A DNA stretch of 47,658 nucleotides from Armatimonadota bacterium. GTDB taxonomy: Bacteria > Sysuimicrobiota > Sysuimicrobiia > Sysuimicrobiales > Humicultoraceae. The position numbers were made by a program, and so were the translations under genes. Shown here piece by piece: positions 1-47,658 of the stretch. The notes beneath the pieces were generated by a model, which was not told where the DNA came from, ran no database searches, and was given only the letters and a program-made list of their open reading frames with translations. The DNA lies in assembly GCA_031081585.1 (NCBI GenBank), contig JAVHLY010000023.1, positions 1 to 47,658 of the forward strand. The letters run 5' to 3'. Numbering within the stretch: the first letter of the stretch is position 1; each line of letters begins with the position of its first letter.

Positions 1-2
1 TG

Positions 3-620
3 TGGATCGCCATCGAGCTGGCGGTGCGGCTGGTGCTATTCGTGGCGGTCGGCACCGGGCTCATGGAATTGGGATGGATTCCTCGCACCGCGGTTCTGCC
101 CCCAGGGATCTTCACGCTGCAGATGGTGATGACCGGTCTCGCCCTTGTCATCCTGGGTTGGTACTTTGGCCGGCGCCTTCGCGGCTACCCGCTGGGGTAC
201 CGCTGGGACCGTTCCGCCGTCCTCGCCGGGATCCTCGGCGGCGTCCTCCTCGTCCCGCTCCTCAGCTTTGGCACGCACCATCTCGATCAGACCCTGACAG
301 GGCAGATCGAGCCGGAGGAGCGGGTGACGGTCGTTGCCTGGGTCCTCCAGATCGTCGCCAATGGCGTGCTCGGCCCGGTGGTGGAGGAGTTCTTCTGGCG
401 AGGGTACATTCAGGGCGAGCTGGGCTTGACGAGGACCGCGCTTCTGTTCGCGGCGAAACACAGCGTCGTCGACTTTTCGCTGGCCCGCCCGACCAGTCTG
501 CTGACCGGGTCGTTCGCGCTAGGCTGGCTGCGGCTGCGCTGGGGCACCGCAGCCTCGACCATCGCTCACCTCATCCTGAACCTGACGGCCAGCATCATGA
601 CCCCGCGCATGCCAGGATGA
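3..620 (+). CDS. CPBP family intramembrane metalloprotease (5' end cut by window)
   Basis: The frame is open to the left edge, so the start lies outside the window; 205 residues are visible. The protein is hydrophobic with several membrane segments. It carries the CPBP/Abi signature: an EEFFWRG motif (paired Glu plus Arg) about two thirds along, then FAAKH and a late H-L-I-L-N-L segment, which supply the Glu/His ligands of this glutamic-type membrane protease family. Family members process prenylated or other membrane substrates, or act in bacteriocin immunity; the substrate here is unknown. A GTG at 24 could serve as start if the gene is short, but translation continues upstream in frame. 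It converges on selD. Family assignment is firm; role is not. Confidence 0.85.
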   Translation, partial: WIAIELAVRLVLFVAVGTGLMELGWIPRTAVLPPGIFTLQMVMTGLALVILGWYFGRRLRGYPLGYRWDRSAVLAGILGGVLLVPLLSFGTHHLDQTLTGQIEPEERVTVVAWVLQIVANGVLGPVVEEFFWRGYIQGELGLTRTALLFAAKHSVVDFSLARPTSLLTGSFALGWLRLRWGTAASTIAHLILNLTASIMTPRMPG

Positions 621-677
621 CCTGGACCGTCACTGAGCAGGAGCGGTTCCGGGGACGCGGCCTCCGTCAGCGGCTCC

Positions 678-694
678 GAGGGCTCAAAGCCCTC
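678..694. terminator. Small hairpin between convergent CPBP and selD genes
   Basis: A perfect 7-bp inverted repeat, GAGGGCT / AGCCCTC with a CAA loop, sits in the 100-base gap between the two convergent genes. There is no T-tract on either strand, so it is only a possible bidirectional terminator. Confidence 0.3.
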
Positions 695-720
695 AGAAGA
701 GGCTCGGGGATCCCCTGCTG

Positions 721-1776
721 TCACGGGGAGACCGACAGGTGCCCGGGAGGCCCCTCCACGAGCGTGCCGATGCGGGCCGCCGCAGGCACCCCTCGATGCT
801 GCAGCGCCGCCTCCAGCCGGTCCACTCGCTCGGGAGGGACGGCCATCAGCAGGCCCCCGGAGGTCTGGGCGTCGGCCAGGAGGATGCGCACCTCCTCGGG
901 GATGGCCTCGTCGAACTGCACCCAGTCCGCCAGGAACTCCAGGTTCCGCGCCGTCCCCCCGGCCACCGCCCCGGCCCGCACCAGGTCGGCCGCCCCGGGC
1001 AGGACCGGCACCCGTCCCGCCTCCACCACCGCCGCCACCCCGCTGGCCAGCGCCAGCTCGTGGAGGTGGCCGAGCAGCCCGAACCCGGTGACGTCGGTGC
1101 AGGCGTGTACGCCCACCTCCAGCATGGCCTCGGCGGCCCCGCGGTTCAGCACCCCCATCAGCCGGATCGCCGCCTCCGCCGCCTCCACCGACGCCTTCCC
1201 CTGCTTGATCCCCGTGGTGATGGCGCCGATGCCGATGGGCTTGGTGAGCACCAGCACGTCGCCCGGCCGCCCCCCGGCGTTCGTCACCACCCGGTCCGGG
1301 TGGACCACGCCGGTGACCGCCAGCCCGTACTTCGGCTCGGGGTCGTCGACGGTATGGCCGCCCACGATGAGGACGCCGGCCTCCTGGGCTTTGGCCGCGC
1401 CGCCTTGCAGGATCTCGCCGAGCACGGTCAGCGGGAGCTTCCCGCGCGGCCACCCGACGATGTTGAGCCCGAGCAGCGGCCGGGCCCCCTTGGCGTAGAC
1501 GTCGGAGAGGGCGTTGGCCACGGCGATGGCCCCGTAGTGGTAGGGCTCGTCCACCACCGGCGTGAAGACATCCACCGTCTGCACGAGCGCCAGCTCGTCG
1601 GTCAGGCGGTAGACGGCGGCGTCGTCGCCGTGTTCGAACCCCACCAGCAGGCGGGGGTCACTGGGTTGTGGGAGGTGGCGCAGGACCTGCGCCAGGTCGG
1701 CCGGGCTGAGCTTCGACGCTCACCCCGCGCAGGCGACCGTGGCCGTGAGGCGGATGCGCTCACGCTGGTCGTCCAT
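721..1776 (-). CDS. selD: Selenide, water dikinase (selenophosphate synthase) with in-frame UGA (Sec19)
   Basis: SelD makes selenophosphate, the selenium donor for Sec-tRNA synthesis, from selenide and ATP. A simple ORF reading would start at 1644, but the same frame continues upstream through one TGA (1722-1720) to an ATG at 1776 with a good Shine-Dalgarno (AGGAGG, 6 bases upstream). The added N-terminus reads RLTATVACAG-U-ASKLSP, the exact active-site region of SelD in which Cys or Sec occupies the UGA position. Full length is 351 residues, normal for the family. The Gly-rich ATP-binding segments (VGFEHGDDAAVY, GGHTVDD, TDVTGFGLLGH) are present. A SECIS-like hairpin follows the UGA. The gene uses UGA as its stop too. 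It is divergent from the archease gene. Confidence 0.93.
1676..1694 (-). promoter_or_regulatory. bSECIS-like hairpin downstream of the selD UGA
   Basis: Read on the minus strand, 26-44 bases after the UGA, TGGCGCAG / CTGCGCCA form an 8-bp perfect stem closing a GUC loop. The apical GCAGGUCCUGC is almost the same as the E. coli fdhF SECIS tip (GCAGGUCUGC), whose loop G and U bind SelB. The UGA-to-loop distance is at the long end of the range known for bacterial SECIS elements. It lies within the coding sequence, as bacterial SECIS elements do. Confidence 0.75.
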
Positions 1777-1892
1777 CCGCGACCTCCTCTCTGCCGCCCC
1801 CGCCGTGCCCGGCAGGGGATCGCCGCGAGGACTTCCGCCGCGGCGGTGCCCCATTCTAGCACCGCCGCCCTCCGCCTGCTATTGATGAGGCG

Positions 1893-2318
1893 GTGAGCCA
1901 CGTCCCCTCGTTCGAGACCATCGACCACACCGCCGACGTGGGCCTGGTGGCCTACGGGCGGGACCTGCCGGAACTGTTCGCCAACGCCGCCCGGGGGATG
2001 TTCCACTTCATCGTCGACCCGGCCACCGTGGCCGAGCGCGAGACCCGACCGGTGCGCGCGACCGCCGAGGACCTGGAGGGGCTGCTCGTGGCCTGGCTGG
2101 CCGAACTGCTGGTCCTGTTCAACGGCGACGGCTTCCTCCCGGCACGCTTCCACGTCGAGACGGTCACCCCCACGTCCCTGGAGGCGCAGGTGGCCGGCGA
2201 ACCGGTCGACCCGGCGCGCCACGCCTTCCGCCTGGACGTGAAGGCGGTGACCTACCACGGGCTGCGGGTGGAGCGGCAGGACGGCCTCTGGCGCGCCCGG
2301 ATCATCTTCGACGTGTAG
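1893..2318 (+). CDS. Archease family protein
   Basis: This 141-residue protein matches archease, the small cofactor that speeds guanylylation and turnover of the RNA ligase RtcB in tRNA splicing or RNA repair. The family's N-terminal F-x-x-I-D-H-T-A-D-V-G motif is clear at residues 7-17, and the C-terminal VTYHGLRVER...W.ARIIFDV segment is typical, with the metal-binding Asp residues near the ends. The GTG start at 1893 has a weak GAGG upstream. No rtcB is visible in this window. It is divergent from selD with a gap of about 115 bases that must hold both promoters; I see no clear -35/-10 pair there. Confidence 0.88.
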   Translation: MSHVPSFETIDHTADVGLVAYGRDLPELFANAARGMFHFIVDPATVAERETRPVRATAEDLEGLLVAWLAELLVLFNGDGFLPARFHVETVTPTSLEAQVAGEPVDPARHAFRLDVKAVTYHGLRVERQDGLWRARIIFDV

Positions 2319-2397
2319 ACCGGCCGCGGGGGCGCAACCGCCCGGCCCCGGCGCCCCGGCCGCTGCAAGGTCGCGGCGGGGAGGCCCGGGGAGGCCG

Positions 2398-3474
2398 TCA
2401 GCGCAGGCCCTTCAGCCGCAGGCGCAGGTCGTTGGGGCTGTCCGCGGCGCGCAGCCCGGTCTCGGCGTCGACGAGCCCGGCCTGGATCAGCTCGTAGAGG
2501 GCGTGGTCGAAGGTCTGCAGCCCCTCCGCCACGCCGGCGGGCGACTGCATCGCGGTGCGGATGCCGGGCAGGTCGCCCCGGCGCAGCAGCTCCCGCACCC
2601 GCGGGGTGGCCAGCAGCACCTCCACCGCCACCACGCGCCCCTGCCCGTCGGCGCGGGGCAGCAGGCGCTGGGCCAGCACCCCGTTCAGCGTGAGGGAGAG
2701 CTGCAGGGCCAGCCCGGCGTGCCGCTCCGGCGGGAAGAAGTGCAGCAGCCGCTCCAGCGTCTGCCCGGCGTTGCTGGCGTGGAGGGTGGAGAGCACCAGG
2801 TGGCCGGTCTCGGCGAAGTAGACGGCGGCGGCGGCCGTCTCCTCGTCGCGGATCTCGCCGATGAGGATGACGTCAGGGGCCTGGCGCAGGGCGTCGCGCA
2901 GGGCCTGGCTGAAGGAGGGGCAGTCCGTGCCCACTTCGCGCTGGCTCACCAGGCTCCGGTGGTCCTCGTGGAGGAACTCGATGGGGTCCTCCACCGTGAC
3001 GATGTGCCCGGGCCGCTGCCGGTTCCGGTAGTCCACCATGGCCGCGAGCGTGGTGGACTTCCCCGAGCCGGTCTGGCCGGTGACGAGCACGAGCCCCCGC
3101 GGCGCCAGCGCCAGCTCCGCCACCGCGGGGGGCAGGCGCAGCTCCTCGAAGGAGGGGATGCGGCTGCGCACGCGCCGGATCACCGCCGCCGGCGTGCCCC
3201 GCTGGACGTAGACGTTCACGCGGAAGCGCCCCAGCCCCGGGGCGCTGTAGGCGATGTCGGCGCGCCGGGCCTCCTCGAACTCCCGGCGGTGGCGCTCCTC
3301 CATCACCGGGGCGGTCAGCGCCGTCACCGCCGCGGCGTCGAGCGGCGGCGCCTCCACCGGCCGCAGCCCGCCGGCGACGCGCAGGATCGGCGGGCGTCCC
3401 ACCTTCAGGTAGAGGTCGGAGGCGTCGTGCGCCGCCATCTGCCTCAGCAGGTCGTGGAGGTCCGGCGCCGTCAC
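2398..3474 (-). CDS. PilT/PilU-type type IV pilus retraction ATPase (second copy)
   Basis: A 358-residue secretion-superfamily hexameric ATPase that drives pilus retraction at the inner membrane. It shows Walker A GQTGSGKS (residues 133-140), the Asp box VTVEDPIEF, Walker B VILIGEIRDEET and the His box GHLVLSTLHASN, all intact. It is the last gene of a minus-strand trio and its ATG overlaps the stop of the preceding pilT by 4 bases (ATGA), so the two are translationally coupled. The shorter C-terminus and more divergent sequence suggest a PilU-like accessory motor, but I cannot separate PilT from PilU firmly by eye. Confidence 0.9.
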   Translation of the reverse strand: MTAPDLHDLLRQMAAHDASDLYLKVGRPPILRVAGGLRPVEAPPLDAAAVTALTAPVMEERHRREFEEARRADIAYSAPGLGRFRVNVYVQRGTPAAVIRRVRSRIPSFEELRLPPAVAELALAPRGLVLVTGQTGSGKSTTLAAMVDYRNRQRPGHIVTVEDPIEFLHEDHRSLVSQREVGTDCPSFSQALRDALRQAPDVILIGEIRDEETAAAAVYFAETGHLVLSTLHASNAGQTLERLLHFFPPERHAGLALQLSLTLNGVLAQRLLPRADGQGRVVAVEVLLATPRVRELLRRGDLPGIRTAMQSPAGVAEGLQTFDHALYELIQAGLVDAETGLRAADSPNDLRLRLKGLR

Positions 3475-4562
3475 CGGCGGATCGGGCTGGGGGACGGCGG
3501 CTGGAGCGGCGCGGGGCGGTCGTGCAGGAAGGCGTCGCGGTCGACCGCGCGCTTCAGCGCCTCGTCCAGGTGGATGCGCCGCTGCTTCACCAGCGCCTTG
3601 AGGGCCTGGTCGAGGCTCTGCATCCCCTCCCGCGCGCCGGTCTGGATGGCCGAGAGCATCTGGTGCGTCTTGTTCTCCCGGATCAGGTTGCGGATGGCCG
3701 GCGTGGCCACCATCACCTCCAGGGCGGCCACGCGCCCCGAGCCGTCCAGCGCCGGGACCAGCGTCTGGGCCACCACCCCGAGCAGGGCTTCGGCCAGCTG
3801 CGCCCGCACCTGCTCCTGCTGGTGGGGCGGGAAGACGTCCACGATCCGGCTGATGGTCTGGGGGGCGCTGTTGGTGTGCAGCGTGGAGAGGACCAGGTGC
3901 CCGGTCTCCGCCGCGGTGATGGCCTGGGCGATGGTCTCCAGGTCGCGCATCTCCCCGACCAGGATGATGTCGGGGTCCTCGCGCAGCGCGCTGCGCAGCG
4001 CCGCGCTGAAGGAGTGAGTGTGTACCCCCACCTCGCGCTGGTTGATGCGGCAGCGGCGGGGCGTGTGCACGAACTCGATCGGGTCCTCGATGGTGATGAT
4101 GTGGTCGTCGCGGTGCGTGTTCATGTGGTCGACCATGGCCGCCAGCGTGGTCGACTTCCCCGACCCGGTGGGGCCGGTCACCAGCACGAGCCCCCGCTCC
4201 TTCATCGCCAGGTCCTTGAGCACCGGCGGCATCCCCAGCTCGTCGAGGGTCAGGACGGTGGAGGGGATGAGGCGCAGGACCATGGCCACCCCCAGCCGTT
4301 GCACGAAGGCGTTCACCCGGAAGCGGCCGGCGCGGCTCAGCTCGATGGCGAAGTCCAGGTCGCTGGTGGCCTCGAAGCGGGCCTTCTGCTCGTCGGTGAG
4401 GATGTCGTAGAGCATCCGGTGGGTCTCGTCGGGTTCCAGCGGAGGCGCCTCCAGGGCGACCAACCGCCCCTGCAGCCGCAGGGCTGGGGGCATGCCGGGG
4501 GCCAGGTGCAGGTCCGAGGCGCGGCGCTCGCGGGCCAGGAGCAGCAGGTCGACTATGTCCAC
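3471..4562 (-). CDS. pilT: Type IV pilus retraction ATPase PilT
   Basis: A 363-residue PilT. It has an N-terminal PAS-like domain (about residues 1-100), Walker A GPTGSGKS (130-137), Asp box ITIEDPIEFVH, Walker B DIILVGEMRDLET, and the His box GHLVLSTLHTNSAPQTI, followed by the PilT-typical FPPHQQEQVRAQLAEALLGVVAQ segment. The C-terminal AIQTGAREGMQSLDQAL motif is characteristic of PilT. It pulls pili back for twitching motility or DNA uptake. The start is GTG at 4562, 19 bases after the upstream PilB-like gene, with no strong ribosome binding site, consistent with coupling in an operon. Confidence 0.95.
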   Translation of the reverse strand: MDIVDLLLLARERRASDLHLAPGMPPALRLQGRLVALEAPPLEPDETHRMLYDILTDEQKARFEATSDLDFAIELSRAGRFRVNAFVQRLGVAMVLRLIPSTVLTLDELGMPPVLKDLAMKERGLVLVTGPTGSGKSTTLAAMVDHMNTHRDDHIITIEDPIEFVHTPRRCRINQREVGVHTHSFSAALRSALREDPDIILVGEMRDLETIAQAITAAETGHLVLSTLHTNSAPQTISRIVDVFPPHQQEQVRAQLAEALLGVVAQTLVPALDGSGRVAALEVMVATPAIRNLIRENKTHQMLSAIQTGAREGMQSLDQALKALVKQRRIHLDEALKRAVDRDAFLHDRPAPLQPPSPSPIRR

Positions 4563-4581
4563 GGCGGGAGATCCTGGCGCA

Positions 4582-6141
4582 TCAGCGGGCCTCTGCCGCC
4601 TGGGGCCAGGGGAGGGCGAGCCCGGCTAGCGCCAGCCGGACCTCGTCGGGGCTGACGAGGCCGGCCGCCAGGAGCCGCTCGGCCTGGCGGCGCAGGGCGG
4701 CCGCCGCGCCGGCAGCGACGTCCGCCACGCGCCCGCCCGTCGCACCGGCGCCTGCGGCGTCGGCGCTCGCCGCGCCGGCCGGACCGGCCGCCACGGGCGC
4801 GTAGGCGCTGAGCAGCCGCTCCTCGCTGAACCCCGTGAAGAGGCAGGCGTCGCACCCACGCCCGCCCGCGCGCTCCCCTCGCCCCCCGCAGACCGGACAG
4901 AGCAGCCGCACCGGCCGGACGAGCAGCACCCCCTGGACCAGGGCCAGGACCGCGCTCCGGGAGCGTGCCCGGGCACACCGCTCCAGCGCGGCGGCAGCGG
5001 TGGGGGAGGCGTCCCCCGCCAGGACGAGCGTCCCGCCCGCCGCTTCCAGCGCGGCGCGCCGCGCGCCGCGGGTGGGCAGGTCATCCACGAGCAGGAGGTC
5101 CGGTCCCAACGCCCGCCCCTCGGCGACGGCCCGGGCGTAGCGGGAGCGTGCCTGCATCCCCGGACCGAGGACGATGTGGGGCGTGCGGGGGTAGTCGACC
5201 GTCGCCACGGCCTCGACGCACACCAGGCGCGCAGGGGCCCGCGCCGCGGCCAGCGCGTGCAGGACGGCCCGGCGGGCGCGCGGGTCGGGACAGGCCACGA
5301 GCACCAGTCCGCGCCCCACGGGCGGGGGGTCCAGCGGGGCGACGCCGAGGGCCTCCAGAGCCGGGGGCGCTTCGCGGAGCGGGTGGAGCACCAGAGCGGC
5401 GGCCGTCCCCCACCGCGTGGGCGTGAGCGTCACCTCGACGGTGAGGGTGCTCTGGCCCAGGCGGGTCGTGAAGCTCCCCTGTCCGCTGTCGGCGAGACCC
5501 GTCTCCCCCCGCAGGTCGGTGAGGATGTCCTCGTACAGCTCGCGCAGGATGGCCGGTCGGCCGACGGCCACGCCGCGGATGCGGTAGGCGAGCGCCACAC
5601 GGCTGTCTGCGGCCGGGTCGACGTACATCTCCGTGGCGTCTTGCTGGAGCGCCTGCACCAGGTGGAAGCGCAGGAACTGCCGGGCCGCCGAGACCCCCTC
5701 CCCGCCGGCCGGCTCGCCGTCGCGGCGGTGGAAGAGCCGCCCCAGCACCGCCGAGAGGTTGGCCGGGCGGACCAGGGCGCGCTTGACCTCCAGCCCCGTC
5801 AGGCGGCGCACCGTCTCCACCGCCTCCTCGTCGGTGGGGTCGACCATCCCCAGGGTCAGCTCGCGCTCGAAGCGCAGGATGGGGACGACGCGGTGCGTGC
5901 GCAGGACCTCCTCCGGGAGGAGCCGCACCGCGTCCGGGTCGATGATCTCCGGGGTCAGGAAGACGTAGGGGAACCCGAGGTGGTTGCTCAGCGCCCAGGC
6001 CAGGTCGTCCTCGGAGATCCACCCCTGACGCAGGAGGACCTCGCCGATGCGCTCGCCGGTTTCGCGCTGGATGGCCAGGGCGGCGGTGATCTGCTCGGGC
6101 GTGACCAGCCCCGCCGAGACCAGGATCTCTCCGAGGCGCAT
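4582..6141 (-). CDS. PilB/GspE-like pseudo-ATPase with intact MshEN domain and no Walker A
   Basis: A 519-residue protein starting at ATG 6141, chosen because AAAGGAG lies 6 bases upstream; longer in-frame starts would read through the 26-bp repeats. Residues 1-140 form an MshEN (GspE-N) domain with the RLGxxLVxxGL...L..AL..Q pattern known to bind cyclic di-GMP. The rest follows the PilB layout but its ATPase motifs are degraded: the Walker A position reads VACPDPRARRA (281-291) with no GxxxxGK[ST], and the Walker B region is LLLVDDLP. The PilB-type four-Cys zinc site is kept (CPVC at 415-418, CDAC at 430-433). It heads the operon with pilT and the second pilT-like gene, so a c-di-GMP-sensing, non-hydrolysing partner of the pilus motors is a reasonable inference. 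Confidence 0.8.
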   Translation of the reverse strand: MRLGEILVSAGLVTPEQITAALAIQRETGERIGEVLLRQGWISEDDLAWALSNHLGFPYVFLTPEIIDPDAVRLLPEEVLRTHRVVPILRFERELTLGMVDPTDEEAVETVRRLTGLEVKRALVRPANLSAVLGRLFHRRDGEPAGGEGVSAARQFLRFHLVQALQQDATEMYVDPAADSRVALAYRIRGVAVGRPAILRELYEDILTDLRGETGLADSGQGSFTTRLGQSTLTVEVTLTPTRWGTAAALVLHPLREAPPALEALGVAPLDPPPVGRGLVLVACPDPRARRAVLHALAAARAPARLVCVEAVATVDYPRTPHIVLGPGMQARSRYARAVAEGRALGPDLLLVDDLPTRGARRAALEAAGGTLVLAGDASPTAAAALERCARARSRSAVLALVQGVLLVRPVRLLCPVCGGRGERAGGRGCDACLFTGFSEERLLSAYAPVAAGPAGAASADAAGAGATGGRVADVAAGAAAALRRQAERLLAAGLVSPDEVRLALAGLALPWPQAAEAR

Positions 6142-6236
6142 GCGCGCTCCTTTCGCTTCCAGACCCTCTTGCCCAATCCCGCCCGCTCCATAGTCGCCGC
6201 CGGCAGGCCGGGTCGCCGGCTGTGGCGTTGGGCGCG

Positions 6237-6332
6237 GCCGACCTCTACGCCCCGTGACGGTTTGGGCAGGGCACGCCCCGTGACGGTTTGGGCAGGGCCG
6301 ACGTCTATGCCCCGTCGCGGCTTGGGCAGGGA
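6237..6332 (+). repeat. 26-bp tandem repeat plus degenerate third copy between divergent pil genes
   Basis: The unit ACGCCCCGTGACGGTTTGGG + CAGGGC occurs twice back to back (6247-6272 and 6273-6298) without a mismatch. A third copy with 4 changes is at 6307-6332. The first and third copies are preceded by GGCCGACCTCT / GGCCGACGTCT. The array fills the centre of the gap between the PilB-like gene and pilB and so could hold operator sites or a recent slippage product. Confidence 0.85.
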
Positions 6333-6368
6333 AGGTGTAGGGCATCCCCGGGGAGGTTTGCGCGTGCA

Positions 6369-8111
6369 ATGGCGGGATCCGACGGAGGCAGCCGGCCCGG
6401 GCAGGGCCTCTCGGTCCTGGAGGGCGAGCGCGGGTGGCGCCGGGTCGCGTCCCTGGGCGACGCGCTCCTCGCCGCCGGCCTCCTGACTCCGGAGCAGCTC
6501 GTCGAGGCGGCCCGCCGCCAGCAGGAGACCTCGCAGCACCTCGCCCGCGTCATCCTGGAGATGGAGGTGGAGCCGCGCCGCGAGGTGGCCGCGGCCGTGG
6601 CGGCGCACCTGGGCGTGGAGTTCGCGACCCTCTCCGACCGGCCGCCGGACGCCCAGCTCCTCGCCCTCGTCCCCGAGCACCTGGCCCGCCGCTACCAGGC
6701 TGTCCCGCTGGAGGTCGCCGGCGGGACCCTCCGCCTGGGGATGGTCGACCCCCTCGACGTCGTCGCCCTGGACGACCTGCGCAAGGTGACCGGCCTTGAC
6801 ACCGTCCCCGTCCTCATCACCCCGGAGGACTTCCGCCTGGCCCTGGGACGCTACCCGGCGCTCGACCGGGCCGTGGGCGACGTGCTCGAGGAGGTGCGCC
6901 GCGACGAGCCCGAGGGCGAAGCGGCGGTCGGCCACCTGCGGGCGGTGGCCGAAGAGGCGCCCATCGTCCGGCTGGCCCACAGCATCCTGGTGCAGGCCGT
7001 CCGGCAGCGGGCCAGCGACATCCACGTCGAGCCGCAGGAGCGGGAGGTGGTGGTGCGCTTCCGGGTGGACGGCACCCTCCACAAGGTCATGGCGGTGCCC
7101 ATGCAGGCCCACGCCGCGCTGGTCTCCCGCCTGAAGATCATGGCCAACCTGGACATCGCCGAGCGGCGCGTGCCCCAGGACGGGCGCATCGAGATGGCGC
7201 TCGACGGGCGCGCGGTGGACCTGCGCGTCTCCACGGTCCCCAGCATGTGGGGCGAGAGCGTGGTCATGCGCATCCTGGACAAGGGCAACGCCATGGTGCC
7301 CATTGAGCGCCTGGGCTTCCGCCCGGAGGCCCGGGCCCGCTTCGAGCGGCTCATCGCCAAGCCCTGCGGGCTGATCCTCGTCACCGGCCCCACCGGCAGC
7401 GGCAAGACCACCACGCTGTACGCCGCCCTCAACCGCCTGAACCGGCCCGACGTGAAGATCCTCACCATCGAGGACCCGGTGGAGTACCAGCTCCCCGGCA
7501 TCGTGCAGGTGCAGGTGAACCCGCGGGCCGGCCTCACCTTCGCCCGCGGCCTGCGCGCCTTCCTGCGGCAGGACCCGGACATCATCATGCTGGGGGAGGT
7601 CCGCGACGAGGAGACGGCGCGCATCGCCGTGCAGGCCTCGCTCACCGGCCACCTGGTCCTGAGCACGCTCCACACCAACGACGCCCCCAGCGCCGTGACG
7701 CGCCTGGCGGACATGGGGATCGAGCCCTTCCTGGTGGGCGCCTCGGTGCTGGGGGTGGTGGCGCAGCGCCTGGTGCGGGCGCTGTGCGTGGAGTGCCGCG
7801 AGCCGTACGCGCCGACGCCGGAGGTGCTGGCCCGCCTGGGTCTTGAGCCGGCGGAGGCTCCCGTCGTCTACCGTCCCCGGGGGTGCCCGCGCTGCGGGGG
7901 GTTGGGCTACCGGGGGCGCCTCGGGCTGTACGAGGTGATGACGGTGGACGACGCCCTGCGCGACCTGATCGTGCGCGGGGCGGGGGCCGCCGCCCTCCGG
8001 GAGGCCGCTCTGGCGGCGGGGATGCGCACCCTGCGCGAGGAGGGCCTGGCCCGGGCCCTGGACGGGACGACCTCGCTGGAGGAGGTCCTGCGCGTCGTCC
8101 TCGTCGACTGA
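6369..8111 (+). CDS. pilB: Type IV pilus assembly (extension) ATPase PilB
   Basis: A 580-residue PilB/GspE protein that powers pilus extension. It has an N-terminal MshEN domain (about residues 25-165, weaker c-di-GMP motif than the divergent paralogue), a linker, then a complete motor: the IVRLAHSILVQAVRQRASDI region, Walker A GPTGSGKT (340-347), Asp box LTIEDPVEYQL, Walker B DIIMLGEVRDEET, His box HLVLSTLHTND, and the zinc site CVEC...CPRC. The ATG at 6369 is chosen because the homologous region begins soon after and GGGGAGG lies 12 bases upstream; upstream in-frame sequence is repeat-derived. It is divergent from the PilB-like/pilT/pilT operon and followed by an intrinsic terminator. Confidence 0.95.
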   Translation: MAGSDGGSRPGQGLSVLEGERGWRRVASLGDALLAAGLLTPEQLVEAARRQQETSQHLARVILEMEVEPRREVAAAVAAHLGVEFATLSDRPPDAQLLALVPEHLARRYQAVPLEVAGGTLRLGMVDPLDVVALDDLRKVTGLDTVPVLITPEDFRLALGRYPALDRAVGDVLEEVRRDEPEGEAAVGHLRAVAEEAPIVRLAHSILVQAVRQRASDIHVEPQEREVVVRFRVDGTLHKVMAVPMQAHAALVSRLKIMANLDIAERRVPQDGRIEMALDGRAVDLRVSTVPSMWGESVVMRILDKGNAMVPIERLGFRPEARARFERLIAKPCGLILVTGPTGSGKTTTLYAALNRLNRPDVKILTIEDPVEYQLPGIVQVQVNPRAGLTFARGLRAFLRQDPDIIMLGEVRDEETARIAVQASLTGHLVLSTLHTNDAPSAVTRLADMGIEPFLVGASVLGVVAQRLVRALCVECREPYAPTPEVLARLGLEPAEAPVVYRPRGCPRCGGLGYRGRLGLYEVMTVDDALRDLIVRGAGAAALREAALAAGMRTLREEGLARALDGTTSLEEVLRVVLVD

Positions 8112-8131
8112 CCCCGCCCGCCCCTCCGGAC

Positions 8132-8160
8132 CGCCCGCCTCACGGGAGGCGGGCGTTTGT
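8132..8160 (+). terminator. Intrinsic terminator after pilB
   Basis: CGCCCGCCTC / GAGGCGGGCG form a perfect 10-bp stem with an ACGG loop, followed by TTTGTGATTT. It lies 20 bases after the pilB stop and before serS, separating the two units. Confidence 0.85.
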
Positions 8161-8208
8161 GATTTACGGGGCGGCACAGTAACGTGGGCATGAGGTGACG
8201 GTGAGGCC

Positions 8209-9501
8209 ATGCTCGACCTCAGGCTGATCCGGCGGCAGCCGGACCTCCTGCGCGAGACCCTGCGCCGGCGCGGGCTCGATCCGGCGCTGGTCGACCGGGT
8301 GCTGGCCCTGGACGAGCGCCGCCGGGCGGTCGTGCAGGAGACCGAGGCGGCGCGGGCCGCCCACAAGCGCCTCTCCGCCGAGGTGGCCCGCCTGGAGGGG
8401 GAGGCGCAGGCGGCGCGGCTGGCCGAGGCGCGCGCGCTGGCGGAGCGGCTGCGCGCGCTGGAGGCCGACCTGCGCGCCGCCGACGAGGCGCTGGAGACGG
8501 CGGTGCGGGCGCTGCCCAACCTGCTGCACGCGACCGTCCCCCCGGGCGATGCCGCGGCGAACCGCGTCGTCCGCACCTGGGGCGCACCGCCGCAGTTCCC
8601 CTTCCCGCCGAAGGACCACGTCGACCTGGGCACGGCGCTCGGCATCCTCGACCTGGAGCGCGGGGCCAAGGTGGCCGGCTCGCGCTTCTACTACCTGCTG
8701 GGCGACGGGGCGCTGTTGGAGATGGCCCTGGTGCGCTACGCCCTCGACGTCCTCCTGCGCCATGGCTTCCTGCCGGTGATCCCGCCGGTGCTGGTGCGGC
8801 CCCGCGTCATCACCGGCGCCTGGGGCGGCGTGGCCTTCGACCCGCAGCAGACCTACCTGCTGCCGGAGGACGACCTGGCGCTGATCGGCACCTCGGAGCA
8901 GAGCCTGGCCGGGCTCTACATGGACGAGACGCTCGAGGCCGACCGGCTGCCGCTGCGCCTCGCCGGCATCTCCTGGTGCTTCCGCCGCGAGGCCGGCTCC
9001 TACGGGCGCGACGTGCGCGGCCTCTTCCGCGTCCACCAGTTCGACAAGGTGGAGATGTTCTCGTACGCCCACCCCGAGCGCTCCTGGGAGGAGCACGAGT
9101 TCCTGGTGCGCGTCGAGGAGGAGATCCTGCAGGGGCTCGGCATCCCCTACCGGGTGGTCCTGCTGGCGGGCGGCGATACCGGCGCGGCCTCGGCCAAAAC
9201 CTACGACATCGAGGCGTGGATGCCCGGCCGCGGCGGGTGGGGGGAGGTGACCTCCTGCAGCAACACCACCGACTTCCAGGCGCGGCGCCTGGGTCTGCGC
9301 TTCCGGGAGGGGCGGCGGAGCGACTACGTGCACACGCTGAACGGGACGGCCGTGGCCACGAGCCGCGCGCTCATCGCCGTGCTGGAGAACTACCAGCAGG
9401 CCGACGGCAGCGTGGCCGTCCCGGAGGTGCTCCGGCCCTACCTCGACGGGCGGACGGTGCTGCGCCCGGTCACGCCCCGGCGCGCGATGACCCCCTCCTG
9501 A
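8209..9501 (+). CDS. serS: Seryl-tRNA synthetase
   Basis: A 430-residue class II synthetase that charges tRNA-Ser, and in Sec-using organisms also tRNA-Sec, the first step of selenocysteine synthesis. It starts MLDLRLIRRQPDLLRETLRR, the typical SerRS N-terminus, followed by the long tRNA-binding coiled coil (about residues 30-105). Class II motifs are visible: motif 2 around ISWCFRREAGSYGRDVRGLFRVHQF and motif 3 around NGTAVATSRALIAVLENYQ, with EVTSCSNTTDFQARR between them. Length is normal. The ATG has a weak GTGAGG upstream. It stands alone between the pilB terminator and the convergent ykuK gene. Confidence 0.97.
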   Translation: MLDLRLIRRQPDLLRETLRRRGLDPALVDRVLALDERRRAVVQETEAARAAHKRLSAEVARLEGEAQAARLAEARALAERLRALEADLRAADEALETAVRALPNLLHATVPPGDAAANRVVRTWGAPPQFPFPPKDHVDLGTALGILDLERGAKVAGSRFYYLLGDGALLEMALVRYALDVLLRHGFLPVIPPVLVRPRVITGAWGGVAFDPQQTYLLPEDDLALIGTSEQSLAGLYMDETLEADRLPLRLAGISWCFRREAGSYGRDVRGLFRVHQFDKVEMFSYAHPERSWEEHEFLVRVEEEILQGLGIPYRVVLLAGGDTGAASAKTYDIEAWMPGRGGWGEVTSCSNTTDFQARRLGLRFREGRRSDYVHTLNGTAVATSRALIAVLENYQQADGSVAVPEVLRPYLDGRTVLRPVTPRRAMTPS

Positions 9502-9510
9502 CCCGGCCGG

Positions 9511-9981
9511 CTACTTGCTGTGCTTGTCGGCGACCTTGCTCGCCCCGTAGGCGTCCGGCTTGGTGACGGCGGCGTAGCCCGAGCCCGTCACCATGCCTAC
9601 CACCTCGCGGATGATCCGCTTCGTCTCCCCCTTCTCCCCCACGTCCAGGTGGATCTCCACGGGGAGCTTGGAGTAGCCGTTGCGGGCCAGCTCCGCGGTG
9701 ATGAGGCTGGCCGCCTCCAGGCTCAGCGCCGTCTCGAAGAGGATGCGCTGGCGCAGGCTCTCGATCTTGCGGTTGCGCAGCTTCCGGTAGAAGTACCGGC
9801 CCCCGTGGCCCACCCGGTGCACGACGATGGCAGTGACGAAGTGGGTCTCGTCCCCCAGCAGGGAGTCGGTGCCGATGATCAGGTGGTAGCGCTGGTCCGG
9901 CTCCTCCTCCATGAAAGCCACCAGGTGCCGGAACATCTGGCTGAAGGTCAGCTTCCCGTGCGTCGGGCTGACGAAGTCCAT
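9511..9981 (-). CDS. YkuK-family RNase H-like protein
   Basis: A 156-residue protein of the YkuK/DUF458 family, which has a predicted ribonuclease H-like fold; the biochemical role is unknown. The family's opening F.SPTHGKLTF and the HLIIGTDSL acidic motif are present, as are the E-A-A (LSLEAASLITAEL) and HLDVGEKGETKRIIREVVGMVTGSGY segments. It starts at ATG 9981 with AGGGAG about 10 bases upstream and an extended -10 promoter just before that. It lies downstream of recR on the same strand but with its own promoter, and converges with serS. Confidence 0.85.
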   Translation of the reverse strand: MDFVSPTHGKLTFSQMFRHLVAFMEEEPDQRYHLIIGTDSLLGDETHFVTAIVVHRVGHGGRYFYRKLRNRKIESLRQRILFETALSLEAASLITAELARNGYSKLPVEIHLDVGEKGETKRIIREVVGMVTGSGYAAVTKPDAYGASKVADKHSK

Positions 9982-10000
9982 CGGTGATCGCTCCCTATCC

Positions 10001-10061
10001 AGTATAGCAGGCGGTTCGCGCCGTGGAGGGCGGTATAGCAGGCGGTTCGCGCCGTGGAGGG
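10001..10061 (-). repeat. 31-bp-period direct duplication carrying an extended -10 promoter
   Basis: The 29-base segment at 10002-10030 is repeated exactly at 10033-10061. Read on the minus strand each copy ends in TGCTATAC: the gene-proximal copy gives TGCTATACT, an extended -10 (TGnTATACT) about 20 bases before the ykuK start codon, the distal copy gives TGCTATACC. The gap on to recR then holds shorter repeats based on GCCGGACGAGCCGGACG (about 10061-10110). The rest of the recR-ykuK gap (to 10164) shows nothing else. Confidence 0.7.
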
Positions 10062-10164
10062 CCGGACGAGCCGGACGGACCCCAGGGCCGGACGAGCCGG
10101 ACGAGCCGCAGGGCAGGCCGGGCGCGGCTTCCCGCCCGTGCCGAGCCAGGCGCGACGACGGCGG

Positions 10165-10758
10165 TTACAGCTCCCGCCGCCCCTCCAGGGCGCGCGCCAG
10201 GGTCACCTCGTCGGCGTACTCCAGGTCGGCCCCCACCGGCAGGCCGTGGGCGATGCGCGTCACCCGCACGCCGAGCGGCTTGAGCAGCCTGGCCAGGTAG
10301 ATCGCCGTCGCCTCGCCCTCCACCTGCGGGTTGGTGGCCACGATGACCTCGTCCACCTCGCCGGTGCGCACGCGTTCCAGCAGCTCTGCGATCCGCAGGT
10401 CGTCGGGCCCCACCCCGTCCAGCGGGGAGATGGCGCCGTGCAGGACGTGGTAGCGGCCCTTGAACTCGCGCGTGCGCTCCAGCGCCACGACGTCCCGCGG
10501 GTCCTCCACGACGCAGATCACCGAGGCGGTGCGCTGGGGATTCCGGCAGATGGCGCAGGGGTCCTCGTCGGTGAGGTTCCAGCAGACGCTGCAGTAGCGG
10601 GTGCGCGCCCGCGCCTCCAGGATGGCCTGGGCCAGGGCCTCCGCCTGCTCGGGCGGGAGGCGCAGGATGTGGTAGGCGAGGCGCTGCGCCGTCTTGGGGC
10701 CGATGGTGGGGAGGGTGCCGAGCGCGTCGACCAGACGGGCCAGGGGTGGGGCGTGCAT
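10165..10758 (-). CDS. recR: Recombination protein RecR
   Basis: A 197-residue RecR, which with RecF/RecO loads RecA at gaps. It has the N-terminal helix-hairpin-helix ([20 protein letters not shown]), a four-Cys zinc finger (C-x2-C...C-x2-[20 protein letters not shown]), and the Toprim domain with [13 protein letters not shown] and the C-terminal [32 protein letters not shown], all typical. The ATG at 10758 has GAGGCGG upstream and lies 12 bases after ybaB, in the conserved dnaX-ybaB-recR order. Confidence 0.97.
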
Positions 10759-10770
10759 GCGCGGGCCGCC

Positions 10771-11085
10771 TCAGATGGCGAGACCGGGGAAGCGGACTCC
10801 TCCCGTCAGCGCGCGCATCCGCTCCTCGCCCAGCGCCCGCGCCTTGCGCTGAACCTCGTTCACCGCCGCCCGCACCAGGTCCTGGAGGAGCGCCACGTCG
10901 CCGGGGTCCACGGCCGCAGGGTCGATGGTGAGGTCCACGAGCTCCCCGTGCCCGTTGGCCACCGCCCGCACCGCGCCGCCCCCTACGGTGACCTCCACCC
11001 GTTCGGCCGCCAGCTCCTCCTGCATGCGGGCCATCTCGGCCTGGAGCTTCTGCACCTGCTTCATCATCTTCCCGACGTTGAACAT
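10771..11085 (-). CDS. ybaB: YbaB/EbfC nucleoid-associated protein
   Basis: A 104-residue small dimeric DNA-binding protein that coats the nucleoid. The sequence begins MFNVGKMMKQVQKLQAEMAR, an amphipathic helix typical of the family, followed by the VGGGAVRAVANGHGELVDL strand region and a C-terminal helix. It sits 9 bases after dnaX and 12 bases before recR, the usual operon. Confidence 0.95.
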   Translation of the reverse strand: MFNVGKMMKQVQKLQAEMARMQEELAAERVEVTVGGGAVRAVANGHGELVDLTIDPAAVDPGDVALLQDLVRAAVNEVQRKARALGEERMRALTGGVRFPGLAI

Positions 11086-11094
11086 GGCCCCCGC

Positions 11095-12837
11095 TCACCC
11101 CGTCTCGTCGACCCGCTTCACCTCGACGACCTCGCCGCCGAACAGCTCGACCGCATGGCTCACCAGCGGGTCGCCGGTCGCCGCGGGCTCAGGGGCGGCG
11201 ACGGCGGCGGCCAGCTCGGCCTCCTCCTGCACCCGGCAGCGCAGGCGCAGGGGGCGGCCGAAGACCTGCAGGAGCGCCCGTTCGACGATCTCCCGGTTGT
11301 CGGGGCGGTGGAGGCTGTCCACGTGGAAGTTGTACCCGGGGCGCAGGCCGACCACAAGGGTGTTCCCCTCCACCGCCACCGGCACGCCGTCGATGAGGAG
11401 AGCGTGGCACAGCATCCTGGCCCGCTTGACCTCCTCCAGGACCCGCGCCCACCGCGCGCGCACTTCGTCGAGCGTGGGGAGGCGGCCGTCCGATGCTGTC
11501 GAGGGCTCGGCCGCATTCGGCGATGCGCGGGGCGCGCTGGCCGGCCCTGGCGGTGCGGAGGATCCGCCGGTCGGCCCCGGCTCAACGGGGGGCGCGCTGG
11601 CCGGCCCCGGCGGTGCGGGCCGTCGCCTCGGGGGGGGCGAGGGGGCAGGGCGGGTGGCCGTGGGCCGGGTCGGTCCCTGGCGGGTGGCGACGCCGGATGG
11701 CCCTGCGGGCAGGATGCCCGCGCCCGGGGCCGCCGCCTCCATCTCGGGCCGGGCCGCCCGGATCAGCGCCACCTCCAGGAGGAGGCGCGGCTGCGGGTTG
11801 GTGCGCGTCTCCACCATGGCGTCGCTGAGCACCCGCAGGGCGCGCAGCACCGTCCCCTGGTCGGCCCCCTCCGCCTGCGCGCGCAGGCCGGCCAGGCGCT
11901 CCGGCGTGGTGTCCAGCGCCGACGCCGGGTCCTCCGCGACCTGCGCCACCAGCAAATCCCGGAAGTGCTCCAGCAGCATCCGCATCACCTGGCGGGGATC
12001 CCGCCCCTCGTCGAGGAGGGCGGAGGCCACGCGCAGCGCCTCCACGACGTCGCCGCGCAGCACCGCGCCGGCCAGGGCCTGCAGCGTCTCCTCGGCCGGG
12101 GCCCCCAGGATCGCCAGCACGTCCTCGGCCGTGATGCCCTCCTCCCGGTAGGCGCTCACCTGGTCGAGGATGGACTCCGCGTCGCGCACCGACCCGTCGG
12201 CCAGCCGCGCGATGGCGCGCAGCGCCGCCTCGTCGATGCGGAAGCCCTCCTCGCGGGCGATGCGGCGCAGCCGCTCCTCGATCTCGCGCAGCGGCACGCG
12301 CCGGAAGTCGAAGCGCTGGCAGCGCGAGGCCACCGTGGGCGGGACGCGGTGCGGCTCGGTGGTCACCAGGACGAAGACGGCGTGCGGCGGGGGCTCCTCC
12401 AGCGTCTTCAGCAGCGCGTTGAAGGCGCTGGTGCTGAGCATGTGCACCTCGTCGATGATGTAGACCTTGTAGCGCCCTTCCGCCGGGGCCAGCACGATGC
12501 GCTCCTTCAGGTCGCGGATGTGGTCGACCTGGGTGTGGCTGGCGCCGTCGATCTCGATGACGTCCAGGCTGGTGCCATGGGTGATGGCCACGCAGGCGGC
12601 GCAGGTGTTGTCCGGCTCGGGGGTGGGGCCGCGCTCGCAGTTCAGCGCCTTGGCCAGGATGCGGGCCAGCGTCGTCTTCCCGGTCCCGCGGTGGCCGGTG
12701 AACAGGTAAGCATGCGTCACCCGCCCCGCCCGGAGGGCGTTCTGCAGGGTGCGGGTGATCCGTTGCTGCCCGATGACCTCTTCGAAGGTCTGCGGGCGCC
12801 AGCGGCGGTACACGGAGACGACGGACACGGACGTCAC
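11095..12837 (-). CDS. dnaX: DNA polymerase III subunit gamma/tau
   Basis: A 580-residue clamp-loader ATPase. Walker A is GHRGTGKT, the zinc module is C-x8-C-x2-C (NCERG...NTCAAC), the DExx box is YIIDEVHMLS and the sensor/SRC motif is VASRCQRFDFRR. Domain III (about residues 225-360) is followed by a low-complexity Pro/Ala linker (about 385-455) and a tau-type C-terminal domain. The GTG at 12837 is used here; a GTG three codons in (12828) has the better-placed ribosome binding site GAGGTGA and may be the real start. I see no A-rich slippery site for the frameshift known in E. coli. Confidence 0.96.
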   Translation of the reverse strand: MTSVSVVSVYRRWRPQTFEEVIGQQRITRTLQNALRAGRVTHAYLFTGHRGTGKTTLARILAKALNCERGPTPEPDNTCAACVAITHGTSLDVIEIDGASHTQVDHIRDLKERIVLAPAEGRYKVYIIDEVHMLSTSAFNALLKTLEEPPPHAVFVLVTTEPHRVPPTVASRCQRFDFRRVPLREIEERLRRIAREEGFRIDEAALRAIARLADGSVRDAESILDQVSAYREEGITAEDVLAILGAPAEETLQALAGAVLRGDVVEALRVASALLDEGRDPRQVMRMLLEHFRDLLVAQVAEDPASALDTTPERLAGLRAQAEGADQGTVLRALRVLSDAMVETRTNPQPRLLLEVALIRAARPEMEAAAPGAGILPAGPSGVATRQGPTRPTATRPAPSPPPRRRPAPPGPASAPPVEPGPTGGSSAPPGPASAPRASPNAAEPSTASDGRLPTLDEVRARWARVLEEVKRARMLCHALLIDGVPVAVEGNTLVVGLRPGYNFHVDSLHRPDNREIVERALLQVFGRPLRLRCRVQEEAELAAAVAAPEPAATGDPLVSHAVELFGGEVVEVKRVDETG

Positions 12838-12919
12838 CTCGGGGGAATCGGCGCGAGCGGCGCCGTCACCGGATAGTTCGACAGGAGCCAGGGGCGGCCT
12901 GCCCGAATCCCCTGCAGGC

Positions 12920-13828
12920 GTGCCGATCGCCTACCTCCTCTTCCTCATCATAGCGCTTGCGGCGGGGGTGTGGGTCTTCCAGGACGCCCTGCGCCGGCTG
13001 CCCCCCGAGCGCCCGCGGTTCGAGGCCGCCTTGTGGGGGCTCGGCGTCCTCATCCCCTTCACCCTGCCGATCTTCCTCCCGCTGTACCTGCTGGGTGCCC
13101 GCTCCCCCGATCCCTCCGGCACCTGGGGGCTGGCGGAGATGGTGGGGATCGCCGTCTACTTCGCCCTCACGCTGCCGCTCGTGGCCGAACTGGCCGGTGT
13201 GCTGGACGGCCCGCTGCACCTCTCCGAGCTCTCCGGGCTCATCCTGCTGCAGAACCTGGGGTTCGTGGCCCTGGCCGTCTTCGGGATCGCCTACCGCTAC
13301 CGCCTGCCGGTGGAGCGGCTGGGCCTGAGCGCCCCCCGGCCCGTCCCGCTGGTGCTGCTCGGGCTCCTCCTGGGCGCAGTGATGATTCCGGTGGCTGTCT
13401 GGGCCGAGGAGGTGGCGATCTTCCTGGTCGGGCTGGTGGAGGGACACGCCCAGGCCGCGGCCCGCGCCGTGGCCGAGCACGCCCAGGACCCGCTGGCCGC
13501 AGTGGTCGCCGGCGCGCACGGGTGGCGCCTGGCCTGGCTCCTGGCGCTGCTGGCCGGGGTGGTGCCGCTCGGCGAGGAGGTCTACTTCCGTGGCGTGATC
13601 TACGGCGGCTTGCGGGCGCGGTGGGGCCCGCGCTGGGCCACCGCCGGCAGTGCGGTCCTCTTCGCCGCCGTCCACCAGCAGGTCATCCACGCCCTGCCCA
13701 TCCTGCTGCTGGGCGTGGTGCTGGCGGTGGCCTACGGGCGCACGGGGAGCCTGCTCCCGCCTGTCGTCATCCACGCGGTGAACAACGTGGTGGCGGTGCT
13801 CGGCCGCCTGTACGGGTGGGACTTCTGA
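12920..13828 (+). CDS. CPBP family intramembrane metalloprotease
   Basis: A 302-residue multi-spanning membrane protein of the CPBP/Abi family. About eight hydrophobic segments are visible. The family motifs are EEVYFRG (the paired Glu and Arg), then LFAAVHQQ and VIHAVNNVVAVLGRLYG near the C-terminus, giving the Glu/His/Asn active site. The GTG at 12920 begins the first membrane segment directly (PIAYLLFLIIALAAGVWVF) and is preferred over longer in-frame starts that overlap the 5' end of dnaX; its ribosome binding site is weak. It is divergent from dnaX. Substrate is unknown. It is a different protein from the one at the left edge. Confidence 0.85.
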   Translation: MPIAYLLFLIIALAAGVWVFQDALRRLPPERPRFEAALWGLGVLIPFTLPIFLPLYLLGARSPDPSGTWGLAEMVGIAVYFALTLPLVAELAGVLDGPLHLSELSGLILLQNLGFVALAVFGIAYRYRLPVERLGLSAPRPVPLVLLGLLLGAVMIPVAVWAEEVAIFLVGLVEGHAQAAARAVAEHAQDPLAAVVAGAHGWRLAWLLALLAGVVPLGEEVYFRGVIYGGLRARWGPRWATAGSAVLFAAVHQQVIHALPILLLGVVLAVAYGRTGSLLPPVVIHAVNNVVAVLGRLYGWDF

Positions 13829-13853
13829 CGGCCCCCGACCTTAGGCCCCAACC

Positions 13854-14006
13854 CTAGAAGCCGAACAGCCCGCTGATGACCCGCGCCGCGACTGCGCCAG
13901 TGAGGAACCACATGAGCGCCCACGCCCAGGCGGGCGGGGAGGAGGGGCGGGGAGCGGGGCCATACCGGCGAACGGGGGCGCGGAGGAAGGGATCTTTCCA
14001 GAACAT
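13854..14006 (-). CDS. Small predicted single-pass membrane protein
   Basis: A 50-codon reading frame opening MFWKDPFLRAPVRRYG, then a Pro/Ser-rich linker and one C-terminal hydrophobic helix (AWAWALMWFLTGAVAARVI) ending SGLFGF. The ATG at 14006 has GAGGCGG about 11 bases upstream. It follows fabI by 76 bases on the same strand. The basic N-terminus and single membrane segment look like a real small protein, not random GC-rich sequence, but I know no family for it. Confidence 0.5.
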   Translation of the reverse strand: MFWKDPFLRAPVRRYGPAPRPSSPPAWAWALMWFLTGAVAARVISGLFGF

Positions 14007-14082
14007 GTCGTGAGCCGCCTCGTCAAGGATTCGGCAATGCGCCAAGGGATTCGACGCGGCGGTGCGCGCCTCCTGGAGGCCC

Positions 14083-14889
14083 TCACTCGGCCGTCGGCCC
14101 GCCCTCCGGCGCCGCCGGGACGGCCATGACGTGGAAGCCGCTGTCCACGAAGAGCACCACGCCGGTGATGGCCCGCGCCAGGTCGCTGGCGAGGAAGACC
14201 GCCGCATCGCCCACGTCCTCCTGGGTGATGTTGCGGCGCAGCGGCGCCAGCTCCTCGGTCAGGTCACGCAGGCGCGAGATGCCGCGCACGGCGCTGCCGG
14301 CCAGCGTGCGCAGCGGGCCGGCGGAGATGGCGTTCACGCGGATCTGCCGCGGGCCCAGGTCGGCGGCCAGGTAGCGCACGGCGGTCTCCAGCGCCGCCTT
14401 GGCCACGGCCATGACCCCGTAGGCCGGGACCACCCGCTCGACGGCGTTGTAGGTGAGCGTGAGGATGCTGCCGCCGGCGGTCATCAGGGGGGCGGCGTGC
14501 CGCGCCACGGCGATGAGGGAGTAGGCGCTCACGTCCAGCGCCAGGGCGAAGCCGCCGCGGGAGATCTCGTGGAAGGGGCGGGCCAGCTCCTCCCGACCGG
14601 CGTAGGCGATGCAGTGGGCCACCGCGTCGAGCCGGTCCCACCGCTCCCGCAGCGTCCCAAACGCCTGGTCCAGCTGCTCGTCGGAGGTGACGTCGCAGGG
14701 GAGGGCGAGGAAGCGCTCCCGCCCGCCCAGCGTGTCCAGCAGTTCGTCGAGGTTCGCCTTCAACCGCTCGTTCTGGTAGGTGAAGGCGAGCTCGGCCCCC
14801 TCGCGGTGGAAGGCGGTGGCGATCCCCCAGGCGATGGAGCGTTTGTTGGCCACGCCCATGATCAGGGCGCGCTTGCCCCGCAGCAGCAC
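14083..14889 (-). CDS. fabI: Enoyl-[acyl-carrier-protein] reductase (NADH) FabI
   Basis: A 268-residue short-chain dehydrogenase that performs the last step of each fatty-acid elongation cycle. The nucleotide-binding region GVANKRSIAWGIA replaces the ordinary TGxxxGxG, as is typical of FabI. The catalytic pair is Tyr157 and Lys164 in PAYGVMAVAKAALE, with Tyr147 in LTYNAVERV upstream; RVNAISAGPLRTLAGSAVRG is also family-specific. The GTG at 14889 has GGAGG 9 bases upstream. It is the usual target of triclosan-like inhibitors. Confidence 0.95.
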   Translation of the reverse strand: MLLRGKRALIMGVANKRSIAWGIATAFHREGAELAFTYQNERLKANLDELLDTLGGRERFLALPCDVTSDEQLDQAFGTLRERWDRLDAVAHCIAYAGREELARPFHEISRGGFALALDVSAYSLIAVARHAAPLMTAGGSILTLTYNAVERVVPAYGVMAVAKAALETAVRYLAADLGPRQIRVNAISAGPLRTLAGSAVRGISRLRDLTEELAPLRRNITQEDVGDAAVFLASDLARAITGVVLFVDSGFHVMAVPAAPEGGPTAE

Positions 14890-14928
14890 GGGCGATCACC
14901 TCCACGGCGGAGGTTCGACGCGCCTCCA

Positions 14929-16005
14929 TCATTCTCCCGGCGCTCCTCCGGGACCGCCTCGCGCAGGCCGTGCGACGCGGCGGATCACCTCGTCGGTGAA
15001 CTCGGTGGTGGTGGCGACCCCGCCGAGGTCCACCGTCCGGATCCCGTCACGGACGGCGCCGAAGACCGCCTCCTGCACCGCTGCGGCGACCCGCCCCGCC
15101 CCCGGCAGCGGCAGGTAGCCGAGGAGTGCGGCCCCGGCCAGGATCATGGCCATGGGGTTGGCGATGTTGCGGCCGAACAGGCGCGGCGCCGTGCCGTGCG
15201 GGGCTTCGGCCAGGACGACCTCGGGCGCGTAGTCCGCTCCCAGCGCCAGGACCAGCGACTCCGCTCCCGCGATCGAGCCGAACATCTGCAGGACCAGGTC
15301 GCTCAGCGTGTCCCCGTCGCGGTTGAGGGCGGGGATGACGAGCGCCTCGCCTGTGGCCTGCAGCAGCAGGGCGTAGACCGCGTCGATCAGCTGCGGCTCG
15401 TAGGGCACCTCCGGGTGGCGGCGGGCGGCGGCGTCCATCTCCTCCTTGAGGAGCCCCTCGTAGATGGGGCTGACCGTGTACTTCGGCCCGCCGAAGACCC
15501 GCGCCCCCGTCCGGGCGGCGTGGCGGAAGGCGAACTCGGCCACCGCCCGGCAGAGGCTGCGGCTGATGGCCGTGGTCCGGTAGGCGACCTCATCGCCGTC
15601 CCGGGTCTCCCGCCACTCCCGGGCGCCGTAGGCGTCGCCCACGGCCATGCGGACCACGGCGATGGGTCGGACGGCGGCCGTGAGCGGGCGCACCCCGGGA
15701 ATGGGCCGGCCCGTCCGCAGGATCACGTGGGCCCCCATGACTTCCCGCAGAATGGCGTTGGGGCTGCCCACATCTTCCGCACCCTCGGGGGTGATGGTGG
15801 CGGCCTTGAGGCCGTAGCGCAGGCGGCGCAGGGCCTCTCCCGCCTCGTAGACCGTCCGGTTGCGCGTGGCCCGACGGGTGGCCAGGCTCAGGTCGAAGCG
15901 GACGAACTGCAGGTCCAGACCCGTCACCCGGGGGTCCAGGACACGCAGGGCCTCCTCAAGCAGCTCCTGGCCGGTCTGATCCCCGGTGAGGACGGCGATC
16001 TCCAT
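14929..16005 (-). CDS. Isocitrate/isopropylmalate dehydrogenase family protein, IDH-like
   Basis: A 358-residue member of the decarboxylating beta-hydroxyacid dehydrogenase family. Seen: the N-terminal LTGDQTGQELLEEALRVL, substrate-side SPNAILREVMGAHVILR, a GGPKYTVSPIYEGLLKEEMD segment resembling type II (eukaryote-like) NADP isocitrate dehydrogenases, the metal-binding QLIDAVYALLLQ and GDTLSDLVLQMFGS stretches, and the cofactor motif EAPHGTAPRLFGRNIANPMAMILAG. It is shorter than type II isocitrate dehydrogenases (about 400 residues). Isocitrate is the likely substrate given glnA next door, but isopropylmalate or a related acid is not excluded. The ATG at 16005 has GGGAGT just upstream; the gene is divergent from glnA. 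Confidence 0.85.
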   Translation of the reverse strand: MEIAVLTGDQTGQELLEEALRVLDPRVTGLDLQFVRFDLSLATRRATRNRTVYEAGEALRRLRYGLKAATITPEGAEDVGSPNAILREVMGAHVILRTGRPIPGVRPLTAAVRPIAVVRMAVGDAYGAREWRETRDGDEVAYRTTAISRSLCRAVAEFAFRHAARTGARVFGGPKYTVSPIYEGLLKEEMDAAARRHPEVPYEPQLIDAVYALLLQATGEALVIPALNRDGDTLSDLVLQMFGSIAGAESLVLALGADYAPEVVLAEAPHGTAPRLFGRNIANPMAMILAGAALLGYLPLPGAGRVAAAVQEAVFGAVRDGIRTVDLGGVATTTEFTDEVIRRVARPARGGPGGAPGE

Positions 16006-16073
16006 ACTCCCGAGCCCCCCAGGCTGGTCCGCCCCCCGCTCGTCCAGGAGACCCCCTCCCGCGTTACTGCCTG

Positions 16074-16102
16074 TTGACGGGCCGGGGCGGGCGTGCTATA
16101 CG
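16074..16102 (+). promoter_or_regulatory. Sigma-70-type promoter of glnA
   Basis: TTGACG (16074-16079) and TATACG (16097-16102) are separated by exactly 17 bases. The predicted transcription start is near 16109, giving a leader of about 95 bases before the glnA ATG. Confidence 0.8.
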
Positions 16103-16133
16103 TTTGTTGAAGTTTACAGCACGTCGTTGGGCC

Positions 16134-16169
16134 ACGGCGCCCCGTTGCAGCGGGGCGCCGTCGCATTTT
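16134..16169 (+). terminator. Attenuator-like hairpin in the glnA leader
   Basis: ACGGCGCCCCG / CGGGGCGCCGT pair perfectly over 11 bases with a TTGCAG loop, followed by CGCA and TTTT (16166-16169). It lies between the promoter and the ribosome binding site, so it could end transcription early or shape the leader. The T-run is short. Confidence 0.55.
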
Positions 16170-16204
16170 GGGCCTCCTGCCGGACGCGGCAGGGGAAGGA
16201 GGCG

Positions 16205-17662
16205 ATGGGCGTGGCGGTGACCCGCGAGCGCCAGACCAAGGCTCCCGAGGCCACCCCGGAAGCGGTGGTGGCCATGGCGCGGGAGCAGGGGGTGCAGATC
16301 GTCGACCTGCGCTTCACCGATCTCTTCGGGCAGTGGCAGCATTTCTCGCTGCCGGTGCGCGAACTCACCGTCGACATCTTCAGCGAGGGCGTCGGGTTCG
16401 ACGGCAGCAGCATCCGAGGTTTCCAGCACATCCACGAGAGCGACCTCAACCTGGTCCCCGACCCGGCGACGGCCCGCATCGATCCGCTGGCGGCGACCCG
16501 CACCCTCCTGCTCATCTGCGACGTCTACGACCCGGTCACCCGGGGTCCCTACTCGCGCGACCCGCGCTACATCGCCCGCAAAGCGGAAGCGCACCTGGTA
16601 CGCTCCGGGGTCGCCACCACCGCCTACTGGGGCCCGGAGGCCGAGTTCTTCGTCTTCGATGACGTCCGCTTCAGCGAGAGCGCGAACAGCGCCTTCTACG
16701 CCGTCGACAGCGACGAGGGCATCTGGAACAGCGGGCGCGACGACCGCCCCAACCTGGCCCACCGCCCGCGCCACAAGGAGGGGTACTTCCCCGTCCCGCC
16801 CGTGGACAGCCTGCAGGAGTGGCGCAGCGAGCTCGTCCTGAAGATGGAGGAGATGGGCGTGGAGGTGGAGGTGCACCACCACGAGGTCGCCTCCGCCGGC
16901 CAGTGCGAGATCGACATGCGCTTCGCCCCGCTGGTGGAGATGGGCGACCGGCTGATGCTCTACAAGTACCTGGTGAAGATGTTCGCCCGCCTGCGCGGCA
17001 AGACCGCCACCTTCATGCCGAAGCCCATCTTCGGCGACAACGGCTCGGGCATGCACACGCACCAGAGCCTCTGGAAGGACGGCACCAACCTCTTCTACGA
17101 CCCCCAGGGCTACGCCAACCTGTCCGAGACGGCGCTGTTCTACATCGGCGGCCTCCTCCGGCACACCCCGGCGTTGATGGCGTTCTGCGCCCCCACCACC
17201 AATTCATATCGGCGGCTGGTGCCCGGGTTTGAGGCCCCCGTGAACATGGTCTACTCGAAGCGCAACCGCAGCGCGGCCATCCGCATCCCCGTCTACTCGG
17301 CCAGCCCCCGGGCCGTGCGCGTGGAGTACCGGCCGCCCGACCCCACGGCCAACCCCTACCTGGCGTTCGCCGCGATGCTCATGGCCGGGCTGGACGGCAT
17401 CCGGAACCGCATCCACCCCGGGGAGCCGATGGACGTGGACCTCTACGAGCTGGACGGCGAGGGTCCGGCTATCCCGCAGGTGCCCGGGTCGCTCGACCAG
17501 GCGCTGCGGGCGCTGGAGGAGGACCACGCCTTCCTGCTGGAGGGCGGGGTCTTCACCCCGGACGTCATCGAGACCTGGATCGCCACGAAGCGGCGGCGGG
17601 ACGTCGACTACGTGCGCCTGCGGCCGCACCCGGCGGAGTTCTACCTGTACTACGACGCGTAG
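16205..17662 (+). CDS. glnA: Glutamine synthetase type I
   Basis: A 485-residue GSI that joins ammonia to glutamate with ATP. Seen: the N-terminal VDLRFTDLFGQWQHFSLP, GVGFDGSSIRGF, the catalytic/metal motif WGPEAEFFVFD, HHHEVASAGQCEIDMRF, the ATP-binding KPIFGDNGSGMHTHQSLWKDG, the glutamate flap RRLVPGFEAPVN and RIPVYSASPRAVRVEYRPPDPTANPYLAFAAMLMAG. A DVDLYELDGE segment sits where the adenylylated Tyr of beta-type GSI lies, so covalent control is possible. The ATG at 16205 is preceded by AAGGAGGCG, an ideal ribosome binding site. It is transcribed from its own promoter and its 3' end abuts the integron relic. Confidence 0.97.
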   Translation: MGVAVTRERQTKAPEATPEAVVAMAREQGVQIVDLRFTDLFGQWQHFSLPVRELTVDIFSEGVGFDGSSIRGFQHIHESDLNLVPDPATARIDPLAATRTLLLICDVYDPVTRGPYSRDPRYIARKAEAHLVRSGVATTAYWGPEAEFFVFDDVRFSESANSAFYAVDSDEGIWNSGRDDRPNLAHRPRHKEGYFPVPPVDSLQEWRSELVLKMEEMGVEVEVHHHEVASAGQCEIDMRFAPLVEMGDRLMLYKYLVKMFARLRGKTATFMPKPIFGDNGSGMHTHQSLWKDGTNLFYDPQGYANLSETALFYIGGLLRHTPALMAFCAPTTNSYRRLVPGFEAPVNMVYSKRNRSAAIRIPVYSASPRAVRVEYRPPDPTANPYLAFAAMLMAGLDGIRNRIHPGEPMDVDLYELDGEGPAIPQVPGSLDQALRALEEDHAFLLEGGVFTPDVIETWIATKRRRDVDYVRLRPHPAEFYLYYDA

Positions 17663-17900
17663 GCCACGCGGCTAGGTCTGGCCCATCCAGCTCAACCATG
17701 CGCCCGTCGGGATCTCCGAGGGAGGCTGAGGCCCCCCAGGGGAACTGCGTTGACCCCTTGACGGGATACCCGGCGGCAGCAAGCCGCCGGTAGTCGGCAT
17801 CGACGTCTTCGACTTCGAACGCGATGCCGCTGCCCAACCAACGACCTGCGGCTGAGCGGTCGGATGGCACCGGTACGCGCTCGGACAACGGCTCGTTCAT
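17663..17900 (-). pseudogene. Truncated VOC (glyoxalase-like) cassette gene
   Basis: Only the C-terminal half of a VOC domain is recognisable: GSGIAFEVEDVDADYRRL, then a PWGA...DPDGRMVELDGP ending, the usual family close. The N-terminal betaalpha-beta half is missing, and the frame runs without a stop into the antisense of glnA. The apparent ATG at 17900 overlaps the stop of the GNAT gene by 4 bases, which may be chance. I read it as the remnant of the last integron cassette, cut at both ends. Confidence 0.65.
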
Positions 17901-17930
17901 CCGCCGGCTCGCTCCAGCCCCGTGTTAGGC
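17832..17930 (-). repeat. Degenerate or truncated attC site after the GNAT cassette
   Basis: On the minus strand GCCTAAC (17930-17924, a perfect RYYYAAC inverse core) is followed after ACGG by the L-type arm GGCTGGAGC. A partner arm GCTCAGCC, which pairs with it leaving one bulged G, and a GTTGGGC core (17838-17832) lie about 75 bases on, giving a possible 99-bp attC. Spacing on the 3' side is irregular and the 3' part overlaps the VOC remnant, so only the 5' half is convincing. The GNAT reading frame ends inside it, as cassette genes often do. Confidence 0.45.
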
Positions 17931-18460
17931 AGCCGGAGATCCAAGGACTTCTCGAAGAGAATGCTCTCGGATGCAACCGACCCGTAGCGGTAGGGTTTGA
18001 TCTCCCCGGTAGGCTCGAACCCGAGCCCCTTCAAGAAGGGGATGACGCGATCGTTGGTCCATACCACGGCTGTGCGAATTCGGTCACAGGTCCTCCAGCC
18101 TCGGACGGATTCCTCGAGCAGATGGAAGGCTAGACGGCCGATTCCCTGGTCCTGATGCTTCTCCGAGACGAGCAGGAGCCCGAGGTAAGCCGTCGCCGCG
18201 TCAGGATAGCCGCGGATCAAGTCTGCACAACCGACCATTTCGCTCCCGCGGTAGATGCCGAAGACGAACTTGTCCTCGTAGGTCTTGCCTTCAGGCAGAA
18301 TGGTGAACGTGCTCTGAGCGTCCGCGGGTCCCGGCGGGACACCTGTCACGAGCTGAGCGTACGTGGGCGCCTCTTCGATGACGCGCTGGAGCTCTGCCAT
18401 CTCCGAGCGTTCACCCAAAAGTAGACGGATAGTCACGGGCCCCGGGCTCATCCGGCTCAC
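17897..18460 (-). CDS. GNAT family N-acetyltransferase (integron cassette gene)
   Basis: A 187-residue acetyltransferase of unknown substrate. Motif A is LGLLLVSEKHQDQGIGRLAFHLLEE-like with the acetyl-CoA loop Q-D-Q-G-I-G; motif B follows as TAVVWTNDRVIPFLKGLGFEPTGE, a normal GNAT ending. The GTG at 18460 is given; an ATG three codons in (18451) is equally possible, and neither has a strong ribosome binding site. The gene lies between the canonical attC (18474-18533) and the degenerate attC beyond its 3' end, so it is a single-gene cassette. Base composition is visibly less GC-rich than the flanking chromosome. Confidence 0.82.
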   Translation of the reverse strand: MSRMSPGPVTIRLLLGERSEMAELQRVIEEAPTYAQLVTGVPPGPADAQSTFTILPEGKTYEDKFVFGIYRGSEMVGCADLIRGYPDAATAYLGLLLVSEKHQDQGIGRLAFHLLEESVRGWRTCDRIRTAVVWTNDRVIPFLKGLGFEPTGEIKPYRYGSVASESILFEKSLDLRLPNTGLERAGG

Positions 18461-18473
18461 ATGAAGTTCGTCT

Positions 18474-18533
18474 CCCTAACGCCGCGCTTCAGCCGCGCGG
18501 CGTAGCCGCGTCGGCTGCAAGCGCCTGTTGGGC
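18474..18533 (-). repeat. Canonical 60-bp attC recombination site
   Basis: Read on the minus strand: GCCCAAC (R'', perfect RYYYAAC), spacer AGGC, arm GCTTGCAGCCG, inner stem CGCGGC-TAC-GCCGCG, arm CGGCTGAAGC, spacer GCGGC, core GTTAGGG (R', one mismatch to GTTRRRY). The outer arms pair over 10 bp with a single bulged G, the extrahelical base that integron integrases need to choose the strand. The VOC stop codon lies one base before it. Length, order of parts and bulge are those of a classical 59-base element. Confidence 0.92.
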
Positions 18534-18534
18534 C

Positions 18535-18957
18535 TCAGTCTTCGGGTAATAGTTGTGGATTCCAAGCGACCTCCCAGAGATGACCATCCGGGTCTTTGAA
18601 GTACCCGGAGTACCCGCCCCAGAAAGTGTCTTGAGCCTTCTTCACGATCGTCGCTCCCGCCGCCTGAGCCTCCTTCATAACTGCGTCAACCTCGGCCTTG
18701 GACCTTACGTTGTGACCGAGGCTGAACTCGGTCGAACTCACCGCATCCACAGGAAGCCCCGTATCACGTGAGAGGCTTTGGCGCGGCCACACCGCCAGTG
18801 TCAGTCCACCTTCGAGTCTGAAGAAGGCGACCGCACCATACTCGAACTCTTTGCCGATGATGCCTTCGGTAGGGAGCCCCAGGCCATCCCGATAGAACCG
18901 GACCGACCGCTCCAAGTCTGCGACCCCGATTGTGAGAACCGTGATACGCGGCTTCAC
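18535..18957 (-). CDS. VOC family (glyoxalase/bleomycin-resistance-like) protein, cassette gene
   Basis: A 140-residue vicinal-oxygen-chelate fold protein: ITVLTIGVADLERSVRFYRDGLGLP opens the first betaalpha-beta-beta-beta module and GYSGYFKDPDGHLWEVAWNP closes the second. The GTG at 18957 is chosen because it overlaps the SRPBCC stop as GTGA, giving translational coupling, and homology starts at once; an upstream ATG at 19005 would lie inside the SRPBCC gene. The stop is immediately followed by attC. Substrate is unknown; such genes are frequent integron cassettes. Confidence 0.85.
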   Translation of the reverse strand: MKPRITVLTIGVADLERSVRFYRDGLGLPTEGIIGKEFEYGAVAFFRLEGGLTLAVWPRQSLSRDTGLPVDAVSSTEFSLGHNVRSKAEVDAVMKEAQAAGATIVKKAQDTFWGGYSGYFKDPDGHLWEVAWNPQLLPED

Positions 18958-19364
18958 TTCTTCGCCTCCACGTACCGCCTGAAGTTGTTCAGGATGGCCT
19001 GCCAACCCGTTCGCTGGAGCTCAGGCGAGTTCTCGGTCTCCGCATCGAACGTCTGCTGCACGAAAACGCCCCCGGGTTGCCCGACGAACGCGACCGTGCC
19101 TTCGCGCCCGTCACTCATCCGGTATTCGATGATCCTATGGAGCACGACACGGGTATATGTGCCCTCGAAGTCGAATCCCTTACTGCCGTCCTTGGCTTCC
19201 ATGCGCGACAGGAACCGTCCGCCTTCGCGCAAATCGACGGAGCTCCGGGTCGTATACCAGTCGTCCTGGGCGGCATTCCACTGCTTGATGTCCTCCGGGT
19301 TGTTCCAGGCATCCCAGACCCTGCTCAGGTCGGCCTTTACGAAGATCTCAACGGTGATCTTCAT
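18954..19364 (-). CDS. SRPBCC/AHSA1-like domain protein, cassette gene
   Basis: A 136-residue START-like ligand-binding fold of the AHSA1 type: MKITVEIFVKADLSRVWDAWNNPEDIKQWN at the start and the long C-terminal helix TGWQAILNNFRRYVEAKK. The ATG at 19364 has AAAGGAG 7 bases upstream, and that ribosome binding site is part of the recombination core GTTAAAG (19380-19374), so the cassette carries its own translation start. It overlaps the VOC gene, making a two-gene cassette. Ligand unknown. Confidence 0.85.
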   Translation of the reverse strand: MKITVEIFVKADLSRVWDAWNNPEDIKQWNAAQDDWYTTRSSVDLREGGRFLSRMEAKDGSKGFDFEGTYTRVVLHRIIEYRMSDGREGTVAFVGQPGGVFVQQTFDAETENSPELQRTGWQAILNNFRRYVEAKK

Positions 19365-19373
19365 GTCTCTCTC

Positions 19374-19739
19374 CTTTAACGCCCGTGGGTGCGCACCCGC
19401 CAGTCGAACGACGAGGGATCAAATCAACACCCCGGGTCGCCTTCTGGGGCCCAACAAGAATTGGGTAGACCTGTCTAGCACTTCCAACGCAGCGAGTCTC
19501 GCAGTCTAGCACCTGTCGCCTTTCTCTCCTTGATCCCACCCGCTTCCCTAACGAGTCCCGCCCGCGACCAGCTACCCGGCTCCGTGATAGGCAGACCTGC
19601 CTAACCTGTCCTGCCCCGACCTGTGGCCACCGCTGGCATGCCGGCTGTCCTTGGCGCCCATCATCACATGCTGACGTTGCTTCTACAATCCCGAAGGCCC
19701 TCTGGCGGCCGGTGACTCGCCGGGGCCTGGCCACCTCCC
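19374..19739 (-). other. Integron attI/core-site region between intI relic and first cassette
   Basis: No gene is supported in this 365-base stretch. On the minus strand it holds three core-like sites in the same direction: GTTAGGC (19605-19599, perfect GTTRRRY), GTTAGGG (19552-19546) and GTTAAAG (19380-19374) at the first cassette boundary. No RYYYAAC partner is found upstream of GTTAAAG, so this is not an attC; several direct cores beside intI suit an attI. TGCTAGAC occurs twice 31 bases apart (near 19511 and 19480) and could be extended -10 elements. A CCCAA/TTGGG hairpin lies near 19450-19465. Confidence 0.5.
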
Positions 19740-20287
19740 CTACAGCCCGGCCAACCGATCGGCCGGACTGCGAACCGCCCCGGGGCCGCGGTTCAGCACG
19801 TGGGTGTAGATCATGGTCGGGCTCACGTCGCGGTGGCCGAGCAGTTCCTGAACCGTACGGATGTCATGTCCGTCCCCCAGCAAGTGGGCGGCAAACGAGG
19901 GGCGGAGGGTGTGGCAGGTCGCCTGCCTGGTCGCCCGGTCGACGTAGATCCGGGTGGCCGGGAAGAGCCACTGCCAGCCCCACTCCCGGCCCGCGCTGAG
20001 GTACTTCCGCATCAGGGCCCCGGGGAGTTTGCTGAGGGCCTGGTTCTGGGTCGAGGCCGCCACGTTGCGCTGCACGGCCAGCGATGTGAGGAACTGCGCG
20101 ATCTCCGCGGCGCCCCTCTCGGTCGGGTGACGCTTGCCGTGAACAGGACGTACCGGCGGATCCAGGCGATGTACGCTTCCTCGGTGCGTCGGCTGTAGTG
20201 ATGCGCGCGGAGGGCGTCCCGCACGCGGTCGAGGAGCCGCGGCGGCGGACCCGACCGGCCCGCCGCAGGCAGAGGAACGGGTTCCAT
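19740..20287 (-). pseudogene. intI: Integron integrase intI, inactivated
   Basis: The N-terminus starts at ATG 20287 and reads [20 protein letters not shown] then [16 protein letters not shown], as in IntI tyrosine recombinases. A one-base deletion near 20142 shifts the frame; it then continues [20 protein letters not shown] and [17 protein letters not shown] large in-frame deletion removes the segment with the first catalytic Arg and the Lys, and a second one removes about 25 residues including the IntI-specific helix. HTLR, LGHRDVS and [10 protein letters not shown] (second Arg/His, His, nucleophile Tyr) remain, ending [10 protein letters not shown]. It cannot be active. Cassettes lie beyond its 3' end on the same strand. 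Confidence 0.9.
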
Positions 20288-20483
20288 GGTCGAAGAGAGA
20301 CGCTCCACTACCAGTAATCGTCCCAATGTGCGCTGTGTGTGGGGGGGAGCTGCTGGTTTGCTCGTCGTTGCCCTTGGTCTGGGCGCGGGCGCCTCGACCG
20401 CGCAGGAGCAAGGGATCGCCAGCGAGAACGGACACTGCAACCGGGGCGGCAGCCCAGCGGGGCAGGCCAGGGAGAGGGCCGTC

Positions 20484-23046
20484 GTGCCAGTGGATTTACC
20501 GGCCACCGCCACTCCGCTTGTCGGGCGAGAGGCGGAACTCGCCACCATCGCGGCGGCGTTGCAGCGGGCCGACATCCGGTTACTCACGCTCACCGGGGCC
20601 CCGGGGATCGGGAAGACCCGCCTGGCCGTGGAGGCAGCCCGCTCCGCGGCCGCAGCGTTTGCCCACGGCGCGGTCTTCGTGGATCTCGCTCAGGTCACGG
20701 ATCCGGCGCGGGTCAGTTGGTCCGTCGCGCAGAGGCTGGGAATTCGCCCGCGCGCCAAGCTGTCCGCGGTGGAGGCCCTGATCCGGGCCCTGCGCGAGCG
20801 GCACCTCCTCTTGCTGCTGGACAATTTCGAGCACGTCGTGGAGGCGGCTCCCGAGGTGGCCGCCCTGCTGGCGGCGGCGCCGCAGCTGAAGGTTCTGGTG
20901 ACGAGCCGAGAACCCCTCCGCCTCATGTGGGAGCATCAGATCGCCGTCCCGCCCCTGCAGGTTCCCGACCTGCGTAACCTGCCGGACCCCGCGGCACTGT
21001 CTGCGGTTCCCGCGGTCGCCCTGTTCATCGCCCGCGGCCGGGCCGTCGACTACGCCTTTGCCGTGACCCCCGAAAACGCGCGCGCCGTCGCCGAGATCTG
21101 TGTCCGCCTGGACGGTCTCCCGCTGGCGCTGGAGCTGGCGGCGGGGCAGGTCAAGGCGGTTTCCCCGGAAGCGATCCGCGAGCGCCTGGACCACCGGCTG
21201 ACGCTGTTGCAGCGGGCGGCGCGCGACCTGCCGGCCCGCCACCGGACGCTGCGGGCGGCGGTGGGCTGGAGCTACTCACGTCTGACACCATCCCAGCAGG
21301 CGCTCTTTCGCCGTCTGGCGGTCTTCATCGGTGACTTCGCCCTTGATGCCGGCGGAAGCCGTGTGCGCGGACTTCGAGGAGGATGTGCTCTCAGGGCTCG
21401 CCGCCCTGGTGGATAAGAGCCTGCTGCGGCGGGAGACGGAACCCGGGGCGACTCCGCGCTTCAGGATGCTGGAAACCATCCGGGAGTTCGCCCTGGAGCA
21501 ACTGGTCGCCAGCGGCGACGTGGAGCAGGCACAGCGCCGCCACACCGAGTTCTACCTGGCCCTGGTCGAGGGCGCCGAACCTGCGCTGACCGGCCGGGAG
21601 CAGGCCTGCGTCATACACCGGTTGGATCGCGACTACCCCAACCTCCGCGCCGCTCTGGACAGAGTGCGCGCGGAGGGGGGAGACTCCGCGCCGCTGCTGC
21701 GGTTCGTCGCCGCACTGTGGCGCTTCTGGAACGTCCGCGGATACTGGATGGAGGGCCATCATTGGACCGCGGTGGCGCTCCCCCTGGTCAAGGCGGCACC
21801 TCCTTCCCTCCGCCTGAGGGTCCTGCACGGCGCGGCCGTGCTCGCCTGGCGTGTGCGCGACTACACCGCGGCAGCCTCCCTGGCCAGGGAGGCTGTTGCT
21901 CTCGCCGGGCAATTGGAGGACCATCAGACCGCGGCGCACTGCCTGCGTACGCTTGCCCTGATCGCCCGGGACCGGCAGGAGATGGGGCGGGCCCGGGAAC
22001 TGGCTGCGCAGAGCCTGGCGCTCTTTGAGTCCCTGTCGGACTCGCAGGGGATTGCCACAGCGCTGCGGCTGGTGGGCCTTGTGGCCATCGAGGGGCATGA
22101 CTTCCGCAGCGCGCGGGAGCCGTTTGAACGCAGCCTCGCGCTCTCCCGGGAACTCGGCGACGACCGCGGCGCAGCCTGGTCCACGTACGGCGTGGCCGCC
22201 ACCGCACTGGCGGAGGGCGACCTGGTCCAGGCCGCGGCCCTGGGTGGAGCCACCTGGCGCGCGTTTGAGGCGCTCGGAGAGCGGGACGGTATGGCCCAGG
22301 CCCTTGTGCACCTGGGGCGCGTGGCGCTGGTGCGCGGCGATCATGACGGAGCACGGCAGTTTCATGAGGAAGCCCTGCGGATGCGGCGGGAGCTCGGCGA
22401 TCCCGGGATGATCGCATCCTCCCTTGGGGAACTCGCCGTCGTCTGGCAGGACGCAGGTGCTGACGACCGGGCGATGGTCTACAACCGGGAATCTTTGGAG
22501 CTGTTCCAGCAGGTCGGGGACCGGCTGGGGCTGGCCCGCTGCCTGGAAGGACTGGCCCTGCTGGCCGCGGACCACGGGCAGGTGGAACGGGCGGCCAGAC
22601 TGTTCGGTGCCGCCGACGCGCTGCTGGACCGGATCGGTATCACCCGGTGGCCGGGCTGGTTCCCCTCCGTGCCGCGGCCCGAGCGCCTGGCACGCGCGCG
22701 TTCCGGCGCCGAGGACCAGTTGGGCTCCGAAGCCTTCCACCGTGCGGTCGCTGCGGGGACGGGGCTCTCCCTGAGCGTGGCGGTGGCCGAGGCCCTGGGC
22801 GTGGAGATGCCTTTGCCCCCGCCGAGCCGGATGCCGCGCCCGGTGGATCCTCTGACGCCGCGGGAGAGGGAGGTCGCCGCGTTGATCGCCCTGGGGCTTC
22901 CCAACCGGGAGATCGCCCGCCGGCTGTTCATCAGCGAGAACACGGCCGCCACCCACGTGCAGCACATTCTGGGCAAACTGGACTTCGCCTCGCGCGCGCA
23001 GGTCGCCGCCTGGGCTGTGGAGCGGAGCCTGAAACCTTCCTCCTGA
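20484..23046 (+). pseudogene. LuxR-type ATPase regulator (NB-ARC + TPR + HTH) with a frameshift
   Basis: A large transcription regulator. Part one, from GTG 20484 (GGGAG upstream), has the AAA/NB-ARC module: LVGREAELATIAAAL, Walker A GAPGIGKT, Walker B LLLLLDNFEHV, LPLALELAAG. Part two begins in another frame with AEAVCADFEEDVLSGLAALV, holds TPR-like repeats and ends in a LuxR helix-turn-helix (LTPREREVAALIALGLPNRE then IARRLFISENTAATHV). The frames join if one G is removed from the GGCGG at about 21351-21355, restoring a normal join (FALDA-AEAVC). So the gene is broken by one extra base, or the assembly has an error there. It is divergent from the intI relic. Confidence 0.85.
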
Positions 23047-23205
23047 CCCCGCCAGAATCACTATCGTCCTACTGACTTCTGGTGACGCCTCCTGGCCCGC
23101 CCGTTGCTACGCTCTCGGGGCGGGTTCCGGCACCATGGCCCGAGGTCGGTCCACCTGGTTGGTGGCTGCGGCGGACGGGCTCGGGCGTGGGCGGGAGAAA
23201 GGGGG

Positions 23206-23879
23206 ATGCCCATGCTGACTCGACGTGAGGTGCTTCGCCGCGGCGCCGGCATTGCCGCGGGACTGGCCGCCGTCCCCTGGCTTACCGAGTACATCATGAC
23301 GCCCGCTCAAACCGGCCAGGTCGCGCAGGGCGCGGCGCAGCCCCCGCCCGAGACCACCACGATCCGGCTCGGCATGCTTCCCTGCGATCACCCGGTCATG
23401 GCGGTTGAACCATTCCTCCAGCAGGAAGGCTTCACCCGGACGGAGCTCCTCGCTGGCGGGCAACTGGCCAGCGGGCGTGTTGACATCGACGTGGCTTTTC
23501 CATGGACCGGCCGTGGTCCACGCTGCCCTGCTGCCTGCTTGTCGCCAAGCAGGAGTGGTACCGCACCAACCCCATGGCGACAAAGCGCGCTGTGCGGGCC
23601 ATCCTCCGGTCGGCGGACGCGCAGACGGCGAGCCGTGCCGACGCCGTGAAACGCGCAACCGACCGCGGCCTCTTCGGCGGCCCCGCCAACTTCCAGAACG
23701 TCGTTTACGCCGCGAGCATGGTGCCGGCGAACTGGCGCAACCTGAGCCCGGAACGCAGCCTCCGCTTCTACGGACAGCTGCTGGCCGACGTGGGATTGCT
23801 GAAGGTCAGCGTGGCCGACATGGTTCGGACCATCGATCCCCGGATCCTGGAGGAGCTGCGGGCCGAGCTGAAATCGTGA
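23206..23879 (+). pseudogene. ABC transporter substrate-binding protein (NMT1/ThiY-like), internally deleted
   Basis: It starts MPMLTRREVLRRGAGIAAGL, a twin-arginine signal, with GAGAAAGGGGG upstream, followed by TTTIRLGMLPCDHPVMAVEP as in nitrate/sulfonate/thiamine-precursor binding proteins. After VDIDVAFP the frame changes near 23500 and the C-terminal part resumes at DRPWSTLPCCLLVAKQEWYR and ends DPRILEELRAELKS. About 130 central residues of a normal protein are absent, so it is a deletion pseudogene. No permease or ATPase gene accompanies it. Confidence 0.8.
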
Positions 23880-23921
23880 CTGCCGTCCTGGCGGCCGTTG
23901 GGTGACATCTCGATCGGGACG

Positions 23922-24206
23922 ATGCCGGTATACATGGCCGACTGCGATTTCCCCGGGATGACGCCGGAGCAACTGAGGGGGACCGAGGAGCGCGCCCGCC
24001 GGGCATGCGCGCCGGGTGCGGGGGGAACGGCCGTCCGCTACCTGCGGGCGATCTGGGTGCCGGGCGACTGGCGCGTGATGTACCTGTTCGAGGCCCCCGA
24101 CGCTGCGGCCGTGGAAGCCGTCTGCCGGGCGGCGCAGATCCCGTTCCTGCGGGTCGTTGAGGCGGTCGACGTTTCCCGCGGTGATGCCGGGAGGGGTTCA
24201 CCGTAG
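23922..24206 (+). CDS. DUF4242 family protein
   Basis: A 94-residue protein resembling the DUF4242 (SCO4226-like) ferredoxin-fold family, some of which bind nickel: MPVYMADCDFPGMTPEQLRG, VRYLRAIWVPGDWRVMYLFE, AAAVEAVCRAAQIPFLRVVE. The ATG at 23922 begins the domain; a TTG at 23898 in frame is possible. It follows the broken substrate-binding gene by 42 bases. Function unknown. Confidence 0.75.
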   Translation: MPVYMADCDFPGMTPEQLRGTEERARRACAPGAGGTAVRYLRAIWVPGDWRVMYLFEAPDAAAVEAVCRAAQIPFLRVVEAVDVSRGDAGRGSP

Positions 24207-24213
24207 TCACTGA

Positions 24214-24231
24214 GAGGAGGCGATCGCGATG
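24214..24231 (+). other. Orphan ribosome binding site and ATG cut off by dapA-like gene
   Basis: GAGGAGG (24214-24220) followed 8 bases later by ATG (24229) is an ideal start site, directly after the DUF4242 gene. Only a few codons follow before the sequence becomes the antisense of the DHDPS-family gene, and no known protein is encoded. This looks like the first codons of a lost gene at a deletion junction near 24237. Confidence 0.4.
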
Positions 24232-24236
24232 CGGCG

Positions 24237-25160
24237 TCAACGGAGCAGTCCGCCCTCCCGCAGGATCGCTTCCACCCGCCGGACCTCTTCGCTGCTTGGC
24301 GGCAGCGCGGGCGGTGCCGGCGGGCCCGCGGCGACCCCCAGCAGGGTCAGCGCGCACTTCAGCCCGACGATGATGCCCGTCTGGTGAACCTCCCCCCGCA
24401 CGTCGTAGATGCGGGCCAGGGCGGCCACCCGCTCCTGGTGGTGGGCGCTGCGCGCCCAGTCGCCGGCTTCTGCCGCCTCGAAGGCCGCCACCAGTTCCCG
24501 CCCGGCCACATTGCCCAGGGAGGGCACCGTGCCCTGCGCCCCCACCAGCACCGCCACATCCGTCAGGTGGTCGGTGCCCAGAAACATGCGGAAGTCGCGC
24601 CCCCCGGCACGCAGCGCCAGGACGGCCTGGCGGAACTCGGTGACGTTGCCCGCGGAGTCCTTCAGGCCCACGACCTGCTCCAGGTCGGCCAGCTCCCGGC
24701 AGGCCGCCAGGGTGATGGGCACCTTGGTGTTCTGGGGGATGTTGTAGAGCAGGACCGGCAGCGGCGTGGCTTGGACAATTGCCCGGAAGTGGGCCACCAG
24801 CTCGGTCCGCGTGGGCAGGTAGTAGTAGGGCGTAGTGGCCACCACCACGTCTGCACCCAGGTCGGATGCCTGGCGGGCCCGCGCCGCGGCCAGGGCCGTG
24901 GTGGGGGCGATGACACCCGCGAGAAGCGGAACCCGACCACGCAGGGCGTTGCTGGCGGCCTGCACCAGGCGACGCCACTGCAGGTCGTCCAGGGCGGCCG
25001 CCTCCCCGGTGGTGCCGGCCACGAAGATCCCGTGGACGCCCTGCTCCACGAGGAAGTCGACCAGCTGGCGCACGCCCGCTTCGCTCACGGTGCACCCGTC
25101 CTCCTCGAAGGGGGTGACCGCAGGGACGACGACGCCGCGCAGCTTCGTCCGGTCGAACAT
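24237..25160 (-). CDS. Dihydrodipicolinate synthase (DapA/NAL) family lyase
   Basis: A 307-residue class I aldolase-fold protein. It has the pyruvate-binding GTTGE motif, the catalytic Tyr region VLLYNIPQNTKVPI and the Schiff-base Lys in VVGLKDSAGN. The ATG at 25160 has AGGAGGG close upstream. As the last gene of an operon with a sugar isomerase, a kinase and a TctCBA carboxylate transporter, it is more likely a catabolic 2-keto-3-deoxy-acid aldolase or dehydratase than lysine-pathway DapA; that is inference from context. Exact substrate cannot be read from the sequence. Confidence 0.88.
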   Translation of the reverse strand: MFDRTKLRGVVVPAVTPFEEDGCTVSEAGVRQLVDFLVEQGVHGIFVAGTTGEAAALDDLQWRRLVQAASNALRGRVPLLAGVIAPTTALAAARARQASDLGADVVVATTPYYYLPTRTELVAHFRAIVQATPLPVLLYNIPQNTKVPITLAACRELADLEQVVGLKDSAGNVTEFRQAVLALRAGGRDFRMFLGTDHLTDVAVLVGAQGTVPSLGNVAGRELVAAFEAAEAGDWARSAHHQERVAALARIYDVRGEVHQTGIIVGLKCALTLLGVAAGPPAPPALPPSSEEVRRVEAILREGGLLR

Positions 25161-25249
25161 CGCTGCCCTCCTATGCTCCTATGCCCGGTGAGCCTGCAGC
25201 TGCCGAGCGCGTGACGGCCTCGGCAGAAAGCGTGCGCGCCGGCCCGCGG

Positions 25250-26770
25250 TTACCCCTCGGCAACGGGCTGTGGGGCGGACCTGCGACGCCGCAGCAGCCG
25301 CCAGGCCAGCGTGGCCGGCGGCAGGAGCCAGACCGCCACGGTGAGCACGCCCAGGACCGCGCTCACGGGTCGGCTGAAGAAGAGGGCGAGGTGGCCCTCG
25401 CTCTTGATCAGGCTGATCATGAAGTTCTGCTCCAGCAGCGGGCCGAGCACCAAGCCCAGGACGATGGGCGCTACGGGAAACTCTAACGCCTCCAGGATGA
25501 AGCCCAGGACGCCCATGGCCAGCATCAGGCCCACGTCGGAGAGGTTGTTATTGATGGCGTAGGCCCCCACCACGCACATCATCAGGATGGCCGGGACCAG
25601 CACGTTGCGCGGCAGGCGCACCAGCAGGCTGCTGGCGCGAATGGCCAGGAACCCCAGGGGGACCATGAGCAGGTTGGCCAGGATGAAGGTGATGTAGACG
25701 GCCACCAGGACGTCGGCGTAGTTGTGCAGGATGGCCGGGCCGGGCCGCATCCCCTTCATCATGAGGATCCCCAGGACGACGGCGGTGAAGGCGTCGCCGG
25801 GGATGCCGAAGACCAGGGTGGGGATCCACTCGGCGGCTAGGTCGGAGTTGTTGGCCACCCCCGCTTCGACGATGGCTTCCATCGATCCCCGGCCGAATTT
25901 CCTCGGCTCCCTGGAGAAGCGCTTGGCCACCCCGTAGGCCAGCCAGGCGCCGATGTCCGCGCCCGCACCCGGCAGCACCCCAGAGATCAGCCCGACCAGC
26001 CCGCCCCGCACGGCGTTGATCCGGTGGCGCCAGACTGTGCGCAGGGCCGGCAGGAAGGACGGCCCCCGCTCCAGCCGGGCGTAGGCCAGGTGCATCTCCC
26101 CCTTGAGGACCGTGCGCAGGATCTCGCTCACCCCGAAGAGGCCGATCATGGCGGGAATGAAGCTGATCCCGCCCAGCAGGAAGGGCACGCCATAGGTGAA
26201 CCGGGGGAATCCCAGGGTGATGTCGATGCCCACCGTGGAGAGGAGCAGGCCGAGGGTGACGGAGACCAGGCCCTTCAGCGGGGAGGCGGTGGCGATGAAG
26301 GCGGTGGTGCTCAACCCCAGCAGGGCCAGCCAGAAGATCTCGTAGCTGCTGAAGGTGAGGGCGAACTCCGCCAGCGCCGATGCCCCGGCGATGAGGGCGA
26401 CGGATCCCATCAGGCCCCCGAGCGCCGAGGCCACCACATCCACGCCCAGGACCAGGCGGGCCTGGCCCTGCTGGCTGAGGGCGTAGGAGTCGCTGACGTA
26501 GGCGGCGGAGGCCGGCGTCCCCGGCATGCGCACCAGCGCCGCCGGGATGTCGCCGGCGAAGATCCCCAGCGCCTGCAGGGTGATGATCGCCGCCAGGGCC
26601 GGGATCGGGTCCAGGAAGATGGCGAAGGGGACGAAGAGGGCCACGGCCATGGTGACGGTCAGCCCCGGGATCGCGCCGATGAACAGCCCGTAGAGCGCCG
26701 CGAGCAGGATGACCAGGATGACGCCCGGGTCGGCCAGGGCGGTCAGGCTCTCGAGGATGAGCTCAGCCAT
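25250..26770 (-). CDS. tctA: Tripartite tricarboxylate transporter large permease TctA
   Basis: A 506-residue protein with about 11-12 membrane segments. Family motifs include GLFIGAIPGLTVTMAVALFVPF, GDIPAALVRMPGTPASAA, VSGVLPGAGADIGAWLAYGVA and SDLAAEWIPTLVFGIPGDAFTAVVLGI. It forms the membrane channel of the TctABC secondary transporter. It follows tctB by 15 bases in the conserved tctC-tctB-tctA order. Confidence 0.95.
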   Translation of the reverse strand: MAELILESLTALADPGVILVILLAALYGLFIGAIPGLTVTMAVALFVPFAIFLDPIPALAAIITLQALGIFAGDIPAALVRMPGTPASAAYVSDSYALSQQGQARLVLGVDVVASALGGLMGSVALIAGASALAEFALTFSSYEIFWLALLGLSTTAFIATASPLKGLVSVTLGLLLSTVGIDITLGFPRFTYGVPFLLGGISFIPAMIGLFGVSEILRTVLKGEMHLAYARLERGPSFLPALRTVWRHRINAVRGGLVGLISGVLPGAGADIGAWLAYGVAKRFSREPRKFGRGSMEAIVEAGVANNSDLAAEWIPTLVFGIPGDAFTAVVLGILMMKGMRPGPAILHNYADVLVAVYITFILANLLMVPLGFLAIRASSLLVRLPRNVLVPAILMMCVVGAYAINNNLSDVGLMLAMGVLGFILEALEFPVAPIVLGLVLGPLLEQNFMISLIKSEGHLALFFSRPVSAVLGVLTVAVWLLPPATLAWRLLRRRRSAPQPVAEG

Positions 26771-26785
26771 CGGGGGAGGGCATCC

Positions 26786-27241
26786 TCAGGGGACCAGCCC
26801 GCCCGGCAGCGGCACGTGCAGGAGTCTTCCGAACAGGAGGTAGAAGAGGACCGTCAGCGCGACCCCCAGGCCGACACTCCAGCGGGCCGGGACCCCCAGT
26901 CCGAGCATCAATCCCGCCAGGATCAGGAAGGCGAGGAGGACGAAGCCCAGGCGGTCCACCAGCAGGATGTACAGGATGACCGCCAGGACCACCAGGAGCG
27001 CGCGAACCTGCTCCTTCCGCGAAGCCCCCAACAGCGGTATCCGCCGCCGCAGCGTGCCCGTCAGCGCACCGTGAGCCAGCAGTCCCGCTCCGGAGAGCGC
27101 CAGGAGGCCCCCCAGCAGTTGGGGGAACAGGCCCGGCCCGGGATACCCTCCCGGCAGGTGGGGAAACGTCCGCGCAGCGAGGAACACATAGGAGCCCAGG
27201 AGCGCCAGCAGCACACCTGCTACGGCGTCCCAGGCTCCCAT
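26786..27241 (-). CDS. tctB: Tripartite tricarboxylate transporter small permease TctB
   Basis: A 151-residue protein with four hydrophobic segments, matching TctB in size and layout: an N-terminal VAGVLLALLGSYVFLAARTF, the LPGGYPGPGLFPQLLGGLLAL loop, and a C-terminal VALTVLFYLLFGRLLHVPLPGG. The ATG at 27241 has GAGGGG just upstream. Sequence conservation of TctB is low, so the call rests mainly on its place between tctC and tctA. Confidence 0.9.
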   Translation of the reverse strand: MGAWDAVAGVLLALLGSYVFLAARTFPHLPGGYPGPGLFPQLLGGLLALSGAGLLAHGALTGTLRRRIPLLGASRKEQVRALLVVLAVILYILLVDRLGFVLLAFLILAGLMLGLGVPARWSVGLGVALTVLFYLLFGRLLHVPLPGGLVP

Positions 27242-27251
27242 GGCCCCTCGC

Positions 27252-28241
27252 CTACTTGGTGACGAACCCTCCCGCCTTCAGGAGGTTGCCGTTCTTCAGG
27301 TGCTCCCGCATCAGGAACCCGGTGAAGTCCTTCGCGTTCCTGTAGTCGAACCAGAATCCGCTGGTCTTGATGAAGTTGGTGAACTCCGCGGACCGGACGG
27401 CCTTCCCCACCGCGGCGTCCAGGAACGCGATGATGTGGTCCGGCGTCCTGGCGGGAGCGGCCATGCCGGCCCAGCCGCCGATGTCGAAGTCGACGCCCAT
27501 CTCCTTGAGCGTGGGTACCTTGGGGAGGGGATCCCACCGCTTGTCCGCCATCACCGCCAGCACCCGCGCTTTGCCCGCCTCCACCAGGGGCAGGGCCTCG
27601 GCCGGGCTGCAGGTGCAGATGTCCACGCCACCCGCGGCCAGCTCCGCCAGGGCGGCGGCCGCCCCAGTGCTGGGGACCCACTTGACGTGGTCTGCGGTCA
27701 GGCCGGCGGCCAGGAGCCAGCCGACCCGGGCCAGGTCCCAGATCCCTCCGGCAGCGGTGCCGGAGGCCTTGAGCTTGCCGGGGTTGGCCTTGATGTAGGC
27801 CATCAGCTCCCTGTAGTCCTTCCAGGGAGCGTCGGCGCGCACGGTGATGCCCGCGCGGTTGTTGATGAACAGGGCGATGGGCCTGTAGTCGGCATAGGTC
27901 AGGTGGGTCAGCCCCAGCCAGCTCATCATGGTGATCTCGATGGTGATCATCCCCAGGGTGTACCCGTCGGGGTCGGCGGTGGCGGTGGCCATGTGGCCGA
28001 TGACGCCCCCACCGCCCGTGCGGTTGACCACCCCCACCGGCACCCGGAGGTCTTTCTCCAGCACGGCGGCGATGGCCCGGGCCGTGCGGTCCGTCCCACC
28101 CCCGGGGGACCAGGGCACGACGATGGTGATCGCCTTGGTCGGATAGGGCGGCGGCGCCGAGCTCAGCGGCGCGGCTGCGAGCAGCACCAGAGCGCTTCCC
28201 AGCAGCAGAAGCGCTCCGCGGAACAGTGCAGACTGTCTCAT
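27252..28241 (-). CDS. tctC: Tripartite tricarboxylate transporter substrate-binding protein TctC
   Basis: A 329-residue periplasmic or lipid-anchored binding protein. The signal peptide MRQSALFRGALLLLGSALVL is followed by YPTKAITIVVPWSPGGGTDR, the TctC family signature, then VVNRTGGGGVIGHMATATADPDGYTLG. The ATG at 28241 is chosen for its GGGAGG 8 bases upstream; a longer start at 28259 would overlap the kinase stop. It captures an organic acid or similar ligand for TctAB; the operon's sugar enzymes suggest a sugar acid. Confidence 0.93.
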   Translation of the reverse strand: MRQSALFRGALLLLGSALVLLAAAPLSSAPPPYPTKAITIVVPWSPGGGTDRTARAIAAVLEKDLRVPVGVVNRTGGGGVIGHMATATADPDGYTLGMITIEITMMSWLGLTHLTYADYRPIALFINNRAGITVRADAPWKDYRELMAYIKANPGKLKASGTAAGGIWDLARVGWLLAAGLTADHVKWVPSTGAAAALAELAAGGVDICTCSPAEALPLVEAGKARVLAVMADKRWDPLPKVPTLKEMGVDFDIGGWAGMAAPARTPDHIIAFLDAAVGKAVRSAEFTNFIKTSGFWFDYRNAKDFTGFLMREHLKNGNLLKAGGFVTK

Positions 28242-28255
28242 CCCCGCACCTCCCA

Positions 28256-29911
28256 TCAAGAGAATGCCGTGGTCGGGCGTCGCGCTCCGGTCGGGATCGG
28301 CTCGCGCGGGGCCGTGCGTCGCAGGCGGCGCAGCCGCTTGATGGCCCCCTCCGGCCGGGAGAGCGCTGCGTGCAGTTCCCGGTAGACCTCGTACAGGGCA
28401 TCGTAGACCTGGCGCGGACCGTCACGCGGTTCGTACCGCTGCACAGCACGCGCTCCCATGGCTCGGGTCGCCGCGAGCAGGTCGGGATAGGCCCCTCCGG
28501 CCGTCGCTCCGTGGACCGCTGCCCCCAGCGCCGAGGCGTGGGGCACGTCATAGGCGTAGAGCGGCCGGCCGGTGACATCGGCGTAGAGCTGCAGCAGCAG
28601 CGGGCTCCTGCTGGCCGGCCCCCCGCAGGCGTGGATTTCCGTGATGGCGACGCCGCCCTCCTCAAAGGTGTCGAGGACCAGCCGGGTACCGAAGGCGGTG
28701 GCCTCCAGCAGGGCGCGGTAGATCTCGGCCGGCCGCGTGGCCAGGGTCAGGCCCAGCAGCGCGCCGGAGAGGTCGGCATCGACCAGGGGCGTGCGGCACC
28801 CGTTCCACCAGTCCAACGCCAGCAGCCCCGACTCGCCCGGGGCCAGGGCTGCGGCCTCACCCTCCAGACGGGCAAAGGCCGTGACCGGGGCGCCGTAGCG
28901 GGGGACCCCGTACGTCTGCACAAACCACTCGAACATGTCGCCCACCGACACCTGGCCCGCTTCGTAGCCGTAGAACCCCGGCAGGATGCCGTCCTGTACC
29001 ACTCCCGAGATCCCGGGGACCGGGTGGCGCTGCTCGCCCAGGATCATGTGGCAGGTGGACGTCCCCACGATGGCCACCAGCCGCCCGGCCTCGGCGACGC
29101 CGACGGCGGGGACGGCGGCGTGCGCGTCGATGATGGCCACGGCGACGGGCGTACCCGCCCGCAGGCCGCTGCGGGCGGCCCATCCCGTCGTGAGGCCGCC
29201 GGCTGGCGTGCCCAGCGGGTGTGGTGGGCCCAGGCGGTCGAGCACCGCCGGCAGCCCCGGGCGCAGCCGCTGCAGCAGGGTCGCGGGCGGATAGCCGTCG
29301 CCCGGCTGCCAGTGCGCCTTGTAGCCGGCTTGGCAGGCGCTGCGCACCTCGCGGCCGACCAGCTGCCAGACGATCCAATCTCCCCCTTCGATGAAGCGGT
29401 CGGCGGCAGCGAAGACCTCCGGGGCCTCCTCCAGGACCTGCCAGACCTTCGCCCACAGCCACTCCGACGATGTCCGGCCCCCGTACCAGCGCAGCCCCTC
29501 CCACCCGGAGGCGTTGATCCTGTCGGCGTAGGGTTGGGCGGCGTGGTGCTTCCAGAGCATGGGCCAGGCGTGCGGCCGGTCCCGGAAGGCCTCCTCCAGC
29601 GCCAGCGGCGTGCCGTCGGCCCGGACCGGCAGCAGCGTGCACGAGGTGAAGTCCACACCGATGCCGGCCACCGCGTGGCCGCCGGCGGCGGCCATCTGCC
29701 GCAGCAGCACTTCCAGCGCCTCCAGCCAGTCCCCGGGGTGCTGCAGCGCCCAGTCGGGGCCGAGGGGGGTGCCATCGGGCAGGGCGCGGTCAATGACGCT
29801 GTGGCGGTAGGGATGGACCGCCGTGGCCACCTCCTCGCCGCTGCCGACGTCCACCAGCACCGCCCGCGCCGACTCGGTGCCGAAATCGATCCCGATGCTG
29901 TAGCGCGCCAC
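28256..29911 (-). CDS. FGGY-family carbohydrate kinase, ribulokinase (AraB)-like
   Basis: A 551-residue sugar kinase with N-terminal phosphate-binding GIDFGTESARAVLVDV, substrate-side GVDFTSCTLLPVRADGTPL, FRDRPHAWPMLWKHHAAQPY and EGGDWIVWQLVGREVRSACQ (these match L-ribulokinases closely), and a C-terminal ATPase lobe with VGTSTCHMIL and ACGGPASRSPLLLQLYADV. It phosphorylates a ketopentose or related sugar at the end hydroxyl. The GTG at 29911 has GAGGGA upstream and lies 9 bases after the isomerase. No araD-type epimerase follows. Confidence 0.9.
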   Translation of the reverse strand: MARYSIGIDFGTESARAVLVDVGSGEEVATAVHPYRHSVIDRALPDGTPLGPDWALQHPGDWLEALEVLLRQMAAAGGHAVAGIGVDFTSCTLLPVRADGTPLALEEAFRDRPHAWPMLWKHHAAQPYADRINASGWEGLRWYGGRTSSEWLWAKVWQVLEEAPEVFAAADRFIEGGDWIVWQLVGREVRSACQAGYKAHWQPGDGYPPATLLQRLRPGLPAVLDRLGPPHPLGTPAGGLTTGWAARSGLRAGTPVAVAIIDAHAAVPAVGVAEAGRLVAIVGTSTCHMILGEQRHPVPGISGVVQDGILPGFYGYEAGQVSVGDMFEWFVQTYGVPRYGAPVTAFARLEGEAAALAPGESGLLALDWWNGCRTPLVDADLSGALLGLTLATRPAEIYRALLEATAFGTRLVLDTFEEGGVAITEIHACGGPASRSPLLLQLYADVTGRPLYAYDVPHASALGAAVHGATAGGAYPDLLAATRAMGARAVQRYEPRDGPRQVYDALYEVYRELHAALSRPEGAIKRLRRLRRTAPREPIPTGARRPTTAFS

Positions 29912-29920
29912 GGGAGTCCC

Positions 29921-31336
29921 TCAGGCGAAGACGCGCGGCTCGATGCCGCTCATCCGGCAGAACCAGACCAGGTCCGCCACCCAGTCGCCGTAGACCCCGT
30001 GGATGTGGTTGGAGTCGTACTCGGCCAGGAACTGCTCGGCGGGAACGCGGAAGCGGGCGAACGCATGCGGCCACTGCGGGGTGGTGGCCGCCACCTTCTC
30101 CGCCTGCACCTCCGGGGGGAACTCGACGAACTCCCCCGGCACGATGGCCATCCAGTACGTGCCGTTGCGCCGGGCCAGCCGGGCCAGCGTCACCGGCCCC
30201 GGGGCGGCCACGTGCATCACCGACGCTCCGCCGGCGGGGAAGTAGATGATGGCCGGGTAGAGGTGGACGCGCTTCAGGTTCACCGCCGGGTCGAAGGAGC
30301 GGCCGGCGAAGTAGGTGGCGTGCTGGCCGGAGTTGCACAGGTCCCAGACGTCGTCGGCGGCGTCGTAGTGCCGTACATCCGCGAAGAGCACGGGTGTGCC
30401 GGCCAGGTGTTTGAAGATCTGCATGGTCAGCGCACCGTCGCTGTCCGCCTCGGTGGCGCAGACGATGGGCTCGTGCGGCCCCTCCCAGTCGTAGGGGTCG
30501 TTGAGGAAGGCCTCGGCCACATCCATGGTGGCGAAGTGGGTGGTCATCTCCGGCTGGCCCTTGATGCCGCAGAAGTCCAGCCGCCACTCGGTCACGAGCT
30601 GGCGCACGGCGTGGTAGGCCTTGACCTGGCGCCGCAGCAGCTCCGGCGTCAGCTTCTGGCCGTCGTAGTGGATGGTGGCGCCGTGGCGTTGCAGCCAGGC
30701 GATGGCCGCCTCGGCGCGGGCATCGGGGACCTGCTCCGCCCGGCGCACGATCTCGAACTGGTCGATGTGCTCGATGTCGATGCCGAAGTCCCGCCGCCAC
30801 TGGTCCAGGGCGGGGACGGCAGTGTACATGCCCATGGAGCGCCCGCCGATCACCCCATAGACCTGGCCGCGCAGCCGGTTCCGCGCTACCGCCGGGCGGA
30901 GGAACTGCTGCACCCGCAGGAACACCGCGTCGTCGTCGATGTCGCCGGAGATGCGGCCGTGGAAGACCCCCACCTGGTCCAGGCTGCCCGCCGCTGCGAG
31001 CATGGCTACCAGCCCGGGATACCGGGGGTTGACGTTGGAGAGGAGCAGGATCGGCCCGGGGACGAACTGGGCGGCGATAGCCGAGTAGTGCGGCCAGGCC
31101 CAGATGGCGTAGTTGAAGATGGTAGCCTCGACGCCCTGGGCCGCCAGGTACCTCCCTTCGCTCTGGGCCAGGTCGGTGGTCCAGACGATCTCCCGGCCGG
31201 TGACCACCTCCCAGCCGGCGGCCCGCAGCCGCGCCGCCAGGCGGTCCTGGAACTGCCGGGTGAGGGGAAGCAGCTCCTCGTGGACGTGGGGTCTGCCGTC
31301 GGAGAAGGTGAGGATGCCGACCTTCGGAGACCCCAT
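29921..31336 (-). CDS. L-fucose/L-arabinose isomerase family protein
   Basis: A 471-residue aldose-ketose isomerase. Family landmarks: VGILTFSDGRPHVHEELLPL near the start, GVIGGRSMGMYTAVPALDQW, FCGIKGQPEMTTHFATMDVA, EADSDGALTMQIFKHLAGTP followed by FADVRHYD (candidate catalytic Glu and Asp), and the C-terminal TPQWPHAFARF and NHIHGVYGDW typical of FucI-type enzymes. Paired with a ribulokinase-like kinase it probably converts an aldopentose or 6-deoxyhexose to its ketose. It is the first gene of the operon; a LacI-type operator lies 74 bases upstream of its ATG. Confidence 0.9.
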   Translation of the reverse strand: MGSPKVGILTFSDGRPHVHEELLPLTRQFQDRLAARLRAAGWEVVTGREIVWTTDLAQSEGRYLAAQGVEATIFNYAIWAWPHYSAIAAQFVPGPILLLSNVNPRYPGLVAMLAAAGSLDQVGVFHGRISGDIDDDAVFLRVQQFLRPAVARNRLRGQVYGVIGGRSMGMYTAVPALDQWRRDFGIDIEHIDQFEIVRRAEQVPDARAEAAIAWLQRHGATIHYDGQKLTPELLRRQVKAYHAVRQLVTEWRLDFCGIKGQPEMTTHFATMDVAEAFLNDPYDWEGPHEPIVCATEADSDGALTMQIFKHLAGTPVLFADVRHYDAADDVWDLCNSGQHATYFAGRSFDPAVNLKRVHLYPAIIYFPAGGASVMHVAAPGPVTLARLARRNGTYWMAIVPGEFVEFPPEVQAEKVAATTPQWPHAFARFRVPAEQFLAEYDSNHIHGVYGDWVADLVWFCRMSGIEPRVFA

Positions 31337-31409
31337 GGCTGACCTTCGCCCCCTACGCCTGACCGGCCGGTCCCTCCTCCTGCCCCGTCCCCGTGCGCCG
31401 GCCCGGTTG

Positions 31410-31423
31410 TGATAACGGTTTCA
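31410..31423. promoter_or_regulatory. LacI-type operator upstream of the sugar operon
   Basis: TGATAACGGTTTCA is an imperfect palindrome with a central CG, differing at 2 of 14 positions from the generic LacI-family operator TGAAAACGTTTTCA. A 19-base stretch around it (31408-31426) matches the second site at 32759-32777, in reverse orientation, at 17 positions. It lies between the divergent isomerase and LacI genes. Confidence 0.75.
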
Positions 31424-31579
31424 GATCCTGGTATTCTGCCGCCGGACCGCCGACTCCTCCCGCCCGGAGGCCGTCCGTTGCCAGTCCCGGAGTAGGGGGA
31501 GTTCGCCGTGGGATCCTGCTTGCCGGTGCAGGATGCGGCAGGAGACGGGCCAAACGAGCCGGAGTATGATGGTGCCTCG

Positions 31580-32590
31580 ATGGCGACCCTGAAGGACGTC
31601 GCGCGCAAAGCGGGGGTGTCCGTGGCCACGGCTGCCCGGGTGCTGGGCGGGTACGGCTACGCCAGCCAGCGGGCGCGGGAACGGGTCCTGCGTGCGGCCC
31701 GGCAGCTGGACTACACCCCCAACGCCCTCGCCCGGGGGATGGTGAAGAAGCGGACCCACGCCATCGGGGTGATCGTCTCCGACAACGCCAACCCCTTCTT
31801 CGCCGCGGTGGTCCGCGGCGTGGAGGACGTCGTCCGCCGCCACGGCTACGCGGTGATCCTGTGCAACAGCGACGAGAGCCCCGAGAAGGAGGACCTCTAC
31901 CTGCGCATCCTGCGAGAGAAGCAGGTGGACGGGCTGCTCCTGGCGTCAAGCGGCCAGGTCACCCCGCACCTGCGCCGCTGGTTGCGCACCGGCCTTCCCC
32001 TGGTGCTGGTGGACCGGCGCCTGGAGGGGATCCGGGCCGACGCCGCCCTGGTGGACAGCATGGAGGGGGCCCGCACCGCGGTGAGCCACCTGATCGCGCT
32101 GGGCCACCGCCGCATCGGCATCATCAGCGGCCCGGTCCGTGTCTTCACCGGGCGGGAGCGGCTGGCCGGCTACCTGGCGGCCCTGCAGGCGGCAGGCCTG
32201 CGTGCCGATCCGGCCCTGGTGCGGGAGGGCGACTTCAAGCAGCAGAGCGGCTACCGGCTGGCCCGGGAGTTCCTGGAGATGAACCGTCCGCCTACGGCCC
32301 TCTTCGTGGCCAACAACCTGATGACCATCGGCGCCATGCTGGCTCTGAAGGAGGCCGGGGTGCGCGTCCCCCAGGAGATGGCCGTGATCGGCTTCGATGA
32401 CATGGACTGGGCGCCGATCCTGACACCCACCCTGACGGCGGTGGCCCAGCCGGCCTACACGCTGGGGACCAGCGCAGCCCAGTTGCTGATGCAGCGGCTG
32501 GAGAACCCCGCGCGGCCCGTACAGGAGATCGTGCTGAAGACCCGCCTGGTGATCCGTGAGTCCTGCGGCGCCGTGCTGCAGCGGCGCTGA
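31580..32590 (+). CDS. LacI family transcriptional regulator
   Basis: A 336-residue repressor with an N-terminal LacI helix-turn-helix (MATLKDVARKAGVSVATAAR), the hinge YTPNALARGMVKKRTHAIGV and a periplasmic-binding-protein-like ligand domain (VSDNANPFFAAVVRGVEDVV, RRIGIISGP, AVIGFDDMDWAPILTPTLTA). The ATG at 31580 fits the family start exactly, though its ribosome binding site is poor; an in-frame GTG lies at 31508. It sits between the sugar operon and the TRAP operon, both of which have a matching operator, so it probably represses both until a sugar or sugar-acid inducer binds. Confidence 0.95.
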   Translation: MATLKDVARKAGVSVATAARVLGGYGYASQRARERVLRAARQLDYTPNALARGMVKKRTHAIGVIVSDNANPFFAAVVRGVEDVVRRHGYAVILCNSDESPEKEDLYLRILREKQVDGLLLASSGQVTPHLRRWLRTGLPLVLVDRRLEGIRADAALVDSMEGARTAVSHLIALGHRRIGIISGPVRVFTGRERLAGYLAALQAAGLRADPALVREGDFKQQSGYRLAREFLEMNRPPTALFVANNLMTIGAMLALKEAGVRVPQEMAVIGFDDMDWAPILTPTLTAVAQPAYTLGTSAAQLLMQRLENPARPVQEIVLKTRLVIRESCGAVLQRR

Positions 32591-32734
32591 CCGGTTGAGG
32601 CCATGCGGTGTGCGGGTTGACTCATAGGGAAACCTGAGTTTCTGGGGCCCGGTGCCTCACGCACCCTCCGGAGTGATGTGCGACGAGGCGACGGCCCCGC
32701 CCTCACCTGGATCCGTTGTGAGGCAATGCGCCCC

Positions 32735-32775
32735 TTGACAGCCGGGACGCGTCTGATAATCTGCAATCGTTATCA
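32735..32775 (+). promoter_or_regulatory. TRAP operon promoter with overlapping LacI-type operator
   Basis: A consensus -35 TTGACA (32735-32740) is followed 16 bases later by TAATCT (32757-32762); GATAAT two bases earlier is an alternative -10. The operator TGCAATCGTTATCA (32762-32775; reverse complement TGATAACGATTGCA) follows at once, covering the expected transcription start, a classic repressing position. Confidence 0.75.
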
Positions 32776-32802
32776 CATCTTGCACCCCCGGGGGTGGGGA
32801 TC

Positions 32803-33780
32803 ATGGTCTGGCGCGCACTCGGGGTTGCCCTGGCACTCGTGGCCCTCACGTGGAGCGTGCCCGCGGGCGCGGTCATGGTGTTGCGGTGGGGGGAGGTCCT
32901 CCCGCCGGACCACCCTTCGGTTCAGATGGTCGAACGCATCGCGCGCAGCGTGTCCCAGCGGACCCAGGGGTACCTCCAGATCCAGGCCTACCCCGCGGGC
33001 CAGCTGGGCACTACTCGGGACCAGATCGAGAACGTCATGGTGGGGACCCAGCAGCTCACCACGGAGGGTGCGGCGGCCATCGGTCAGTTCTTCCCTCCTC
33101 TGGGCGCGCTCGAGGCGCCCTACGCGTGGCGTGACGAGGCGCACCTCCGCGCGGTCATGAAGAGCCCCATTGCGGAGGAGCTCTCGAGGGCTTTCATCGA
33201 GAAGCGCGGGGTCCGCATCCTGGCGGCCACGTACTATGGTGTCCGCCACCTCACCACGACACGGAAGCCCGTGCACACCGTGGCGGACCTCCGTGAGTTC
33301 AAGTTGCGGGTGCCGGAGAACGAGGTGTTCGTGGCCATGGTCCGCGCGTGGGGTGCCAAGCCCACTCCGATCCCCTTCGGGGAGCTGTACCTGGCGTTGC
33401 GCCAGAATGTGGTGGAGGGTCAGGAGAACCCTCTGCCGACCATCGACGCAGCGAAACTGTACGAAGTCCAGAAGTACCTGGTCCTCACCGGCCACATCCT
33501 CACGCCCCGACTGATCCTCATCAACGAGCGCACGTGGCGGGCCTTGGGCCGGCCGTTCCAGCGTGCCCTGGTGGAGGCGATCGAGGAGGCTGTGGCGTGG
33601 CACAACCAGGAGATCCTGAATCGGGAGCGCACGCTGCTGGACAAGTTCCGCCAGCTTGGCATGGAGGTCATCCAGCCGGACGTGGAGTCCTTCCGGAGGC
33701 CGGTCCTGGAGAGCCTGCCGAAGCAGTTCGAGGCGCAGTGGGGTCCGGGGCTGTTCCAGCGGATCGTGAACACCCGCTGA
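32803..33780 (+). CDS. dctP: TRAP transporter substrate-binding protein DctP
   Basis: A 325-residue extracytoplasmic binding protein: signal peptide MVWRALGVALALVALTWSVP with probable cleavage after PAGA, then LRWGEVLPPDHPSVQMVERI. The DctP signature includes VADLREFKLRVPENEVFVAM with its conserved Arg that binds the carboxylate of the ligand, and VVEGQENPLPTIDAAKLYEV. The ATG at 32803 is preferred; an in-frame GTG lies at 32794. First gene of dctPQM behind a repressed promoter. Confidence 0.95.
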   Translation: MVWRALGVALALVALTWSVPAGAVMVLRWGEVLPPDHPSVQMVERIARSVSQRTQGYLQIQAYPAGQLGTTRDQIENVMVGTQQLTTEGAAAIGQFFPPLGALEAPYAWRDEAHLRAVMKSPIAEELSRAFIEKRGVRILAATYYGVRHLTTTRKPVHTVADLREFKLRVPENEVFVAMVRAWGAKPTPIPFGELYLALRQNVVEGQENPLPTIDAAKLYEVQKYLVLTGHILTPRLILINERTWRALGRPFQRALVEAIEEAVAWHNQEILNRERTLLDKFRQLGMEVIQPDVESFRRPVLESLPKQFEAQWGPGLFQRIVNTR

Positions 33781-33833
33781 AGCCGACGCGGCCCGGGGCC
33801 GCCGGATGGACGCCTTCCCGCCGGAGCCGTTCC

Positions 33834-34304
33834 GTGTCGGGTGGAGAGTTCCTTTACCGCTCCGCTTCGTCCCTGGGGGCTGTCCTGCTGTTCGCCATCT
33901 TCCTCGTGATCCTGGCGCAGGTGGCGTTCCGTTACGTCCTGGCCCGACCGCTCGTGTGGACCGAGGAGGCCGCCCGCTACCTGTACATCTGGACCTGCTA
34001 CCTGGGTGCCGCCATGGCCTTCCGGCGCGGCACCCACGTCCGGATCGGGGCCATGGTCGACCGGGTGCCCCCCGCGGTCCGCCTGTGGGTGCACCGGCTG
34101 GGGCTGCTGGGCACGGCTGGCTTCTTGGGTGTCCTGGCAGTGCAGGGCGCCAAGCTGGTCTGGCTGTCCCGCAGCACGCTGGCCATCACCTTTCCCTTAC
34201 CCTGGTCGGTCATCTACGCGGCCGCGGTGCTCTCCGGCTCCCTGATGTTGCTGTACACATGGGAGGCGTTGTGGGAGCACTTCCGGGAGGCCCGGGAGCG
34301 GTGA
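33834..34304 (+). CDS. dctQ: TRAP transporter small permease DctQ
   Basis: A 156-residue protein with four membrane helices, starting GTG 33834 (GGAG 7 bases upstream). The helix ALLFAIFLVILAQVAFRYVL-like opening and PLVWTEEAARYLYIWTCYLG followed by FRRGTHVRIG are the DctQ hallmarks. It joins DctM in the membrane. Its stop overlaps the dctM start as GTGA. Confidence 0.93.
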   Translation: MSGGEFLYRSASSLGAVLLFAIFLVILAQVAFRYVLARPLVWTEEAARYLYIWTCYLGAAMAFRRGTHVRIGAMVDRVPPAVRLWVHRLGLLGTAGFLGVLAVQGAKLVWLSRSTLAITFPLPWSVIYAAAVLSGSLMLLYTWEALWEHFREARER

Positions 34305-35578
34305 GCGCGGGGGCCTTCTTCGTTCTCTGGATCCTGCTGCTGGCGCTTGGCCTCCCGCTGTTCGTCACCCTGGGGCTGTCCTCGGCGCTCTACCTGTGGG
34401 CGCAGGGGGATGTCCTCCTGGCGGTCCCGCAGCGGGTCACGGCCGCGGCCAACTCCTTCACCCTCCTCGCCGCCCCCTTCTTCATGCTGGCCGGCATGCT
34501 GATGAACACTTCCGGCGTGACCAACCGGATCTACACGTTTGCGGAGTGCCTGGTGGGCTGGCTGAGGGGCGGGCTCGCCCACGTGAACGTGGTCGGCAGC
34601 GTGATCTTCGCGGGGATGTCCGGATCTGCGGTGGCAGACGCCGTCGGGCTGGGCGCCATCGAGATCAAGGCCATGACGGACGAAGGGTACGAGCGGGACT
34701 TCGCAGCCGCCGTCACCGCAGCCAGCGCCACCATCGGCCCCATCATCCCGCCCAGCGTGCCCATGCTGGTGTACGCCGTCACCGCGGACGCGTCCATCGG
34801 TCGGCTGTTTCTGGGCGGCGTGGTGCCGGGGCTGCTGATGGCTCTGGCGCTCATGCTGCAGCTCGCGTGGGTCAGCCGGCGCCGCGGCTACCCCCGGCAC
34901 CCTCTGCCGCCGGTGCGTACCGTGGCGGCCCGCACGTGGGCAGCGCTGCCCTCCCTCGCCACCCCCGCCATCCTCCTCGGCGGCATGCTGAGCGGCGTCT
35001 TCACCCCCACGGAGGCCGGTGCGGTGGCCGCCGCGTACGCCCTGCTCCTGGGCCTGGTGATTCACCGGGAGCTGCGGGTGCGGGACCTCCCGCGCCTGTT
35101 TCTGGACACGGTGGAGGCCAACGGGGTCATCCTGATCCTGGTGATGACCTCTTCGCTGTTCGCCTTCGTGCTCGCCCGGGCTCAGGTCCCACAGAACCTG
35201 GCCGCGTGGCTGGTCAGCGTGGCCCCGAGCCCCCTGGTCTTCCTGCTGGCGGTCAACCTCCTTCTGTTGGTGGTGGGATGCTTCCTGGAGGGTCTTGCCG
35301 CCATCATCATCCTGACTCCGGTCCTCCTCCCGGCCGCGAAGCTGCTGGGGATCGACCCCGTGCACTTCGGGGTGGTGATGGTCCTGAACCTCATGATCGG
35401 GACGCTCACTCCACCCGTGGGGATCGTGCTGTTCGTGATCTCCCGGGTGGCCGGGCTGCCCTTTGAGACGGTGGTGCGCTCGACGGCACCGTTCCTGATC
35501 CCACTGGTGATCGTCCTCCTCCTCATCACCGTGTGGCCGGACCTGGTGCTCTTCTTGCCCCGGCTCGTCCTGGGCTAG
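34301..35578 (+). CDS. dctM: TRAP transporter large permease DctM
   Basis: A 425-residue membrane protein, normal for DctM, with about 12 helices. Family motifs include AAPFFMLAGMLMNTSGVTNR, VIFAGMSGSAVADAVGLGAI, the IPPSVPMLVYA loop, GGMLSGVFTPTEAGAVAAAY and FLEGLAAIIILTPVLLPAAK. The GTG at 34301 overlaps the dctQ stop and has GGGAGGCCCGGGAG upstream. It completes a sodium- or proton-driven uptake system for an organic acid. After its stop (35579-35686) I see no gene or clear terminator. Confidence 0.95.
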   Translation: MSAGAFFVLWILLLALGLPLFVTLGLSSALYLWAQGDVLLAVPQRVTAAANSFTLLAAPFFMLAGMLMNTSGVTNRIYTFAECLVGWLRGGLAHVNVVGSVIFAGMSGSAVADAVGLGAIEIKAMTDEGYERDFAAAVTAASATIGPIIPPSVPMLVYAVTADASIGRLFLGGVVPGLLMALALMLQLAWVSRRRGYPRHPLPPVRTVAARTWAALPSLATPAILLGGMLSGVFTPTEAGAVAAAYALLLGLVIHRELRVRDLPRLFLDTVEANGVILILVMTSSLFAFVLARAQVPQNLAAWLVSVAPSPLVFLLAVNLLLLVVGCFLEGLAAIIILTPVLLPAAKLLGIDPVHFGVVMVLNLMIGTLTPPVGIVLFVISRVAGLPFETVVRSTAPFLIPLVIVLLLITVWPDLVLFLPRLVLG

Positions 35579-35686
35579 CACGCGGGCTCCAGGGCCTGCG
35601 GGCAGCCGCCGACTTCGCTGAAGGTGGGCCGCTGCACGGCCTGCCCCGCTGGTCAAAGAGGGACCATTCTGAGGCAGTGCGGTGCG

Positions 35687-35715
35687 TTGAGAGACCGGCA
35701 ACGTTGGGATACCAT
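35687..35715 (+). promoter_or_regulatory. Promoter of the tRNA-Lys gene
   Basis: TTGAGA (35687-35692) and TACCAT (35710-35715) are 17 bases apart, with the tRNA starting 18 bases after the -10. Match to consensus is moderate. Confidence 0.5.
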
Positions 35716-35732
35716 GGTTTGGTGGACCAGGG

Positions 35733-35808
35733 GGGCCGTTAGCTCAGCGGGTAGAGCGGCGGGCTTTTAACCCGCGCGTCGGGGGTTCGAGTCCCTCACG
35801 GCCCTCCA
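35733..35808 (+). tRNA. tRNA-Lys (anticodon UUU)
   Basis: A 76-base cloverleaf: acceptor GGGCCGT / ACGGCCC, D-arm GCTC...GAGC, anticodon stem closing the loop CTTTTAA (anticodon TTT), T-arm GGGGG-TTCGAGT-CCCTC and an encoded CCA end. It is very similar to E. coli tRNA-Lys. The discriminator base is U, unusual for a lysine tRNA, which normally has A or G. A strong hairpin follows 6 bases downstream. Confidence 0.97.
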
Positions 35809-35814
35809 GGATCC

Positions 35815-35845
35815 AGGCGGGACGCCGGGCTCCGGCGTCCCGCCT
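35815..35845 (+). terminator. Strong hairpin after tRNA-Lys
   Basis: AGGCGGGACGCCG / CGGCGTCCCGCCT pair perfectly over 13 bp with a five-base loop. Only GTGTT follows, so the T-tract is weak, but position and stem strength suit a terminator. From here to 35988 no further feature is visible. Confidence 0.7.
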
Positions 35846-35988
35846 GTGTTGCTCCCGGCGCAGTCAGACGAGCCCGCGCCCCCGCGCCCGGGCGTATGCG
35901 CCCTCACGCGCAGATCCTCAGGGCCTGCCAGAAGACGTGCAGGCCCGGCCCGCCGAGCACCCGGCCGGCCGGACTCACGCGGGCGAGG

Positions 35989-38238
35989 TCACCCTCGCCG
36001 CCCCATGTGGTCGGCGTGGGCGGCGAAGAGGTGCCAGGTGCCGGGGACGCCCCGCAGCGTGTGGGTGCCGCGGTCCTCGAACCGGATGTCCGAGCCGGCC
36101 ACCAGGTCGCGCACCGTGCCGGTGACCAGCACCTCGCCCGGCGCGGCGGCGGCCGCGGCCCGCGCGCCCACGTGCACGGCGATGCCGGTGACCCGGTCGC
36201 CGCTCACCTCCACCTCGCCGGTGTGGACCCCGGCCCGCACCGCGATGCCCCAGCGGCGTACCGCCGCGGCGATGGCCAGCGCGCAGCGGATGGCCCGGCC
36301 CGGGCTGTCGAAGGTGGCCAGCCCCCCGTCGCCGGCCAGGTCCACTGCCCGGCCCCCGTAGCGGCCCAGCTCGTTGCGCACGAGGGCCTGGAAGTTGCCC
36401 AGGACGTCGCGCCACCGCCGGTCGCCCAGCTCGGCGGCCACCTCCGTGGAGCGGACGATGTCGATGAAGAGGACGGTGCGCAGCACCCGGTCGGGCTCGG
36501 CGTAGAGCCGTTCGCCGCGGTGGAGGCGGTAGGCGATCTGGAAGGTCTGCTGCTGCGACCGGGTGGTGGGACTGTGCGCAGCCAGGAAGCGCGCGGCGGC
36601 GACCAGCGTGTGCACGCCCTGCGCCGTGGGGCCGAGCGCCTGGAACTGGCGGACGGCGGCCTCCACCGCCTGGATGGCGTGGAAGATGCGGTTCTCGCGC
36701 AGGAGCAGGCTGCCCAGCGTGGCCAGCAAGCGCGCCGGGTCGCCGCCCCCGGAGAGGTAGCGGGCCACCAGGGCCCCGGCCTCGTTCACTTGCTGCTGCC
36801 GGTCCAGCGCCGCGCGTAGCGCCGCCAGCAGCGCCTCGGGGGCTTCGGGCGTCTCCCCCTCGGCCGGGGCGGGGAGGGGCGCCGGCGGCACGTTGAGGAA
36901 GCGGTCCAGGTAGACGCTCATCGCCGCGTCGAACACCCCGCGCACGAGCTCGGGGGAGCGCACCCGCCCGAGCGCCTGCTGCACCGCGTTGGCGAAGGAG
37001 AAGGTGTGCAGCGCCGTGTTCCAGTCCGTGAACTCGTTGGTCGTGGGGAAGCGGGCCAACCGCAGCGCCGCCGCGTAAGTCACCGTGGCGGCCACCGCCT
37101 CCGGGGCGGCGCCCTCGCGCAGCGCCGCCAGGAGCGCGTCGGCGATCGCCTGCGGGTCCTCGCCCAGGAGGACATCGACGAGGGCCGGGCCGCCCTCCCA
37201 GGGGACGGCGCCGTCCCCGGCCGTCGCCTGGGCCCGCAGGGCATCGGGGAGGCGCTCGAACGCCTCCTCCAGGATCGCCACCAGGTCGACGGGGTGGCGC
37301 CAGGCGCTCGACTCCTCCATGCGCTCGGCGCCTGCGCAGGCGCCCACGACGCTGGTGAGCACCATCTCCGCGCCCGCCCATCCGGCATGGTCGAGGGCCT
37401 CCAGGGCCTTCACCGTGAAGTCGACGACGTGGCCGTCGCTGAGGTAGCGGTGGTCGGTGGCGGCCGCCAGCAGCAGATCGGCCATCTGTGCGGGCGTGGC
37501 GCCGGCGCGCAGCGCCGAGACGACGCACCGCTCCGCGCCCTCGGCGTCCCGGACCTCGATGAAGCGGCGGTACCACTGCTTCAGCGCCCGCAGGCTGGCC
37601 CCCAGGGTGGGCAGGGGCCGCACCTCGAAGCGGGGCGCCTGCTCGAAGGTGTCGGCGGCCACGGCGGCCAGGCCGTGGTAGAGGGCCCGCGCCCGGTCCT
37701 CGCGGTCCAGCACCGGCAGCAGGTTGCGCAGGCAGGTGAGGATGGTGAGGCCGCTCCCCCATCCCGCCTTGCGGTGGCGCACGCCGAAGTCCAGCCCGAT
37801 GCGGAAGGCCTCGTCGGGGTCGTCGCCCGTCTCCAGCAGGGTGACGACCGCCTTGGCGATGACGAGCGGGATGTCGTACTCGAGCCCCTCGCACAGGCGC
37901 TCCCGCTGGTGGGCGCGCACGTCGCCCCGCGGCGTGACGTCCACCCACACCTCGCCGTCGCGGATCTCCACGGGGAAGGTGCGTACGTCGTCCGCCCACC
38001 GGTCGAACGTCCCGCCGCTGTGCAGGTCGAAGCGGGCGTGGTGCCAGTGGCAGGTGAGGATGCCGTCCTTGAGCGTCCCGCGGTGGAGCGGAAAGCCCAT
38101 GTGGGGGCAGCGGTTGTCGACAGCGAAGACCTGGTCGCCGTCCAGGAACAGGGCCAGCGTGTACCCGTCCGCCTGGACGACCAGGCGACCGGCGGCGCGC
38201 AACTCCTCCAGCGTGGCGACGCGCACGAAGCGGTCCAT
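35989..38238 (-). CDS. Rieske [2Fe-2S] / class III adenylate (guanylate) cyclase fusion protein
   Basis: A 749-residue cytoplasmic protein in three parts. Residues 1-110 are a Rieske domain with both ligand pairs intact: Cys44-x-His46 in RCPHMGFPLH and Cys63-x2-His66 in LTCHWHHARF. About 110-560 is a largely helical region (motifs AGWGSGLTILTCLRN, DAEGAERCVVSALRAG, FPTTNEFTDWNTALHTFSFA) found in stand-alone Rieske proteins of unknown function. Residues 585-745 are a class III cyclase with metal Asp593 (LFIDIVRST) and Asp637 (LAGDGGLATF) and the C-terminal GIAVHVGARAA...PGEVLVTGTVRDLVAGS. A redox- or iron-sensitive cAMP producer is inferred. A CRP-type box and an extended -10 lie just upstream; predicted transcript start is within a few bases of the ATG. 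Confidence 0.9.
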   Translation of the reverse strand: MDRFVRVATLEELRAAGRLVVQADGYTLALFLDGDQVFAVDNRCPHMGFPLHRGTLKDGILTCHWHHARFDLHSGGTFDRWADDVRTFPVEIRDGEVWVDVTPRGDVRAHQRERLCEGLEYDIPLVIAKAVVTLLETGDDPDEAFRIGLDFGVRHRKAGWGSGLTILTCLRNLLPVLDREDRARALYHGLAAVAADTFEQAPRFEVRPLPTLGASLRALKQWYRRFIEVRDAEGAERCVVSALRAGATPAQMADLLLAAATDHRYLSDGHVVDFTVKALEALDHAGWAGAEMVLTSVVGACAGAERMEESSAWRHPVDLVAILEEAFERLPDALRAQATAGDGAVPWEGGPALVDVLLGEDPQAIADALLAALREGAAPEAVAATVTYAAALRLARFPTTNEFTDWNTALHTFSFANAVQQALGRVRSPELVRGVFDAAMSVYLDRFLNVPPAPLPAPAEGETPEAPEALLAALRAALDRQQQVNEAGALVARYLSGGGDPARLLATLGSLLLRENRIFHAIQAVEAAVRQFQALGPTAQGVHTLVAAARFLAAHSPTTRSQQQTFQIAYRLHRGERLYAEPDRVLRTVLFIDIVRSTEVAAELGDRRWRDVLGNFQALVRNELGRYGGRAVDLAGDGGLATFDSPGRAIRCALAIAAAVRRWGIAVRAGVHTGEVEVSGDRVTGIAVHVGARAAAAAAPGEVLVTGTVRDLVAGSDIRFEDRGTHTLRGVPGTWHLFAAHADHMGRRG

Positions 38239-38246
38239 CCGGCTCC

Positions 38247-38252
38247 ACTCTA
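38247..38252 (-). promoter_or_regulatory. Extended -10 of the Rieske-cyclase gene
   Basis: On the minus strand TGCTAGAGT gives TG-n-TAGAGT, an extended -10. It puts the transcription start near 38240, 2 bases before the ATG (38238), so the mRNA would be nearly leaderless. No good -35 is seen, as expected for an activator-dependent promoter. Confidence 0.5.
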
Positions 38253-38275
38253 GCAGGGCCGGGCCGCAGGCGCCC

Positions 38276-38291
38276 TGTGACCCATGTCACA
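38276..38291. promoter_or_regulatory. CRP/FNR-family binding site, perfect TGTGA-N6-TCACA
   Basis: TGTGACCCATGTCACA is a perfect match to the CRP consensus halves with the right 6-base spacer. Its centre is about 43 bases upstream of the predicted start of the cyclase transcript, close to the class II activator position, and it also lies upstream of the divergent methyltransferase gene. HcpR-type regulators use a similar sequence. Confidence 0.75.
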
Positions 38292-38379
38292 CGCCGCCCG
38301 GGGCGCCCGGGCACGCGAGGAGCCTGGCGCTGACAGGACACCATCTCCCCGAGCCGAACTCTCTTCTGGAGGTGACGCC

Positions 38380-39141
38380 ATGCGCGGCGTGCGGCTCGAC
38401 CCGGAACGGCGGGAGGTGCGGACGGTCCTCCGGCATGCGCTGTTGCGCGGGTCCGTCCTCCTCGACGTGGGGTGCGGGGACGGCCGGCTGACTCGCCGCC
38501 TGGCCCCCCTCGTCCGGTCGGCGGTGGGTATCGACCCCGATCCCGACCAGGTCGCCCGGGCCCGGACACGGCTGCGACGGTGGCAGGACAGGGTGCGGCT
38601 GGAGGTGGGCCGCGCCGAGGCGCTCCCCTTCCCGGATGCCACCTTCACCGCCGTCCTCTTCTCGTGGTCGCTCTGATGCATCGCCCACCGGGGCATGGTC
38701 CATGCCCTGACAGAGGCGCACCGGGTCCTGCAGCCTGAGGGCTGGCTCCTGGACCTGCGGCCCGACCGTGACCCGGGCGGCCGGCGGACCAAGTACCTGC
38801 CCGTCGAAGTGCGCGTGGCCGGCCGGGCGGTCCCTGTCGGCCACCTCCACGAGCGTGGCGACTACCACGCCGACTATGTCGCAAGCGAGCGGGCGGTCGA
38901 GCGGGTGATCCGGCAGGGGCTCTTCGGCTTCGCAGGGCGGGAGCAGTTCATGCTGGCCGCCGTCTTCCGCTCCCTGGCCGCGCTGGAGGAGTTTCTGCGT
39001 CGGGAGTGGACGGCCGCCCACCTCCCGCCGCAGACGCGCGAGCGCCTGATCCGGGAGCTGCGGCGGGACCCGGACGCCCGCATCGTCGTACGCGACCCGT
39101 TCTGCCTGACGGTCCTGCGGAAGCGGGAAGATCGCCCCTGA
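38380..39141 (+). CDS. Class I SAM-dependent methyltransferase, candidate selenoprotein (Sec99)
   Basis: Starts at ATG 38380 with GGAGG 7 bases upstream. Motif I is LLDVGCGDGRL (27-37), then GIDPDPDQVARAR (acidic motif II) and LPFPDATFTAVLFSWSL. Next comes an in-frame TGA (38674-38676) and the same frame continues CIAHRGMVHALTEAHRVLQP, the expected next methyltransferase motif, to a stop at 39141. Total 253 residues. Relatives as I recall them read ...WSLCC... here, so the UGA falls on a conserved Cys. A SECIS-like hairpin follows. Homology on both sides without any gap argues against a decayed gene. Substrate unknown; a metalloid or thiol is possible for a Sec/Cys pair. It overlaps the start of the MFS gene. 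Confidence 0.82.
38690..38708 (+). promoter_or_regulatory. bSECIS-like hairpin downstream of the methyltransferase UGA
   Basis: GGGCATG / CATGCCC form a 7-bp perfect stem (plus an outer G-U pair) with a GUC loop, 14-32 bases after the UGA. The loop bases GU fall 22-23 bases after UGA, nearly the same spacing as in E. coli fdhF. The apical GGUCC is identical to that of the selD element. Confidence 0.75.
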
Positions 39142-40313
39142 GCCGATCGCGCTGGTGGCTGCTCGCGGCCGCCACGGTCCACCAGGCCGGGCTGACCGTC
39201 GTGCGGTTCGGGCTCCCGGCCATCGTCGGCTTCATCCGCGCCGACTTCGGCCTCTCGCTGGTCCAGGTCGGGGTCCTGCTGGCCGCCTTCGACCTGGGCG
39301 CCCTGCTGACATTCCTTCCCACGGGCGCGCTCACAGACCGTCTGGGCGAGCGGCGGGTCATGGCCCTGGGCGCGGCAACCACGGGCGTGGTGGTGGGCCT
39401 GGCTGCCGCGGCGCCGGGTTTCCTTCCCCTGGTGCTCCTGATGGCCGCAGCCGGCGTGGGGTTCCCCTCCAGCCAGATCACCGGCAGCCACGCCGTGGTG
39501 GGCTGGTTCCCCGCGGAAGAGCGCGGGGTGGCCATGGGGATCCGTCAGGCCGGCCTGCCGCTCGGCGGCTTCGCCGGGGCGCTCCTCCTGCCGTGGCTGG
39601 CCGAGGCGTGGGGATGGCGCACGGCGCTGCTGGCCTCGGGCCTGGCGGCGCTGGTCGCCGCGGCGGTGACCTGGCTCGTCGTGCCCGGGCTGGCCGGGAC
39701 GGGCGCGCCGCCGCCCGCGACAGGGCTGGGCGCCACCGCCCGGCGGTTCGCCGGCGACCCGATCCTGCGATCCACGACGGCGGCCGCGTGCCTGCTGGTG
39801 GTGAGCCAGTTCAGCCTGACCGGCTACCTGCCGCTGTACGCCGTCGACCGCTTCGGGTGGGCGCTCGCCCCCGCCGCGCGCCTCCTCCTGCTGGTGCACC
39901 TGGGCGGCGTGGCCGGCCGTCTGGCCTGGGGGTGGCTCTCCGACTGGCACTTCCGCGGCGACCGGCGGCGGCCGCTGGCGCTGGCCGCGCTGGCCGGGGG
40001 CGGGGCGGCGGCGGCGCTGGCCGCGGTGGGGGCGTCCGGCCACCTCTCCCCGGCTGCCGCCGCACTGCTCGCCTTTGCCGGGGGCTTCACGTTCCTGGGG
40101 TGGAACGGGCTCGCGCTCACCGCGGTGGCCGAGCGCGCCGCCGTGGCGCGGGCCGCCACCCTGGGGGTGCTCTTCACGGTCCTCTACGTCTTCACGATGC
40201 TGGCCTCCCCGGCATTCGGCGGGCTGGTCGAGCGCGTGGGGTACCCGCCGGCCTGGCTGGCCCTGGTGGGGGTGCAGGCGGCGGCGGTATGGGCGGTGGG
40301 GTGGCGCCGATAG
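39138..40313 (+). CDS. Major facilitator superfamily transporter
   Basis: A membrane protein of about 391 residues with 12 predicted helices. The MFS signature between helices 2 and 3 is GALTDRLGERRVMALG, and a matching RLAWGWLSDWHFRGDRRRPL lies in the second half. GVAMGIRQAGLPLGGFAGAL is typical of NNP/oxalate-formate-like carriers. The start is uncertain: the frame meets the methyltransferase stop as CTGA with a CTG at 39138, the only start-like codon just before the first helix, while the next in-frame GTG upstream (39006) lies deep in the methyltransferase gene. Overlap suggests co-transcription with the methyltransferase. Substrate unknown. Confidence 0.85.
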   Translation: MSRSRWWLLAAATVHQAGLTVVRFGLPAIVGFIRADFGLSLVQVGVLLAAFDLGALLTFLPTGALTDRLGERRVMALGAATTGVVVGLAAAAPGFLPLVLLMAAAGVGFPSSQITGSHAVVGWFPAEERGVAMGIRQAGLPLGGFAGALLLPWLAEAWGWRTALLASGLAALVAAAVTWLVVPGLAGTGAPPPATGLGATARRFAGDPILRSTTAAACLLVVSQFSLTGYLPLYAVDRFGWALAPAARLLLLVHLGGVAGRLAWGWLSDWHFRGDRRRPLALAALAGGGAAAALAAVGASGHLSPAAAALLAFAGGFTFLGWNGLALTAVAERAAVARAATLGVLFTVLYVFTMLASPAFGGLVERVGYPPAWLALVGVQAAAVWAVGWRR

Positions 40314-40329
40314 CGGTGCCCACGGCGCC

Positions 40330-40335
40330 TATAAT
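40330..40335 (+). promoter_or_regulatory. Consensus -10 box of the ferritin gene
   Basis: A perfect TATAAT, rare in this GC-rich sequence, lies 40 bases upstream of the ferritin ATG. I see no convincing -35. Confidence 0.55.
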
Positions 40336-40375
40336 GGAACGCGGCACAGATCCAGGTCGCACGGTGGAGGCCACG

Positions 40376-40885
40376 ATGCTCATCAGCCGGGAGATGAACG
40401 CCGCCCTCAACGCGCAGATCGGGCGGGAGTTCGGGGCGATGCTCCAGTACGTGGCGATCGCGGCCTACTTCGAGGCGGAGAACCTGCCCCGGCTCGCCCG
40501 CTTCTTCTTCCAGCAGGCCGACGACGAGCGGGAGCACGCCATGCGCTTCGTCCGCTACGTCGTGGAGGCGGGCGGCCGCGTGGAGGTGCCCGCCACGCCC
40601 GGTGCTCGCGGCGAGTTCGGCGGCGCGGAAGAGCCGGTGCGCCTCTCCCTGGAGTGGGAGCAGGAGGTCACGCGGCAGATCCACGGCCTGCTGGCGCAGG
40701 CGGTCAAGGAAGGGGACTACACGACGCAGGAGTTCCTGCAGTGGTTCGTGCGGGAGCAACTGGAGGAGGTCTCGACGATGGAGCGCCTGCTGAGCGTGGT
40801 GCGCCGGGCCGGCCCGCAGCTGCTCCTGGTGGAGGACTTCCTGGCCCGCGAGGGGCACCCGCACGAGGAGAGCGAGGAGGAGTAG
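40376..40885 (+). CDS. Ferritin
   Basis: A 169-residue four-helix ferritin that stores iron and detoxifies Fe(II). The ferroxidase ligands are visible: Glu in AQIGREFGAMLQYVA, Glu in FQQADDEREHAMRFVRY (E..EH), Glu in SLEWEQEVTRQIHGL and the EEVSTMERLL helix. The non-haem FtnA type is indicated by the absence of the Met haem ligand of bacterioferritin. The ATG has GGAGG 5 bases upstream. The acidic tail (HEESEEE) is unremarkable. Confidence 0.93.
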   Translation: MLISREMNAALNAQIGREFGAMLQYVAIAAYFEAENLPRLARFFFQQADDEREHAMRFVRYVVEAGGRVEVPATPGARGEFGGAEEPVRLSLEWEQEVTRQIHGLLAQAVKEGDYTTQEFLQWFVREQLEEVSTMERLLSVVRRAGPQLLLVEDFLAREGHPHEESEEE

Positions 40886-40909
40886 CCCGCGGTCCGGCTC
40901 GCCGCCGGC

Positions 40910-42016
40910 TCACTCGCCCCGGGACGACCGGGTGCGTCGGCGCCGGCGGCGCGAGGGCGGGCGGACTGTCGTCTGCCGCAGGAAGGCGATGAGCCCGGTG
41001 ATGCGCTCGGCGTACTCCAGGAAGACCTGGAGCGTGGCGGCCATGAGCACCGGGTTGAGGGGCGCCCCGGTGGGGTGGCCGGCCTCGTTGCGCTGCAGGC
41101 GTACCGCGTTGAAGACGAGGTCCAGGATGGCGTCGATGTCCTTGCTGACGCTGTCGGGCAGGGCCAGCGCCTCCCGCCTGGCCTCGAAGGCCTCCCGGAA
41201 GAGGCGGTAGCGCGCGTACAGGCTCTTCTCCGCCCACCACTCCGACAGCGACCGCCGCTCCGCCTCGGGCAGCGTGGCCAAAAACGCTTCGGTCAGCTCC
41301 AGCATCAGCAGTTCCGACGCCACGCCGAGCAGCAGCGCGCTCGCCCGGATCAACCCCCGGTGGAAGGCGGCTACGCTCTCGCGCAGGACGTCGAGGACCA
41401 ACGGAGGCAGCGTGGGCAGGCGCTGCTGGGCGGCCGCCAGGTACCGGTCGGGGTCGTAGGGGACCGGGCGCCCGGTCTGCAGCACCTGCCGACCGTACTC
41501 GGTGACGCGCACCCACGGCCAGCCCAGGTGCCGGCGGTCCAGCGCGGGCAGGAGGATGTTGCTGGTGGCCAGTTCGTGCAGGACCTCCAGCGCGACCGTC
41601 TCCTCGGCCCGGCCGAAGCCCGGGAATTGCCGCGCCAGCGCGTCGAGGAGCGTGGGGACCTGGGTCTCCTGGTGGCGCGCCAGGAAGTCCAGGATGGCCG
41701 CCCGGATGCGGATGCGGAGATCGCCGGGGGCCGGGGCGCCTTCAACCGCCGACGGTGCGGGCTGGGGGCTGCCCTCGGGGAGGGGCACGGCCTGGTGTGG
41801 GGCGCTGGGTCCGGCAGAGAGCGCCGGCGGGAGGAGGAGGGCGGCGCCAGCTGCGGCGCTGCCGTCGGGGCTGGAGCCCGTCCCGGCAGCCCGCTCCGGC
41901 TCCGGCGCAGGCGCCCCCGCCGCTGTGGCCTGAGTCGCCGCCTGCGCGGCCCCGCGGCGGCGCCGACCGCGGCGGCGTCGGCGAGCCGGACGTCCTTCAG
42001 GCTGCTCCGGGGTCAT
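40910..42016 (-). CDS. HEPN-motif (DUF4145-like) protein with arginine-rich tails
   Basis: A 368-residue protein, not assigned to a named family with certainty. It begins with a strongly basic stretch (RRRRRGRRRRG, about residues 12-23), then an Ala/Pro/Gly-rich linker to about residue 98. A winged-helix-like region follows (IRAAILDFLARHQETQVPTL...LLPALDRRHLGWPWVRVTEYG). A helical domain has ASALLLGVASELLMLELTEA and ends in VRLQRNEAGHPTGAPLN, where R309-NEAG-H314 fits the R-x4-H motif of HEPN domains and of DUF4145. The C-terminus is again basic (SRRRRRRTRSSRGE). RNA or DNA binding by the tails is inferred. It converges with ferritin; no toxin-antitoxin partner is adjacent. Confidence 0.7.
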   Translation of the reverse strand: MTPEQPEGRPARRRRRGRRRRGAAQAATQATAAGAPAPEPERAAGTGSSPDGSAAAGAALLLPPALSAGPSAPHQAVPLPEGSPQPAPSAVEGAPAPGDLRIRIRAAILDFLARHQETQVPTLLDALARQFPGFGRAEETVALEVLHELATSNILLPALDRRHLGWPWVRVTEYGRQVLQTGRPVPYDPDRYLAAAQQRLPTLPPLVLDVLRESVAAFHRGLIRASALLLGVASELLMLELTEAFLATLPEAERRSLSEWWAEKSLYARYRLFREAFEARREALALPDSVSKDIDAILDLVFNAVRLQRNEAGHPTGAPLNPVLMAATLQVFLEYAERITGLIAFLRQTTVRPPSRRRRRRTRSSRGE

Positions 42017-42101
42017 CGGCGGGACACAGCGCTGCGGCTGCAGCTGGATGAACCATCACGCCCAGTCTAACAGGGCTGACCACCCTCCACAGTGGGGGCC
42101 G

Positions 42102-42983
42102 CTACCCGGCCACCACCAGGACCACGCCGGCCACGGTCAGCGCCGCCCCGGCGGCGGTGCGTGCGCTCACCGCCTCGACCTGACGGTAGCCGACGCCCAG
42201 CAGCAGCACGGCAAACAGCGGCGTGGTGCTGGCGAGCGGCGTCACCCGACTCACCTCGCCCTGGTGGAGGGCGAGGAAGTAGGTGAGGAACCCGCCCGTG
42301 CTGAGCAGCCCCGCAGCCAGCGCCGGGAGGAGGGCCGTGCGGGCCAGGCGGGGACGCTCCCGCCGCCCGCGCAGCAGGACCAGGGGCAGCAGCAGTAAGA
42401 GCGCCCCGGTCTGCGTCAGCGCCGCCGCGAGCGCCGGGGCCGGCAGGCGCTCCAGCCCCACCTTGCGCAGCAGGAAGGAGACGGCGGCCAGCACCGCGGT
42501 GCTGAGGGCGAGGGCTATGCCGCCGCGCCGCGGTCGGGCCTCCGGTGGAGAGGCCGTTCCGTGGCCCAGGGGCGGCGCGCTGGCGGTCAGGACCACGCCC
42601 AGGACCACGGCCACGGTCCCGAGCACGATGTCGGCGGTCAGCCGCTCCCCGAGGAGCAGGGCCGCGCCGGCCGCGGTGAAGAGCGGCGTCGTGTTGCTGG
42701 CCACCACCGTGGGCGCGATCCCGATGCGTCCGATGGCGGTGTACATGGCCAGGCGGGCCAGCCCGGGCGCCAGCAGCCCGGCGGCGAGGAAGATGAGGGC
42801 GGCGCCCCGGTCGGCCGGCACGAGCGGGCCGGTGACAGCGGCCAGCGTCCACAGGGTCAGGACGTTGGTGGCCACGGAGAGGAGCGTGACCACCTCGGGG
42901 GTGGAGCCGTGCAGGGCCAGGCGGACGGCGACGGCGTTGCCTGCGAAGAACGCCGCCGAGAGCAACGCGAAGACGGCCGCCAT
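42102..42983 (-). CDS. EamA/DMT superfamily transporter
   Basis: A 293-residue membrane protein with ten hydrophobic helices in two EamA repeats: AAFFAGNAVAVRLAL...TTPLFTAAGAALLLGERLTA in the first and FLLRKVGLERLPAP...STTPLFAVLLLGVGYRQVEA in the second. The repeat-ending P-L-F-x-x-x-x-x-x-L-x-x-E pattern is conserved in the first and partly in the second. It probably exports a small metabolite; substrate unknown. The ribosome binding site is weak. Confidence 0.9.
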   Translation of the reverse strand: MAAVFALLSAAFFAGNAVAVRLALHGSTPEVVTLLSVATNVLTLWTLAAVTGPLVPADRGAALIFLAAGLLAPGLARLAMYTAIGRIGIAPTVVASNTTPLFTAAGAALLLGERLTADIVLGTVAVVLGVVLTASAPPLGHGTASPPEARPRRGGIALALSTAVLAAVSFLLRKVGLERLPAPALAAALTQTGALLLLLPLVLLRGRRERPRLARTALLPALAAGLLSTGGFLTYFLALHQGEVSRVTPLASTTPLFAVLLLGVGYRQVEAVSARTAAGAALTVAGVVLVVAG

Positions 42984-43029
42984 CCCGGCCGCGTGCGCCG
43001 GGACGGTCAGGAGGCGGGCGCGGGTGCGC

Positions 43030-43398
43030 TCAGGAGCGCGGCTGGACCGGCTGGAAGTTCGGCCCCGGTCCCGGCTGCGGGAGCCCGGGGATGGCCGGCC
43101 CGCGGTACGGGTTCAGGTAGAAGAACTCCGGCGGGCTGCCCGGGCGGCCGGGACCGTCCTCGGGTCCCTGGCCCGGGCGGAGTTCGTAGAGCTGGCCGTT
43201 GTAGTAGAAGAGGATGGGGCAGTCGCCCTGTCCCGGCTGCGGCTGCCCGGGGCGGGTGCCCGGGGTGCGGTCACCGGGGCCGGGGAGGGGGATGAACTCC
43301 TGCAACGGCGGCACGCCCTGCGCCAGCACGATCGGCGTGAGCAGCGCCAGCCCGCTCACCAGCATGCCCAGGACCATCCCCAGCATCAGCATCCGCAT
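43030..43398 (-). CDS. Secreted Pro/Gly-rich hypothetical protein
   Basis: A 122-residue protein with a clear signal peptide (MRMLMLGMVLGMLVSGLALL, cleavage probably after TPIVLA) followed by a proline- and glycine-rich chain with a short conserved-looking core CPILFYYNGQLYELRPGQG. The ATG has GGGGAGG 8 bases upstream. I recognise no domain. Confidence 0.7.
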   Translation of the reverse strand: MRMLMLGMVLGMLVSGLALLTPIVLAQGVPPLQEFIPLPGPGDRTPGTRPGQPQPGQGDCPILFYYNGQLYELRPGQGPEDGPGRPGSPPEFFYLNPYRGPAIPGLPQPGPGPNFQPVQPRS

Positions 43399-43467
43399 CG
43401 GCGTCGCCTCCCCGAGGACCCTTCCCGCTCTATGCCTGCCATTCCTTTCGGTCTAGAATGCTGAACG

Positions 43468-43854
43468 ATGGCTCTCGTCTTCACGTTCCCCTGCGGCGGG
43501 TGCGGGCGCCGCTATACAGTTTATTACCCGAAAGCCCTCCTCTACCGGTTGAGCGGGACCGGGACGGCGGAGATGGGGCGCCGCGAGGACGAGGAGGACG
43601 AGCGCTCCGGCGCGGTGGAGGCGGCGCGGCGCCGGGCCGAGGCGTCGGGGCACGTCTGGGTGAACGCCGCCGAGACCCAGCAGGTGGTCTGCGCCTGCGG
43701 CAAGCACCTCGACGTGAACATCGCCCACCACCCCCGCGTCCCCCAGGGGCGAGGTACCAGCAGAGGGCGACAGGCCGGCTTCATCAGCCTGCCCGCCGCT
43801 CCGCGCGGCCGGGCAGGCGGCCCGGCCGGCGGGCACGGGACGGCCGGGTCGTGA
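43468..43854 (+). CDS. Hypothetical protein with a zinc-ribbon-like Cys set
   Basis: A 128-residue protein. Cys9-x2-Cys12 (FPCGGCGRRY) and Cys75-x-Cys77 (VVCACGKHLDVNI) could form a zinc ribbon around a charged helix rich in Glu and Arg (about 35-60). The C-terminus is basic and Gly/Ala-rich. A TAGAAT -10 box at 43454-43459 puts the transcript start at the ATG, so it may be leaderless. It ends one base before the LonC-like gene and is probably co-transcribed with it. Confidence 0.7.
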   Translation: MALVFTFPCGGCGRRYTVYYPKALLYRLSGTGTAEMGRREDEEDERSGAVEAARRRAEASGHVWVNAAETQQVVCACGKHLDVNIAHHPRVPQGRGTSRGRQAGFISLPAAPRGRAGGPAGGHGTAGS

Positions 43855-43855
43855 C

Positions 43856-46351
43856 GTGAGCGTCCCCGCCACCGACGCCCGCGAGCGGCTCCGCGTCCCC
43901 GTCGAGCGGCTGCGCTGGTGGTGCGACCCCGCCATCTTCCCCTTCGAGACTACCGACGAGCTGCCGCACGACGAGATCATGGTGGGACAGGAGCGCGCCG
44001 TCCGCGCCCTGGACTTCGGCCTGGGCGTGCCGCAGCCGGGCTACAATGTCTTCGTCACCGGCCCCACCGGCACCGGGCGCACCACCTACGCCCGCCAGAA
44101 GATCGAGCAGCTGGCCGCGCTGCGCCCCACCCCGTCCGACTGGTGCTACGTCTACAACTTCCAGCAGCCCGACGAGCCGGTGGCGATCCGCTTCGCCCCC
44201 GGGGAGGGGCGGCGCTTCCGGCGGGACATGGCCCGGCTGGTCGACGAGCTGCGCGAGGGCATCCGCCAGCTGCTGGCCAGCGAGCACTTCGGCAAGCGGC
44301 GGCGCGACACGCTGCGCGCCTACGAGGACCGGGTGAACGCCGTCTGGCAGCAGCTGGAGGCCGAGGGACGGCAGCTGGGCTTTGCCATCCAGCGGACGCC
44401 CGCGGGTGTCTTCCCGGTGCCCGTGGGGCCCTCAGGGGAGCCGCTGGCCCCCGAACTCCTGGAGCGCCTGCCGGCGCAGCAACGCGAGGCCCTGGAGGCG
44501 CGGGCCCGGCAGCTGGGCGAGCGCATCGGCGAGGCCCTGCGGCAGGTGCGCAACCTGGAGCGCGAGGCGCGGGACGCCCTGCACCAGCTCGAACGGGACG
44601 CGGTGGAGCGCGTGGTGGAGCGGGCGGTGGAGCCGGTCCGGGAGCGGTACGGGGCCAACCCGCGCGTGGCCGCCTACCTGGACGGCCTCAAGCACGACGT
44701 GGTGGAGAACCTCGACCTCTTCAAAGAGGAGGAGGAGCCGGCGCGTCCGCTCTTCCCCCTGCCGGTCGAGGTGCGGCGGCGCGACCCCTTCCTGCGCTAC
44801 CGCGTGAACCTGCTGGTGGACCACGCCGAGACGCGCGGGGCGCCGGTGGTGATCGAACCCAACCCCACCTACTACAACCTCATCGGCAAGGTGGAGTACC
44901 GGGGGGAGTTCGGCGCGCTCGTCACCGACTTCACGATGATCAAGCCCGGCGCCCTGCACCGCGCCAACGGCGGCTTCCTACTGCTGCAGCTGCGGGACGT
45001 GGCGCTGGCGCCGATGGCGTGGGAGGCGCTGAAGCGGGCGCTGCGCAGCCGGGAGATCCGCATCGAGAACCTGGGCGAGCAGCTGGGCCTCATCCCCACC
45101 GCCACCCTGCGCCCGGAGCCCATCCCGCTGGACGTGAAGGTCGTCCTCATCGGCAACGCGCTGGTCTACCACCTGCTCTACCTGTTCGACGAGGACTTCC
45201 GGGAGCTGTTCAAGATCCGCGCCGACTTCGACGTCGACCTGCCTCGCAGCGAGGCCACCCTGCGGGAATACGTCCAGGCCCTGGGTGTCGTGGCCCGGCG
45301 GCAGGGCCTGCTCCCCTTCCACCGCGACGCCGTCGCCCGGCTGGTGGAGTACAGCGTGCGCGTGGCCGGAGACCAGGAGAAGCTCACCGCCCTCTTCCAC
45401 GAGGTGGTCAAAGTCCTGGCCGAGGCCTCGGCGTGGGCGCAGCGGGAGGGGGCCACGGTGGTCCGGGCGGCGCACGTGGACCGGGCCCTGGAGGAGAAGG
45501 TCTACCGCAGCAACCGGATCGAGGAGCGAATCCGGGAGGCCATCGCCCAGGGGCAGCTCCTGGTGGACATCGACGGCGCCCGCGTGGGGACGGTGAACGG
45601 TCTGGCCGTCCACCTGCTGGGCGACTACGCCTTCGGGCGCCCCAACCGCATCACCGCCCGCACCTACGTGGGCTCGCGGGGGGTGGTGAACATCGAGCGC
45701 GAGACGCAGATGTCCGGGCGCATCCACAGCAAGGGCGTCTTCATCCTGGCCAACTACCTGGGGGGGCGCTACGCCCAGGACCGCCCGCTCACGCTGAACG
45801 CCTCGCTGACCTTCGAGCAGACCTACGAGGAGGTGGAGGGTGACTCCGCCTCCTCCACCGAGCTCTACACGCTGCTGAGCGACCTCGGTCAGGTGCCCAT
45901 CGAGCAGGGGATCGCCGTGACCGGCTCGGTGAACCAGCACGGCCAGATCCAGCCCATCGGCGGGGTGAACGAGAAGATCGAGGGGTTCTACTACGTGTGC
46001 AAGGCCCTGGGGCTGACCGGGCGCCAGGGCGTGATCATCCCCGCCCAGAACGTGCGCAACCTCATGCTGCACGACGAGGTGGTGGAGGCGGTCCGCCGCG
46101 GCCAGTTTCACATCTGGGCGGTGCGCACCGTGGACGAGGGGCTGGAGATCCTCACCGGCCTGCCCGCCGGCGAGCGCGGGCCGGACGGGAAGTTCCCCGA
46201 GGGGACCGTAAACGCGCGCGTGGCCCGGCGGCTTGAAGAGCTGGCGGAGCGGCTGCGCCAGTTCGCCCCCCGCCCCGGCCGCGACGAGCGGCAGCCCGCC
46301 GAGGCCCCCATCCCGGCCGCCGGTGGAGAGGACGAGCCCTCCCGCTCGTGA
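43856..46351 (+). CDS. Lon-like protease (LonC/LonB-type, AAA_32 + Lon proteolytic domain)
   Basis: An 831-residue cytoplasmic protease. The ATPase region has a P-loop GPTGTGRT (69-76) with Arg in place of the usual Lys, as occurs in this branch, which includes Lon-like proteases that cut without ATP. A long coiled-coil insert (about 110-290) follows. The proteolytic domain has catalytic Ser664 (EGDSASSTEL) and Lys707 (GGVNEKIEGF), 43 residues apart as in E. coli Lon. The GTG at 43856 follows the zinc-ribbon gene at once, without a clear ribosome binding site. It overlaps panE by 4 bases (GTGA). Likely role is degradation of damaged proteins. Confidence 0.93.
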   Translation: MSVPATDARERLRVPVERLRWWCDPAIFPFETTDELPHDEIMVGQERAVRALDFGLGVPQPGYNVFVTGPTGTGRTTYARQKIEQLAALRPTPSDWCYVYNFQQPDEPVAIRFAPGEGRRFRRDMARLVDELREGIRQLLASEHFGKRRRDTLRAYEDRVNAVWQQLEAEGRQLGFAIQRTPAGVFPVPVGPSGEPLAPELLERLPAQQREALEARARQLGERIGEALRQVRNLEREARDALHQLERDAVERVVERAVEPVRERYGANPRVAAYLDGLKHDVVENLDLFKEEEEPARPLFPLPVEVRRRDPFLRYRVNLLVDHAETRGAPVVIEPNPTYYNLIGKVEYRGEFGALVTDFTMIKPGALHRANGGFLLLQLRDVALAPMAWEALKRALRSREIRIENLGEQLGLIPTATLRPEPIPLDVKVVLIGNALVYHLLYLFDEDFRELFKIRADFDVDLPRSEATLREYVQALGVVARRQGLLPFHRDAVARLVEYSVRVAGDQEKLTALFHEVVKVLAEASAWAQREGATVVRAAHVDRALEEKVYRSNRIEERIREAIAQGQLLVDIDGARVGTVNGLAVHLLGDYAFGRPNRITARTYVGSRGVVNIERETQMSGRIHSKGVFILANYLGGRYAQDRPLTLNASLTFEQTYEEVEGDSASSTELYTLLSDLGQVPIEQGIAVTGSVNQHGQIQPIGGVNEKIEGFYYVCKALGLTGRQGVIIPAQNVRNLMLHDEVVEAVRRGQFHIWAVRTVDEGLEILTGLPAGERGPDGKFPEGTVNARVARRLEELAERLRQFAPRPGRDERQPAEAPIPAAGGEDEPSRS

Positions 46352-47286
46352 GCGTCCTGGTCGTCGGCGCAGGCGGTGTCGGCGGCTACTTCGGGGGGCT
46401 GCTGGCGCGCGCCGGCGAGCGCGTCACCTTCATGGCGCGGGGGGCGCATTTGGACGCCCTGCAGGCCCAGGGCGGGGTGCGCCTGCACACCGTCCACGGC
46501 GAGCTCTTCGCCCCGGCCCGCGCCCTGGGCGCACCGGACGAGCCGGCCGAGCTGGTGCTCTTCACCGTGAAGGCCTACGACACGGAGACCGCCGCCGCGC
46601 GCATCGTTCCGGCGGTGGGCCCGCAGACCGTCATCCTCTCCCTGCAGAACGGGGTCGACAACGAAGAGGTGCTGGCGGCGCGCTTCGGGCCGGAGCGGGT
46701 GTGGGGCGGGACGGCGTACATCTTCGCGGCCATCGAGGCCCCCGGGGTGGTGCGCCAGACCGGGGGGCCGCGGGCGATCCGGTTCGGCGCCTGGACCGGG
46801 CGTGGCCTGACCGACCGCCTGCGCGCCTGGGAGGCGCGCTTCCGCGCCGCGGGGTTCGAGGCCGAGGCGCTGGCGGACATCCGGCCCGAGAAATGGAGCA
46901 AGTTCATCTTCATCTGCGCGCTGGCGGGCGTGAGCGCGCTCACCCGGCTGCCGCTCGGTGAGGTGCGGGCCTCGCCGCCCACCTGGGCGCTCTTCCGGGG
47001 ATTGCTGGAGGAGGGCGTGGCGGTGGCGCGTGCCAGGGGCGTGCCCCTGCCGCCGGACCTGGTGGACCGTCACCTGGCCCTGGCGGAGGCCCAGCTGCCG
47101 GACAGCCGGGCCTCTCTGGCCACCGACCTGCTGGCCGGTCGGCGGCTGGAGGTGGAGGCGCTCCACGGGACGCTGGTGCGCTACGGCCGCGAGGCGGGGG
47201 TGCCTACCCCGCTGGCCTTCGCGGTCTACGCCGCGCTGCTCCCCCACCATCGGCGGGCCGTGGGGATGGGCACGGGCGGCGGATGA
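46348..47286 (+). CDS. panE: 2-dehydropantoate 2-reductase family protein
   Basis: A 312-residue NADPH-dependent ketopantoate reductase-like enzyme. The Rossmann motif VVGAGGVGGYFGGLLARAG opens the protein; VLFTVKAYDTETAA and LSLQNGVDNEEVLAARF are the cofactor-side family motifs, and the catalytic Lys lies in RPEKWSKFIFICALAGVSAL, with the C-terminal S.ATDLLAGRRLEVEALHGTL segment completing the site. In pantothenate synthesis it reduces ketopantoate to pantoate; paralogues act on other 2-ketoacids. The GTG overlaps the protease stop. Confidence 0.9.
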   Translation: MSVLVVGAGGVGGYFGGLLARAGERVTFMARGAHLDALQAQGGVRLHTVHGELFAPARALGAPDEPAELVLFTVKAYDTETAAARIVPAVGPQTVILSLQNGVDNEEVLAARFGPERVWGGTAYIFAAIEAPGVVRQTGGPRAIRFGAWTGRGLTDRLRAWEARFRAAGFEAEALADIRPEKWSKFIFICALAGVSALTRLPLGEVRASPPTWALFRGLLEEGVAVARARGVPLPPDLVDRHLALAEAQLPDSRASLATDLLAGRRLEVEALHGTLVRYGREAGVPTPLAFAVYAALLPHHRRAVGMGTGGG

Positions 47287-47367
47287 TTGACCGATCGGTT
47301 GCGCGGGGGTCGGCACCGGAAGGGCAGACGGCTCGGCGGGCGCGCGCAGCGGACGCACGCGGGGAAC

Positions 47368-47642
47368 GCGGCCGTGCACCCACCGTCGACCCCAGGACAC
47401 GAGGCGGGCGCCGCGGGACCGGCTCCGGTCAGGTGCCCCTGCGGCACACGGGAGGACTGACTTACCGTTGCTCCCTCCCGGGCCTGGCGGGGTTCGTCAG
47501 ATCCCGTTGCGCAGGACCCGACCTTCGTCGTCGGACCGCCGCGGACCGGGCCCTCACGCCCCGGGCCTCGGGCGGGGATTCAGCCCCGCTGTAGCGGATT
47601 GCGGGTACAGGGAACCGCTAGCTCCCCACCTAGCACGGCCGC
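47368..47642 (-). ncRNA. ffs: Signal recognition particle RNA (large, Alu-domain type)
   Basis: Minus strand. The ends GCGGCCGTGC and GCACGGCCGC pair, closing the molecule at about 275 bases. The 5' part GTGCTAGGTGGGGAGCTAGC and CCCTGTACCCGCAATCCGCT match the Alu domain of Bacillus-type SRP RNA, and the S domain shows GGGTCCTGCGCAACGGG and CAGGCCCGGGAGGGAGCA with a GNRA-type tip (around 47465-47490). It binds Ffh and targets nascent membrane proteins. Several GC-rich reading frames across it are not genes. Confidence 0.95.
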
Positions 47643-47647
47643 ACCTC

Positions 47648-47653
47648 ATTGTA
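47648..47653 (-). promoter_or_regulatory. -10 box of the SRP RNA gene
   Basis: TACAAT on the minus strand (47653-47648) lies 6 bases before the first base of the SRP RNA. The -35 is outside the window. Confidence 0.65.
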
Positions 47654-47658
47654 CCCTA

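Follow-up and report, generated by a model that had tools for sequence, protein, structure and literature searches.

A bacterial methyltransferase family with adjacent in-frame UGA codons, predicted to be read as selenocysteine, at a His-His site

The window analysed here, a stretch of 47,658 nucleotides from an Armatimonadota bacterium (contig JAVHLY010000023.1), contains a gene that we predict with high confidence to encode a selenoprotein of an apparently undescribed methyltransferase family. Comparison with its relatives suggests that the UGA at 38674 is decoded as selenocysteine (Sec) through SelB, tRNA-Sec and a hairpin, and that a Sec-Sec pair (UU) is the usual state of the family. We also consider it probable that two adjacent UGA codons are both read as Sec by means of one coding-region SECIS element, at the His-His site of methyltransferases, and that the gene in the window is a Sec-Cys derivative.

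Results

A methyltransferase frame with one internal TGA

The gene (38380..39141, plus strand) is predicted to encode a class I SAM-dependent methyltransferase of 253 residues with Sec99-Cys100. As a previous sequence-only reading of this DNA had described, it starts at the ATG at 38380, and a TGA at 38674-38676 is the sole interruption before the terminal TGA at 39139-39141. A Shine-Dalgarno-like stretch (GGAGGTGA) lies just 5′ of the ATG. This internal codon, on the plus strand, corresponds to residue 99 and is followed by TGC (38677..38679, plus strand; Cys100), giving SWSL-U-C as the local product. The SAM-binding motif I, VLLDVGCGDGR (residues 26-36; 38455..38487, plus strand), was located by Pfam match and alignment. 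The methyltransferase signal that had been noticed on either side of the TGA was borne out, since Pfam methyltransferase models span the codon and Methyltransf_25 scored 78 bits when read through (residues 28-121) compared to 60 bits when only the upstream piece was used. The Pfam cut-offs of the class (Methyltransf_11/25) were both passed, with 78.1 versus 27 and 75.9 versus 21.2 bits, and the motif I core GCGDG is present.

An open frame around a TGA is by itself weak evidence for Sec: the window is rich in GC, and 39 of its TGA codons are flanked on either side by as much open frame as this one. It is the comparative evidence across relatives, presented below, that raises the pattern of TGA plus hairpin above chance.

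An MFS transporter frame (39006-40313, plus strand) lies directly 3′ of the gene. Its sole usual start near the junction is a GTG deep within the methyltransferase gene, and translation may begin at CTG 39138, overlapping the methyltransferase stop (CTGA). This adjacency was not kept in the relatives. On the other side, 35989-38238 (minus strand), in divergent orientation to the methyltransferase gene, encodes a large protein of 749 aa with a Rieske-type-like domain at its start and a nucleotide-cyclase-type-like domain at its end. Part of this protein is matched by a gene close to the methyltransferase paralogue of G023.

A family with two consecutive TGA codons

Genome searches retrieved 27 related genes, 13 in the phylum of the window and 14 in a second phylum. 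A search of 60 relatives gave 12 full-length orthologues besides the window gene (37-56% identity), all carrying two consecutive TGA codons, and the 43 genomes searched in the window's phylum contained 13 genes and one paralogue. In the second phylum, the gene was present in 14 out of 16 genomes, including 7- and 9-contig assemblies, with TGATGA in every case. Thus, TGA occupied the position of residue 99 in 28 out of 28 family members and was followed by a second TGA in 27 of them, versus TGC in the window gene, a codon known from one draft assembly only. The internal stops were TGA in 55 out of 55 cases and TAA or TAG was never found at the Sec site of the 28 genes, whereas the terminal stop of the same genes was TGA in only 8, the others ending in TAG or TAA.

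In the gene tree, the window gene was nested among Sec-Sec genes (fork support 97/99), and for this reason its Sec-Cys pair is most simply explained as a derived form of the Sec-Sec family. The patchy distribution of the gene in the window's phylum and a tree that mixes families point to loss and transfer.

Purifying selection on either side of the UGA was evident from dN/dS values of 0.16-0.45 both 5′ and 3′ of it (five pairs, those with high dS being rough), and the in-frame UGA was conserved together with coding conservation on both sides in 28 out of 28 genes. These results bear on whether the gene is simply decayed, either as a nonsense-broken pseudogene or through a TGA that is a sequencing error. 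The window does come from a draft assembly and the family decays somewhere, G025 carrying a C-terminal remnant that lacks both the N-terminal half and the Sec site (L167, G025:C56 14221-14619), apparently a decayed methyltransferase copy. Decay or error would nevertheless have to place a TGA at the same codon of 28 genes from two phyla, double it in 27, never use TAA or TAG and leave dN/dS well below 1 on both sides, which makes this explanation extremely unlikely.

A conserved hairpin downstream of the UGA codons

The SECIS-like structure that the sequence-only reading had placed 3′ of the TGA was found at 38691..38707 (plus strand). This hairpin, GGGCATGGTCCATGCCC (GGGCAUG-GUC-CAUGCCC), starts 14 nt after the TGA and has a 7-bp stem and a 3-nt GUC loop, which lies 21 nt from the first UGA codon and 18 nt from the second codon. 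The published bSECIS model asks for a loop of 3-9 nt, a stem of 4-16 bp, a G within the first two loop positions, a distance of 16-37 nt from the UGA and an MFE of at most -7.5. The hairpin falls inside these limits, with a loop of 3 nt that opens with G, a stem of 7 bp, a distance of 21 nt and an MFE of -9.9 kcal/mol as a 17-mer. Taken alone, its folding energy was unremarkable, with a z of -1.1 and 30 out of 200 shuffles as good. A search for TGATGA-N11-GGGCATGGTNCATGCCC, with two mismatches allowed, gave 14 matches in 43 genomes, all of them in this gene or its paralogue, while the reversed control gave none in the same genomes. No match to the pattern was found in viral contigs.

Codon usage within the hairpin was fixed. 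Specifically, His was encoded by CAT in 13 out of 13 genes (background 32%), and Ala, Gly and Leu by GCC, GGC and CTG, respectively, each in 13 out of 13; these sequences are related and not independent, and the counts carry no exact probabilities. The codon preceding them ended in G in all 13 genes, though the amino acid varied (Arg, Lys, Glu, Ser), and the only free third codon position was in the loop. At the sequence level, the fixed synonymous sites demonstrate selection on the hairpin RNA itself. Across the 28 genes, six of the seven stem pairs were invariant, and so uninformative on pairing, for or against, while the seventh showed one compensatory change from G-C to A-U, in G386. In the second phylum, the loop was GGG instead of GUC in all 14 genes (L171, L172, L182-L193). 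The SECIS of E. coli fdhF carries a bulged U, which the methyltransferase hairpin lacks.

The hairpin also contains an ATG (38695) that opens a 148-aa frame and whose Met is invariant in the family. Translation could in principle stop at the UGA and restart there, the two fragments then assembling. We regard this as very improbable. No Shine-Dalgarno-like stretch of the kind seen before 38380 precedes this ATG, and the break would split the active-site loop. Moreover, the stops are always TGA, and the hairpin shows no variation at its synonymous sites. The same Met occurs in His-His relatives that have no stop at all, indicating that it is kept for structural reasons.

Selenocysteine machinery

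The genome to which the window belongs (2.88 Mb, 96% complete) encodes SelA, SelB, SelD and tRNA-Sec. A look-up of selA, selB and tRNA-Sec had been proposed, and all three were found on one common contig, with SelA at 561 bits (cut-off 268), SelB at 364 bits (cut-off 242) and tRNA-Sec at 78.7 bits. In addition, selD is present in the window itself (721..1776, minus strand; 351 residues; TIGR00476, 374.6 bits, cut-off 125) and is itself a selenoprotein gene, its one internal TGA (1720-1722) falling at the catalytic site, CAGUASKL. Its SECIS, GGCGCAG-GUC-CUGCGCC, has the same stem size (7 bp) and GUC loop as the methyltransferase hairpin. Gene callers would shorten this selD.

Among other genomes carrying the methyltransferase gene, SelB was present in the two second-phylum genomes tested. 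SelB above the cut-off was not found in five carriers, all less than 90% complete (G005, G007, G015, G037 and G042), and tRNA-Sec was not found in five (G005, G015, G029, G037 and G042). G007 had a tRNA-Sec despite having no SelB above the cut-off, and G029, 93% complete and without tRNA-Sec, had its SelB at a contig end. Another relative, G040, carries a formate dehydrogenase gene with a UGA and a GGUC stretch in a hairpin 3′ of it. In this genome, SelB, tRNA-Sec, SelD and a Sec formate dehydrogenase form a second, different Sec locus (L149, contig C34), apart from the other selB and tRNA-Sec on contig C11.

With the machinery encoded in the genome, TGA in 28 out of 28 genes and a hairpin conserved at synonymous sites, the earlier claim of a selenoprotein was upheld. 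A Sec reading of TGA 38674-38676 is very likely on comparative grounds, and we infer that Sec is actually inserted at this UGA.

The second UGA deserves separate consideration, as in the TGATGA genes the first UGA alone might specify Sec while the second is read otherwise, for example through near-cognate insertion of Trp or Cys. The window gene has Cys at the second position, two codons at a spacing of 3 nt would depend on one hairpin and Sec insertion in E. coli reaches just 30-40% per UGA (PMC4513850), all of which would favour a single Sec. Against it, 27 of the 28 genes have TGA as the second codon and none has TGG, although TGC or TGT would have been available if Cys were enough. In addition, the loop lies 21 and 18 nt from the two codons, in both cases inside the 16-37 nt range of bSECIS elements. 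A single Sec in these genes thus seems improbable to us, and two Sec residues remain the preferred reading.

The predicted Sec pair takes the place of a His pair

An AF2 model of the read-through product (pLDDT 92.7, 13 sequences) showed a class I methyltransferase fold, with YcgJ, TleD, AtmM, RebM and SpnF as the nearest solved folds and residues 99-100 after strand beta-4. Non-Sec relatives align with this loop without gaps (SLHHVPAEFMDKAL versus SLUCIAHRGMVHAL), and the closest of them carry His-His, as "SLHHV", at the Sec-Sec site. A scan of the GTDB collection, with patterns that contained Cys codons and so could not detect TGA forms, was used just for gathering non-Sec relatives. In the 53 non-Sec relatives tabulated, His-His was the commonest residue pair (10), Cys was found at the first position alone in five and Cys-Cys in none. 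RebM has HH at the site matching the Sec pair, which we take to be its catalytic histidines. Because the His-His relatives align ungapped, the predicted Sec pair is, in alignment terms, a replacement of a His pair and not of a Cys pair. By homology with these enzymes, the loop after beta-4 probably lines the methyl-acceptor site. Positions 99 and 100 were the only invariant Cys/Sec columns in 16 sequences.

This result departs from the expectation of the sequence-only reading that related methyltransferases carry Cys-Cys here: the family is Sec-Sec in 27 out of 28 genes and its nearest non-Sec relatives are His-His. Sec facing a Cys of non-Sec homologues is a usual discovery criterion of selenoproteins and not a defining property, and it is not what we observed, the relatives being His-His, sometimes with one Cys. 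A rule counting the lack of Cys at position 99 in homologues as evidence against Sec would have wrongly rejected the finding. That the family has two adjacent UGA codons could not be seen from the one sequence.

Relationship to known families

None of the NCBIfam models passed its cut-off for the window protein and PHROGs contained no fitting family. The class I SAM domain is common to the DVU_1556 family methyltransferases (NF045667), in which membership was ruled out by a score of 58.8 bits (cut-off 155), and to CpaM (NF043040; 49 bits, cut-off 180). The methyltransferase/UXPK-star double selenoprotein (NF047649; 50 bits, cut-off 460) shares with our family both this domain and two Sec residues. 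In our family, the predicted Sec residues stand side by side in the active-site loop of the methyltransferase. MduS (NF045649) also combines a Methyltransf_25 domain with two Sec residues per protein, in a CxxU motif (Table 1, PMC13188914). It differs by having CxxU instead of UU and a longer model (338 positions), and a score of 25.6 bits versus a cut-off of 380 ruled out identity. ArsM (NF008823, NF041536 and NF041537) is an arsenite methyltransferase with essential chalcogen residues that uses three Cys, whereas the window family has no other invariant Cys beyond positions 99-100. Since this feature is missing and the ArsM models fail (22.9 bits versus 263 for NF008823), the protein is not an ArsM. 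Sec forms of ArsM do exist, with the motif UxxG (PMC13188914).

The best fold and sequence matches were RebM, AtmM, TleD and the SLHHV relatives, which share the ungapped loop with its Met and Ala-Leu but have His-His (Cys-His in TleD) in place of Sec-Sec and no in-frame UGA. Two consecutive Sec residues are also found in algal PDI_e (GUGUU motif). This eukaryotic protein has a thioredoxin fold and a SECIS of the eukaryotic type, in contrast to a bacterial methyltransferase with one coding-region SECIS directly after both codons. Eukaryote-type SECIS elements sit in the 3′ UTR. A 2020 study reported PDI_e to be the first protein in which one Sec directly follows another (PMC7539508), and it was the one Sec-Sec protein that we found in the literature, where our search, of incomplete coverage, gave no tandem or adjacent bacterial Sec. 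Similarly, neither a motif of adjacent Sec-Sec nor a methyltransferase matching ours is among the 119 prokaryotic selenoprotein families inventoried in 2026 (PMC13188914), and MduS and the fusions in that inventory are distinct from our protein. As far as could be checked, this would be a new selenoprotein family, and neither a double UGA with one coding-region SECIS nor a His-His to Sec-Sec exchange has been described in bacteria.

Discussion

The data presented here are consistent with a model in which SelB and tRNA-Sec would decode UGA 38674 as Sec, guided by the hairpin 14 nt downstream. In the usual state of the family, two consecutive UGA codons would be read with one SECIS to give a vicinal Sec-Sec pair, and in the window species UGC would have replaced the second UGA, giving Sec-Cys. 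The pair would be placed in the loop after beta-4, exactly at the His-His site of class I methyltransferases, where two selenolates could hold or attack a soft substrate that then receives a methyl group from SAM, following an ArsM-like logic in an enzyme that is not ArsM. Selenium, standing where the His pair normally is, would then assume the acceptor role in a SAM methyltransferase.

As for the nature of the substrate, we tentatively propose that the selenolate pair holds or attacks a chalcogenide or persulfide, a trivalent metalloid or a thiophilic metal before methylation, and the metalloid, mercury or thiol species suggested in the sequence-only reading is a reasonable guess. No operon partners were conserved across genera. 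In two genomes, G028 and G031, only a few bases separate the start of the gene from a preceding one for an MBL-fold plus rhodanese protein, a kind that handles persulfides. In G398, genes for a heavy-metal P-type ATPase and for a pump of the CusA/CzcA type are close by; these sulfur and metal links come from few genomes each. In G026, an AhpD-like selenoprotein gene is located about 2 kb from the methyltransferase gene. This peroxidase-related gene (L139:3484-4086) has an in-frame TGA, in RCTYUTLVHG, and scored 105.7 bits (TIGR01926, cut-off 81.8).

It is also quite possible, though we would not call it probable, that the protein is a selenoprotein acting on an ordinary small-molecule acceptor and not on a metal(loid) or chalcogen, with Sec standing in for the His pair either as the nucleophile or, through a Sec-Sec or Sec-Cys bridge that controls activity, as a redox switch. 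Small-molecule methyltransferases (RebM, AtmM and TleD) are its nearest matches among solved folds, neighbours that are not conserved are expected for a stand-alone enzyme and an adjacent dichalcogenide could serve as a switch. However, a selenolate at the methyl-acceptor site would be easily methylated itself unless it had a special role, and we are not aware of a characterised selenoenzyme of this kind that works on ordinary O or N acceptors.

Whatever the acceptor, the UGA pair was kept in 27 genes of two phyla although Sec insertion is costly in bacteria, which argues for a strong need for two adjacent selenols. The family poses the question of whether, and how, one SECIS can load SelB for two successive codons, and, with Sec at the His-His site of a methyltransferase, it lies beyond the usual redox folds. 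Such genes are split by gene callers and would escape searches that look for Sec only where there is a Cys, and selenoproteomes may therefore be underestimated.
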